Shown piece by piece: positions 1-64,000 of a DNA stretch of 64,000 bases. The stretch lies in assembly GCA_950295325.1 (NCBI GenBank), contig OX485806.1, positions 15,374,001-15,438,000 on the forward strand, read 5' to 3'. The position numbers were made by a program, and so were the translations under genes. The stretch is from Polytrichum commune. Its lineage: Eukaryota > Streptophyta > Polytrichopsida > Polytrichales > Polytrichaceae. Positions within the stretch are counted from its first letter, which is position 1. Every line of letters starts with the position of its first letter. The notes below the pieces were generated by a model, which saw only the letters and a program-made list of their open reading frames with translations, had not been told where the DNA came from and searched no databases.

Positions 1-1955
1 GCATTTCCCATCAACCAAACTTTCTAGTGTGAACTTACCTCGATAAAACGACTATGACGCTCATAATCTGACATTTCTTAGGCCCAATTTGTCATATAAT
101 AGAGGTAATTAATGTGTAGAGGTGGTGGGATCCACGTGAGGATCTGCCTTGGGATCGGGGAGTAGATGGAGAAGTCACTAATGGCTTGATTTAAGTTAAC
201 TCAAGCTAACTATTCTAAACCTTGGTTTCAAAACACATGTTGCACTTTTGAGTCTTTGGGTTCAGGTTGAGGTTGAAGGGTTTAGGGATTGCTAGATTTG
301 CAGACTATGATTATGAAGTTGTTGATTTCTCTTCTTGATTCGAAATTTGTCCTCACACTTGAACCTTACATATCTTTGGATTGAAAATTTGAATCCATCC
401 CAACTTATATTCCTAGATTTGCCCATGCCACTCCAGAGGTGATAGTAGTCTTGAGTGGTGGATGCTTTTCATTTTAGTTTTATTTTCAACAATTGTTGTG
501 TTGATAACCATGTCTCCACACAAAAACAACTTGCACACAATATGGTAAGCATTGACCTTCTCCGCGAAGGTTATGGCACCGGAAGATATTTACAATCTGG
601 ATGAGACTGGTTTATTTTATCATGCCTAACCAAACAAGACACTAAGTGCAAGAAAAAGTTTGTGGGTGCAAAATTTAAAAGGACCGTCTCACTCATGCTC
701 TTGTTGTAAACACAAGTTTTAACTTGTCAAGATTTACAAATCTCTACGCTCAAGATGCTTGGAGGTGGTTGCCAACAAATTATGTGTGGTGGTTTGCAAA
801 CCAATCGGCCTGGATGACATCATATTTATTTGACAATTGGACAATGAGCCTCAATTGTACATTTTCAAATCTCAAAACTAGAAGTCACTTTCAAAAATGG
901 ACAATTTTGCTACTCATTCCCTTAAGCATGTTGGTAGGGGTGATTTATTTGGTATTTCAACCTTGCATTTGAACAATATTACTATCGCTTTCTTACTACC
1001 CAATGTTAGAAGTGTGATACAACCCTTGGATTTGGGAATAATCACTAGATTCAAAGTTTAGTGTAAGAAGAAGCTTTGGAATGGGTGTTCTCTCAGTAAG
1101 ACTTGAGGAAATTAGTGCCTAATGTATGGCAAACTATTACATGATGCTCTCAAGTGTGGAGAGAGATGAATCCCCAAATCATACGACACAACTAAAGGAT
1201 GTCCAAGTTTACATGTAGATTGGAGTGTTGATTTTGCCATGGATGGTGAATGTGAGAAATCTAGAACGAAAGAAGGAACAAATGAATTGGTAAGACTCAT
1301 TTCCTCTTTGAATCTTGGAAGTGAAGAATTGCCTATTGAAGAATATGTGCAATTGGGAGGTGAAAAAATTATTGATGTAGAATACATCATGGCTACCTTG
1401 GTGGATTTGGCATGGGGTAGGAAAATCCATTTGGATTTAGATCTAAATAAAGAGCTAAGGAAGGGGATCGATTTGGATGACCAACCAACACCAATAGTTA
1501 AACTTCCTCAAGCCCGAGAGTATGCCCAATTACTATAAAATTTTGTAATGGAGCAACTTTTAGAGTTTTCAGTTATAGATGTGATGAACATGCAATCTTT
1601 TATGGATAAAATTGAGCAAGATGTCAATTTCCAACATCAACAAACATCACCAGCACACAATGGATTCTTACTTTCGTAGTTTGTGATATGGTGAAGAAAT
1701 CATCATGGGACAATATTGTGGGATATTGTGAGCATATTTCACTAAAAAAAATGTTCTTGCATACTTATGTATCTTTATCGTGTATACAAAATGACAATTT
1801 ACATTGAAAGAGGTCATTTTCTTGAAAAACCTTGATAATACAAAATTTGAGGCCAAAATGTCTTATTATGCAAAATATGACTTCTGGATAAAGTGACACT
1901 TTCATGCGCAACCAAATGTGTCATAATAAAGGTGGAGAGTAGTACTTCGAGAATG
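1..1955 (+). mobile_element. pogo/Tigger-type (DDE) transposase element relic, copy 1
   Basis: The translated + strand shows EDIYNLDETGLFYHA at 582-626 and LLPNVRSVIQPLDLGIITRF at about 990-1050. Both are hallmark stretches of pogo/Tigger (CENP-B-like) transposases. A following frame at 1239-1538 resembles the acidic C-terminal tail of such proteins. Several stops and frame changes interrupt it, so it is a pseudogene. Flanking non-coding parts (1-130 and 1640-1950) recur around 4056-4210 and 4570-4885. The left end lies outside the window. Confidence 0.65.
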
Positions 1956-3758
1956 GTGTTGGGCAAATGCCTTTCCCTCCTAGATTCACCTTAAATTTGG
2001 GCTATGTTCAAAGCAACCCTTTTCTAGAGTACTTTAAATATTGATTGGTTGGCTTTAGGCAATTGTAGATTGTTGCATATGTGGCTATGACAAACATGTT
2101 TATTTAGTATAAATTGACCAAAATAACTTGATTTTATTCACATGTTAGTATACATAGTGAAAGCAAGATTGAAACATATGGCAATATTTCTAATAAAACA
2201 TCATAGCCAAAGGCGATACATAAATTATGCGAGTCTAAATAATGGTAGTGAGGACCTAAAGTCAAACCTCAAATTGGATAAAATTATGGATTTTTCCTCA
2301 TAGGTTGCTTAGACATGAGGGGTAGACTTCGTGGGCACTCAAAGGCAGAAATCTTCCTCTTACGGGAGGATGCCTCCAACTCACAAGCAAAGCGAGCAAA
2401 GGGCACATTTAAAGGCCGTGGATCACACACATTCCTCGAGCATACGAAGTCTTGTTTGAGGACAATGTTGCACTTCAACTTACCCCTTTTTGAAATGATT
2501 GTGATTGACACGGTATCAAGATTAACATTCAAGCGCAATCGCAGAGGAGGGTTGGCCTCACAATTACCAAGAGAGTAGTTAATGACTAGGATCAAATCAC
2601 CAAGAAGAGAAAATCATGGAGGGAGCAAATTACCAAGAGGACCAAATTACGAAATGGTGAGTGATTACCAAGAAAACGAGATTCACCTTGCTCGCGCTCA
2701 TACCAAAAAACAAGATTCACCATTCAACCACATCCTACGCTATACCAATAACATTCATAAGAACAACCACAAATCACAACAAAACAAGCACAAGATAAAC
2801 AGGAAATGAGGGAGGGTTTGAGCTTTCATGTTGGGTTGAGGTGGTTGTGTGCAATCAACATATTGGCCCTTGATTCCATCCCCACAATCACATAAGTTCC
2901 AACAACTTCAATCGCGACCGCCACATGACAATTGCTCACCACTCCCTCAACTCCATTGTATTGTGAAGTGCACAAGTACAAACTCCCCATTAAGGAACGA
3001 AAACTTGGAAAGTTGGAACTGGGGAGTAATCAACAAAGAGATTGGTCACTGGTCATTGCAATTACCACCACTAAGCACTACCAACCAATGCACATTTATC
3101 CTGGGCAATGAAACCAAACACAAGGGTGCTACCAAAGGCGATGGCAAATTGGCAATCTCATAATTGCTATGACGATGAAGAGTTCAGTGGCAATGAATGA
3201 AAAGGCATTGAAGAGCTAAGGGAGGGGGGAAATGAACGTGGGAGATCTCACATGTGACAATGGGACTCAAATCCTTTGGCAAGGGTGCCACGTTGCTCGC
3301 TATATGCAAAGAAAGATGGCAACATAGAGAAGGTGGGGTAGGGCCTCCATGTTAGTGGAGGGTGGCCCTCATAGGGTTGTGTGGCTCTAGACAAGTGGTG
3401 GCTGGATTAATGATGGCCCTTGCCACAGTGTGAACCAAGACATTCTAACACATGTTTTTCGTGGTTCCCGAATTTGTTTCAATACTTGGCCCCTTTTAGC
3501 CCTCTTTGAAGTTTGAGTTGAGCCCTACCACTATTAACCGAGGTGAGTACGCAAACAACTCTATTATAGCATCTAGGATTTTGTTTTTGGACAATTTGAC
3601 TCCAAAAGTAGCACGAAAAGTCTTGAACTAGTCTAAATGGACCAACTTCAAATGAACAAAACACAAACCTATGAGGTTCATATTTTCACTAGATCCTTTT
3701 ACCTTAATAATAGTGGTGGGTGCCCAACTCAAAGAGGTGGCCATCTAGCCATGGCCCA
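1956..3758. other. No gene recognised
   Basis: AT-rich DNA with only short open frames (up to 104 codons, none with recognisable domains). Probably old transposon sequence. Confidence 0.5.
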
Positions 3759-3955
3759 CACTACTAGAAAATTTGGTCCTAGAACACACTTCCCATTTCA
3801 CATGGGCGGTCATTGCGACATGACCCCATTTACATGTGTGGTGTCCAATCTACAATTGTCATATTGAACTCGGATTTGTAAATGGGGTCACATGTGACTA
3901 ATGACTACTCATGTCAAATGGGAAGTGTGTTCTAGGACCACATTTTCTAGTAGTG
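3759..3955. mobile_element. Palindromic MITE with CACTACTAG ends
   Basis: The 197-bp unit starts CACTACTAGAAAATTTGGTC and ends with its imperfect inverse finishing CTAGTAGTG; it can fold into one long hairpin. The flanks are CCA and CCT, so a 3-bp CACTA-type duplication is only two-thirds matched. A decayed relative lies at about 4896-5033. Confidence 0.65.
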
Positions 3956-3985
3956 CCTTAGACACTTGGGGTAAGGGCCATATCA

Positions 3986-4890
3986 CTACTAGGATTGTGG
4001 GTACTACAATCTACCATCCATATTACGACACTCGATTATACAACAACACGACTATATGACGCATTTCCCATCGACCAAACTTTCTAGTGTTAATTTACCT
4101 CCATACTATGACTATGACGCTTGTAATATGGCATTTGTAATATGACACTCGTAACATGACTTTTTGTTAGGTCCAATTTGTCATGCGATAAAGGTAATCA
4201 ATGTGCATAAGTAATTACACCCACATGTATTTCAAGATTCAAATGTAATTAGTACTTTGGACCATTTAAGGAAACCTTGGGGGGCAAATTCTCTAACTTC
4301 TTTTCCAAATTATGGTTTTTGTGATTAAAATCTCTGACTCACTTGCGGAGTCTTGTGGCATAATTGCACTATCACACTCCTTCTCTCATTAATTGTATGT
4401 GCCTCATCACAACTCCCACTGATCGTCTCTTTGGTTCTCACCCCAAGCTCAAGTACAATCTCCACTACTAAAGGCTATGCAGTGGAGAATTCTTTGGAGT
4501 TTTCAGTTGCAAATGTAATAAACATGCAATTTTTTTTAAAAATAAATTGAACAAGATGTTAGTTGCCAAAATCAATAGACACCATGAAAAGACAATAGAC
4601 CCTTACTGTTGTAGTGTGTGATATGGCGAAAACATCAATAGGAAACTATTTTGTTTCTATCTCCATATTGTGTGATGTTGTGAGCATATTTCTTCAAACA
4701 CAAATGTGCTTTCATACTTATGCATCTTCATCATGTGTAGAAAATGACATTTTACATAGATGTAGGCCGCTTTTCTTGAAAAACCTAAATAGTATGACAC
4801 TTGAGGCCGAAGTGTCATATTGATAAGTATCCTGCATTCAAATAACACAAACACTTTCTTGTGTGACCAAATGTGTCTTAATAAGAAGGG
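3986..4890 (+). mobile_element. Internally deleted second copy of the pogo/Tigger-like element
   Basis: Bases 4056-4210 match 1-140, and bases 4400-4885 match 1480-1950, including the end of the transposase frame (TFGVFSVANVINMQF-like stretch). About 1.2 kb containing the catalytic part is missing. The copy may start at CACTACTAGG near 3986; the ends are not defined. Confidence 0.5.
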
Positions 4891-4895
4891 AGAAC

Positions 4896-5033
4896 AATAC
4901 CACACACTTTCCATTTGATGGAGGGGTCATTGCAACATGACCCCAGTTACATGTGTCGGATTCAATCGATGATAATTGTAGATTGGACCCGACACATGTA
5001 AATGGGAAATGTGTTCTAGGCCCACGGTTTCTA
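4896..5033. mobile_element. Decayed relative of the CACTACTAG MITE
   Basis: Shares with 3759-3955 the TTCCATTT, GGTCATTGC(A/G)ACATGACCCC and AAATGGGAA(A/G)TGTGTTCTAGG stretches. Its left terminus is lost and its right terminus is altered. Confidence 0.5.
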
Positions 5034-5080
5034 CCCATCTATCGACTGGATGCCCAACAAATAGAAATATGGTATGTACA

Positions 5081-5084
<4 letters not shown>

Positions 5085-5111
<27 letters not shown>

Positions 5112-5129
5112 TATATATATATATATATA
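5085..5129. repeat. (AC)n(AT)n microsatellite
   Basis: About 12 AC units followed directly by about 10 AT units. Confidence 0.95.
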
Positions 5130-5180
5130 CGGTATCAAAAATTTGAATGTGGGGAATTCCTTTCCATGTGGGAACGGCAT

Positions 5181-5841
5181 CTATGTTCGGGGAAAACCGA
5201 CGGCTAGTTCATTATCAGCCGATGGATTTCTCCTCATGGCCGGTCCAAATTTCCAACCATCGGATGGCAATCCGACTATAATTTCAATCCTCCGGCAATT
5301 AGCCGATGGACCAGAAAATGTCCCGGAAATGTAGCCGATTCCTCTTGTGAGTTACTGGATTTCAGTCGGAAGCATCTAGAGCGTTGTTTGTCTGGAGCAT
5401 TTGATGATGCACTTGAGGAAGTACCCTAAACCTTAAACTTTTTGAATTATGCAACCTTTCCATGACCAAATCCAATTGCTTCTATGAAGAATTGGGGGAC
5501 CCTTGGCCTTCAAGCGGTGAAGGCATTGCTAGGTTCAATTCCTGCCAAGGATATTAACTCTTCAAATTTAAAGTTTTGAACATGCCTTTCTTTTCACTTA
5601 TTCAAGATTTTGTACTAAGAAATGATTTCCAATAACTTTTCATACATTTTTTAAACAATTAGTGCCGATATGAATTCCATTTAATCGGATATTGACCAAT
5701 AAAAATATGAAAATATAGGCAATTGGCCGATTGATTTTACAAAAGACCGGTTCTTGCTGATGTAAATTGGGAAAAAATCGGACCCTTCGTAGCAACTACC
5801 GGCAATTAGCCACTCAGGCTTCCAAAACTTCCCAAACTCTG
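5181..5841 (-). mobile_element. hAT-like 660-bp MITE, copy A
   Basis: Ends are CTATGTTCGGGG at the left and CCCAAACTCTG at the right. This is the inverse orientation of the copies at 7167-7828 and 42096-42755, to which it is nearly identical along its length. Its 8-bp flanks are AACGGCAT (left) and GTCTGTTG (right). They do not match each other but are the inverse complements of the two flanks of copy B. Confidence 0.85.
5501..5550 (+). other. tRNA-like stretch inside hAT MITE copy A
   Basis: A 50-base stretch begins CCTTGGC and ends GCCAAGG, a perfect 7-bp acceptor-like helix. Within it are an A-box-like CAAGCGGTGAAGGC and a B-box-like AGGTTCAATTCC. No room is left for an anticodon arm. It recurs inversely at 7459-7508 (one helix base changed) and at 42386-42435. 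It is not a functional tRNA gene; it may be a tRNA-derived relic carried by the element. Confidence 0.4.
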
Positions 5842-7166
5842 GTCTGTTGACTCTGGTGCATGGAAGTACTGTGTGGACAACTGTAGCGTTTGAGGAACAC
5901 GAGAATTTATTACCAATACAACTGTTCATCTAGTCGCACAGGATATATATCAGGCGCGGCGGGGAGGCCTTTGGCTGACGCGCATCCTTCTATATTGGTC
6001 GAGATCTGTTGCTATTTCTGGAATGTTTCCGTAAAGGAAGTCAACGTCTCGTCTTGTAATCTTCTACGCAAGGGAGGCTTGATACTTGAGTTGCCGCAAG
6101 CTAGCCATGATGAGTGCCAGCATATATAGTTACTCAATGCATCGATTGAGCAGCAGCTGTTATAAGTTATATAATTCCAAATCACAGGCGGCTGCATGCA
6201 TGATGCGGGCAGCATACTCCACTCATCTCAATACTCATAGTTATATCTTAAACTAATTACAGTTGAATGTCTTCACGAAATGCTACAATATGCAACATTT
6301 CAATTCCCAATAGTTCACTTTGTAAATGCATGCCGTCACCTGGACCCAATAGCATAATGAGATCCGACATACATCTCATGATCGTTCACCTGCCTCAGTC
6401 ATGCAGGGTTGTGGGTACGTAGCTCACTGAGCTTATTTATGAACGACTCATAGAATTAAGTTTTATCAAACCGTAGAGTGCTTCCTGCTGCTTCTGCTTT
6501 CGATGCAAACGTAATACTAAACTTGTGCAACATATGGCAGTCGTACAGTGGCTGAGCCATGCTTAAATACCACATGGAATGTATAGTTCGGCGTATTTAA
6601 GAAAGATGAATCGTGAAGCACCTTATGGTCGCCTTCAGTTCACTGTCCTTCAAAATGCTACAATAACTTGAGTACATGCATTTATATATATGCATCCTGT
6701 TACCCAGTGTCAAATGAGAGCTAAAATGATACCGAAGTATGCAGTAAATGGATCTCGCAATAATCCAATCTAGATGCTGTGCACATACTTTAAATTACTC
6801 TTTAAAACTCGAGGGTCAACTACGTACACATAACACTACAATACTGTGGATGGCAATGTGCTTTTTGAAGGTTATAACTGGGCACTGCCCGGCCGTGCCC
6901 ACATGCATGTGGTCACTCAATCCATGATACACAGGGAAACCACCTGTCCTAGTTGACCCCTCCAGAAGAGGCAAGACAAAAACCACCTCCTAAGTTCAAA
7001 CCCCAGTCTATTCTGGAGCCTCCGGAGCCGCTCCTTCGTACAACTCCAGTCTGTCCAGGGCTTGCTTGATTGCCGGTTTCCAAGTTGACCAATATATATA
7101 TTGCAGGCAGTTGAAAAAAACCTTCAACCAGGAATGACGATGTGGGGGGAGGATGATGATGCCGTT
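5842..7166. other. Segment between the inverted hAT-like copies
   Basis: 1325 bp without a convincing gene. Its orientation is probably the reverse of the ancestral state (see findings). It includes a short frame at 5890-6129 with no recognisable domain. Confidence 0.6.
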
Positions 7167-7828
7167 CAGAGTTTGGGAAGTTTTTGAAGCCTTAGTGGCT
7201 AATTGCCAGTAGTTGCTACGAAGGGTCCGATTTTTTTTCCAATTTACATCAGCAAGAGCCGGTCTTTTGTAAAATCAATCGGTCAATTGCCTATGTTTTC
7301 ATATTTTCATTGGCCAATATCCGATTAAATGGAATTCATATCGGCACTAATTGTTTAAAAAATGTATGAAAAGTTATTGGAAATCATTTCTTAGTATAAA
7401 ATCTTGAATAAGTGAAAAGAAAGGCATGTTCAAAACTTTAAATTTGAAGAGTTAATATCCTTGGTAGGAATTGAACCTAGCAATGCCTTCACCGCTTGAA
7501 GGCCAAGGGTCCCCCAATTCTTCATAGAAGCAATTGGATTTGGTCATGGAAAGGTTGCATAATTCAAAAAGTTTAAGGTTTAGGGTACTTCCTCAAGTGC
7601 ATCATCAAATGCTCCAAACAAACAACGCTCTAGATGCTTCCGACTGAAATCCAGTAACTCACAAGAGGAATCGGCTACATTTCCGGGACATTTTCTGGTC
7701 CATCGGCTAATTGCCGGAGGATTGAAATTATAGTCGGATTGCCATCCAATGGTTGGAAATTTGGACCGGCCATGAGGAGAAATCCATCGGCTGATAATGA
7801 ACTAGCCGTCGGTTTTCCCCGAACATAG
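7167..7828 (+). mobile_element. hAT-like 660-bp MITE, copy B (inverted relative to copy A)
   Basis: Starts CAGAGTTTGGG and ends CCCCGAACATAG. Its flanks are ATGCCGTT (left) and CAACAGAC (right). Together with copy A it bounds a 1325-bp segment (5842-7166). Confidence 0.85.
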
Positions 7829-9320
7829 CAACAGACTGGTGCTTTTTACCTAAATAACTATGACTACTCAATTTACTCTGGTCCTGCTGATGGAATGAGC
7901 AATTAAATGTAATTTAGAGCACAAGTTACAAGCAATAAGTAGGGTAAGGTCATAGCACATAACCTGACCATTCTTGTATCCAGATCAGTGTTTTATTCTT
8001 GGTTTTAGTGACTGCATGCTGGCTGCACAATGCAAAATGAATTATGCCATTTGACTTCTTGTTTGTAGTATCCATTTTAAAATTGACAATAGAATGAAAC
8101 TTTTTTCTCTAAACTTGGAGTTAGATTGCAAGGGGGAAATTATTATGACTGATATGTTGGCGATGACATAGGTTGCGGACATGACAATTGAGACATAGTT
8201 GGTTGTGGCCTACCAAACCACCTTGCCCCATTGGCTTTTTTAATCCATTTTTCCAAGTATTAACTGGTTCTAAAGAAAAAAGAAAAATCGCTCTATTATT
8301 TTTGGTGCAATTTGCTCTCATGGAGCTAACTGATGTTTTTCACAAAAAAAAACCCCCCAACTGACCAGACTGAAGTTTGTACACACAGCGCAAGTTTGGT
8401 TGAAAGTGATGCAGATGTTATCATGTAAACCATGCAAAGGTGACTCTAGCCTACCATAATTTGCACTTTCATTGTTGGAAATATTTCAGAGGAGCTTTTA
8501 TGGGATGCTTGTCCAAGTTGGCTATATGTTACGAGTCAGTGGATCATGGGCCAAACCTCAAAGAAATCTCAGGAGAATCAAGAGTCTCCTTAAGAAAAGC
8601 ACTAAAACTTAAGAAAAGAATCATTAGTGTAGCAGAAACTTAACAAGCAACTTCTCATGCAGAATGATGCAGCATTCTGCATGTACAATACGTACATGCA
8701 ACGTTTAATTGCTCCAGTTATCTGTTGACCTTTCAATTTTCTTAAAACATTTCAGACAGTTGTTAGTAGTACAGGAACATGAGAACGCTTTTGCTGTTGA
8801 GATTCAGGTATGTGTATAAATGCTTGAATTAAAAACAGGACATAAACTCATAATCAAGCAGCTGTTCCTAATAAATATAAGTTTGAATCAGCTTTGATGA
8901 TGGTGACTCATAAATTGCACTTTAGCAATAACTCAAGTGACTGCAGCTTGGCTTGCAGAGAAAATCTTGAGTGAATAACATCACAGCTGAAGGTTAAGTT
9001 AATTATGTGTGACATTGTTGCAAATTCATATGCGGAATGTCAGGCTCAGAAAGAGATTAGATGAGTCTGTGCTTTAGCAACAACTCGAGTGCCTGCTGGC
9101 CTTGCAGAGAAATATCAATTGAATTATGACATCATCAAAATGTACCTTACATATGAGATCTCTTTGCACGTTGATGTGCACAATGCCAGGCTTAAAAAGA
9201 GAGGAGGGCCAGATGCACAAGGGCCCACCTTATTCACAAATCTGGGCAGGGTTGTCAGCAGTGGCCGCGTCTCTCTTGCCTGATGACAACAATCTTGGGC
9301 TTGAGTATCATACCAGATGG
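7829..9320. other. No gene recognised
   Basis: Non-coding. GCAGAGAAA and CAACTCGAGTG/TAACTCAAGTG stretches recur near 8930-8970 and 9070-9115, suggesting a short diverged duplication of about 140 bp. Confidence 0.4.
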
Positions 9321-9322
9321 TA

Positions 9323-9984
9323 AGTTATGTGGGGGTTATTCAGTTCCTTTTTCAAGTTCTCCAACTTCGACCAGTTAGATTTACCTCGGGGGTTCACTGG
9401 CAAAAAATCGTAGAACAACGTGTGATAAAAAATAGGGTCTAATATATTCATTGTAGATAAATTTTGTAAAAAACTTACATATAATATAGGGGGTTTTAAA
9501 ATAGTGAAAAAGGATTACATGTAAAATACCATCACATGTAAAATACCATGACACCTTTATATTGAAAAATACCATACCTTATAATCTTTTCTGCAAGGTA
9601 AATAGCCCCCCCAATAAATAGGTCCCAAACGTACGTGTATGCAAAATATAAGAGGGAGTGAACCCCCCGAGAGATTTACACAACAAAACTTGTGTTGAAG
9701 TAGCAAATCTATAATGAAGCATCATCAAAAATTGTATTGAAACTTGGACTTCTCCTTATTTAGTTATGGTTATCATAAGTGCACATTTGTTGGTTTCTTA
9801 ATCAAATACATATGTTCTCCCATTATTGGGTGTGGAGTAGTTAATATAATTTGAAGGCATAGTCCAATGTCTTCTAATCATGTGTCTTTATTATTTGGTG
9901 TTTATTCTTTGAATCTCACCAAACCACATACCAATCAAATATAGGTACCCAATTAAGAAAAGTAAGTGATATAGCTGCATACTT
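9323..9984. mobile_element. TA-flanked MITE interrupted by a nested element
   Basis: A relative of the GLOX-2 intron MITE. It starts AGTTATGTGGGGGTTATTCA after TA (9321-9322) and ends ...GCATACTT before TA. The central block matches 46490-46780 and 57040-57380, apart from the insertion at 9385-9671. Confidence 0.65.
9385..9671. mobile_element. 287-bp TIR element nested in a MITE
   Basis: Ends are CTCGGGGGTTCACT and AGTGAACCCCCCGAG (one extra base in the right arm). AGATTTAC is duplicated on both sides (9377-9384 and 9672-9679). The relatives at 46490 and 57040 show the uninterrupted site. An 8-bp duplication suggests hAT. Confidence 0.85.
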
Positions 9985-10387
9985 TAATTAGTTGTAAGTT
10001 AAGGTAGACATGCTTAATTGGATTACTTATCATAACCAGACACCTATGTTTGAGTGGTATGTGACTAGTTGTGGCTCCAATTATGGATACAAGAAATACA
10101 TTGGTTACAAGAGATTATTGCATTGCATGCTTAAAATATATATGACAAATATTTCTAGACTCAATAGTCAACATATTTGGAGGGACCTATATGACCATTT
10201 AATGACCACGAGAATCTTCATTTTGACAATGAATAAGATATTTGTGTGAGCTTCAAAAATTATGAGGAAAGTGGCTACATGCCTCCATTTGGATTTCCTA
10301 ACCATCTTTTACGAATTGTGTGTTCATATCATAGGAGAAGCCGGCTAGTCGGAAAAGTAACCATTTAATACCCATCTACCTTAGCAT

Positions 10388-10860
10388 GTGATACAGTGTG
10401 CACACAAATGGTAGCTTGTGTATGTAGCATAATAACCACACAGCTGTCTGTAAATAGGTATACACTGCAGGAATTAATGTACTACAGTTTGCACACAAAT
10501 GGTAACTTATGTAGCTGCTTAGCACAAATACCACATAGCAGTGAACAGGGAGATTTTGGGCAAAATTGGTGGAGATTTCAACATCTCAAGTCAAACCAGT
10601 TACATGTTGCTTTCTTTTGGATTTTCTTTATTGAATTGAACTATGTTCCATATGTAGACTAGATTCCTTCAAATGATCGGCAATTGGTCTAAAGTCTTGG
10701 ATTTGAACCGGTTATTTCTCACACTTGTCCAGCCAATCTTTAACTAGCGGTTGGATCTCCCCGTTCATAGCCACACATCTGTTTGTAAATAGGTATATGT
10801 GGAATCAATATACGACATACAGTATGCACACAAATGGTAACTTATAAAGCACTATTACCG
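10388..10860 (+). repeat. About 97-bp tandem repeat, one unit split by a dispersed element
   Basis: GTGTGCACACAAATGGTA-like units start near 10395, 10488 and 10804. TGTAAATAGGTATA recurs at 10450 and 10785. The second unit is divided by the dispersed-family copy at 10540-10771. Confidence 0.6.
10540..10771 (+). mobile_element. Dispersed short-element family, copy 1
   Basis: Ends are GTGAACAGGGAGAT and ATCTCCCCGTTCAT, an imperfect 14-bp inverted pair. Internal landmarks are CCAGTTACATGTTG, a GATTCCTTCAAATGAT stretch, a TAAAGTCTTG(G/A)A stretch and a TAACTAGC(G/A)GTTGG stretch. Related copies are at 17307-17551, 39168-39478, 48446-48660, 48980-49152 and 52690-52914 (reverse). Confidence 0.6.
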
Positions 10861-10899
10861 GCTGGGTGGCCTAGGTACCTAACTTACGCGTTCCCTGCC

Positions 10900-10927
10900 G
10901 TCTCTCTCTCTCTCTCTCTCTCTCTCT
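10900..10927 (+). repeat. (TC)n microsatellite upstream of GLOX-1
   Basis: Uninterrupted CT dinucleotide run about 490 bp before the GLOX-1 start codon. Pyrimidine runs are common in plant promoters and leaders; no function is shown here. Confidence 0.9.
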
Positions 10928-11375
10928 GGCCTCTGTGATAAGTTAGCCTGCAAGCTTAAGCTTGTCGTCCACACGCGCTTGGCTTGCAACCTACAAATGC
11001 TCCGTCATCCCCCCCTCCCTCACAATTGGGAACAACTGCTGATGATGACTCGATCACACATCTGCAGCTGTATGTGTGTCTGCCTTCTGCCCTGAAATCA
11101 GGACACTTTCAGACACTTTCTAGCCGCTTTCGAGTCACTACTGCTGCTGGAGTACTGCTGAAGATTCACCACCATCTCCAATCCTTACAGCTGCTTAGCA
11201 CTATAACTGGGGATGAGATGAGTATATATGTATATGGTCACCTGCAAGATTGAGAGTCAGAGTGGTAAAGCTCCATCTAGCTCTGCATTCTGGAGTAGTA
11301 GTACTTGCAGCTGCACTGACTCATCACTGGAGTCTGGGCTAGTGAGCTGAGGTGGGAGGATTTCTGGGAGTGAAA

Positions 11376-11383
11376 TATATAAA
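11376..11383 (+). promoter_or_regulatory. TATA box of GLOX-1
   Basis: TATATAAA lies 35 bp upstream of the GLOX-1 ATG. A start site about 25-30 bp downstream of it would leave a very short 5' leader. Confidence 0.6.
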
Positions 11384-11417
11384 GTGCCCACATTGCGTGT
11401 AGAATTTTTTCGTTGGG

Positions 11418-13590
11418 ATGGAAGCTGGGTGCCGATCATGTGTGGTAAAGGTGGCAGTTTTGGTGGCTTTGGTGTTGCAGTGCTTGTTGATGAGGTTTGC
11501 TGTTGTTGATGCTCAAGGGACTTGGCAATTGCTGCTGGGCAATGCCGGCATTGCTTCCATGCATACTGCTGTCACTCACTATGGGCCAGTGATCTTTCTG
11601 GATCGCACAGACATTGGGGCGTCTAAGATCGCTCTGCCGAATGGGAAGTGTAGGGATGACCCCAACGACCAGAGTCTGAAGCATGACTGCACTGCTCACT
11701 CGGTCATGTTCAACCCTGCATCCAACACTGTTCGCGCGTTGTTTATCCTCACTGATACGTGGTGCTCATCTGGACAGTTTTTCCCCGACGGAACTCTGGT
11801 GCAGACAGGGGGAGATTCGGATGGCAACAAGAAAATCCGAACTTTAACTCCGTGTGGAGGTGGAGGGACGTGCGACTGGGTGGAAACCACTACCCCTCTC
11901 GCTTCAGGGCGGTGGTATTCATCTAACCAGCTGCTACCCGACGGTGCACGCCAGATTGTTGTGGGTGGTCGGACGAATCCCACCTACGAGTTTGTGCCGA
12001 AAAGGTCAGCAGGAGAAGGCACATTCCCCCTGGCTCTCCTGACCAAGGGTGGAGACAATTTGTATCCGTATGTGCATCTGATGCCGGATGGCAACTTGTT
12101 CATCTTCGCCAGCAGGGACTCTGTTCTTCTCAACTGGAATACCGGTGCAATTGTGAGAAACTACCCCACCATTCCTGGCAACACCAGGAATTACCCTGCA
12201 GCTGGCTCATCGGTGTTGCTGCCCCTCACATGGCAGACTGGATTCGGCAAAGCAGAGATTCTGATTTGTGGAGGCTCCACTGCAGGAGGCCAGGCTGGTC
12301 CACCAGCGTCCACAAGCTGTGGGAGAATGGAGGCATCAGCTGCGAATGCAGCGTGGGCCATGGAGAATATGCCTGTGCGTCGCAACATGGGGGACATGAT
12401 CATTAAGCCAGACGGAGATGTTTTGATCATCAATGGAGCTCAAAACGGTGCTCAAGGATGGGGAATGGCCAGCAACCCTGCGTTGCAACCGTGCAATTAC
12501 GCAACCAACAATCCAGCAGCAAGGTTCACATTGTACACAGGGACAACCATTCCCCGAGTGTATCACTCCACTGCCAATCTGTTGCCAGATGGTCGAATCC
12601 TTTTGGCCGGAAGCAACACCCACCAATTCTACACTTTCAGTGGCACCTTCCCCACTGAGTTGCGAGTGGAGGCCTTCTCACCACCCTACCTGAGCGCCAA
12701 GTAAGCTCCTAAATAATGAATCCTCCTTATACTTTGAAGTTGATGTAACTGGTTATTTCTCTCTATTCAATTAGGCTTGCATTGATCTTATGTTGCATTT
12801 TGGGGGTCGTCCAGTGTGAGTCGGGCGAGTAAAACCCAATCTCTTATTTGCTGTCGGTTTATGGGGAGGAAACACCACTTGCACGTGAACTTGAGCCAAC
12901 ATGCGAGTTGCCTATAGTAGCGAGTAGGGGAAATGATTTCCAAGTAGGTTAGTCGCCGCAAGTAGATGCTGTGGATATTCGGGTACTATTCCAGCCTTAC
13001 GCGGCTTAAGCTCGGAGTTCATATGGTAGTGGGGTTAAGGCCTTTGGGTTTAAGCCAGCCTTTGCACTAGTGCAATCATCAGAAGTTTACATTTGAACCA
13101 TTTGCCCGGGAGAATACATCACTTTTGCTATAATGCGGATCCCTTGTTTCTATAATCCTTAGCCTATATCTCTTTGGCATGGGAGAGGTGCACTAGGGCT
13201 ATTGAATCAAGCTTTAGGGTCGGGTCTGAGCCACTACTTAATAAACTCTGAACTGGTTGTTTATGCAGCTTCAACAATCTGAAACCCAAAATTACTGGAG
13301 CTCCAGGAGGCATTGGCTATGGAAAGGTTTTCACAGTCACCTTCACAGTAGGTACCAGGCAAGGGACAGTGGTGGCTAACATGAACAGCGCTCCCTTTGT
13401 CACTCACTCTTATGCTCAAGGCCAAAGGCAACTCCAACTTCAGACTTCGGTGCCTGTTGCAGCTGGAGGTGGATGGAAAGTGCAAGTGACATCTCCCCCC
13501 AGTGGCAATGTTGCTCCTCCTCAGTATTACATGCTCTTCATCGTCCAAGCTGGCATCCCCTCAACCGCTAACTGGGTGAAACTTGCTTGA
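11418..13590 (+). CDS. Glyoxal/galactose oxidase-like secreted copper radical oxidase (GLOX-1)
   Basis: Two exons: 11418-12700 and 13269-13590, with a 568-bp intron (GTAAGC donor, TTTATGCAG acceptor, phase 2). The joined frame is 1605 nt, 534 residues. Residues 1-32 form a signal peptide with a likely cut before QGTW, followed by the glyoxal-oxidase N-terminal beta-propeller and then the DUF1929 domain, mostly in exon 2. The residues that bind copper and form the Cys-Tyr radical cofactor in this family are all visible: Cys116 (DTWCSSG), Tyr167 (GRWYSSN), Tyr382-His383 (RVYHSTAN) and His474 (VTHSYAQGQR). Family knowledge: these enzymes oxidise aldehydes or primary alcohols with O2 and release hydrogen peroxide in the apoplast; the substrate here is unknown. 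The ATG is the first in frame and lies just downstream of a TATA box. Length is normal for plant GLOX. A paralogue lies 33 kb downstream on the same strand and a pseudogene lies between them. Confidence 0.93.
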
Positions 13591-16500
13591 AAATGAATTT
13601 TTTAGATTTCCCCAACATCACTAGACTGTTGATAATTCACAATTTTAGTGTGTGACGTAAGGTTGTCACCTTTGTATCATTATATCTGCATCTGGAGTGT
13701 GTAAAGTAGAAGGGGATATACATTTGGAAGAGTAGAAGTGAAGATACAGGAGGCTTCATGTCCTCCACTGGTAATTAATGCTACAAGGTGACTGGTGATC
13801 AAATTAGACGCTGAATAAGAAAAGTTACCCATGATTGACGATTGGTAGGATGGGTAGCTTCATGCTGGGTTAAGAGTTTTACCCAGTGATTGGAATTAAT
13901 CCTTGTAACTTGGTTTGGGTGAGGTGATCCTTGTTACATGGCTGGATACCCTTAGACAATAAAAACAGGGGAAACCTCCCCACTGCTCCACGCATCCATT
14001 TCAAGGCCAGTTTCACTAATCTCTGCACTTTTCTTACTGATGCTTTGTCTCTGCTTTGGAAATTTAGCCTCATTCAAAACTAACAAAGGCACTTCTTGCG
14101 AGTGAACGAGAATATGTGACCCCCATAGAAATACAAGGCCAAGGATTCGTGGCAGTCATGTACGTTGTAGATGAAAAATTGGGAACACATTACAGCTCGG
14201 AACCCATTTAATTCAGCAGATTTGACCCTGTAATTAGCATTACTGACCTTAAATTACTCTGGTGAGATTAATTTGAAATGGCTTTTCCAGAAACCTGGAG
14301 AGGAAGCTTTTACCAGACACTTTAGCATGGCTGCCACGAATCCTAAGCCAAATTGCATGCAAATTTCATTGCAGTTGGCATGTTGAAGTGCCAAATTTGT
14401 GTTGTACATTTACCCAGCATTATTTTGGTGTTGAATAAGGTATAAAAAGCGGAGAATTTCGATCTGACACGTCTTGAACTAGCTTATGGTCCTCGCTGTG
14501 TCCATACTTCTTGGACGGGTACAAATGCACTCAACTGCGCAGGTAAGTTAGGACTGTTTGTGCGTTTTTAAGTCCTACCCTCCATTTTAATCACAAAAGA
14601 ATAGGAGGATACAACACCTTTTGTTGAAATTCATGAGTTCCAGTTGATATGCACAAAATCATTGTATTTTGTGCAACAGTTATGGGTACTGTTGGTACTC
14701 TCTTGATGACGTTTTCTTGCATTTATTTATGAGTTCTCAATTGGACTAAGATTGTTGAAGTGATAACTTCAAGTACAAAGTATATTTGATGTTGCTCTAT
14801 TTGATATTTTGGTTCATTTGAAGCTCGCAGTACATGACCAGTGTGGGTTTGAATTTTAATGTGCCTTCCTCCTAAGTCTGGCATGGGGTAAATGGGTGCA
14901 TGTGAGGTGTATCTTTACTTTCAATGCCATTTGAATATAAAAGGAAAAAGAAAGAAAGAAGAAAGATGAAAGAAAGAATGGAACATCAATGAGTGCAGAT
15001 GATATTGATATTGAAGGATTAGGGCTGAGTATTTTGAATTTTGGAAAGATTTTCCTTGAAGCATTCTGCTTATTCTGCATATGGAATCCAACCCCACCTT
15101 TGCATAGGTGGATGTCCATTCTTCTCAATTGAGGAATTCTCTCTTCCATCAACTTATTCACACTTTTAAAACCATCCACTCCATACGCTTCACAACAATG
15201 ACGAAGTTCATAAACAGCAGTGCTGGAACTGGGGCTACCATAAGCTTTCTCCATTTACGACTAATTACACTAACAGTTTAATGTTTGAAACAGTGATACA
15301 TTGAATTTCTCAGTGAAAGTTTGTTTAGATACCAGAAGTCACAAGATCCAGCCATAAGTGATTAGTCTCGAAGAATTAAGGGCCTGAAGAATGTTGACAG
15401 CGTGTTTTTCTGGCTGGTTTGAGCAATTTTGAGAATGCCTACTTCGTTATGATTCTAATACATCACTGATTGCACTTTGAATTCTAAAAATAGAGTAATT
15501 GTCAGTATCGTCCGCAGATAATTCCAAGCCAAGTCTAGCATGGAGTACGAAGAGGCCACCTTGCTGGTTCGCATTGCTGAATCACAAGTTTGAAGGGAAT
15601 ATGGTTACCAGTTTCCTATGAATGCACACAGGGTGCTCATCTTGCTCATTAAGTGGCCAGAAAAATGGAATATTGTTCACTGTGAAAGTGCAGATTGCAG
15701 CTATGGCAGGCTGAAAGAGCTCATCAAGCCTCACTTGAGTTCCAGTTTGCCCAATATTATTGTTTGGGGTTCTCTCCTCTAGACCTTTTGGCAGAGAATG
15801 GTTAAATATTATCTCAGACTACAAGAAATTACAGGGCAGTATTATATTTTAAGGAATTACCTACAACGCAGGTCTGCGAATGAACTTGATTGGATCCTAC
15901 AATTGCTTAAAAACGGCTTGGTAATCAAATCAAAGTAATTTATTTGCGAGGCAACCCATCCCTCTTCGCGTTCTAGTCTGGAGATGCCACTAGTCTTGAA
16001 CCTCAATTGAATGCTGAAGACTAATAATCATCACATTCCTCCGTCCTTTCATACTTCCAGCTAACAACGATATAACCTTGGACAGCTTAATCAGTTTCAC
16101 TTTAGTTTTAACATAGCCTGCTGAAATGGGTTCGCATTTTGATCAAAATTTGAGGTACTGGTAACTGCACGATTTGAGCATGATTGTTATGTACATGTGA
16201 ACTCCAGTTTGTGATTTAGCTGCTGCTATTAGATGCCCCTGAACACCAGAGGGTACTCCTACTGATCTGCCCTTCTCTTTACCGTAGTACATATTGACTC
16301 AACGAGATAGCATCAATGGTCATATGCATAAAATGGTGACAGTCAACTGGTTTCCTTTCCTCTAACAAATGGATTTCTATTGCACGGCATTAACATTGTG
16401 CACCCAGCGATTCTATTCAATGCCCGGAAAGGACCATACAGCAAAGAAATCTGCACAATGAAGTGCAGTGAGAAGATTATCCTCCATGAGCAATGATGCC

Positions 16501-17306
16501 TCATTGCACACATGGGGAAAGGTATTAAAGACCTCAAAAAGTCTCTCATCAAATAAAAGCGCAGTATTGCTATTGCACACTGATTACATTATAGGCTATT
16601 GTTAGTAATAGGCAGTATTAGTTACATTGATGTAGAACGTAGAAGCTTATTAGTAGTAGAACTGACTAGAAGCTTCGGAGGAGGATGGAAGTACTTAATT
16701 AGTTGTTGGATGCATATAACTTCGTCTTCCTCACCTGTAGCATGAGGACTCGGTTAGTCATTGTAGTTGCAGTTTCACTGTTGTATGTATTGAAGTTAAG
16801 TAAAGTGCTGATTGATGATTCAAGAAGACTAAGGATCAATTGAATGTTCATGAGAAATCATCTTGCCTGGTTCAAGTGATTGCAACACAGGCTACCAGAG
16901 TTGGTAGATTTAGTTCGAAGCAGAATGGTTCCTGTCTAAGAACAGAGTTTATTAAACAAACATCACCATCAGGTCTACCGCCTCCATTGCAATCTAATCC
17001 ACAATATACATTGCAATGAGAGATATCGAAGGATATACAGTATAGAGCACTTCTCATCAATCGAGGGAAACCTGATTCCTCATGATGCTCAAGCGGTCAT
17101 CGCATGGTGACATATCCATGACTACAATCATCAACGGGTAATATGGCAGCCATCCCCGCCCTATACACACATTCGCCAGGAACTATATTTTTCCATCATG
17201 TGACATGAACCTAAGATTAGCCTAAAACTCTCTACAGGGACCTTGGTCCCCGGTCCCTGAGGTGCTAGACGATGAATCACAAAAGCATTAAAAATGATCT
17301 GCACGA
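13591..17306. other. Intergenic, 3' of GLOX-1
   Basis: Apart from the weak frame at 14856-15254, I see no gene, repeat array or structured RNA. An AATAAAAACAG stretch near 13958 could serve as a poly(A) signal. Confidence 0.4.
14856..15254 (-). CDS. Unassigned open frame, possibly a gene fragment
   Basis: 132 residues. The first 60 or so (SSSTAVYELRHCC..., GVDGFKSVNKLMEERIPQLR) have balanced protein-like composition, while the rest is Ser/Phe/Lys-rich low-complexity translation of AG-rich DNA. It might be an exon remnant; I cannot name a family. Confidence 0.25.
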   Translation of the reverse strand: MEKAYGSPSSSTAVYELRHCCEAYGVDGFKSVNKLMEERIPQLRRMDIHLCKGGVGFHMQNKQNASRKIFPKFKILSPNPSISISSALIDVPFFLSSFFFLSFSFYIQMALKVKIHLTCTHLPHARLRRKAH

Positions 17307-17551
17307 TTATTATTGACCAGTGTCCGGGGGAGATTTTTGGGCATAATCGGTCTAAATCCTAGTGTTTTCAAGTCCGACCGGTTACATGTTGTGATCGTTC
17401 GGCTTTAAAAAAAATTAATTTGAAGTATATTCCATAGATTCCTCTAAAATGATGGGTAATTTTTCTAAAGTCTTGAACTTCAACCACTTAGTTCTCAAAC
17501 TCAACCAATGCATCTATAACTAGCAGTTGGGTCTCCCCATTCGTTAATTGT
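17307..17551 (+). mobile_element. Dispersed short-element family, copy 2
   Basis: Shows GGGGGAGATTTTTGGGC at the left, GACCGGTTACATGTTG inside and AGCAGTTGGGTCTCCCC at the right. It is one of the most complete copies. Confidence 0.6.
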
Positions 17552-17960
17552 CAACAGAGGGTCACAACTATTGATATATATATCATCTAAATAAAATGTT
17601 TATGCCAAGTTCGCAACCCATCCCTGCCGGATGCTAAAGCACCTATCAAGCTCTGTTTGTCTAAGAATCCACGTCCTCTAGACCACGCGTTAGTGCATAG
17701 ATAAGAACTTTCTAGTCTTGCCTAGACTGTTGTTTGCAGCTTACCTGATCGGACGAAACCATGGATGGAGTGAGCTCCAACAACGTTAGTCATACTTCGA
17801 GCCATGGACCCTCCTTGGACATGGGGAATGTTCCCTACTCCCATCTCCTCGGTTTTGCACCACATTTGCTAATGTGTTATGCAAACGAGATTTGTGGATG
17901 TCTTATACACCAATATCTATGGAATGCATTTATGCACCATATTCAAATTAAAAAAAATTG

Positions 17961-18235
17961 TTATGCACTAAATCCAGATCTACAAATGTATTATGCACCA
18001 TGTCCAAATTTACAAATGTATTATGCACCAGATCTAGATCTACAAATATGTATGCACTAGATCCAGATCCACAAATGTGTTGTGCACTAGATCTAAAACT
18101 CCAAATGTATTGTACACCAAATCCAGATCTACAAATGTGTTGTACACCAAATCTAGATTTATAAATGTGTTGTACACCAATTTCATGTACACCATAAATG
18201 TATTGTGTACCAAATTTACAAATATGTTGTACAAC
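17961..18235. repeat. 30-bp minisatellite, about nine copies
   Basis: The unit resembles TTATGCACCAGATCTAGATC followed by TACAAATGTA. Seven units are 29-30 bp and the last ones are 33 and 24 bp. Looser units extend left to about 17876. Because the unit is a multiple of three, repeated peptides read open on both strands; these are not genes. Confidence 0.9.
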
Positions 18236-19429
18236 AAAATTAATAGATCCGATCTTGTTAGTGCCCACAACTATTCCTTACAAATAGTGCTTGTAATTAA
18301 GTAGTTTCCTCTCAAAGCATGTGATGTCAGTATTCTATAGCTTAGTGCAGACACCCTTTTTATTCTATACCTACATATTGATTTGTTGAATTTTTGTGGT
18401 TGCAATATAGTTTATCAAAACATTGTTTGCTGGAAACAAGTTCTAGTTTGTGCAAAACATTTGCAATCTTTATTTTAGGAGAGACAACTTCATAGACCTC
18501 AAACCCAACTACAAGATAGACAACAAAGATGCCAGAGCTAATCCGATTGTTTTTCAAGTTGTACATACATATTCGATAATGGAATTAAGAAAATTGACTC
18601 AAAATCCACTGATAGGCCCACTCATATTTAAAAACCTCCGGTTGTCTTAAGAAATTTTCTCTAGAAATAGTTGCTACAACACCATCAACTATGTAGTCAA
18701 ACCTTGGAAGAGGTTTGACACCTTCATAGTTGGTGAACAAAATAACAACTTTGTCCCTTGTACATTTACCAAGAAAATTATCAAGACAAATCGTCCAAAT
18801 TTCCTTAGCAATCTAAGAGCCAACAGTCTTGGCATTGCAACCAGGTAATGTTATCGATCATAATCCTCTCTTTACTGGCCATTTCTCAAATCAATACACC
18901 CTCACCTATTCATTCTAATGCTTGCATTTAAATCATGAACTATAAAGGTCATAAATCATAATAGTTACCTTCATCCATACATCGAACCTTTAATATGAGA
19001 GATTCACGCTTGATAATTGTAGACATTATCATGAATTTGAGATGTTATGTGTGAGATTTACAACTAGTTTATCAATACTTAGCATTCTCCACTATATTCA
19101 TATATAGATGCAACTTTAGGCTTGATGATAAGACATTGATTGTTCCAAAGGACATATAAATGCTCATGAAATCTACGTAAAAAAAAATGTAAAAAGAAAA
19201 CATTTGAAATTAAAGCCAAGTGAGGTCACAAGACTATCTCCAATTATGGCGCTTTCCCTATTAACCACAAGACGGGCCACAAGACCCAAAAAATTGGAAA
19301 AAGTCTAGTAAGTATGTTTTAAGCGCGGGTGACTCCGTTGTTTTGTTACAAAGAGGCCTTTATCTTGATGGCTCATATTGTCAACTCATATATGAGCATG
19401 TAAAGCATACAAATAAACATGGGGAGTTG
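18236..19429. other. Non-coding, possibly the lost 5' end of the Copia element
   Basis: AT-rich. No LTR pair could be recognised, but the retroelement's 5' end should lie here. Confidence 0.35.
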
Positions 19430-21851
19430 TGCCATGGAAGCACAGTGGTTGGTTTTGGTCACACTTTGGGGTCTAATATTTTTTAAGACATGAAACTTTG
19501 TATAGAACAGATGCACGCCTTGGTTTATCTCGAGCCCAGATTATGAGCTAGCACAAAATAAAATGTGAGGGAATTGGCAAAGTATAACAAACAGATGACA
19601 AAAGATACATTTTTGCTTCCTTCCGATGTACAGAATATCTGCAAGAATAGAGCTGAAGAGTTGTGGGAAAAACACCCTTCAGATTCAATCAGCATGTGGA
19701 TGTGGGTACATGAAAACCCTGACTCCGTTTTTTTTTAAATCAGAAACACGCTCTTTTAAACTTTAATAACAATAACCAAGAAGACATCCCATTCAATCTT
19801 GGAATTCATACTAAATGACAACAACAATGATAGAGCAATTCGGATCCTATGAGTTTTTTGTTCAATCCCTCATGATACTAGATGAGCTTCCTTCTTTTGA
19901 AAAACTAGTTGGAAAATTGCTACTTGAGGAGGCTAAGAGAAAAAGCAAGTATGGCAAAGGTAATAGTGTGAAGCCTCAATGCTAAAAACGATAAGGGTTT
20001 TTCAATGAACCACCAAGATTTTATGCAGGATAGAATGGTGTAATGGAAACAATACCTCAATCTTTCTACAATGATCCACATCCATTCGCAGATGGCAACT
20101 TTATGAGGTTGTCACCACTTTGGGGAGTCACTAAAAAGGGTGCATGTCATAATTTTGGCATGAAAGGTCACTATGCCAAAGAATGTCTTGGGCATGAAAA
20201 TCATTAAAGACAAACCTACCAATTTGTAAGAGCAAATGATCGGCACTGTACAAAATTCAGAAGCTATGGAGGAAAACTTCATTGAAGGTGTCAAAATTAT
20301 TTGAGGCTCCTATGTTGGGCATGGAAGAACACAATGAAGATACCAATTGTGTATTTTGACTCAGGAGCCACTAAACACATGACTGGGGATGCCAACTCCA
20401 TTCAAGATCTATAAGCTGTTGAGAATTCCAATATTCAATTAGCAGGTGGACATTGCAGCCACCAAGTTTTAGGAAAATGGGATGTGGCTTTTAAGTACAA
20501 TGGTGAAATAAAGAAGATTAGCGATATTCTTTACGTTCCTGGAGGTACAAAGAATTTATATTATGTGGGTAGTATAGGAGACAAGGGTTGTGTGGTCATG
20601 TGTGAGTCAAATGAATCTTTGATAGTGATGCCAAATTTTTTTTTGACATTGTTCTAGCTAGAAAAAAAAAAATCCTTTGAATCTTTTGTACAAGCTAAAG
20701 TTTAACAACGACCATGCACATGTATACACAGTAGAGCAAGCGTCAAGTATTGATATTTGGCACAAATGGTTACAACATGTCAATTTTAGATCCCTCCATG
20801 ACATATTTCTCAACCAAACTGTCATAGGATTCCTTGAACGACTATTAACAACTCACATTTGTAGTGATTGCATAAATGGCAAACAACATAGGACTGATAT
20901 ACAAAAAATAATAACACTAGAGCCAAAAAAAACTAAATCAAGTAATAAATTATGATCTATGTGGACCAATGCCCAACGAATCACTGTCAGGCTCTAGGTA
21001 GTTTTGTCACTTTCAGTGATGACTTTAGTAGGACAATGTGGACTTATTTTCTAAATATCAAGTTGAGACACTTGAAACACTTGAAAACATCAAGATTTTC
21101 AAGAACATGGTCGAGACTCAAACATGACAAAAGATTCAAGTTTTGAGGAGTGATCGAGGTGGAGAATACCAGTCAGAGGAATTTATCAAATTTTGAGAAG
21201 AGGAAGGAATCGAAAAGCATATGACACAAGTTTACACTCCACACCAAAATGGAATTGTTGAATGCAAAAATTGAACACTCGTGGAGAGCGCACGAAGCAT
21301 GGCACTAGCATGCGAGGCCCCACCTTACCTCTGGACGGAAGTTGTCTCAACTGCAACTTACTTCATCAATAGGTATTCAAGCCATGTCGACTCTGACATC
21401 ACTCTAAAAGAATTGTACACAGGGAGAAACCTCCATGTGAACATCTCATAATATTTGGTTCATTAGGATATGTGCATGTTCCAGATGTACATTGAAACAA
21501 ACTATAATTCAAATCTTAGAGATGCATGCTAGTGGGATATGATCAACAGATAAGGCATATAGGCTGTTTAATCCCTTTAGTAGAAAGATAGTAATTTGTA
21601 AGGACGTAGTGAAAGATAAACCCATTATTAGAACTAAACCATAGTGCAACCTAGGCAGGGAGGGAAGATTACAAACCTGTCAGGAGTGGTGTGATCCACT
21701 GAACCAACTTCTCTAAAGAATGACTTAGAACAAGAAACTGCGCCCGTAGAACAAATAACACACCAATCAAAAGAAAAATTGCAGCATCCACTACCGGTAC
21801 CAACACAGATGGAGACAAACGCATCTTCGAAGATGCAACAGACACCTGCCT
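19430..21851 (+). mobile_element. Decayed Ty1/Copia retrotransposon (gag, protease, integrase part)
   Basis: A Copia-type polyprotein can be followed through several frameshifts and stops. A Gag-like segment is near 19820-19980. A zinc knuckle is near 20136-20190; it reads C-H-N-F...GHYAKEC, so the second Cys is missing. The protease motif DSGAT is near 20360. The GAG-pre-integrase HHCC finger is at about 20755-20890 (WHKW...H...C..C). Integrase core pieces lie at about 20950-21500, including SDRGGEY and HQNG motifs. The reverse transcriptase and RNase H regions are absent: the sequence switches to GLOX pseudogene sequence at about 21851. I found no LTRs or primer site. It is dead as a transposon. 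Confidence 0.8.
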
Positions 21852-22950
21852 CCCCTGGCTCTCCTGACCAAGGGTGGAGACAATTTGTATCCGTATGTGC
21901 ATCTGATGCCGGATGGCAACTTGTTCATCTTCGCCAGCAGAGACACTGTTCTTCTCAACTAGAATACCGGTGCAATTGTGAGAAACCACCCCACCATTTC
22001 CTGGCAACACCAGAAACTACCCTGCAGCCGGCTCATCAGTTTTGTAGCAGACTGGATTTGGCAAGGCAGAGATTTTGGTCTGCTGCGGAGGTTCCAGTGC
22101 AGGAGATAGTTCAGGTCATCCAGCTTCGAAAAGCTGCGGGAGAATGGAGGCGTCAGCTGCGAATGCAGCCCGGTGGGCCATGAGAATGAGAATATGCCTG
22201 TACGTCGAGTCATGGGGGACATGATCATTAAGCCAGACGGAGATGTTGTGATCATCAACGGAGCACAAACTGGCGCTCAAGGATGGGGAATGGCCAACCC
22301 TCGGTTGTGAACTTGCAATTACGCAATTAACAATTTCAGCAGCGAGATTCCATGTGCTGGCAAATACAAGCATCCCTCGTATGTATCACTCCACTGCAAA
22401 TCTGTTGCCAGATGGTCGAATCCTTTTGGCCGGAAGCAACACCCACCAATTCTACACTGTCAGTGGCCCCTTCCCCACCGAGTTTTGCGAGTGGTGGCCT
22501 TTTCACCACCCTACCTGGGCGCCAAGTAAGCCTCACACTTCTCCATGTCGTCATTTTATTGCACTTGATCATTTCACACTAAATCGACCCATTATTCAAG
22601 GACATAGCCCAAGCATCTATGTATATCTTAAATTTTCCTGTGCAGCTTTAACTATATGAGTTCCACAATTACTGGAGCTCCGGGAAGCATTGGCTACGGG
22701 ACGATTTCTCACAGTCAATTTCACAGTGGGAACCAGGCAAGGACAGTGGAGGCGAACATAGCCCTTTGTCACTGACTCCGTTGGTCAAAGCCAACGGAAG
22801 CTCAAACTGCAGACCACTCTACCTGTTGTAGCTGGAGGTGGATGGAGCATGCAAGTGGCAATGTCGCTCCAATGCTCCTCCTCAGTTTACATGCTCTTCA
22901 TCGTCCAAGCCGGTATCCCCTCAACGGCTTCGTGGGTGAAACTGGATTAA
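21852..22950 (+). pseudogene. Truncated glyoxal oxidase-like pseudogene with retained intron
   Basis: Homology to GLOX-1 begins abruptly at the codons for about residue 205 (LALLTKGGDN) and runs to the stop. Small deletions and insertions break the frame repeatedly. The first-exon part ends at 22525 at the same GCCAA/GTAAGC donor as GLOX-1. A 120-bp intron follows, and the second-exon part runs 22646-22950. The kept intron means it arose by DNA duplication, not from mRNA. The Cys and first Tyr of the radical cofactor are missing with the 5' part. Shared variants (for example the IIKPDGD segment and the donor context) place it closer to GLOX-1 than to GLOX-2. Confidence 0.88.
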
Positions 22951-23749
22951 TTTTCCCTCTCCATCTTGCACGAATCCGAAGTTCATTATTTTTACTTATA
23001 TTGCAAACGACGTGAATTATCCTGCAGCCGCTCGAATTCTTAATTTATGAAAATTTATGTATGAAAGGTCAAGTTATTCTAGATGCAGAAAACTGCAGGG
23101 AATCATCAACCTTTCAATCACTTCCATGTACCATATCCAGTTTAGAGGTTGCATTTGCAAATGTGTTTTAAGAACCACCGGTTGCAAAGGTATTTATTTG
23201 GAAGAGGTTGAACTTTTCACATTAGAAACAACATGCATTAGATCAGTTTTCAAGTGCACCAAGAATTTTGAGTTGAGCTGATAAAATCAGAAGCCATATC
23301 CACTGAGATTATTTATCAATATTTACTTAATATAACAGTATCAAATTTTGGATTCATGGATGGAAATATCAAAATCCTCCATGGCCAAGTACTGGATGGT
23401 CGAGCCTATCCGCTGTAAAACTCTAGAAGTTGTACAACTTGAGGCCAAGGCCTTGTAATTGTTTGGGTTTACAGTGGAAAATTTTAATTACTACTTGGTG
23501 AATCAGAGATTTCTAGGGAAAACTACACCATGACATAAGTCTCGATGAGGTGCACCATCTTTTCAAAGTTCTTTATGGAGACAATGTTGTCAAGTTGTCA
23601 AAATAGCCATGAAATTGATACTGATGTCCCACAAAGTCGCAGCTTGCAACTTCCAACTTCAACGCATTCAGTCAGCTTCAAAGTCCATAATTTTACTTTA
23701 TCTCAAGTTTATAGTTGAACTCTAGGGCATTGTTCCCTTCCACTAGGTG

Positions 23750-23909
23750 CACTATTTTAGTGTGGGTTACCATTTGGAGTTATGTGTTGCTATAACTTTT
23801 TACCAATATTATCGATTTTTATGATACTCAGTAAATGATACTCAGAGTAGAAAAATTATAGCAACACGTAAATCCAAATGGTATCCCACCCTAATTTGAC
23901 AAAATAGTG
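23750..23909. mobile_element. 160-bp fold-back MITE
   Basis: Begins CACTATTTTAGTGTGGGTTA and ends with the imperfect inverse ...CCCACCCTAATTTGACAAAATAGTG. The arms of about 60 bp include ACCATTTGGA and GTTGCTATAA with their inverses. No clear target duplication is seen. Confidence 0.65.
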
Positions 23910-24569
23910 AAGTTGCTTGGGTGTGCACACATCGCTCAAGAACAGATGTACATCACGTTCAAAACCAACTTTTCTTTGTACCTCCACACACTCCCCTCTT
24001 TTACCGAATCATCTTGAAATTGGAGTCAAACCATTCTGACGGAAGTCATCAAAATTCTCAGATACTAATTCTCGGCATCTTCGTCTGGCCTCGAGGTGTC
24101 ATTCATGGACTGTGTCTTTTTTGTTCTCATTTTCGGTTTCATCTGTGGCTATGGACTGTTTCACCGATAATTATTTTACTCATACCAACATCGTCGGGTA
24201 CATGGACGTCAGTCATCACCGGCTCCAAAAATTGGATCTCAACTTGTTCAAAATACATTTGATGATTTCTCATGTACACATATAAAAAAGATGAATGCTT
24301 CTTATCTGGAGCACGTTCGTCTCTCGAAGTGGAATTTAAGAGTTCCAAATGCAAATTTGAAGGTGATGCACTCAGTGAAGCTAATGGTAGCATTCTTCCA
24401 AATTTTGAACCTAAATAAGACTTTTCGCAAAAATGAGGAAGCATGATATCAAAGCAATTGTAGCACACAGAAAAGTACACAATCTCTCAGATTTATTAAT
24501 CTGGAATCTCTTTTTCAAACACAGCAAAACTTGATAAAGATCGATCGACAGCTCGACACATTTTAAAGT

Positions 24570-25860
24570 TTCCTACTTTACAGAAACTTTCTGAACAGAG
24601 TTTCGGCCTTAGGTGAACAAAATGGGGAAGATTTTTTCCTTGCATCATTCAAAATTTTGATCCTCATGACAAGTTGATACCGACAGATCAACAAAGTTGG
24701 CCTCTCCTGAAGCTTATAAGAAAAAGCTTGCCTGTAGAAGTTCCCAACGTCAACTACCATCGCTGGCTCGCACAAGGGTTTGATCCCCTAAGTATATTCC
24801 AAGCATACCTATATCTACAACCTCGTGAGGAAAAACTTCGAAATCGGCTGAACAAAACACATAGATTGCCTTACAGAACACAGAAGCATCTTCTTCCTGC
24901 ATCGTTCAAAAACTCCTAACCCCCAACACAAAAATTGATACCGACAAAAGAATATTCACATTCGGCTTTTTATTGCTCTCTCCAGGTTCAGCTTAAGCAA
25001 AAGCTTGCCTGCGGAAGTAACCATCGTCCACCGCCATCGCTGGCTCACAAAAGGATCTAATCCCCGAAACGCTCTTCAAGCACACCTAATTCACACCAAT
25101 TACCCTAACCCATCAACCACGGAGCTTCGAATCCGAGCACCATCGCGGCCGCAGCTGCCATTCGAGTCGTTGCCAAACTCGTCCTAACTGAAGAAGCCGC
25201 AGAAGTCCCGGGCACCGAGCTCGAGTGCAGGGCACGCGGTGGCATTGACAGAATCCCACAACCCTTCCGAATGGCATAAACTGCGTGCCTCATTGTCACC
25301 ATCGCTGCCTCAAAGAATAATTTCCCCCAATACTAATTCTCCAGTGCTCAACCAAACCTATATCAAAAGTAGCCAAGTTTTCGGTTACGCCCGGATCAAC
25401 TAACCACCCTCAACACGAGACAACAATTCATACCGAGAAATCACCGTCAGTCATAACCGCTGACTCACTCAAGGATTTAGTCCCAACCAGCCCTAGGTCA
25501 AGAACAACCATATTTTACTGACATGCACCACACCTCCCCTACCTACCACAACATCCCCCCGCCCCCCAACTCCCACCAGAGCTTCGGCACCACCAAAACC
25601 AGCAAACCAGCCCCAACACAAGACATCAACTGATACCGAGAAGTAAATCAACAGTCACATTCGGTGTTTTTATTGCTCTCCGGCTCAGCTTACAAGATAT
25701 GTAAGCTTGCCTGCGGAACTTGTATCTCATCATCATTGTCGACCGCCATCATCATCGTTGGCTCACATCACAAGGGTTTAGTCCCCATACTTTATATATT
25801 TTCCCAAAACGCTAAACTATCGAGCATGCCTAAACCTACATCATACCATTTTCCCCTAAC
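24570..25860 (-). repeat. Tandem degenerate copies of the LTPG 3' flank
   Basis: Similar blocks start near 24660, 24930, 25410 and 25620. They share a TTGATACCGA-like stretch, AAGCTTGCCTG(C/T)(G/A)GAA, CATCGCTGGCTC(A/G)CA and a CAAG(G)GTTTAGTCCCC-like stretch. The block at 25620-25860 directly adjoins the LTPG stop codon, so the others are duplicates of its 3' untranslated or downstream region. Confidence 0.6.
25105..25240 (-). pseudogene. Relic of a second LTPG 3' end
   Basis: On the minus strand the frame ends PGTSAASS...MAAAAAMVLGFEAPWLMG-stop, which parallels the GPI-signal end of the intact LTPG (PGTSGTSG...MVASAAMIVLGAHALL). The bases following its stop also match the intact gene's 3' flank. 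No cysteine domain is found with it. It is a truncated tandem duplicate. Confidence 0.6.
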
Positions 25861-26598
25861 TTAAACCATCCGCAACAGAGCATGAGCTCCGAGCACGATC
25901 ATCGCGGCCGACGCCACCATCCAAGTGGATTGGAGTGGTCCAGAAGTCCCAGAAGTTCCAGGTGTGCTGGGTCCCGGTGCACCTGCACCACCAGGTGACG
26001 ATCCAGGGCCCGGAGCACCAGTACCCGTGGAAGGCGGCGATGCCGGCGTGCCACTGGGAGTGCTTGAAGGAGTGCTGGTCGGGGTCGAGCTTGGAGGGCT
26101 CGACGCAGGGGGTGAACTTGGAGGGCTCGAAGCAGGGGGTGAACTTGGAGGGCTCGAAGCAGGGGGTGAACTTGGAGGGCTCGAAGCAGGGGGTGAGCTT
26201 GGAGGGCTCGAAGCAGGGGGTGGCGATGGTGAGCTTGAAGGGCCGAGGGCAGCGAAAGCAGGGCATGCGGTGCTGTTGACGGTCACCGAACAATCCTTTG
26301 GTAAGGTGTACACCTTGGTGCTGTTCACGGTGGTGCTGCTGCTGCTGTTGAGCAGCCCCACCGCAGTGCATAGACAGGTGGGGTCATTTGTGTTGAGGCT
26401 GGAGAACACCGTGCAGCAGGCTGCTGATGGCGACGCATCAGAGCCCGCGACGTACGTGTAGCATGGTGCCAAACTGGTGAGTGCCGATGTGCATTGGTTG
26501 GTTGGCGGTGGCGGTGGCGTCTGTGCATTCACCTGCAACACAAACACAAACAGAGCCGCAACAAGAGCCAACAAGCACCGGTTGATGATCGGTGCCAT
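25861..26598 (-). CDS. GPI-anchored non-specific lipid transfer protein (LTPG type)
   Basis: Single-exon frame of 245 residues. Residues 1-25 are a signal peptide ending ...VNA. The eight-cysteine LTP fold follows, with spacing C36-x9-C46-x14-C61C62-x12-C75-x-C77-x25-C103-x8-C112, as expected for nsLTPs. A Pro/Ser-rich wall-type linker spans about 120-215 and holds tandem 9-residue SPPSSPPAS-like units. The C-terminus is a small-residue GPI site (SGTSG region) followed by a hydrophobic tail (TWMVASAAMIVLGAHALL...). NSS and NST sequons are present. Role known for the family: binding lipids at the outer plasma membrane or wall, often for cuticle or wax export. The ATG at 26596-26598 starts the signal peptide directly. 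Copies of its 3' end lie downstream in degraded form. Confidence 0.9.
   Translation of the reverse strand: MAPIINRCLLALVAALFVFVLQVNAQTPPPPPTNQCTSALTSLAPCYTYVAGSDASPSAACCTVFSSLNTNDPTCLCTAVGLLNSSSSTTVNSTKVYTLPKDCSVTVNSTACPAFAALGPSSSPSPPPASSPPSSPPASSPPSSPPASSPPSSPPASSPPSSPPASSPPSSTPTSTPSSTPSGTPASPPSTGTGAPGPGSSPGGAGAPGPSTPGTSGTSGPLQSTWMVASAAMIVLGAHALLRMV
26085..26225 (-). repeat. 27-bp coding tandem repeat in the LTPG linker
   Basis: Five near-identical 27-bp units, each coding a nine-residue Ser/Pro/Ala block, lie in the linker of the LTPG gene. The repeat length is a multiple of three, so copy changes keep the frame. Confidence 0.85.
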
Positions 26599-27369
26599 CG
26601 CTCCCGCTAAGGAAAGCTGAGCTGCTTCCAGACCTTGATCAACTCACAACAACTCAGACAAGCGGATCCACCGAGCGCCTAATAAGCTTAGAGCTTCAGG
26701 GACAAACCAGTATAGGTCCCGATCAACCTGTTCCCAAATCTGCACAGCCCGATCCGCTCACCACCCCTGCCGCGGCAAGCAAGGAAGCGCTGCGATCCGA
26801 AGATAGATAGATAACCCTGACAAAATCAATCTGCAACTCGCTTTGGGCCCAAATTTAGAGCTACAGGAAAGTAAATTAGAGGTCCCGGATCTACAGAACC
26901 CAACTCGCGCACTCGCAGCGCTGGAGATCCACAGATGACGCTGGGAAGCCGCTTTTCCTGGCAGAGCACTTAACGCTCCTGACTGCTGATGAGAAAGGAA
27001 AGTTTGGAAGTAAGTAGGTACGTCGGCGTCGGCCCCGAACGCACGAAGTTCGAACTCAGTCCTCCAGAGCTACTTTCCGGGTTAATGTGTGCATGCTATG
27101 AATGATAAGGGTGCAGTTGAAACTCAATCGCCATGAGTAGGAGCTGCTTCCGATCGGGAGTCGAAGAATCGGGAAGTTATCAGAAGAACACTCCTGCGGG
27201 GATCGAGGTCGGTAAGAAGAGTAGGGACCACGCCGGAGTGTCAGCGTGGCGCGTTGCATGTCGTTTCGTGAGGATTTGTGAGGATTTGTGAGGGTTTTGT
27301 GGGGTTTTGGGTCCGACTCCCTCCCTTGCCACTTCACCAATTGTCCCATTTCCCAATCCCCCAACATGG

Positions 27370-28790
27370 CCCTCCCATAGTAAACAACTCCCTTGTCGGC
27401 TTCTTCGTGCGCGTTGGGTGGGTCGGGTGCTCGCTTTTGGGCTCTTTGGGTGGCTATCGGCTTTTAGAGGCCGTGCACGAGGGGGCTAAATGTCTTGTTC
27501 TTTGAATTTGCGCCCCCACCAATTCTTCCCGGTAGTGGAAACGCTATCAACTATGGATTCGAACATTTCTTTTCTTTTCTTTTTTTTAGTTGATTCTACT
27601 CTGGAATTAGTGTCAAAAGTTTTGAATTATCATACATGGATATGGTTGGGATGAGGTACCCACAATCCTATGGGAGACGTGTCTCTACATCATTGCCTTC
27701 CTTAATAAACAACTTCTTCTTTTTGGTGTTGGGTATCCACACCTGGCCATGTTGGGCAGCTATCGACTTTGAGAAGTCATGCACGAATGAATAGGTTTCT
27801 TGCTCTTTGTAGTGGAAACACTGTGACAGCCAGTTGTCATGGGGTTAGTGTTTTCTTTAGTTGATTTGAACTCCAAAATTAGCATCAAAGACCTTGAAAT
27901 AGCATTCATGGATCTAGTTGGGATGAATTAACCACAAACCTATAATATGAAACATGCTTAAAGTTACATCATGATAATTGCCCTCAGTAGTACAACTCCC
28001 TCTTTCAGTTCCTTTATAGGGTTGGGTAGGTTTTAATTTTGGCCATGTTGGGTGGCTATCAACTTGTGAGGCCATGCACAAGGGGATGGATGTCTTGCTA
28101 TTTGCGTTGTTGTACCCCCGCAATTTTTGCCGGTAGTGGAAATACCATCAACTATGCATTTGGACACAAAGTATTGTTTCTTTAGTTGATTTGACTCCAA
28201 AATTATTATTAGAGCTCCTTGGGTGGCTATCAATTTTGAGGGCATGTGTGAGGCGAGGCCGTGGCTAAATGTCCTACTCTTTGAGCTATGCCCCCACAAA
28301 TCTTACGAAAGGTGAAAACACAATCAACTGTGAAATAGATAACAAAAAAATTTGTTCTTTTCATTTGATTATATAGATCTCTAGAGCATACATTATTAAG
28401 CAATGTGCATTCATTCATGTAGACCCTAAGAATATAACTATGGGATGCCCCAACATAGTGCAAGGAGACTCCGATTAAGTTTGAATTTGCACTAGGTTGG
28501 AGCATCCCATGGTTATATTATCAAGGGCCACATGAATGAATGCACACTGCTTAATAATGTTACGAGGGATTCAATAATATAGAATGAATTGACCACAAAA
28601 TAGGAGAGTATTTTACAACACGGCCGTCCGTATTAAAGAACTTCTTTTTCGGTTCTTTGTGTTTGGATCCTTGCTTTCGGGCTCGTTGGGTGGCTATCGA
28701 GATGAGGCTGCACACGAGGGCCAAGGCTAAATGCCTTGCACTTTGAGCTTTGCCCTCACCAATCTTACGTACGATGAAAGCTTAGTCAAC
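27370..28790 (+). repeat. Five diverged repeats upstream of the LTPG gene
   Basis: The landmark GTGGCTATC(A/G)A(C/A)TTTGAGG...GCACGAGGG followed by TCTTGCTCTTTG and GGTAGTGGAAAC starts near 27447, 27758, 28051, 28223 and 28689. The uneven spacing and divergence point to an old tandem duplication. A short related piece is near 63646. The first copy lies in the LTPG 5' flank. Confidence 0.6.
28391..28559. mobile_element. 169-bp palindromic element
   Basis: The left arm CATTATTAAGCAATGTGCAT and the right arm ending GCACACTGCTTAATAATG pair over about 70 bp around a 25-30 base centre. It lies inside the repeated region upstream of LTPG. Confidence 0.7.
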
Positions 28791-30272
28791 CATATGAAGA
28801 TGCAAGTTTGATTTTCTTTATCTGATTTGACTTCAAAATTACTACACCGACTATCCCAATTAGTGAGGGTGAGCTAATTATGCGTGTCCAAAATTAGTGA
28901 AGGTGATACTAAATTTCTTTTATGTTATGAAATTAGTGCCACCAACACATATATGAAGCATTATTCATCTCGCCATTATTTACCAAAAACAAGTCTATTT
29001 ATAATAACACTATTCATCTTGGCATTATTCACTAACTTGCATGTGTTTGCATCTAGAAAACATATCACTCTATAAGCATCTTAGAACACACACCAATTTT
29101 CTTGAAATGTATGGTAAATGAACTCAATAAAACTCAATAAAAATTCCAATCCTCGTTAATTTTGAGAATTGACAAAATAGTACATGTTTCAGGATTATTA
29201 CCACACACACACACACTGATTGAGACAAACAGTGTAGTAGTCATCAACAACCCCAAATTATTCAAATATATGGGATCCAACTTGGTTGAACCAACCGCAA
29301 ACTTATACTTAATAAGTTTTAGGTCAACTAGCATTCAACCCCCTTCACATCAATAAGATTGGTGGTGGGATGTCTAGCAAGACACCTAGCCACAATGGCC
29401 CTTGTGCAAAAGTGGTATGTAGCTACCAATCGTTTTTGGCCCCCGAGTAAATGGAGAATGACTCCTCAACAACACCGACCTGTCTTTTACTTTTGTCCAA
29501 CTTCGCTTGCATAGAGTGTTGAGTTTTTGATTTGGTGCATGTGGAGAGGAAAGAGTGGAAGAGTGACTTCGATCTTCAAGGACTAACGTGAATTGTGACG
29601 AGATTGTATTGTTGTTGTTTGTTCATTGGAGTGAACACCATCATTCTAGTGTGTGTGTATATATATGCTTGAGCTCTCATCTTTCCTCAAAGGCAAGCAT
29701 CCGTGTCCCCACATAATTAATTGAAAGCCTAGCTTATGGTAGACTAGGTATAGATGGTGGAAAGAGCATCATGGGAGGAGTCAAACTTGGATCACTTTGG
29801 TGGGATCCGCAAGTTTCAACCATATATCAAACTAGTAAGAGACTTGATGCTACAAAGGTGGAGAACCAAGTTGATGTGTTGTAAACAACTTAGTTTTGGC
29901 AAGTGTTTGTTTCACATTTGGTGGTGGCTATTGAGTCTTTTACATCTTTCAAGTCCTGTGACAATAATAACTTTGTGGAGAGAAGGGTGGCAGTTGTGCC
30001 CAAGGTAACATAATGACTAGGCAACATGTCCAAATTTCTCTTCAACTTGGCTTATATTGTCACAATTTTATGGAAGACCAAATCATTAGTTGAGTGCAGT
30101 GGGGAAATTAGTGCAACACATCATATTTGTCACATATAGCATGTCACATGGGGGTCTAGTACTATACCATTATGCAAATTTTTTGTCAATTAAATGAAAC
30201 TAATGGTTGTTGAGTTCTCAAGGGTTTAAGACCAAGGGAATGTTATCTTTGTGATTAACAATTTTGTACTAA

Positions 30273-31494
30273 GGGCCACTTTATACGCGGCTTGGGGCCG
30301 GCCCGAGCACCGGCCGGATTCATGTCCTTCAAACCTTCAATCCGGCCCCACTTTATGAATTTTTTTTGGGTCCAACCTTGTCACATGTAAAGTAATGAGG
30401 CCCGATTCTAGGGCCCGATGCTCTTGAGGGTTAAGTTTCATGGAACTTACCGTGGTCAATGTCCCGTATTCTCGATAATTAAGTTTCATGACACTTATCA
30501 TGGGGGATGCCCACTATAGGGTTGTGGTTAGTGAATCGAAATTTGGTCCCGCTAAACTAAATCGGGGCCTTTGAATCTAATTCCGGTGTCAAAAATATCT
30601 TATAAATTTATCTACCATGTTCAATGGTTAACTAATGAGTGCAGTTTAGGAGGCACACCAAATTCTTGATTAACGGTTTAAATGTTTCCTTTGTGTTTTA
30701 AGTGTATAATTAGTTCCTCATGTTTTGTGTTATTAGCCTAATGCTACCATATTTATACTAATCATTGCCTTATTAAACTAACACATAGCTTAAGTCATAT
30801 CATATGTATGATTAAATGCTTAAATATTTCATTTTTATCTTAAGTGTGTGATTAACACCCTAATTGTTGTGTTATTAGCCTCATGCTATCATATTTGTGC
30901 TAATTATTATATTATCGGACTAACCCATTGCCTAATGCACACCAAATTCTTGATTAACAACTTAGATGTTTAATTTCTATCTTAAGTGTGTGATTAGCAC
31001 CTTGATTATTGTGTTATTAGCCTAATGCTATCATATTTATGCTAATTATTGCATTATTAGACCAACCCATAGCCTAAGCCATATCATATGCTTGATTAAA
31101 TGCTTGAATATTTCATTTTTATCTTAAGTATGTGATTAGTGCCCTAATTATTACCTTATTAATCTAATGCAATCATATTTATGCTAATTTTTGTGTTATT
31201 AAAAGAGTGGAGAAGAATTTACCTTCTAAAAATTGACAGTAGAGATGTGCCCAATTCAACCCATGTTGAGAGTTCGGGCCAAGGAAAAAGCTTGTCTTGA
31301 TTTCTTCAAGCCGGCCCGATGATTTGACGCCAAAATTATGCCACCTAGAACGCCACATGGGATCAGTGAGTGTTCAGGCGAGCCCATTAGTATAAAGCCC
31401 TTGGGCCGGATTTGATGAAATCGAGTGATCCTATTGGCCCACATTATGAGAATTCGGGCTGGCCCTCAATCCGGCCCCAAATATAAAGTGGCCC
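30273..31494. mobile_element. PIF/Harbinger-like non-autonomous element, 1222 bp
   Basis: Ends are GGGCCACTTTATACGCGG and the inverse ...TATAAAGTGGCCC, flanked by TAA on both sides (30270-30272 and 31495-31497). A 3-bp TWA duplication and GGGCC-type ends fit PIF/Harbinger. There is no transposase frame; the interior is mostly a tandem repeat. A fragment of the same terminus is at 61272-61318. Confidence 0.75.
30655..31205. repeat. Four 142-bp tandem units inside the Harbinger-like element
   Basis: TAAGTGTGTGATTA-type landmarks lie at 30700, 30841, 30983 and 31125, a period of 141-142 bp. Each unit also holds TATTAGCCTAATGCTA(T)C and CATATTTATGCTAAT. Confidence 0.85.
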
Positions 31495-31497
31495 TAA

Positions 31498-34400
31498 GAT
31501 AGAACACCAATATCCCATTTACCTTCCAAGTTAGTCGGATATTCATAGTTGCCTAAATCCCCATGCATTGCTTTTTGAGATTGATTTGATAATAAAATAA
31601 GCACCAAGGGTCTCACTAAATTAGTCTTATACTAGGATTCAAGTAGGATCAAACTAGAATCAACAAATACCTTCTAATATAGAGAAATTCATTTGAGCAA
31701 CAAATTGAAAAAGTTGTGACTAAGGGTGCATCTATTTTTTATTATTAAATATGCATTTAAAAATACTTGGAACATTTTGAGGGTTTTTAATGTTTTTAAT
31801 TATAAAGTCACTACTACAGTCAGTCCAAGCCAATAGGACAAATACAAACACGCGAAACTTCACCAATTGTTCCGTATTACCATACAACATTAGTGTATTC
31901 AAACACAACGACATTGCCTAATACCCTAAGCCCTCTCACACGAACTGACAAATATTGGAATACGAATTTCGCATCGGGGGACGATCTAGGTGCGGTTTTG
32001 GATCAATACTTGGGCACATAAGAGCTCGAAGAATCGATTCTGAAGAGGGGAACGCCTTTGATGATTTTCAATTAGAAAGAACATTAACAATGTTATGAAA
32101 TAGTTAAAAGTGTATTTTATAATGCCGCCTCCGACCTCTAGAATAAAAAATGCAACACTAGTTGTGACACATGCTCAACATGATCACATGTATTTTATGT
32201 GTGATTTAGTTTGATGAGAACAAAGTACGGACATTGAGCTTTTGGTGGCAATAATACACGTTGGGCCATGAAATGGGAGCAGAATCTCAAGATTAGAAAC
32301 TACACCAAGTGGCAACAGTAGAGTGGAAAGATATGGTCTCTCTAATAATTAGTGTGGACCAAATCATCAAATCTTATGCGGTGCTCATTTGGTGTGCACG
32401 CATGTTGGAACTTGGGAAATAATGCACTAATAGGTTAGAGCGAACTTACTCGGAATCACGTTGGTGGCAATACCATAAATGATGCCTAAAATAAATAAAT
32501 AAATAAATGCATTGTGCATACATACACTTGAACTCATGTAAATGGCAATTGCATGGTGTTGGTGACCCCACCTTACGACTAGGCTAAAGCATGTTCCTTT
32601 TCCAAGAATTCATGTGGTCCACACAAATTGGAGGAATAGTAGTGCATAAGTTAGCACGATATGACTTAGAATATTGCACATAGTTCACGTCTTTTTGCTA
32701 CATTGATACTATAAACTTCACATGTTACCTTATAAGTGAACGACCATATTGTTCTTTTGTGTTAGATCAGATACATGTACATCACCTTTTCGCAAGCAAA
32801 AATCACTAATAGTTTCTATACCTACCCATCGACCCTTGGGTCATTAAATGTGTGTCTAAAGCTTGTTTCAACTCAAGCCACAATTCACCTTCAGTTAATT
32901 ACTTCCTGAAGGATATCTCGGAGGAGTACCTGCAATGAAGGTTCCGAGAAGCTCAGTGGATACGTAAGTTGCATGTAAGTCAGGAGTCAAAATCATGTAT
33001 TTCAACGCAAGTACAGAGCCCAGAAAGTCTCAAACATGGAAAATCCGAACTAGGTGGTATATGATGTGTGGTACGTACATGCAGTTGCTTTCCTCTCATC
33101 GAGCGATTGACTTGAAAGAATTGTGAGGTACATCACACTAGGATATGGGGCCCTGTTGTGGACAAACATAAATGGTTCTTGGATTGGCTCAGGAATTGTT
33201 TCATGTAATTAGAAATTACGAATTATAGAGATTGTGATTTCAAAGTTCAGAATCAGAGTGGAGATGCAAAAGTTATAGGAGTTCAAAGTGGAGATTCTCT
33301 TACTCTTGAAAACGATCAGCAACACATAGGCATTCCAATTGACAAGTTCATTATTGACTCAAAAAGGGTGTCTCTAACCTATGAGTACAAAGTCCAGTCA
33401 CATTGTAACACATGTCTTTCAAAGTGTTCATTCTTGACTACAAGCCTTACCACGCAATTTTTAAATATAGGCATCCAACGAAGAAGAGTGATCACATACG
33501 ACTCACATCCCTTACCAACATACTAGTCGAAGAGCACACATCCTACGGAATAAAAAAAATTGCATATCTATCGCATCAATCGACTTGCAGTTATATTTTT
33601 ATAAAAAAAAAACAAACTTAAGGATGAGAACCTGCAATACCGAGGTGGCTTGCTCATGTTCTAGACCCCAACATATATGGTAAGTGAAAGGTGAAAGAAG
33701 TAAACATGTTCTAAGCGTTTTCTTTTATTTTTTATTTTTTATTTTTTTTATATAGATGTTTGGTTTTAACATAGACTTCAACGTTGCCATAATGTAGGTT
33801 TTCAAATAGGCCGATATTGTGTAGCTAGATCTTCAATACCAAAATAGATTTTGCATGCTCCCCAAAGAAATAGAAAGAAAAAGGAATGTCGATGTTTGAA
33901 ACATTGACGTGAATGTCACGTGAGCCCGTTCTCCTTATCTTGAGCAGGTTTTATCGTGGTGTTGAATAAGGTATATTGCCTTCCTTTCATAGGGTGGGCT
34001 CAATATGGTCAATTGGGGGAGGGGATGTTGAGTTTTAGGATGGGGCTGAGACTAATCATGCCCCCACATTTAGGTATGTGGTAAGTGAAAGATAAAAGTG
34101 GTGTACATTTTGTGATTGAGATTGTACAACTTTCTTAGATGCATGGCTACAACCAATGTTGGTTTGGTATCATCTCTTTTTATATAATCTGCGTACCAAT
34201 AATAGAGATTTTAATTTTTTTTGACACCAATAAGGTTTGCCATGTATTTGACGGTACTTTTGTTTTTGATACCATTTGGATTTATACACCATGTAAGAAC
34301 CTCCATACCTATGTAAAATCTTCGCAATATCAATATGGTTTAGAATGGAATCGACCCAAATAAGAACTCAGGTGTACAGAGATTCTCTCACCTTGACATA

Positions 34401-36581
34401 CCCACCAAATATGAATGTTTGACTGGTACCGGTATTACAATTTTGATATCTTTGATACCAATAAATTGATGTTGATTATTGATACCATGCATTCACCTAC
34501 ATACCAAGACCAATATTGGCGTAGTAGACTCCATTGTGGCAGTAGTACTACTGTGTAGATCGCTAGCTCGCTCGCTCGCTTCGCCCCGCATCCGCGCCAA
34601 TTTGCTTCTGTTGCAAGGTTAGCATAATTCGGTACCATTAGTTGCAGAGCTGCATCACCAAACCGAGGGTGTGTCGCAAGGGACCACGAGGAATGTGATG
34701 GAGGTTTAGGAAGAGAGGGGGTTGAGTGCGTCGTTGACTGCCGAGAATCTGAGGCAATGTGATTGGGGTTAAGACCATGGCTTGCTTCCGAGATTCCTCA
34801 TTTTCCCGGTACGATTCAACACAAGGAGAACCAGCAGGTAAAATCCTCATGGTGACCGTGAGTGATGGATACCCATCACCACAAAGGGCGAGAAACGCTC
34901 CTTTGGATTGTGTTTTTGCACCTTTACCTTCATGCTATGCAAGCAAATTACAGAGGTTGATACGACCATTGTATTATGGCGTTGCCTTCATTAGAGGTTA
35001 TAGAAATTCTAACGCAATCCAAGGCAATGTGTGTAATAATTTATTGTAATCTACTAAAACTTCTTTCCAACGGTGATCTTGAATTCTGAAATTCTCAGAT
35101 GGCTAGATCTCCCAAAAACCTCTGCTTTGTTCTCACAGTCGTTGATCTTCCTGTGAGGATGCAAAGGTCACAACCCTAATTCTGTCTGCCATGCCTGACT
35201 CTTTCCGGTTTCAACTACTTCCATAGGACACCCTAAACCTAACATATTGGTTCAGAGACGCATTAAATTGAGACTTCAAACTCTAAATCCTAAACCCTAA
35301 AAAGGAGAATCAGATGGAGTGTAGCACATGGACGATGTCCGTGTGGATGTACACGCGATCCTCCAATAAGATTTAACATCGATAACATCAAATAGCAGTT
35401 ACAGGGAGTGGTGAGTGAAGGTTATAGCTATTAAATTTGAGGAATTTTGCAGCAGAACACCTACATTGGCATACTAGTTTGCATTTCATAGACATGGTGG
35501 TAGGGTTGATCATGTATAACTCAATGTGGAGCTACTGTTCATGCAGGTTTGTTTGTCGGCCTTGGTGAACATTGTTACAAATGCGCATTGTGATTTTCTA
35601 TAATGGGCCTCAAGTTCAAGAGTGTCGCCATTCCATTCAATCCAACATTCAACATTTAATATTCAACTTCAATCAGCATTTAACCGTATAGACTACTCTT
35701 CATCAAGACTGAGATAATTGAGTTGGAGGGTCAAATACTTCATGACCATTCACAGGCATCACTTCAATGTCCATTTCATCATTCCTTTGATTACGTGAAA
35801 TTCATCATCAACTGAAGGTCTTGTTCATGATCACTCTGGATTATTTTACGAGCATTTTCATGAGGTGAGTATCTAATTCAATGGTTATATCCTTGTGCAA
35901 CCATCAATCTATTTAGCGCAATATTTCATAAGTCCACTTGGGCTCAGGTAACCATTGATCTGTTCTTTCACATGCTAGTCTTGTACACACAGTAGGTCCG
36001 AAGTCTTGTAAGCTTACTTAAAATCTGGGGTTTTCTTGCATCTTTTGGTTTGGAGTGCCCATCCAGGGCGCCTTGAGTCTCCAGATTGGGGTTTTTCTAT
36101 ATAAATATATGAATATGTGCATTTTTAGTGAAAAGCTTTGAGCTTTTACAAAATATAGACTTGCAAATACTTGTAGTTCACAGGAATTGTGATACAAATA
36201 TGACATAGACTTTCATGATGGTGTCAACTCCTTGCAAGCACCATAGCTCATAGCGGACAAATTGACTGGACTACATGAAATGGGCAACGCTCGTTGATTT
36301 ATGAAGGAATGTATGGTACATACGTCAACCTTGTATTGACTGGGTCAAAAGTAAGAGTTCATCTCCAAGAGTTTATTCGGTCATCTCTTCTCTTTCATTC
36401 ATTTTGTCACTTTTTTTTGTCATAGTCTATTGAGTGCAACCAATCTTGAGCTATTATGGTAATTGAAGGCATTGAGATGGAGCTACCATGACTCAATAAA
36501 AAAGATCATAGTTGATGGCAGAATTAATACTCCTAAGATGCTGTTTAAATTAATAGCTTAATTGATGCTACAAGGATGTCT

Positions 36582-36613
<32 letters not shown>

Positions 36614-36763
36614 AAAGGTAAATTTGTTTCTTTTTTAAGAAATGGTATGTGGATAGTTTTGGATGTTTATCTAAACATTAATAACATAGAGCCATGGGTA
36701 GGCAATTAAGGATTTTGGAAAATTGCATGTCAAAAAAAAAGAATCGCAAAACAGATATGAATA
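31498..36763. other. Long stretch without a recognisable gene
   Basis: Open frames are at most 96 codons and none resembles a known protein. The DNA is AT-rich, with only short low-complexity runs (33720-33755 T-rich; a GCTC run near 34560). Confidence 0.45.
36582..36612. repeat. (TAA)n microsatellite
   Basis: About ten trinucleotide units. Confidence 0.95.
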
Positions 36764-37138
36764 AAGCATGCGGGTGTTATTCGGTTACTTTTCTTAATTT
36801 GACACCTATTATTTGATTGATATGTTATTAGGTGAGGATCAAAGAACAAACGCCGTAATGACATATGTTTAAAAGAGATTGGACTATGTCTTCAAATTTG
36901 ATTGACCACTTGACACTCAATAGAGAACACAATTGGGAGGACCTATGTATTCATTTGATGAATCAACAAACATCCACTTCCAACAATCATAATGAAATCA
37001 AGGGAGGTCCAATTTTCAATCTGATTTTTGTCGATGCTTCATCATAGATTTGCTAATGCAACACAAGTTACATTCTATAAATCTAATCAGGAGAACTTGG
37101 AGAACATGAAAAACGTACAGAATAACACCCACATACCT
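36764..37138. mobile_element. TA-flanked MITE (reverse orientation)
   Basis: Starts AAGCATGCGGGTGTTATTCG after TA and ends CAGAATAACACCCACATACCT before TA. The interior near 37040-37110 matches the reverse of the other family copies. Confidence 0.65.
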
Positions 37139-39167
37139 TACGTCAAAAGAAAGATTGTCCAAAAGTTATCCGTCGCAAGACCGTCCAGATCTTTGTTATA
37201 GATTAGCAGTGCTCATGTGTTCTATGTAGTTGTTTGCCAAGATTGTAATAACTGTTGCATGTTGGTTTGTCTTCAACCCAAATTCTTCAATTAACAATAT
37301 CTGAGCAGCGTTCATATTAATGTATCAGAGAGTGACATAAGTTATGTTTGTTGTTGGAAGGCGAGAGAAGCTCAAAAAGCAAGGGAGAGAAAGTTTGCAC
37401 TTTGAGACTGGTAACAACTGTCCATTGTAGAGAAGAAATTAAGTCACTCTTAACTGTCTTGATTGCTACTACCAACTTCTTGAAGCCTCTTCCAATTCAA
37501 TTTTCACTTGAATGATAATGATTTTGAACCCACTCTAAAGCCTGTGATCTTACCTAAAATTTTCATAAGCGTGTTTTATGAATAATTGGGATGCCTGATG
37601 GGTTTCAACAATTTTATGAATCCAATGTAATCTATAATGATTCTTTACTTGCAAGTATTACGCAGTAACAGCTTACAAACTGGCAAATCAAGGATTGCAA
37701 TGTGCAAAAATTGTCCTCTGAATACATTTCACAGTGATTCAAGTAATAGAAATCGTATTTCGAGTGAAGAAATAGTCACCATGTTCTTGATTTTTTATGT
37801 TACCCTGTGGCTGCTTCCAACTTGTGGAACATCATGGGGATCTCAATGTGGTACGACTAATTCCTGGCTGCTAGATGGTTACAAATCTATGAATTCAAAC
37901 TTGAAAACTACTTCACACATAGATTATAAATCTATGTAATGACTGAGAACCAGTGGTAGGACGACGTGATCCCTGTAGTCGAAGCAAGGTATAGTTGTTA
38001 TGGCCCAATTTATTGATTCGAGGCCAGCCTTCCCACAACTGAAGGCGATCAAAACGTGAGTGAGGGTTCATTTGGATTCAATACTACCCCCACTTTGATG
38101 GATGGGACCATGATAAGAGGTGACTCAATGAGATGAAAATATAATGGCAATTTGCACATTTCTCGGCCTAACCTCAAGAGAGATCATATTGGGGCATGTT
38201 TCTATTGATCAGAGATTTGATTTCAAACCCAATAATATGAATCACATAGTCAATTAAATAGACTAAATATATGGACCTTAGGAAATTTAAGATGGACTTG
38301 TGGCTCCTGTTAGTCCTACTTCCAAGAAGCAGTAAAAAAGAAATGTTTCTAAAAACTAGGAAAGTATTTACTACTTTGGCCATGTAGGATTCCAAGTGAT
38401 ACTTGTCATCCACAGAGAATGGCACATGCCTTGCTTGGCCTAAGTGTTCGCCCAACTTGGACCACAAACTAGCATGTTTCTTAGCCAATCACAAGTTTAA
38501 GGATTGAAGTGGTCCACCACTCTGGTGATCTTGGTGTAAATGGCCTCTATTAAAATTACATGGAATGTGGTAGGTGGAATGTTTGAATAGATTTTTGGGC
38601 ATAAGGTATTGAGGCCTTAAAATAACACCTTCCTTTTGGTAATACCTATTTTTCATCCTTGAGCCATCAACAAGTGAGTGCAACGGTGCCATTAAATAAG
38701 TCATTGTTAAAAGTGGTTAACCATATGCGGCATTAAGTACAAAATAGCACCACTTTGGCCATTCATAGTAGTGGTGTAAGAAGGATACAAAAAACGCTTT
38801 TAAAAAGAGCATCGACTTTAACATATCGCAATGGCTAATTGGAGATTCATCTGCTCAACAAGGTGGTGTGAGAAGTGATCCACAAAAGGGGGACAACACC
38901 TTCATTTAATAGAGGATCCTCACCCACAATAAGATTGATTATGTGGTAATTCTCACCAACAATCCAACATCAATAAACCCCCTTAATGGAGAGTAAAAGA
39001 CTCTTTCCTTCAAACGACTTTGCAAATTTTTGTAGTTGGATATGAATTTATGAACTTATGAAAATTTTAAAGGCTTGTATAGATTTGCTAATCTACAAAG
39101 AAAATTCCAAATTATCTAGCCTACTAAAATTGCCAAAATCTTCTTAAAGTGTCATTTTAAGGCCTTA

Positions 39168-39478
39168 GTACCTTAGTTGGTCGAAATCCTACTGTTTCCA
39201 AGTCCAACTAGTTATATGTTGACATCTTTCGGTTATTCTTTAGGCTGGGGCAAACCAACCCATACACTAATTCCTTGAAGACAAGGGCTTAGACATCCAG
39301 CAAGGAACGAGTGTATGGGTTAGATTGCCCAAATCTTACTCTTTATTAGTTTGAGTATTTTTCACTAAATTTCTCTAAAGGCTGGGTAATTTTCCTGAAG
39401 TCTTGAACTTCAAGCAGTTATTTCTCAAACTGAACTGCTTGCTTCATCTGTAACTAGCAGTTGGTTCTCCTCGTTCAT
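39168..39478 (+). mobile_element. Dispersed short-element family, copy 3, with nested hairpin
   Basis: Matches copy 2 from AAATCCTACTGTTTCCAAGT through TAACTAGCAGTTGG. It is split by a 93-bp palindromic insertion at 39243-39335. Confidence 0.6.
39243..39335. mobile_element. 93-bp hairpin element nested in a dispersed repeat
   Basis: Arms GGGGCAAACCAACCCATACAC and its imperfect inverse flank a short loop. Flanks TTATTCTTTA and TTACTCTTTA look like a 10-bp target duplication with one change. Confidence 0.6.
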
Positions 39479-39742
39479 GGGGTAGGCAACTCGGACAAAG
39501 CTGCATCACTTTGAAGCCATTAAAGCACACCTGACTTATTTGTCCAAGGAGTCCAGTGTTGGCTTGTGTGCCTTACCTACTACAATATGTTGGAGTTATT
39601 TCATGCTTTCTAATTTAGTGCTGGTGTTTAAAATTATTAACAAATCACATGTAAGTTCGCAGTGTATGTCAGATGCAGCGTAGTATGGAGGATCTACAAG
39701 AGGGCTGGATTTGAGGATCGATCAAAGGACACAAGAAAGAGG

Positions 39743-39806
39743 GATTTAGGATTTCTCGTGGTCATGGTCGGCGGTCCAAAGCCATGACTACGAGAAATCC
39801 TAAATC
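39743..39806. other. Short hairpin, 25-bp arms
   Basis: Arms at 39743-39767 (GATTTAGGATTTCTCGTGGT...) and 39782-39806 pair with one G-T position around a 14-base loop. Confidence 0.8.
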
Positions 39807-42095
39807 ATTATTCAAAAGCTTTGGTCACATAGCGTAAAGTGGACTTGGACTAGGACGCAATGCTTTTAATGAAATTTAAAAAATAAGGCTTATACAAAAC
39901 ATATGGTATTCAAAAAAGAGGACGGGGTTTTGTCCTAATGGTTACCTTCATTTTCCATTGAGACAATTTATTATGTGTTGTCTTACCGCAAATTCTAGGT
40001 GACCACCAAAACATTATTCATTTCTAGACATATCGGATTCCATGTTAATTTTTCATCGATATTTTGACATGGTCAATCTTAATTTGATGATTTTGTGTAA
40101 AGCAAAGTGAGCCCACCATTTATTTCTTAACCAATTGGGGGATTTAGAAAGTGGTTGCCATGGTCTAGGATCACTAGTGTAAACATGTTCTAACTTATCA
40201 CAACCTAGTACTCTCACATGGTTCTAGTGACTACGTGAAATTTTTGTTTTAGTGTGGCCCACACTATTTGTAATCGCCCCACATAAATTGTCTTGCAATA
40301 ACTAAGAGATAACTAGAAAGAGTGTCACATGATACGTGGTGCTACATGACAAGTCATGAAGGTTGCTCTACTTATCATGGCACGATAATTTTAATGACAA
40401 ATTGAGAGAGACCACTTGTAGAATGTAAATCGCTATACTTGCATTTGAAGACTACTTAAATGGGGTCTACGAGATTGGGATTTTAGGGATTTGAGGGCCC
40501 CTATCATTATCTCATTATTTAAATTTTATTTTTAAATATACAAGGGGATCCCTTTTTAGAAGTGATTTACATCTTAGAAATAAGAGACCCATTGGTTTGT
40601 TTAACCTTGCCTTTGTTGTTGTCAACTTAAATTTACTCCCCAAATTGCTTTTCTGGTCAAACAATGATAGAAAAAGTAAATTGTGGGAATGCATTGAAGC
40701 AAACTATCAACAATAAAACCAACAATGCCATGTGCATTTTCAAACCAATTATAGAATAATGTAGTAGAAACGGTGGACCATTCAGATTGTCACCAAAACA
40801 AAATCGAAATATGCCTTGGGTAAGTGCTAGTTGGTTATGAGAAAAGCAAAGTCATCATAATTTGTATTTACAAATACAAATCAATTTAGTAGTTGACAGC
40901 CAAACACTCCCATCATGAGGAAATACCTAGCCTAAATCTCTAACAACATCTTCTAACCTACTACATTGATAATCCCAATTAGTGTGTGTTAGTATTCAAA
41001 GTTACATCTAGCAAAAAATCAACTTCAATATTCTGAACATCGAGCTTTTTCAAGCAATTTTCCAAATACAATGTTCTCCTTCTACTAGCTGACCATCATG
41101 CTCGGCTTGTTGACGCAACTCTACATCTACAATTGCCTTCCAATTTTGAAAGACCCCAACATGTGTTGGTTGTCCCAACAACTGCCTTTCATTCCACAAG
41201 TGGAGATCTTGGACGATGCAGTAGGCTGCCAGATTTTGTGGCCAATTATGTACTTGTAGCGAGTTCTTCAAGTGACATAGTGGAATGTATTTGTGTTTTG
41301 GGCTGTGGTTTTAAGATATGTACAAGTAGTTCATAATAAGGGATGCCTGAGAGGGTACGTGTGTGACAAGCAGAGTGTGACTCTCTTGCATGTATAGTAA
41401 GAGGATTGTGTAGGGAATGGTATGCATTGGAATATGCACCATTATACCAAAATTGTGTTTGGAATGTATTGATGGCATCGTTAGACATAAGCCAAATTAG
41501 AAGGCTTTCTTCAAAGTAAATTGCCAATTTTGGTATTGGCTTTCATGGGATGTTGAAATGTGTGTTGCATACCTATATTGGCAGTTTTCAGTTTGCAACA
41601 TGCTGATCCTCATTCTTAAACTTTAATTGTCCAAATTATGCTCAAAACTCTTCATTGCCACATTGAACGGAGTATCATACATCCAGGGCAATGTCACAAT
41701 GTGATCTTCTCTACTTATTCTAGATGTTTGAATTCATTTCCTTGACCTGCAAATTCACAAAACCATGAACATAAGTTACATAGCTTACAAAAGTTATGCA
41801 CGCTAGTGTCACTCGCATTTAAAGATACGTGTAAGCTGTCATGGACCTTTTGACACAAATTTCATAAAAGTTTTCCCCCTTGATGTCACATGAAGGTAGT
41901 TATAGATGCCAACATGTATTGACCGCCATTACACATATTCGGACATTATAATTTGCTTATTCACATTAAAAGCACTCGTCCCTCGTTGGTCCCCCAGTTA
42001 AACTTGCCCTATGCAACTATTTGTTGCCGGTGTCTCATGCAACACAAATTCTAGTTATTTTCCATGTTACAAAATCCGCATATGCTGGTAGTGAC

Positions 42096-42755
42096 CAGAG
42101 TTCGGGAAGTTTGTGAAGCCTTAGTGGCTAATTGCCGGTAGTTGCTACGAAGGGTCGGATTTTTTCCAATTTACATCGGCAAGTGCCGGTCTTTTGTAAA
42201 ATCAATCGGCCAATTGCCTATATTTTCATATTTTCATTGGCCAATATCCGATTAAATGGAATTCATATCGGCACAAATTGTTTAAAAAATGTATGAAAAG
42301 TTATTAGAAATCATTTCTTAGTACAAAATCTTGAATAAGTGAAAAGAAAGGCATGTTCAAAACTTTAAATTTGAAGAGTTAATATCCTTGGCAGGAATTG
42401 AACCTAGCAATGCCTTCACCGCTTGAAGGCCAAGGGTCCCCCAATTCTTCATAGAAGCAATTGGATTTGGTCATGGAAAGGTTGCATAATTCAAAAAGTT
42501 TAAGGTTTAGGGTACTTCCTCAAGTGCATCATCAGATGCCCCATACAAATAGTGCTCTGGATGCTTCCGGCTGAAATCCAGTAACTCACAAGAAGAATCG
42601 GCTACATTTCTGGGACATTATCTGGTCCATCAGCTAATTGCCGGAGGATTGAAATTACAGTCGGATTGCCATCCGATGGTTGGAAATTTGGACCGGCCAT
42701 GAGGGGTAATCCATCAGTTGATAATGAACTAGCCGTCGGTTTTCCCCGAACATAG
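42096..42755 (+). mobile_element. hAT-like 660-bp MITE, copy C, with intact target duplication
   Basis: Starts CAGAGTTCGGG and ends CCCCGAACATAG, with GTAGTGAC directly on both sides (42088-42095 and 42756-42763). An 8-bp duplication and C...G ends sharing GTTCGGG fit the hAT superfamily. No transposase is encoded, so it is non-autonomous. Confidence 0.85.
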
Positions 42756-42979
42756 GTAGTGACCCCAGGCAATGCACCTGAACATGACTCACATATTGAA
42801 CCCTCAAAAGTGCTTGATGCACATGGGAAACTCGTACATTGCATCACATGACTAGAGCTTCTGAAAAAGCTTGTTGAGCACAACACAGTTGGGCATGTGT
42901 AAACACAAGGAGAATAACATCTGCTAAAAAAAAGTCAGTGCTCTGCAAGTTACCATTGTAAAGTTAGTCATGAGTAGCA

Positions 42980-44095
42980 AAATGGGAAGTCAATCATTCA
43001 CTAAAGCGGAATGTGTAACTTCCACTCACTTACCTACTCCATTTCCTGGATCTAAATATGGCTAGAACTTGCATAATGCACCAACATTTTCCAGGTCAGA
43101 GAGGTCGATGCCATTATGTGTCAGTCAGGAAACTGCCCATGTAGTGTCAATAACACTAAATGTAGGAATCTGACTGACACATAATGCCCTTGCTCAATAC
43201 TAATTGTAAACTGCCCATGTAGTGTCATCAACACTAAATGTAAACCTAACATTATTTGTCATTCCTTGTAAAAAAAAATTGGGCGTCAAAAACTTATAAT
43301 GTTGCAGTTATTGTCACTTATTAAGTGATTTATTGGTCGAGATTTCAATCATCCATGATAATATTTCATTACAGAAATGTTAGGATACAGATTCATCAAA
43401 CTTTGTCTCAACAATTGGCATGGGTTTCATGCATTTATTTTATGCCACAAAAGAGTGGGCGAGCAAGTCAAGCATGCACATAGCCGCACCTCGACATCTT
43501 TGTAGAACAAACATAATTTTGGACAGTGGATGAGCAAAGAGTAAGTTGGAATTGTAGTACTTGTAAACTTGTTCATAAGAAGTGTCATTTAAAGATTTAT
43601 GACAGTGACATAAAATACCATATGACAATAATCACAATATTCAATGTACCTACTCCTACTTAGGTTTCCTAGCCCTAAATATGGGCAAAATTTCACAAAA
43701 TGCATAAACATTTTTACAGCTCAAAGTTCACATTCACACAATCAAATTTCATGTCATGCACTAAAATGTGCAATTAGGTTACTCCAGGCTATATCGACAT
43801 TCCACACTACTCTAGATTTTTGATATCGCAGTAACAAAATACATGATTCAATTTACTGTTGTTGTCATATAGATTGATAAGCAAGTTATAAGTTCTTGTA
43901 ATTTGAATTTGACCCAAGATAATTTGCATGGGTATATGAGTAGGAAAAATGGGAAGTCAATGATGCATTAAAGCTTCTGAATGTGTAACTTCTACTCCCT
44001 TACCTACCTACCTTTTCCTGACTCTAAAAATGGCAAGAACTAAAAAATTGCACCAACATTTTACAGCTCACAGTGGACATTCCACAGTATGTGGT
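42980..44095 (+). repeat. Three diverged direct copies upstream of GLOX-2
   Basis: The sequence around CTTACCTAC...CTAAA(A/T)ATGG...CACCAACATTTTCCAG(G)/TTACAGCTCA recurs near 43030-43100, 43655-43735 and 43990-44075. The stretch GGGAAGTCAAT(C/G)AT with a following GAATGTGTAACTTC is shared by the first and last. It occupies most of the non-genic stretch before GLOX-2. Confidence 0.5.
43112..43186. other. Short hairpin, perfect 17-bp arms
   Basis: CATTATGTGTCAGTCAG (43112-43128) pairs with its exact inverse at 43170-43186. Part of the 41-base loop (CTGCCCATGTAGTGTCA...) is repeated directly at about 43211. Confidence 0.8.
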
Positions 44096-44780
44096 ACCGC
44101 AAACCTCCCTATTTTCACTCACCGAGTCAGTGGCTGTGCGGTTGTGGAACACGGAATTTCAACCTGCGCACGACGGCAGCGTCCACAAGGCTGATCCCCA
44201 ACTTTACTCATCATCCTTCACTGGGTCCAGCGGATGTTGGGAGAAGAATTTCATCAGACTTATAAATGTTCACACTCATCAGGATTTAAAAGTTTATGGA
44301 CCTGCTTGAGGAGAATCATTACAATCTTCTACAGTTGATGGCTACTAATCCAGGAATAACGTTTAAGTCACATCGGCTCAGGAACAGTGCATGTCTCTGC
44401 TCTCACATTCCCTCTCGTATATAAGTATCCTTAACATGATATGGCAGCATTGCAATGCATTCCTTCACTGGTCAGTTGACATAACTTAGGCCTAAGTACT
44501 TAAATGTGAAGTTACACGTTGTTGTTGTACATTCATGTGTAAGTATGTGTGGCTAACAGGTCTGCTCATACAATCTCTCAGCTAACACTAGTCAAGTATC
44601 CTTGGACTAACAGTTACAGCTGGAAGAATTGCATTCTTTTACTGGTCAATTGACATGCTGTGAATGCGAAGTTACACATTCTTGATGAAGTGTATGTGTT
44701 GCTTAACTGTATTTGCGAGTCTGTGATCAGGGAGTGGTACATGATTTGGAGTTAGGAGTTGGGAGTCAGCTAGATTAAGT

Positions 44781-47272
44781 ATGGGTAGTGTTGCAGTGGT
44801 GGTGGGATTGGTAGTAGTGCTTCTGCAATGCCTCAGCATGTTGGAGGTTGCGGAGGCTCAGGGGACATGGCAACTCCTGCTCAACAATGCTGGCATTTCT
44901 GCAATGCACACGGCGGTGACTCGCTACGATGAGGCAATCATGCTAGATCGGACCAACATTGGGCCGTCTCGAATTACGCTGCCGAATGGGAGGTGTCGGG
45001 ATAACCCTCAGGACAAAGTTTCCAAGCATGACTGCACTGCTCACTCGGTCATGTTCAACCCCGGGTCCAACACTGTTCGCGCATTGTTTGTGTTCACCGA
45101 TACCTGGTGCTCGTCTGGTCAGTTTTTCGCCGACGGAAGTCTGGTGCAGACAGGAGGGGATTTCGAGGGCAACCGCAAGATTCGAACATTCAGTCCGTGT
45201 GGGGCGGGTAAGACTTGCGACTGGGTAGAAACCAATACCCCGCTCGCGGCCGGACGGTGGTATTCATCTAACCAGCTGCTACCCGACGGTGCACGCCAGA
45301 TTGTTGTGGGTGGTCGGTCGGAGCCAAGCTACGAATTTGTGCCCAAGAGGTCAGCGACAGAAGGTAAATTTCCCCTGGCTCTGTTGGCCAAGGGCGGAGA
45401 CAATTTGTATCCGTATGTGCATCTGATGCCGGATGGCAACGTGTTCATCTTCGCCAGCAGGGACTCTGTTCTTCTCAACTGGCAGACAGGCGCAGTTATG
45501 AGAAACTACCCCACCATTCCTGGCAACACCAGGAATTACCCTGCAGCTGGCTCATCGGTGTTGCTGCCCCTCACATGGCAGACTGGATTCGGCAAAGCAG
45601 AGATTTTGATTTGTGGAGGCTCCACTGCAGGAGGCCGGCCTGGTCCACCAGCGTCTGCAAGCTGTGGGAGAATGGAGGCGTCAGCTGCGAATGCAAGGTG
45701 GGCCATGGAGAATATGCCTGTGCGCCGCAACATGGGTGACATGGTAATCCAGCCCAACGGAGATGTTTTGATCATCAATGGAGCTCAAAACGGTGCTCAA
45801 GGATGGGGAATGGCCAGCAACCCTGTGTCGCAACCGTGCAATTATGCAACGAATAATGCCGCCAAGAGGTTCCAGTTGCTCAAAGGATCCAACATCCCTC
45901 GGATGTACCACTCCACTGCCAATCTACTGTCGGATGGTCGAATCCTGGTGGCCGGAAGCAACACCCACCAATTCTACACTTTCAGCGGCCCCTTCCCCAC
46001 CGAGTTGCGAGTAGAAGCCTTCTCACCAGCCTACCTAGGCGCCAAGTATGCTCTTCTCTCAATGGGCTCTCAATCTCTTCTGCGTAGAATACTGGCATCT
46101 TTCTCGATGAATGTGTATCTGGATTGCTTGCTTGCAGAGTCTCACCGATTATATTCTCTGTTCAAGATGAGAATAATAAGGCTGCTCAAAATTATTTTCC
46201 AGTACCCCAGTACATTACATCTTACTCTAGAGTCGATTGTATTAGCTACTACCAAGGTAGACGGTGCTAACTTAACCCCCACTTTAAGCGCTGAACATAA
46301 TTAGATTGACTACTTATTTACATGATTCATATTAGCAACCGAAAGGGGATTTCATCACAACAGGTGTGCCTTGTTTGAATTACGTATGAAAAAGTTATAA
46401 GGTCTCTAACTGCCGGTTGTCCCCCTTAAGGTACGTGGGTGTTATTCGGAATATCGTCTTTTCATGTTCTCCAACTTCTACCAATTAGATTTATACAACA
46501 AAACTTACGTCGCATTAGCAAATCTATGATGAAGCAGCATCATAAATCAGATCGAAAATTGGACTTCCTTTATTTACTTATGGGTGTCAGAAGTACGTGT
46601 TTATTGATTCCTTAAGTGAATACATAGGTCCTCTCAATTGTGTTCACTATACGTAATAAAATTTGAAGATGTAGTACAATCTCCTTCGAACATGTCCCTG
46701 GTGTTTGTTCTTCAATCTTAACCGAACCACACACCAATCAAATATAAGTGTCCGATTAAGAAATATAACCGAATATCATCCACAATACCTTACGGGGTCA
46801 AGGGCAACTGATCGACGGTTACAATGGACTTTGTGCGACATAGATTCAGCTTTGAATATCGTCACAAATCCACGGAACTACTTGTACTGAGGGCTTAGTA
46901 ATGTCACAGTACTAGATACTAATGACTGAGTACATTTTACGATTGTGCAGCTTCAACAAGCTGAGACCCAAAATCACTAAAGCTCCAGGATCGATCGGAT
47001 TTGGGAAGATTTTCACAGTGACATTCACCGTGGCAACTAGACAAGGGGCAGTGGAGGCCAACCTCAACAGCGCTCCCTATGTCACGCACTCCTATGCTCA
47101 AGGCCAAAGGCAGCTCCGACTCAAGACTTCGGTGCCTGTTGCAGCTGGAGGTGGGTGGAGTATCCAAGTGACATCTCCCCCCAGTGGCAATGTTGCTCCT
47201 CCTCAGTATTACATGCTCTTCATCCTCCAGGCCGGGATCCCTGGGAAGGCCAAGTGGGTCAAAGTAGGCTAG
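44781..47272 (+). CDS. Glyoxal/galactose oxidase-like secreted copper radical oxidase (GLOX-2)
   Basis: Two exons: 44781-46045 and 46951-47272, with a 905-bp intron (GTATGC donor, TTGTGCAG acceptor) at the same place and phase as in GLOX-1. The joined frame is 1587 nt, 528 residues. Reading past the donor gives an open but meaningless tail to 46304, so the 507-codon open frame is not the protein. Signal peptide 1-26 (cut before QGTW), beta-propeller domain, then DUF1929. Cofactor residues are intact: Cys110, Tyr161, Tyr376-His377 and His468. It differs from GLOX-1 by six fewer residues, all before the catalytic Cys, and by scattered substitutions elsewhere. The intron contains a 362-bp MITE (46429-46790), which accounts for its greater length. 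Expected role: extracellular oxidation with peroxide release. No convincing TATA box sits close to the start. Confidence 0.92.
46429..46790. mobile_element. TA-flanked MITE inside the GLOX-2 intron
   Basis: The element begins AGGTACGTGGGTGTTATTCG and ends with the imperfect inverse (...CCGAATATCATCCACAATACCT). It is flanked by TA on both sides (46427-46428 and 46791-46792), as for Tc1/mariner or Stowaway-type MITEs. Related copies are at 9323-9984, 36764-37138 (reverse) and 56990-57407. It has no coding capacity. Confidence 0.75.
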
Positions 47273-48445
47273 CTAGAAATTCATTGCTTTCCTCCGCTGT
47301 AATAAGTTAAGAGAACCAGTTCTGCAATTTGCAATAAGCATGTAAATTTGAGCCTCTTGTACGCCTGGCCCTTCATAAGCACGTGTGCACTCTTGTACCA
47401 TACGAATGAATACAGGAGAACCTCTACCAGTGATCATTCCTCCCACAATTCCTCCAGACTGGACATTGTGCTCTCGCTTTGCAAAGATTGTCAGCACACA
47501 AGTCTGGTGTTGAGCAGCAGCTGCTGCTGTTGCATTGCCAGTCTTTTCATTGCTGAGCCTTTGGTGATGGCACTTTCAAAACACTGGTCAAACGTTGGAC
47601 AAATTGAGCGAATAGCAACCCCGGGGCGGCAACATGGGTTTTATAATAAGCAAGTTATTACTTGGCTATTGTGTTTGCTTTTCTTTTCAGAATATTATTT
47701 TCTCAATGATTTTGGTCTTCTTGCAAAGAACTCAAGAAGATGATTTTGATGGTGTTTATTTGACATAGTTGACATTCGTATTTTTCTCAAGCAATGAAGA
47801 ATAAGAGAAGAATAAGGAAATTCATTATCCATGGATCTTAAGATATAATAAGACGTTTTGATCGAAAACCTTATTAGATTACAATGAAGCCCATTATACC
47901 TTGTCTTATTATGTCTTAAACGTACATTGAATACTCTTTATCATAACACTTTCATGCTGTATTATGAACTTATTAAAAACATTCAGAGACTTATTTTGCT
48001 GATGATCCTTGCTTGTTATCCAAATGCTGCCACCCTGGGATAGCAACTTTCAAGAATTTGTTGAGCGCAGTCAACTGATGGTGGCAACAATGGCATAGCA
48101 ACCGTCGAAGTAATGAAGGCAGCATTTACTTATGAGTCCAGAACTTCAATTATTCAAATGGGCAGTTTGTCTTGGTTTACAGACATGGTGTACGTAGACT
48201 GAGGACTCCCAACAATTGCAAGTCTATCATCAGATTAGGTAGCAGGCTACCAGCAGCTTGTCGCTCATGATGAGGACCTTTGCTGGATGAGCATTGGTGT
48301 GTGCTGTAGATTGGCAATGAGTATTAATTCCCAGCCTTTAGCTGTCTGGCACATCATGAATTCATGATACTATCTTTGAGGACCTCTGCTATCGACCTGA
48401 TGTTGAGGTGATTCCTCCTGATGAGTGCTCCTCGAATAAATATGG
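47273..48445. other. 3' flank of GLOX-2
   Basis: Contains an open frame at 47348-47743 (131 codons) with no recognisable domain, probably chance. No other feature seen. Confidence 0.4.
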
Positions 48446-48660
48446 GACCAGTTTCTGGGGAGCTTTTTTTTGCAAAATCAGTCAAGATAGGAGTCGTTTC
48501 AAGTCCAACCAGTTACATGTTGATATCTTTCAGGTTTTGTTTATTAATTTAAAGTATATTCAGCAGAATCGTTTGAAATGATCAGGGATTTGCCTAAAAA
48601 TCTTGAACTTGAACCAAGCTGTTTCTCAAACTTAACCAGCTCATTTGTAACTCAACTGAA
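48446..48660 (+). mobile_element. Dispersed short-element family, copy 4
   Basis: Carries CAAGTCCAACCAGTTACATG, TTAATTTAAAGTATATTC and the Leu/Thr-rich-looking AT tail ending TTTGTAACTCAACTG. Confidence 0.55.
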
Positions 48661-48979
48661 TGTCTGGTGTTGCATATTGCCACTTGTTGCTTGTCATGGC
48701 CAACACATACATCCTAGTCTACATAAATGGTCCCGAAAATGATTCACAGTTCAACCGAGAATTTGTATGGTTTATCAACACTGAACCTATCATTATAAAT
48801 TCAGTACCATGAAGCAGGTCAAGAAAAACATTAGGTAGCATATAAGCCAGGGAGACTCAAAATTATCAAACCAAGAATTTTGACTACCATGGTTTTCAGG
48901 CTTTGTCCACCCTCAATATGCATCCTTCAGCCATCCTTGCGTTTGTTCTAAGCCTCTTCAGGCTTTGTCCTTACTTCTT

Positions 48980-49152
48980 TATTATCAACCGGTTATTCAT
49001 TGAAATGCTTTGGTCATTCTTGTATGCTTACTTAAAGTAGTAATCTTTTTTCTAAAGCATGTTTCAAATTATTTCCTAGAGTTTTGATTTTGAACCAGTT
49101 TATTGGGAACACAAACCTGTTCATTTGTAACTAAGAGCAAGTTCTCCATGAT
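48980..49152 (+). mobile_element. Dispersed short-element family, copy 5 (partial)
   Basis: A diverged partial copy beginning CAACCGGTTATTCATTG and ending TAACTAAGAGCAAGTTCTCC. Confidence 0.4.
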
Positions 49153-50212
49153 CATTGCTTACAACTAAGCTAACAATACGTAAATGAGTGCGGCCCATAC
49201 TACTTGTCACCTATACACATTATTCTAAAATTTTAACTATCTTTGTCTTTGCATTGACTAGACTAATAACTAAAGCTAATGATATAAGTTACTATTTGAT
49301 AGGTGGTTTTGACATCTCGAATAATATATATACGAATTATTATGGTTAGGAGAGGGATTAGACATGTCTTGTCAAAAAGTATCATAGCATGGAGTTGTTT
49401 GACTAGTGAAATTACTCAATTGTTGTCATTTGTCATGCAATTGTGCCAAAACAATTTGTATTTTGTGGATGTGGAATACTCGAGAATATTAAGGTTGTTC
49501 AAATGCTTAAAGAAAACTGGGCATGTCATATGTTTTAACTTGAGAGGTTAACTTGAAAACATGTGTCTCATGTGGCCTATAACCTAGAACCAACTAACCA
49601 CTGCAAATGATACAAAGTCGGGGTGGTAATTATATGGGAGTATAAGATTGTCTTTACTTGTTAATGTAAAGTTGCATTTATGAGTCACATACATTTCCAA
49701 ATCTTAATCCAACCTCACATGCTTTTATGACTCAATGTTGTTAGTCCCTTATGGGTAAAGATGTCAAACTCCGATCTCTAGTATATCAACCGGCTATTTA
49801 TACTAATATGTTGGTTCTGTGTATAATATCTTACACCTACATCGGTGATAGGCATAGTGCCGCCTTACCTTTCTTCCTTCTCGTGTTAGGGTATCACATG
49901 CGACAAAAGAATGCCATGTTACCTGGAAAGTTGTGAAAGACCCGTTACCCATATATTCCAAAGAGTAACGACACTCAACACACTTGTGACCTAAGCACAC
50001 CCGAGTGTCTCTTTGGACCAAGTTGGAGATGAAAAGAGCACTAACAACCCACCAGCCAATTATCCATCCATCACAAGGATCATGAGCTCATCACCTTCGC
50101 CCAACATCTACGCCAAATGTACAGACGTAGGTGACATCATTGGTGAAAGTCGATCATCTAATGTTATCCTAGATAGTAGAGAGAGGTGATGAACCTTTAC
50201 AGCACCTGCACA

Positions 50213-50254
50213 ATCCATCATCCATCCATCATCCATCATCCATCCATCCATCCA
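50213..50254. repeat. (CATC)n microsatellite
   Basis: Interrupted CATC/CATCCATC run about 500 bp upstream of the membrane-protein gene. Confidence 0.9.
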
Positions 50255-50747
50255 ATTGCCCATCCCATCACAAAAGTTCATCACCTCTGTTATAAACATC
50301 TAGGAGGATTGTAGATTATACCACTAGTGAAAGTGGTACATCTACCAATCCTAGAAATTGAGATATCTAGGGCGGTGAACTGTCAGGCCCCTGTGTGCAA
50401 TTTATCCATCCACTCAAGGTACTGGAGTTCATCAATAGGGACCAAGTCCTGGGCGGTTGAACTGCGGCCCCACAAAGTCTCGCCTGCAAGTTAAAGACTA
50501 GTGTAAGAATGTACAATCTGGCCGCAATTAAGCCACCGAATCCCCAAGAATCTTCGGTTCATCAGCTACCCTCCACAGATTAGAACAACACCGATCCCTG
50601 GCTCGATACAACGAAGTCAGTCGCGGCTCTGGTCACCCTGATGAGAGTAAGTTAGCTAGATTTTTAGAGACCTCCAGCACACTTTTGTGGTGAGTGCAGA
50701 TCAATATCTCAAGGGATATTACAAGATTCCCGCAGGCTGCACTTAGA

Positions 50748-52224
50748 ATGGCAGTTCCGGCCACAACTCACAACAACAGCACCAATATTGTCGACCTTGA
50801 GCTGGGGAGCGTGGAGCTAGATCGGTTCCCGGAGGACGAGCTGGAAGTGAAGGGCGACCTCAAGTCGTGGGGCACCTCCGACCTGGACGTGCTGATGAAC
50901 CTGGTGCGCATCCGCGGCCTCAACGACGCCGACATCCTTAAGGTGCGTGCGTTTACAAACAACTAACCACTGTTTTTTCTTGGTTGGTTGATAGTTGTAG
51001 TTCACTTTTCTTGGGTTCTTTTTCTGAGGGATAAGGAGGGATAAGAAGGTGCATTTGACGAATCATCACAACCATCGCAACCACAACTATTCTTACTGAC
51101 TTGCTCAATCAGGATACAAGGTGCAGTTGCCAGTAGTTGCCGATGATGGTTGTAGTTTATTTACTTTGGCTCTAGATTTTGAGGTGTAAGGAGGTTCATT
51201 AATTGGTGATCACGATCCACGCACCCACGACTACTCTTACTTGCTCAACTAGTACGATGCAAGGTGTAGTTGAGAGTAGTTGCAAGGGTTGTCTGGTGTT
51301 TTTTTCCTTCTCTTTTGGGTCCTTTTTAGAGATGAGGGATAAGAAAGTGCATTGTTGACAACCATCACTACCACAACTATTCTACCTTGCTCAACTGCGA
51401 TACAAGGTGTAGTTGGGAGTAGTTGCGATAATGGTTGTAGATTGCTTTCTTTAGTTCTATTTTTTGAGGGATAAGGAGGGGTAAGAATGTGCACTGATGA
51501 ACGCAACCCTTGCAAGCACAAGTCCTCTACCAAGTGCCCAACTACGATACAAGGTGTAGATGGGATTGGTTGCAATGATGGTTGTAGTTTACTCTCTTTG
51601 GCTCTACTTTGTCTGTAGTCAATATGTGGCACCGGGAGAGAAATTCAAGATCAAAGCACGGGAGAAGAATATTTGTAGGAGGACAAGCTCCTAGACAAAC
51701 TTTCCGCTAGAATGCATAAGTTGTTTGTCTTCACTCCACGGATTGCACCAATAGGAAGGACGATCATTGAAATTTAATTCACTCTTCAACTACAAGAGAC
51801 GTAGTTGCGATGTGCAAAACGAAGGAAAAATCGTAGTTGTGGTTGTTTGAAAATTAAGGTGGGTTCGAACAAGAACTCAACCTGCAAAATGCGGTGGTTG
51901 TGTGTGAACGATGCGGCTTGAAGGTGGCGGAGCAGGAGTGGAGGGAGTCGAGGGCCGTGTTCCAGGAGACGCTCAACATCAAGGAGAAGCAAGTGTTGGA
52001 TGTGCGCAACGAGATTTACCAGTTGGTGGGCTTCTTCAGCGCCTTCCAGGGCTTGCTCTTCACGGCCGTCGCACAGTCCAGTCTTCTACACTGTGGTAAT
52101 CAGTGGTGCCCGCTGGCGCTCTCCATCTTCGCCTCTTTTGTCACTGTTGCTGGAGTGCAGAATAAGAATGGGACCACCAAGGAGCTCCAGGAGACCATCC
52201 ACATGTTGCACATCACACGGCAGG

Positions 52225-52259
<35 letters not shown>

Positions 52260-55093
52260 ACTAAGGTAACCGGGTCTTAAAACATGCACTTTTCTCTACA
52301 CACCCACTTCTCGTTGGATATGAAACACGCAATTAGATCCAAATTGTGCCCGTAGCCACTTTCCTTAAAATGTTTTTAAGCTTGTACAAGTATTCAATTC
52401 ATCTTCAAAGTGAAGATTCTTTAAGTTACTAAATGATCATAAGATCCCCCATTTATATTGACTATTGCGCAAAAGCTTAAGATATTTTGAGCACGCATGT
52501 CAATTTCTTTTCAACACATAATGTTGTCTTCTTGATGTCTGTTCTTAGATTCGCATCCAGTCAATATACAGTACTCAAATATAGGTGTGGTTCAAGATCA
52601 AAAACATCATTAGACACATCTACTTTAATCTATGATTCTTGATGAGGATTTCAAAGTTTGCTTTCTTATAGGAACATTAATATAGGGGACAAGTGCTGCC
52701 TGATAAACAGGGACATCCGACCGCTAGTCACATATGAGCCGCTTGAGTTTGAGAAATAACCAGTTCAGGTTCTAGACTTTAAACAAATTGTCAACCATTT
52801 TGGAAGAATATGCGGAATATACTTTACATTAATAAAGAATAACCATGTAACTGGTTGGACTTGGAAACACTCAATTCTTGACCAAATCTGGCCCAATATT
52901 CTCCCTCCTATTGCTGCCCCATGTAATCTTCCAATCTCACCACCTCAGTATTATGCACCTTCTACTTGTTCATTCATTACTATGAGGAAAAAAAACCCAA
53001 ACATGTGAAGTCCAATGTCCTTAAGATAAAGTGACAAAACAACCTTCACAACATGGCGACTATTTGACCTCTGCACATCACAAACTCCAGGAATTGGAGC
53101 TAATAGGGTTTGCATTATATGTTATGATTGCTGAGTAGTCCAGTGTTTTGTTTCTTTTGCGAACATTATTAGGGGTCCCAATTTGAGATGGGGGTTTGTT
53201 GAGTGGGCACTAGAATCTCCTAGTGGCCGTTGGTTCATTTAACCTTGTGAGCCATGGAGGGTTGGAAGCATCACTTATTGGCGAACTTCAATTGATTACA
53301 TAGGTTGTTGTCCATAACGAGTAGGAAGAATGGCTCCTAAATAGGTTAGTCACCACTACAACACCCAGATGCTTGTCAAATGACTTCATGCTCAACATTC
53401 ATGTATGTAGATAAAGACATTAATTCTTGGAATGCCTTTATTAAGAATGTCAAGAATATTATGTTCAGAATTGCAAATCACAATTTGATAGGCATATAGT
53501 ATTGCAAATGGAACCATATAATCCCTCTTTGCCTAACATTTCTTTGGGCTGTCACCTCTTCCAACCTTCTAATATCACTACCATATCATCCCACTACTCA
53601 CCTTCTACGTCCGAGTCATTGTTTAATATCAAAACACCGTAACCTAGACAAGTAGGGTCAATCCTCAAGATTCCATGCAAGAACCTTAAAAATGGGACAG
53701 CTCAATGGCTCAACGGCCGTTCGGTCTTTCCAAACTATACTCAATCCCTCCACAGGGTTCGGGTGGTAGGTAGCCCTAAGAAAATCCGAAGGCAGTGAGA
53801 GAGATGGGGTCACCTCTGTAGCACTCTCTCCTACAATTGGGAGAACAAGTTGCGAAGTTAAATTACCAATATTGTACTTAGTTGACGGTTTACATGTCTA
53901 TTTTGATGCTTCTATTCAAAACTCACATTATGTGGCCCCTTTCAGTGTTTTGAACATGTTGTTTAGCATAGCTAAGACTGGTGATCAATGACTGAATAAG
54001 AGCCTTGTATACCTTCTCCTGGAAGACTTCCTTTGGGGAACTCCACTGAGAATACTTCCACGGTAAGACATTAGGGCAATTGGAGGGTAACAAGAAAATG
54101 AGATTTGATGCATTTGGTCAACTTTAGGTTGGACTCCAAAGAGTGTTAATGTTCTCGTGATGTTATAGTACCTAAGGTAAGTGGGTCTTAAACGGACACT
54201 TCCACATTGCACCCACTTCTCATAGGATGTGAAACATGTAATAGTGCGAAATGATTAGAAAATCCAAAACGTGCCAATAGCTGCTATCTTCAAAATTTCC
54301 GGAGGTTGGATGAATATCCCATTCACTTCTGAAATATCAAATAATCATTATTTCCCCCTATTATGTTGGTTATTGCATATGAAATGGTTAGCAAATTTTA
54401 GCGAATTTTGAACATTTAGTCCAATCCCTTTCCAACACTTCCTCTTTTTTTTCTTTTCTTTGAATCAAATGGCGATTTCCATCGAAACATGTCATGTCTT
54501 TCCTATTATGGCAGTTATTGCATCTGAAATGGTTAGAAAGTTTTGAACACAAAGTCAAATCTCTTTTCACCACATGTCTTTTTCTTTTTTCCTTTAAAAG
54601 AAATATCAAACAACAATTTCCATCGAAACACATCATGTCTTTTGGGTGGCCGTTCTCAGATTCACACCCAACCATACATCACTCAAGTATTTAAAGGTGT
54701 TTTTTTAAGATCAGACACCGAATTAGGCACATCCACCTCATTCCAATCTAAAGAGGACAGACAGCATCTATTGTCCAAATGGCCACTGTAATGCATGTTG
54801 GTCGTAAATCTTGGGGGTCTAGGTTAGTGCAAGCACCAGGCTCTCCCAAATTCTCATGCTGTTCATGGCCGCAGGGATATCTTCGAAGGGTTAGGGAGCT
54901 CCAAAGGAAAGGGATGGCTTTCGATTTCCGAAAGTTTGCAGCCATTGAAAAAGCACAAAAACCTTTGCCGATCCAGTCTTATAATAGATACTTATATAAC
55001 TTGATATTCAATTACAAGACCTTAATCCTCATTTGCCTGTGCATATTTGGAGCCCTCAGTGCGGTATCATTGCACCAGATTCTATGCAGCTAG
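50748..55093 (+). CDS. Predicted 260-residue membrane protein of unknown family
   Basis: Three exons: 50748-50946, 51859-52223 and 54875-55093. The phases fit and give 260 residues. The second donor (CAG/GTATCT) and last acceptor (CCGCAG) are clear. The first donor could instead be 50942, but only 50946 keeps frame with the 51859 acceptor, so the first junction is the least certain. Residues 1-65 are acidic. A charged helical stretch with a CxxC pair (C82, C85) spans 69-118. Two hydrophobic segments lie at about 120-140 and 150-167, with QSSLLHC between them. The stretch 168-236 is polar and basic, and a third hydrophobic segment is at about 237-257, near the C-terminus. Codon use and GC in exons 1 and 2 are clearly higher than in the surroundings. 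I do not recognise the family. Intron 2 (2651 bp) holds a dispersed-family copy. Confidence 0.65.
52227..52255 (+). repeat. (TC)n run directly after the exon-2 donor
   Basis: The TC dinucleotide run begins three bases inside intron 2 of the membrane-protein gene, immediately after GTA. It is long enough to vary in length. Confidence 0.9.
52690..52914 (-). mobile_element. Dispersed short-element family, copy 6, in intron 2 of the membrane-protein gene
   Basis: Reverse-orientation copy: GAGTTTGAGAAATAACCAG, GAATATACTTTACATTAAT and CATGTAACTGGTTGGACTTG are the inverses of family landmarks. Confidence 0.55.
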
Positions 55094-55616
55094 CTATGCA
55101 AATCATTCACCTTCACTGACAATCAAGTGAGTTGCTTGCGCGTTCAACCAGAACTTCATCTCTGTTTGCTTGTCATGAGTTTGGAAACAATCATGCTATC
55201 AGGGTTAACCGAGGGTTTAGGGTGATTTCGGGTAGGTTGAACTATGGTACTATGCACTTTAGCTGAACTTGGACTTGGGGCAACATGCACATACGTTTGA
55301 GTCTTGACATGGAGTCTGGAATTTCTCTAGGACCATTCATGTTTGCTGTGATGCGCAAAAGCCAATGACAACGACAAGGAAGAGCATTCTACACTATATA
55401 TCTGATTCAGTGCTGATGTGCAATTTTATTTAGAGTGGCCTCCATGGCTTGTCATGTAGCAGCATATCTGGTACTAATTCAGATGTGTAGTGTAGTGGTC
55501 GTTGAAAATTTTAGTACTGTTGAGGTTAGATGGGTAATGTGAAGCTCTTCATATCACTACAACCCTAAAAACTGAGCAGAGCACAAATTAGGTGCAGTTC
55601 AAGGGGACCCAATGAT

Positions 55617-56632
55617 ATGTGCCCAGAGTGCAGAATACCATTTGTATTGATTGTTGTGGTCTCAGTCTATTCTGTGTATAACTCTCAGCTTGTTGAATTC
55701 GATTCAGATGTTGTACCTCTCGACAACAAAATTGAATTCATCAGAATTGATGCAAGTGCGAGAATTACTTCCACAATATTATTCCGAGAGATGTTCATGA
55801 ATTACATCGATTCAGGCAGTGGATGGAAAGCCTGGAAGCATGACGGAGGGAGTGTGACCTTTCTGCTAGGGTCCATGTGTGGGAAAACTTTGAAGTATTC
55901 TTTTGGGCATCATCCTATATCGATTTGGTTTTGGCTTCATATACACATCAAGGGTCTCAGAGTAATAAGACACAACAGGAATGTGACCGTCGGACAAGGA
56001 TGGCAAACAGAAAGTGGGTGGAGCCAAGGATCGCCCTTCTTTATACCTGAGGACTCACACAGGAGGGCTTGCCAACTCGAAATGGTGACCAATGTGTAGT
56101 TAATAATTTTATCTCTTTTTTAAGGTTTGTTAGTGACCATCTCAGGTTGGTCACCCCAAAATTCAAAGGAGCTCATTTGATGGTGACCAACTTGGAATGG
56201 TCATCATCGGTCAAAAACAAGAAGAGACAATGTGCATTAATTACTTGTTTATCACCATTTCGAGTTGGCCACCTTCCTTACGGTGTGAGCCATCATAATT
56301 TCAAAGTATCATCTGCCATCTCCTACAATTTTGCAATAGGAAAACATAGTTATTGCGCTTCAGTTTTTCCTACCGAAACTCATGACATGATGACCCAACG
56401 AAGAGTTGATGTTTCAAGATATACTATTTACACACGGTTTCTGATTGATCTGGACTCAATGTTTATGGCCTCGCACAACATCTGCGTGCTGAGACCATAT
56501 TTTCAATCTTGCCCAGATCAATTAAACAAACTCTTTGTTTGGGCTTTACACCCAAAAGTGGAAGTCTATTCAATAAAGTGCCACCTCGAGCATTTGAGAT
56601 TCTTCACATTGAACGCCATGAGTTTTTCCTAG
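55617..56632 (+). CDS. Two overlapping unassigned open frames
   Basis: An open frame of 160 residues (55617-56099) is followed, in another frame, by one of 187 residues (56069-56632). The first starts with a hydrophobic stretch (IPFVLIVVVSVYSVY). I recognise no domain in either. The inter-frame part contains repeated TGGTGACC/GGTCACC motifs. They could be a degraded element or a broken gene, and chance is possible. Neighbouring genes give no hint of function. Confidence 0.25.
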
Positions 56633-56989
56633 CTGTTTGTTGAGTATGAAAGCATGTTGCTACTTCAGAAAATGGAACATAAGACTGCTTGAAAGTATCT
56701 CCCTTAAGTACTTAATGTGTCTTTGACAATTAAATATTTTCCTCTGATTTCTTCGTGGGCCCTAATGCCGTCAGATCATGCAAATTCACAACATTAGGGC
56801 AACACTAGTTCGCTATTGCCGCACATTTGCTTCAGCAAAACTGAAACCTGTTTGTTAGAATGGTCCAGGATCTCACGGAGATCTCTCGAAAGCTTTCCAG
56901 GCTTATTAAGCTGGACTGAACGTATTGATAATGTAGAGGTGGATTTTCAAGTTAAACTGTGATTCAACTAGGATTCCTTTCTTCCAATA

Positions 56990-57407
56990 AGGTTTGTGGG
57001 TGTTATTCGTTCGTTGTCATGTTCTCCAACTTCTATTAGAATTACACAGAAGAACTTGTGTTGCTTTAGCAAATTTACAATGAAGCATAAAAGAAAACCG
57101 GATTCGAATACAGACCTCTCCATATTTAAGTATGGTTATTAAAACTGCATGTTTGTTGATTCCTCTACTGAACACATATGGTTATCGGAACTGCATATTT
57201 TGTTGATTCCTCTACTGAATACATAGGCCTCCTGATTTCGTTCACTATTGGGAGTGGAAAGCGTTAATAAACTTTGTAGATGTTATCCAATGTCTTTTAA
57301 ACATATGTATTTGTGATGTTTGTTCTTTGATTCTCACCCAACCACGCACCAATCAAATATAGGTGTCCGATTAAGTAACCAACGCACACACCCCATACAG
57401 CGTATCT
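56990..57407. mobile_element. TA-flanked MITE
   Basis: Starts AGGTTTGTGGGTGTTATTCG after TA and ends near ...CAGCGTATCT before TA. It contains a short internal duplication around GGTTATC...GTTGATTCCTCTACTGAA (57130-57220) not seen in the other copies. Confidence 0.6.
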
Positions 57408-57995
57408 TAAATCTTCAACCACTGCAACGAATATCCATAGGCTTTCTGAACTTTCTTGTCTCCAACCACCTCCGATAGGAGGCCATAGCACTTGACCTAT
57501 AGCCTAGTTTACAACCCCATGTCCAGTTCACACGAGCTACGTGTGTGACCAAAGGTGAAGAATCTCTGATCTGACCATTCACGTCAACCCAAGGTCTCTC
57601 TCTTCTAATCTCCACGAGCTAAAATACATATTCTTCACATTTGTTCTTCATTCATTGATTCCTCGGTGGAGATTTTCTACCAGTAAGGCAGGAAATCCTC
57701 AGATCTGGCTATGGACGACAATACGAAACAATGTAGACTTAGAGGAGTTGTGTCCAGACACAAATAGAAGTACCTACTCTTCAATGAACTTTTCATAGGG
57801 CCTGAATGTTGAGAAATGGTGACCGAAAGTTGATGCTTCTATGTGGAAGAGCTTTCAATAATGCACCACTACTAGCATTGGAGTCCTACAGCAAGTGTCC
57901 TGCTAAAGGGAAAATTTGCAAATCTTTCAGTTGCGCAGGAGGTGTGCTCTGGAACTCATGGTGGTAGCGCAAGCAATTTACTCTACAACCTTAAG

Positions 57996-58084
57996 CCAGA
58001 TCTCGTGGGAACTTCGAGGTTAAGCTGTCTAAGGCCGGAAGAGTACTCGAATGGGTGACCTTCCTAGCACTTGATTTGCGATGC
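57996..58084 (+). other. 5S rRNA-like segment, possible Cassandra-type element
   Basis: The stretch aligns with the 3' three-quarters of plant 5S rRNA: GATCTCGTGGGAACTTCGAGG (GGATCCCATCAGAACTCCG region), GGTTAAGCTGTCT (box A), GAAGAGTACTCG (intermediate element) and GAATGGGTGACCTTCC (box C). The 5' quarter does not match. Cassandra retroelements carry such a domain in their LTRs. A weak Met-tRNA primer-site-like TTGGGGTATCTGGTGAGC follows at 58096. It could instead be a 5S rDNA pseudogene or a 5S-derived SINE. Confidence 0.65.
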
Positions 58085-58316
58085 ACCTATCATAGTTGGG
58101 GTATCTGGTGAGCCGGACATTTTCAACGAACGATTTGGGAATCTAGGGGCTTGCCCTTGGGGTTCACAAGGTTCCCGATTCAGCCTGGAAAATGTGTAAC
58201 TCAAGAGCAACATTGTGTGATAAATAATGGGGCCATTCAACACTGTTACAACAGTGACAGAAAATTATGTCGAGTGTACTCAATGAATTTCTGACCTACT
58301 TATCAAGCAATAATTG

Positions 58317-58935
58317 TGTTGTGGGGAGTGAACAGCTCCCACCAGATCTATAGATTCAATATTGCTAGAAGTCTATGTCGTCGATAAGGAACTCCATATG
58401 CATTGTCCAGCTTTGTGTCAACAAGACAAAGATCTGGTTTTCTGACCTCTATAGAGCAAGCACAACGAACGAGGAACAAACAGAGGAAGAATTCCAACGA
58501 TCGACAGAGTCTCAAAATATTAAGGGGACTCATCAATGAAGTGCAGAAGAAGAACTATACATAGCCAGATTTCTGAAACCGGTGCATCTCAGATTCAGGT
58601 TTCCACTTGCATGAGAAAGACCCACGAAAACTTAGACCCAACATGTTGTAGGGAGTGATCATTCCAACCAGATCTACAACGACATTGCTGGAAGTCCATG
58701 TCATTGATAAGGGTTCAACTCTGTATGCATTGTCCAGCTTTGTGTCAACAAAACAAAGATTTGATTTTGTTAACTCTATAGAGAGAGCATTCTCTAAAGA
58801 ACTCCAGGACAAGGAGTGAAGGACAGAGGAACAATTCCAACGATCCACATTCTCAATCGATAAAGGGCCATGAAGTAGAGAAGAAGACCTACACATAACC
58901 CAGATTCCTGAATCCTGCAGCATTTCAGATTCAGT
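58317..58935 (+). repeat. Tandem duplication of about 327 bp
   Basis: The two copies start TGTTGTGGGGAGTGA (58317) and TGTTGTAGGGAGTGA (58644). They share GCATTGTCCAGCTTTGTGTC and AGGAA(C/G)AATTCCAACGAT(C/C). They follow the 5S-like segment and may belong to the same element. Confidence 0.75.
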
Positions 58936-59825
58936 TTCCACAAAAAATTAGAATTGCAAGGGATTCGTGGAATGGTTTACCTGAATTTGCACCCAAGGAC
59001 AAAAAAAAGGCTTAGATCGTCTCTTTGATGCGTGTCCCAGCTCCACCGGGTGGTTAATTTGTATGGCAAAGACAGGAATAGAGAGAGGGTTTAGCGCGGC
59101 ATGCACTTTTTCAGAACACCTATCGAATGCTCACTTTCACAAGCACCCATCCACAATCTGAAATTTTCCAGCTGTGATTTCTGAAATTTGTGAAGCAAAC
59201 AGCAGATAGAGTCGCTCGCATGGCCAAGCTAAGCCCTCTCCTTACTCCTCTCTTTGGCGTCCAAAAACTCGCCGTGTTCTTCTTCTAGATCTCCACAATA
59301 TCCACACTGAATTCCATGTCCCCCTTTTTAAGCGCTCGGTCGGATGCAAATGGGCATGAGACAATTAATAGAACCCGAGAAAAAGAGTATAAATAAATAA
59401 ATAATGTGAAAAAGGTATAACGATATGGAAGTACTACAGGGTTGCAGTACTGCATTTCCCTGATTGCGAACCACTTTCCCACTTTTGAGTTATCCTGGAA
59501 TTGCAAGCAACGAAGGGGAGATAGAGCTAGAGGTAGGCGGTGGTCACCGTCGGAGAGACAGAAGTGCGGCATACGCCACCTCCGAGCTTGGAAGACATGG
59601 ATTGTGGAATGGCGAATGAGTGTCCGAAAGTGCATGCAACGAACGGCATCCCATCATCATTCGCACTGCCGCTACAGACACTAGTACTGCACCACGAGAG
59701 AAATTTTGACCCTGCACTGACCCCCCAGCCATAGATCATTGCAGCCTGACCACTAAATCATTGGGCTCCTGTAGTACCTCCGGTGTCGCTGCAGTAATTG
59801 TCACCAACGAACTTCTTACCATTTT

Positions 59826-60650
59826 CTTACACCTACCTAACCTTAATTTTACCCATTGAATATTCTCACTCCAGCAATATATACAGCAGTGAAGATTCTG
59901 ATGCTTCCGAAATTTCTATTGTCACCTACCTAACCTTAACCCTACTATTTAAGCATTTCTTCTCACCGGAGCATTACAGTGATGATAATAATGCTTCCCC
60001 ATTTTCCCATCTTCTTACATCTACCTAACCTTGAACCTTCCGATTGAACATGCTCACCGCATCAATACACTGATGATGCTTCTACAATTCCTCGATTTTT
60101 TATGCCACTACCTAACCTCAACCCTACCTATTGAACATTCTCACCGCAGCAATACAGCAGTGATGACTCTGATGCTTCCCAAATTTTTAATCTCATCTAC
60201 CTAACCTTAACCCTACGCATTTGAACCTTCATTCTCACCCCAGCATTACAGTGATGATGATGCTTCCCCGTTTTCCCAATACCTTACATCTACCTAACCT
60301 GGAACCTGCCAATGACCCATCCTCACCCGCAGCAATAGGGCAGTGATCATAATGCTTCTCCAATTCCCCATTCTCTCATGCCATCTACCTAACCTTAAAC
60401 CTACCCACTGAACAATCTCACTGCAGCAATTAATACAGCAGTGTTAATGATGCTTCCCCAACCCCAGTCCCCCAAGTTCTTATGTCACCTACCCACCTTA
60501 ACCCTATAATCCAACTGAACATCCTTCACCACAATACAACAGCAGTACTACTCGTGCTGCTGCCCCGATTTCTTATGTCATCTCTCTGTCACCTTCCTAA
60601 GCTGACACCTACCGATTGAACATTCTCACCGCAATACAGTGGCGATGCCG
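59826..60650 (+). repeat. Minisatellite of about 95-bp period, about nine copies
   Basis: CTACCTAACCTTAACCCTAC-like, CATTCTCACCGCAGCAATAC-like and GTGATGATGATGCTTCCCC-like blocks repeat in order. CTACCTAACC lies near 59832, 59926, 60021, 60109, 60199, 60290 and 60386, and then in decayed form. Confidence 0.85.
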
Positions 60651-61271
60651 ATGCTGTCTCGATCCTGGCCACATCTCGTCAACGATGCTGGGACCGATTA
60701 ACACAAGATCTGGAATTAGGTGACATGAGCAACGGGAATCACCGATCCGAAAGCAGCTTGCGAGACGTGACTAGGCAACTACACCTTGTGACCAGCCTCG
60801 GATGTTGCGAGAAAAGATACGGGTGGGTTCCACGTGCAGAGAGAATGAGCAGTCAGGTGAGAAACTGACAAGGAGCTCGGAAGCTGGCCCCTGAATTATT
60901 GCCTCAGCTGAGCAAGCTCTAGTAAGCTCCGAGGCCCCTGAATCACTCAGCTCTAGCTAGAGCAGGAACGATACCCACACAAGTTATAAGTAGAACGACT
61001 CCGACTCCTGTGAACCTCTGGCCTCGATCACAGGAGGCATCCACCGAGGCTAACTTAATAAGGTTCGCCTGCCATTGAATGAACGACTGGATGTTGGGAG
61101 TGTAGGCAAATCCAAGCAGGTGCATCTGCACAGACGTACCTAGCAGATCTAGCTAGACTCCTCTGATTGTGATCATGACTCCGACATCACTCTCCGAATG
61201 CATGGGACGAAGTTACACAACAGCTCAGAGACAGAATGCAACCACCCACCAGCGATGATCCTTCCAACACC

Positions 61272-61318
61272 AAAGGCCACTTTATACAGCGGATCGGAGC
61301 TCCCATGGCCGGATTCTT
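61272..61318 (+). mobile_element. Terminal fragment of the Harbinger-like family
   Basis: AAAGGCCACTTTATACAGCG and the following GGCCGGATTC match the left end at 30272-30325. Confidence 0.5.
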
Positions 61319-62024
61319 AACCGACAGGATTTGCACTACTTGCTAACTGCACTGCTGTTACTGTAACCTTGCTGGTGACGAGTGACCGAGTCAGACTCCT
61401 GAGGAGGAGTCAGGTAACAAGAGATAATTAAGAAGAATAAGTGACCTCCAGCCTAGACTCAGCATTGCCAGCTTCGCCCAAGTCTTACCAGCTTAGTTAC
61501 CGCCAGGCTGTTGACATTGGGGCTCCTTATAAAATCTCCCTAATGGTCAGACTCCGGCTAAAAGGCTTATGCGGACCATGTATATATATATGCCTCAAGT
61601 CTTGTTGTTAAGGTTGAAATCAACATGGTGAAGGAAGGAGTGCGGGAGTTGTGGGTCGTTGAAATTTTGGTTTTCTAGTTTGTTTTACTTTACGAGAGTC
61701 GGTATTCCGTTCCGGACGGGTGGGCCAAGCTATGTTGTAGCCTTGCATAGGTCGAGTTGCGGTTAAGGTGGCAAGTTTCGTGGATTCCATGGATCACACC
61801 CTATTTTAGGTCTGAAATCAACTTTGTGCCATGAAAGGAAAGGACCAAGGAGTTTCACGTGTGAACTAAGTCGAGTTACATTGTGACACAAGGAGTTCGA
61901 AATTGTGATCCACGCAACTTGATTAGTTTATATGATTTTAAGTCTTAAAGGCATGATGAGGGGTAGAGCATTTGCTAAGATGTTTTATATGCACGTGCCT
62001 CCCACTTTCAAGAGTAGCCCCTTG

Positions 62025-62039
62025 CCCCCCCCCCCCCCC
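62025..62039 (+). repeat. Poly-C run
   Basis: About 15 C residues in a row; the length may be unreliable in an assembly. Confidence 0.9.
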
Positions 62040-64000
62040 GGCAAGGATGGGGGTGGTGGTTAAGATAGAGATGTCATATTTAAGCACAAACGTTTTATTC
62101 CAAACTCTTTTATTGGGTGTAAAATGATTTGGTTTTCTCCTAAAACAACCACTTCTAATTATCATCCTAAGGATCACTACGACTAGTACTCATCTATTGG
62201 GATAGGCAAAAAGCCAATGTTATATAGGTATCCAAATTCCACTCAACACAATTCAAATTTGTGCTCACCTAAAATTATCAATTAAGAAGATTGCATGTCC
62301 ACCTACTCTCATTCTTATAACATTAACTTTATACAAGACATTTTAATTGACTGGAATTGTATTTTCCTAAAAATTATGCGCCTCCGGAAAGGCCAAACCT
62401 CTTGGAAGTAACCATAGGAGGCTCACCTAACTAACTTTCAAAATCTTGCTCAAGTTATTGTACCCTTTTGGAGTTGGCTTTCACCAATATCAATACATGC
62501 TGGGCTACTCTCCTCTTGCCTTGAAGGCTTTTAATGTTCTTTTTGCGCATGATTAGAATTGTGAGTTGTTACCATAGTGCCCACGTCCAAAACCTATGAT
62601 GGATTTTGTGCCATGTGGCAAGCATTTACTAGACACCATGCTAGGCCCACACCAAACTCTGATCTATGATTGGTGGATAATAGGCAATAAAACATACACC
62701 GGCAGTTGTGCATCATACTCGACTTGCGGTCATGCAACTAAACACCACACCAACATAAAGGTGATTGAACAGAGGTTTGCCAATAAAACAAGAGGGAACA
62801 ATAAGATTTCCAAACTTTACTCAATGAGTTATGTAGTAGGCCTAGCACTCCTCCGTATCTTCCTCTAAGATTTAACTTAGAATGGATGTCATGTGTTGCC
62901 AACTAACTTACAAAGGAGCTTGAATTTTACGACGTTGCCATGTGAACTTCTTAAGTAATCATGGTGTCTCCATAAACAAATTATCCATTAGAGTTAATCA
63001 TAAAGAGTTTGGGGAGATAGAAAGGATCAATCCTCCCTCAAACCGACTCTTTGATCTAACCAGAAAGCCTTTCCTAGTTTGAAAAGTTTCCTTTTTGTTG
63101 TTGTTAATAAAGGTATCTAGGCAGGTTTAGAAGTATCCAACTAAGGCTTGATAATGTCAATTATTCAAAGAGATAAAATTAAAAAAACCAAAAAAGATAA
63201 AAGATAAGAGGCCTTGGAAGTCATATTAAAATTGTCATGCTTAGAAGTAAGGGAGAGGAGGGGGGTGGGGGGAGTCATTTGATCATTAGATCTTACTGTT
63301 AGCGCAAGGTGCGGAGGAAGGTTTTCTTTGTTGGGAATACAACAAAGTTACAACTTAGGTGCCATGCTTATTAATAATGCGTGTTATATGCTATAGTCGT
63401 CCTCACTTGCAACTTGAACTAGGGGTTGGGACACCATGTTCCTCCCAATTTTAGATTTTACAGTTAAGTAATTTATCCCAAACCCTAAATAAGTCTACTA
63501 AGATGGACTCAACTCTTAACATGTATAGGAGGTTGATTTTACTAGAACTCCTTCATCCATGATGGATGAGTTTACATAGATGCCATGAACCCCAATCCAA
63601 TGAAGGAGGGACAAATGCTCATTGGGTCGGGTCCCCACCCATCTCACCCAAGGTGAAAACACAATCAACTATAGTAAAACATAGAAATTATATTTTGAGA
63701 TGCTCTAGATTTATCATTGGAGACTCCATAGTAGTGTCTCCAAAAGGTCAATTCAGAAGTATTAAGCATACCCACTTGAGGATGGGTTTAACTATACTCC
63801 TATTGCACTACACTAAATCTGATATTTAGTGTCATATGGTATTTAGTATCACTATGATAACTTCTCCAATGACACTTCTCATAAATAAGTGAACAAATAT
63901 TGTCATGGATGATGGATGAGTTCATCCATTGGCCAAAACCCTGCCTTCTCTTGTTAGTAACTTGTGATGAAATATTATCATGGATGAATGAAATTTGGAT

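Follow-up and report, generated by a model that had tools for sequence, protein, structure and literature searches.

Inversion 2z3 of Drosophila buzzatii carries copies of the transposon Galileo in opposite orientation and with exchanged target-site duplications. In the passages devoted to this arrangement, Delprat and others weigh recombination between copies against insertion of a hybrid element, two routes that are separated by the chimerism of the copies (PMC2775673). For maize, the relevant part of a study of inversions states that, after recombination between inverted copies, the two flanks of an element usually differ from each other, and that no new duplication is made (PMC8225341). 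A survey of inversions in rice reports that 888 out of 1,769 have transposons in both breakpoint regions, and that, of 100 inversions examined, 30 have inverted repeats at just one breakpoint; exchanged duplications are not mentioned in those passages of the survey (PMC10030860). Our literature search, by title or abstract opening, found no plant hAT-MITE inversion with exchanged duplications, which is no proof of absence in print.

The pair of short elements described here, termed copies A and B, appears to repeat the Drosophila Galileo pattern at small scale. The pair lies in a window of 64,000 nucleotides from the moss Polytrichum commune, i.e. the whole stretch of DNA that was analysed (C4:15374001-15438000 of a 407.8-Mb assembly in 64 contigs). 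All positions without a contig label refer to this window or, for sites such as 635C, to the element.

Arrangement of the two copies and their flanks

The preliminary description reported exchanged 8-bp flanks for copy A and the inverted copy B, and its coordinates and letters proved exact (Table 1). The two flanks of A agree with each other at 2 of 8 positions, and likewise those of B, whereas the crosswise pairs agree at 8 of 8 positions twice, i.e. at 16 of 16 bases. The description had judged a chance agreement of sixteen bases very unlikely, and the calculation bears this out, with a probability of 4^-16 per pair at uniform base use. According to our own arithmetic, random placement of the 781 copies of the family (see below) leads one to expect about three pairs within 2 kb of each other, half of them inverted. 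From the exchange of the flanks it follows that the middle segment (5842-7166) lies inverted relative to its state when the elements inserted. Turning this segment in silico brings AACGGCAT to both sides of the first element and CAACAGAC to both sides of the second.

Table 1. Features of the A-B locus; positions are those of the window
Feature	Position	Strand	Remarks
Target sequence a, 8 bp, AACGGCAT	5173-5180	+	Left of copy A; partner at the left of B, not at the right of A
Copy A, putative non-autonomous hAT-like element, 661 bp	5181-5841	+	
Portion of A with almost the same sequence as B (element positions 1-514; presumed conversion tract, right edge uncertain, about 450-515)	5181-5694	+	4 differences
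3' part of A (element positions 515-661), as unlike B as unrelated copies; rare 635C/643C haplotype at 5815 and 5823	5695-5841	+	9 differences (other pairs average 5.6)
Target sequence t, inverted form, 8 bp, GTCTGTTG	5842-5849	+	Right of A
Segment of 1,325 bp, inverted relative to the order at insertion	5842-7166	-	Basis: exchanged flanks
Target sequence a, inverted form, 8 bp, ATGCCGTT	7159-7166	-	Left of B
Copy B, 662 bp, inverted	7167-7828	-	
3' part of B, with the consensus bases of the family at 635 and 643	7167-7314	-	Over 601-661, 31 of the 75 other copies resemble B more closely than A does
Portion of B with almost the same sequence as A (element positions 1-514)	7315-7828	-	
Target sequence t, 8 bp, CAACAGAC	7829-7836	+	Right of B

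A duplication of both arms as one larger unit, which the preliminary description had held against its own reading should it be found, has left no sign, and we reject it. The inverted homology between A and B (597 nt at 98% and 70 nt at 96% identity, with 1,325 nt between the elements) ends at the ends of the elements. Among the matches scored, the middle segment has a single full-length match in the genome, namely itself, and the left and right flanking DNA likewise match only themselves at full length among the 40 scored of 646 and the 40 scored of 71 candidates, respectively.

Three of the four listed open reading frames in the 1,325-bp segment were compared with Pfam, which assigned a family to none of the three, and a search of 4000-9000 against Rfam gave no match. 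Within the inverted segment, the stretch 6470-6629 resembles nine other places, with 57-152 bases aligned at 70-86% identity; one of these places is on the same chromosome, at a distance of about 73 kb. Two interspersed repeats adjoin the locus, one at 4478-4896 (74-79% matches at many places, with 40 of 646 first-look candidates scored) and the other at 7991-8329 (67-78% matches, with 40 of 71 candidates scored). At 11418-12704 (plus strand), 3.6 kb from copy B, an open frame of 428 aa contains a Glyoxal_oxid_N domain (Pfam, E 3.1e-105).

The element family and its target-site duplications

A pattern of the 25-base core with up to 3 mismatches finds the family at 781 places in the genome (411 + 370), and its backward control at 0; 100 of these positions were listed, all of them on C1 and all with the exact core. 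Most of the copies read have the ends CTATGTTCGGGG and either CCCGAACTCTG or CCCAAACTCTG, and the two consensus ends of the family agree at 8 of their first 11 bases. Neither A nor B (661-662 bp) contains an open reading frame of at least 100 aa. The 8-bp duplication, short length, lack of a transposase gene and large number of copies mark the family, as far as can be judged from sequence, as a probable non-autonomous hAT-like element, i.e. a MITE. Terminal inverted repeats of hAT elements follow the consensus YARNG; the 3' end of the element read inward (CAGAGTTCGGG) fits it, the 5' end (CTATGTTCGGG) has T at position 2, and the relatives L049 and L039a start with CAATG, which would fit.

The copies read comprise the 38 best matches to A, a nearby inverted pair, and 40 more, namely eight carriers of rare alleles, seven new copies from a search with B, and 25 of 27 successive hits on C1 (L055-L079), the other two of which (L014 and L029) were already among the copies read. 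Five copies whose 5' end is different or missing (L042, L043, L056, L069 and L077) were left out of the comparisons, which leaves 75 full-length copies besides A and B. These five form a variant group, in which about 191-661 (in L042, 120-661) is common with the family and the 5' part is different; L042 and L043 carry the otherwise very rare allele 450C.

The flanks match in 68 of the 75 full-length copies (54 at 8/8 and 14 at 7/8, with the remaining seven at 0-5/8), and the commonest letters of the target are G-T-n-n-n-n-A-C (G1, T2, A7, C8). Three of the 27 successive C1 hits have another 5' end, and 22 of the 24 full-length ones agree at 7/8 at least, the exceptions being L014 (1/8) and L029 (5/8). 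In the nearby inverted pair among the copies read, also on C1, the copies are separated by 3.8 kb and both are normally flanked (7/8 and 8/8). An 8-bp duplication is thus normal for the family, as the preliminary description had assumed in stating that normal insertions have matched flanks, and the exchange at A and B is anomalous; set against this family norm, the exchanged flanks support its reading of the locus as an inversion.

Among the seven copies with a low match, six (all but L021) have no nearby partner in their 10-kb neighbourhoods, each of which contains one family match. L014 and L052 were tested on one side each with a degenerate pattern of the 3' end and no mismatches, which gave 9 matches. 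The one exact match to the left flank of L014, on C2, was rejected as its exchange partner, since the same 8-mer stands on both sides there, i.e. it is a normal insertion; for L052, no exact match to the side tested was found among the matches listed. L014 itself (L080; C1:7174967-7175626) is a well-preserved copy with wholly unmatched flanks (1/8). L052 (in L081, 4500-5510; C4:39360299-39361309) has a stretch of about 165-186 bp on either side of it, in direct orientation, which explains why its flanks are unmatched. It looks as if a target duplication had reached some twenty times the normal length, or as if a trace of aberrant transposition or unequal exchange had been left.

Kinship of the copies and origin of the inversion

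A and B have 13 non-consensus bases in common, while in no other of 2,926 pairs does this number exceed 7, and we therefore reject two unrelated insertions without later exchange. The two copies form a clade (tree support 0.993), and the exact patterns around 162C, 450C and 600G each match A, B and two further places, which are different each time. The plain distance between A and B is 13 substitutions and is not extreme, as other pairs come down to 9; what is informative about the pair is only its shared non-consensus bases and the split by segment.

The differences between A and B are spread unevenly along the element. We found 2 in positions 1-230, 1 in 231-430, 7 in 431-600 and 3 in 601-661, against means of 11.2, 4.4, 5.5 and 2.6 in the 2,775 other pairs. 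In element positions 1-514 the other pairs differ at 18.0 sites on average, and none of the 2,775 at as few as the four sites of A and B, whereas in the remainder of the element A and B exceed the average (Table 1). This segment analysis overturned the view of A and B as a simple sister pair. We assessed the heterogeneity with a maximum statistic, the null being one uniform A-B divergence at the mutability of the family, with the break point left free. For all 13 differences, the p-value is 0.0085 with all 75 copies (0.0062 in the first run), 0.016 with the 38 best matches as reference, and 0.0049 with the 24 full-length copies of the C1 run, or 0.0035 with the 22 that remain without L014 and L029, both of which combine a low flank match with low divergence. 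Without the indel-adjacent site 591 the values are 0.012-0.033, and without 635 and 643 they are 0.034-0.065. The mosaic signal, made up of 13 differences, is of moderate strength.

A is of the rare-subfamily type at both ends (51T, 216A, 635C, 643C) and B in the shared part only. In the alignment, 635C/643C occurs in A, L001, L002, L038 and L040, B having the consensus A/A, and its exact pattern matches four places in the genome, A included. Over 601-661, where many copies are closer to B than A is (Table 1), 9 are nearer to A than B is. The tails of A and B still have in common 600G (found in 2 of the 75 other copies), 578T (6 of 75) and 654A (17 of 75), which is more than expected for independent copies, so that the independence of the tails is not clean. 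On the plain reading, two separate copies, one of them of the rare subfamily, would have become alike over a stretch that begins near the 5' end and reaches to about 450-515, and their 3' ends would have kept their own sequence. The alignment thus gives moderate support to the view of A and B as converted copies whose original lineages are probably still visible as a mosaic, and not as a clean reciprocal chimera.

We consider it likely that two older, independent insertions at the locus were followed by gene conversion over about 0.5 kb and by a crossover that flipped 1,325 bp. One element, E1, would have inserted at AACGGCAT and another, E2, at CAACAGAC, independently, about 1.3 kb apart and in opposite orientation, each making its own 8-bp duplication. 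Later, the inverted copies would have been paired by host homologous recombination; conversion would have given both the same sequence, probably that of E2, over a tract that starts near the 5' end and extends to about 450-515, and resolution of the exchange as a crossover would have flipped the 1,325 bp between the copies. The present A would accordingly consist of the 5' end of E1 and the 3' end of E2, and the present B of the 5' end of E2 and the 3' end of E1, so that each copy would carry one flank of each original site. We infer the order of these events, the union of conversion and crossover in a single event, the donor, and the ancestral order of the segment; conversion without crossover could also have taken place as a separate, later event.

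The preliminary description, too, had placed recombination between the inverted copies before alternative transposition, and the mosaic divergence of A and B favours this choice, with moderate support. The flanks by themselves are compatible with both: in a symbolic check, the order a-E-t'...a'-E'-t results from a crossover between inverted elements as well as from a joint insertion of sister ends. In the latter, the two ends of one element act jointly although they come from different sister chromatids, the 3' end from one and the 5' end from the other; both insert at a site 1.3 kb away, so that the element is duplicated and the intervening stretch inverted in one step. Transposition involving sister chromatids is described for the hAT elements Ac/Ds in the pertinent passage of a maize study (PMC3744419), and a figure legend of the Galileo paper gives inversion as an outcome where the two copies have the same duplication (PMC2775673). 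The status of A and B as the closest-linked pair by shared alleles also agrees with such a one-step origin. The copies it produces are, however, identical at birth, and their differences should be spread evenly, which is at odds with the uneven spread observed (p 0.0035-0.065, depending on the reference set and the sites included). Moreover, since the tail of A is of the rare subfamily and that of B is not, an extra conversion of the tail of B by a third copy would be needed. We therefore disfavour this origin, and regard it as rather improbable that a natural one-step insertion on sister chromatids gave rise to the second copy as well as to the 1.3-kb inversion, the 3' end of B being later overwritten by a third member of the family.

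The age of the shared tract bears on the same choice. The 24 full-length copies of the C1 run are 8-23 substitutions away from the consensus (mean 15.4), and the reduced set of 22 copies 10-23 (mean 16.05). Terminal branches average 14.8 in these 22 copies; that of A is short (4.4) and that of B (9.7) is near the middle of all 75. In the homogenised part, A and B show 4 differences over 514 positions, i.e. about 2 per copy, whereas pairs of copies from the C1 run (24 copies) average 22.5; this places the homogenisation later than most insertions of this run. Most sampled insertions thus look older than the tract, which speaks against the one-step insertion, and a late homogenisation is easier to reconcile with host recombination than with transposition during the burst. 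Copies only 6-8 substitutions from the consensus exist, and they leave room for late activity of the family and hence for a late transposition.

Recombinational inversion could also have been preceded by a local jump, in which one copy moved over 1.3 kb and inserted in inverted orientation, a scenario that differs from the preferred recombination between two independent insertions only in the origin of the second copy. Local jumping is common among hAT elements, the alleles of A and B are found together nowhere else by exact patterns, and no pair has more non-consensus bases in common; the 3' tails, on the other hand, are as divergent as those of unrelated copies, and we hold such an origin of the second copy to be very unlikely. 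An assembly or haplotype artefact, in which the segment between the inverted arms was placed in the wrong orientation, is the least credible explanation and highly improbable, for although inverted arms (here 661 bp at 98%) can mislead short-read assembly, the whole structure of 2.7 kb is short enough to be spanned by a single long read, and an assembly of 408 Mb in 64 contigs suggests that long reads were used.

Comparison with inversions in Drosophila and maize

Galileo 2z3 and the A-B locus have in common inverted copies with exchanged duplications, and the chimerism test set out for the former was applied here to the latter (PMC2775673). As characterized in those passages, Galileo belongs to the P superfamily and makes 7-bp duplications, and its inversion is polymorphic, with uninverted chromosomes at hand (PMC2775673). 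The A-B locus, unlike that of Galileo, involves a short, apparently hAT-like element and a segment of 1.3 kb, shows no clean reciprocal chimera but a tract that was probably converted, and has an ancestral order deduced from one assembly.

The maize inversions due to reversed ends of Ac/fAc resemble A and B in being associated with hAT elements, 8-bp duplications, and an element at each breakpoint (PMC8225341). According to the same part of that study, however, reversed-ends transposition requires a pair of elements in direct orientation, creates a new duplication and entails loss of the intervening piece, whereas the exchanged pairs at A and B need no new duplication (PMC8225341). The tandem duplications attributed to reversed ends of maize dhAT-Zm13 are, like the A-B locus, natural traces of rearrangement by a non-autonomous hAT element that were read from 8-bp flanks; in the case described there, the duplications are direct and one flank is unmatched, while at A and B there is an inversion and the flanks are exchanged (PMC3744419).

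The locus offers a clean, roughly datable case of a short element serving as substrate for a small inversion together with a probable tract of gene conversion. It also indicates that exchanged duplications, combined with a family-wide alignment, can reveal such events from one assembly, with no need for a second genome. We expect that a scan of close inverted pairs of high-copy short elements could yield a rate for inversions of about a kilobase. Compared with the systems known from Drosophila and maize, the A-B inversion adds a small new example to a class of events already known.
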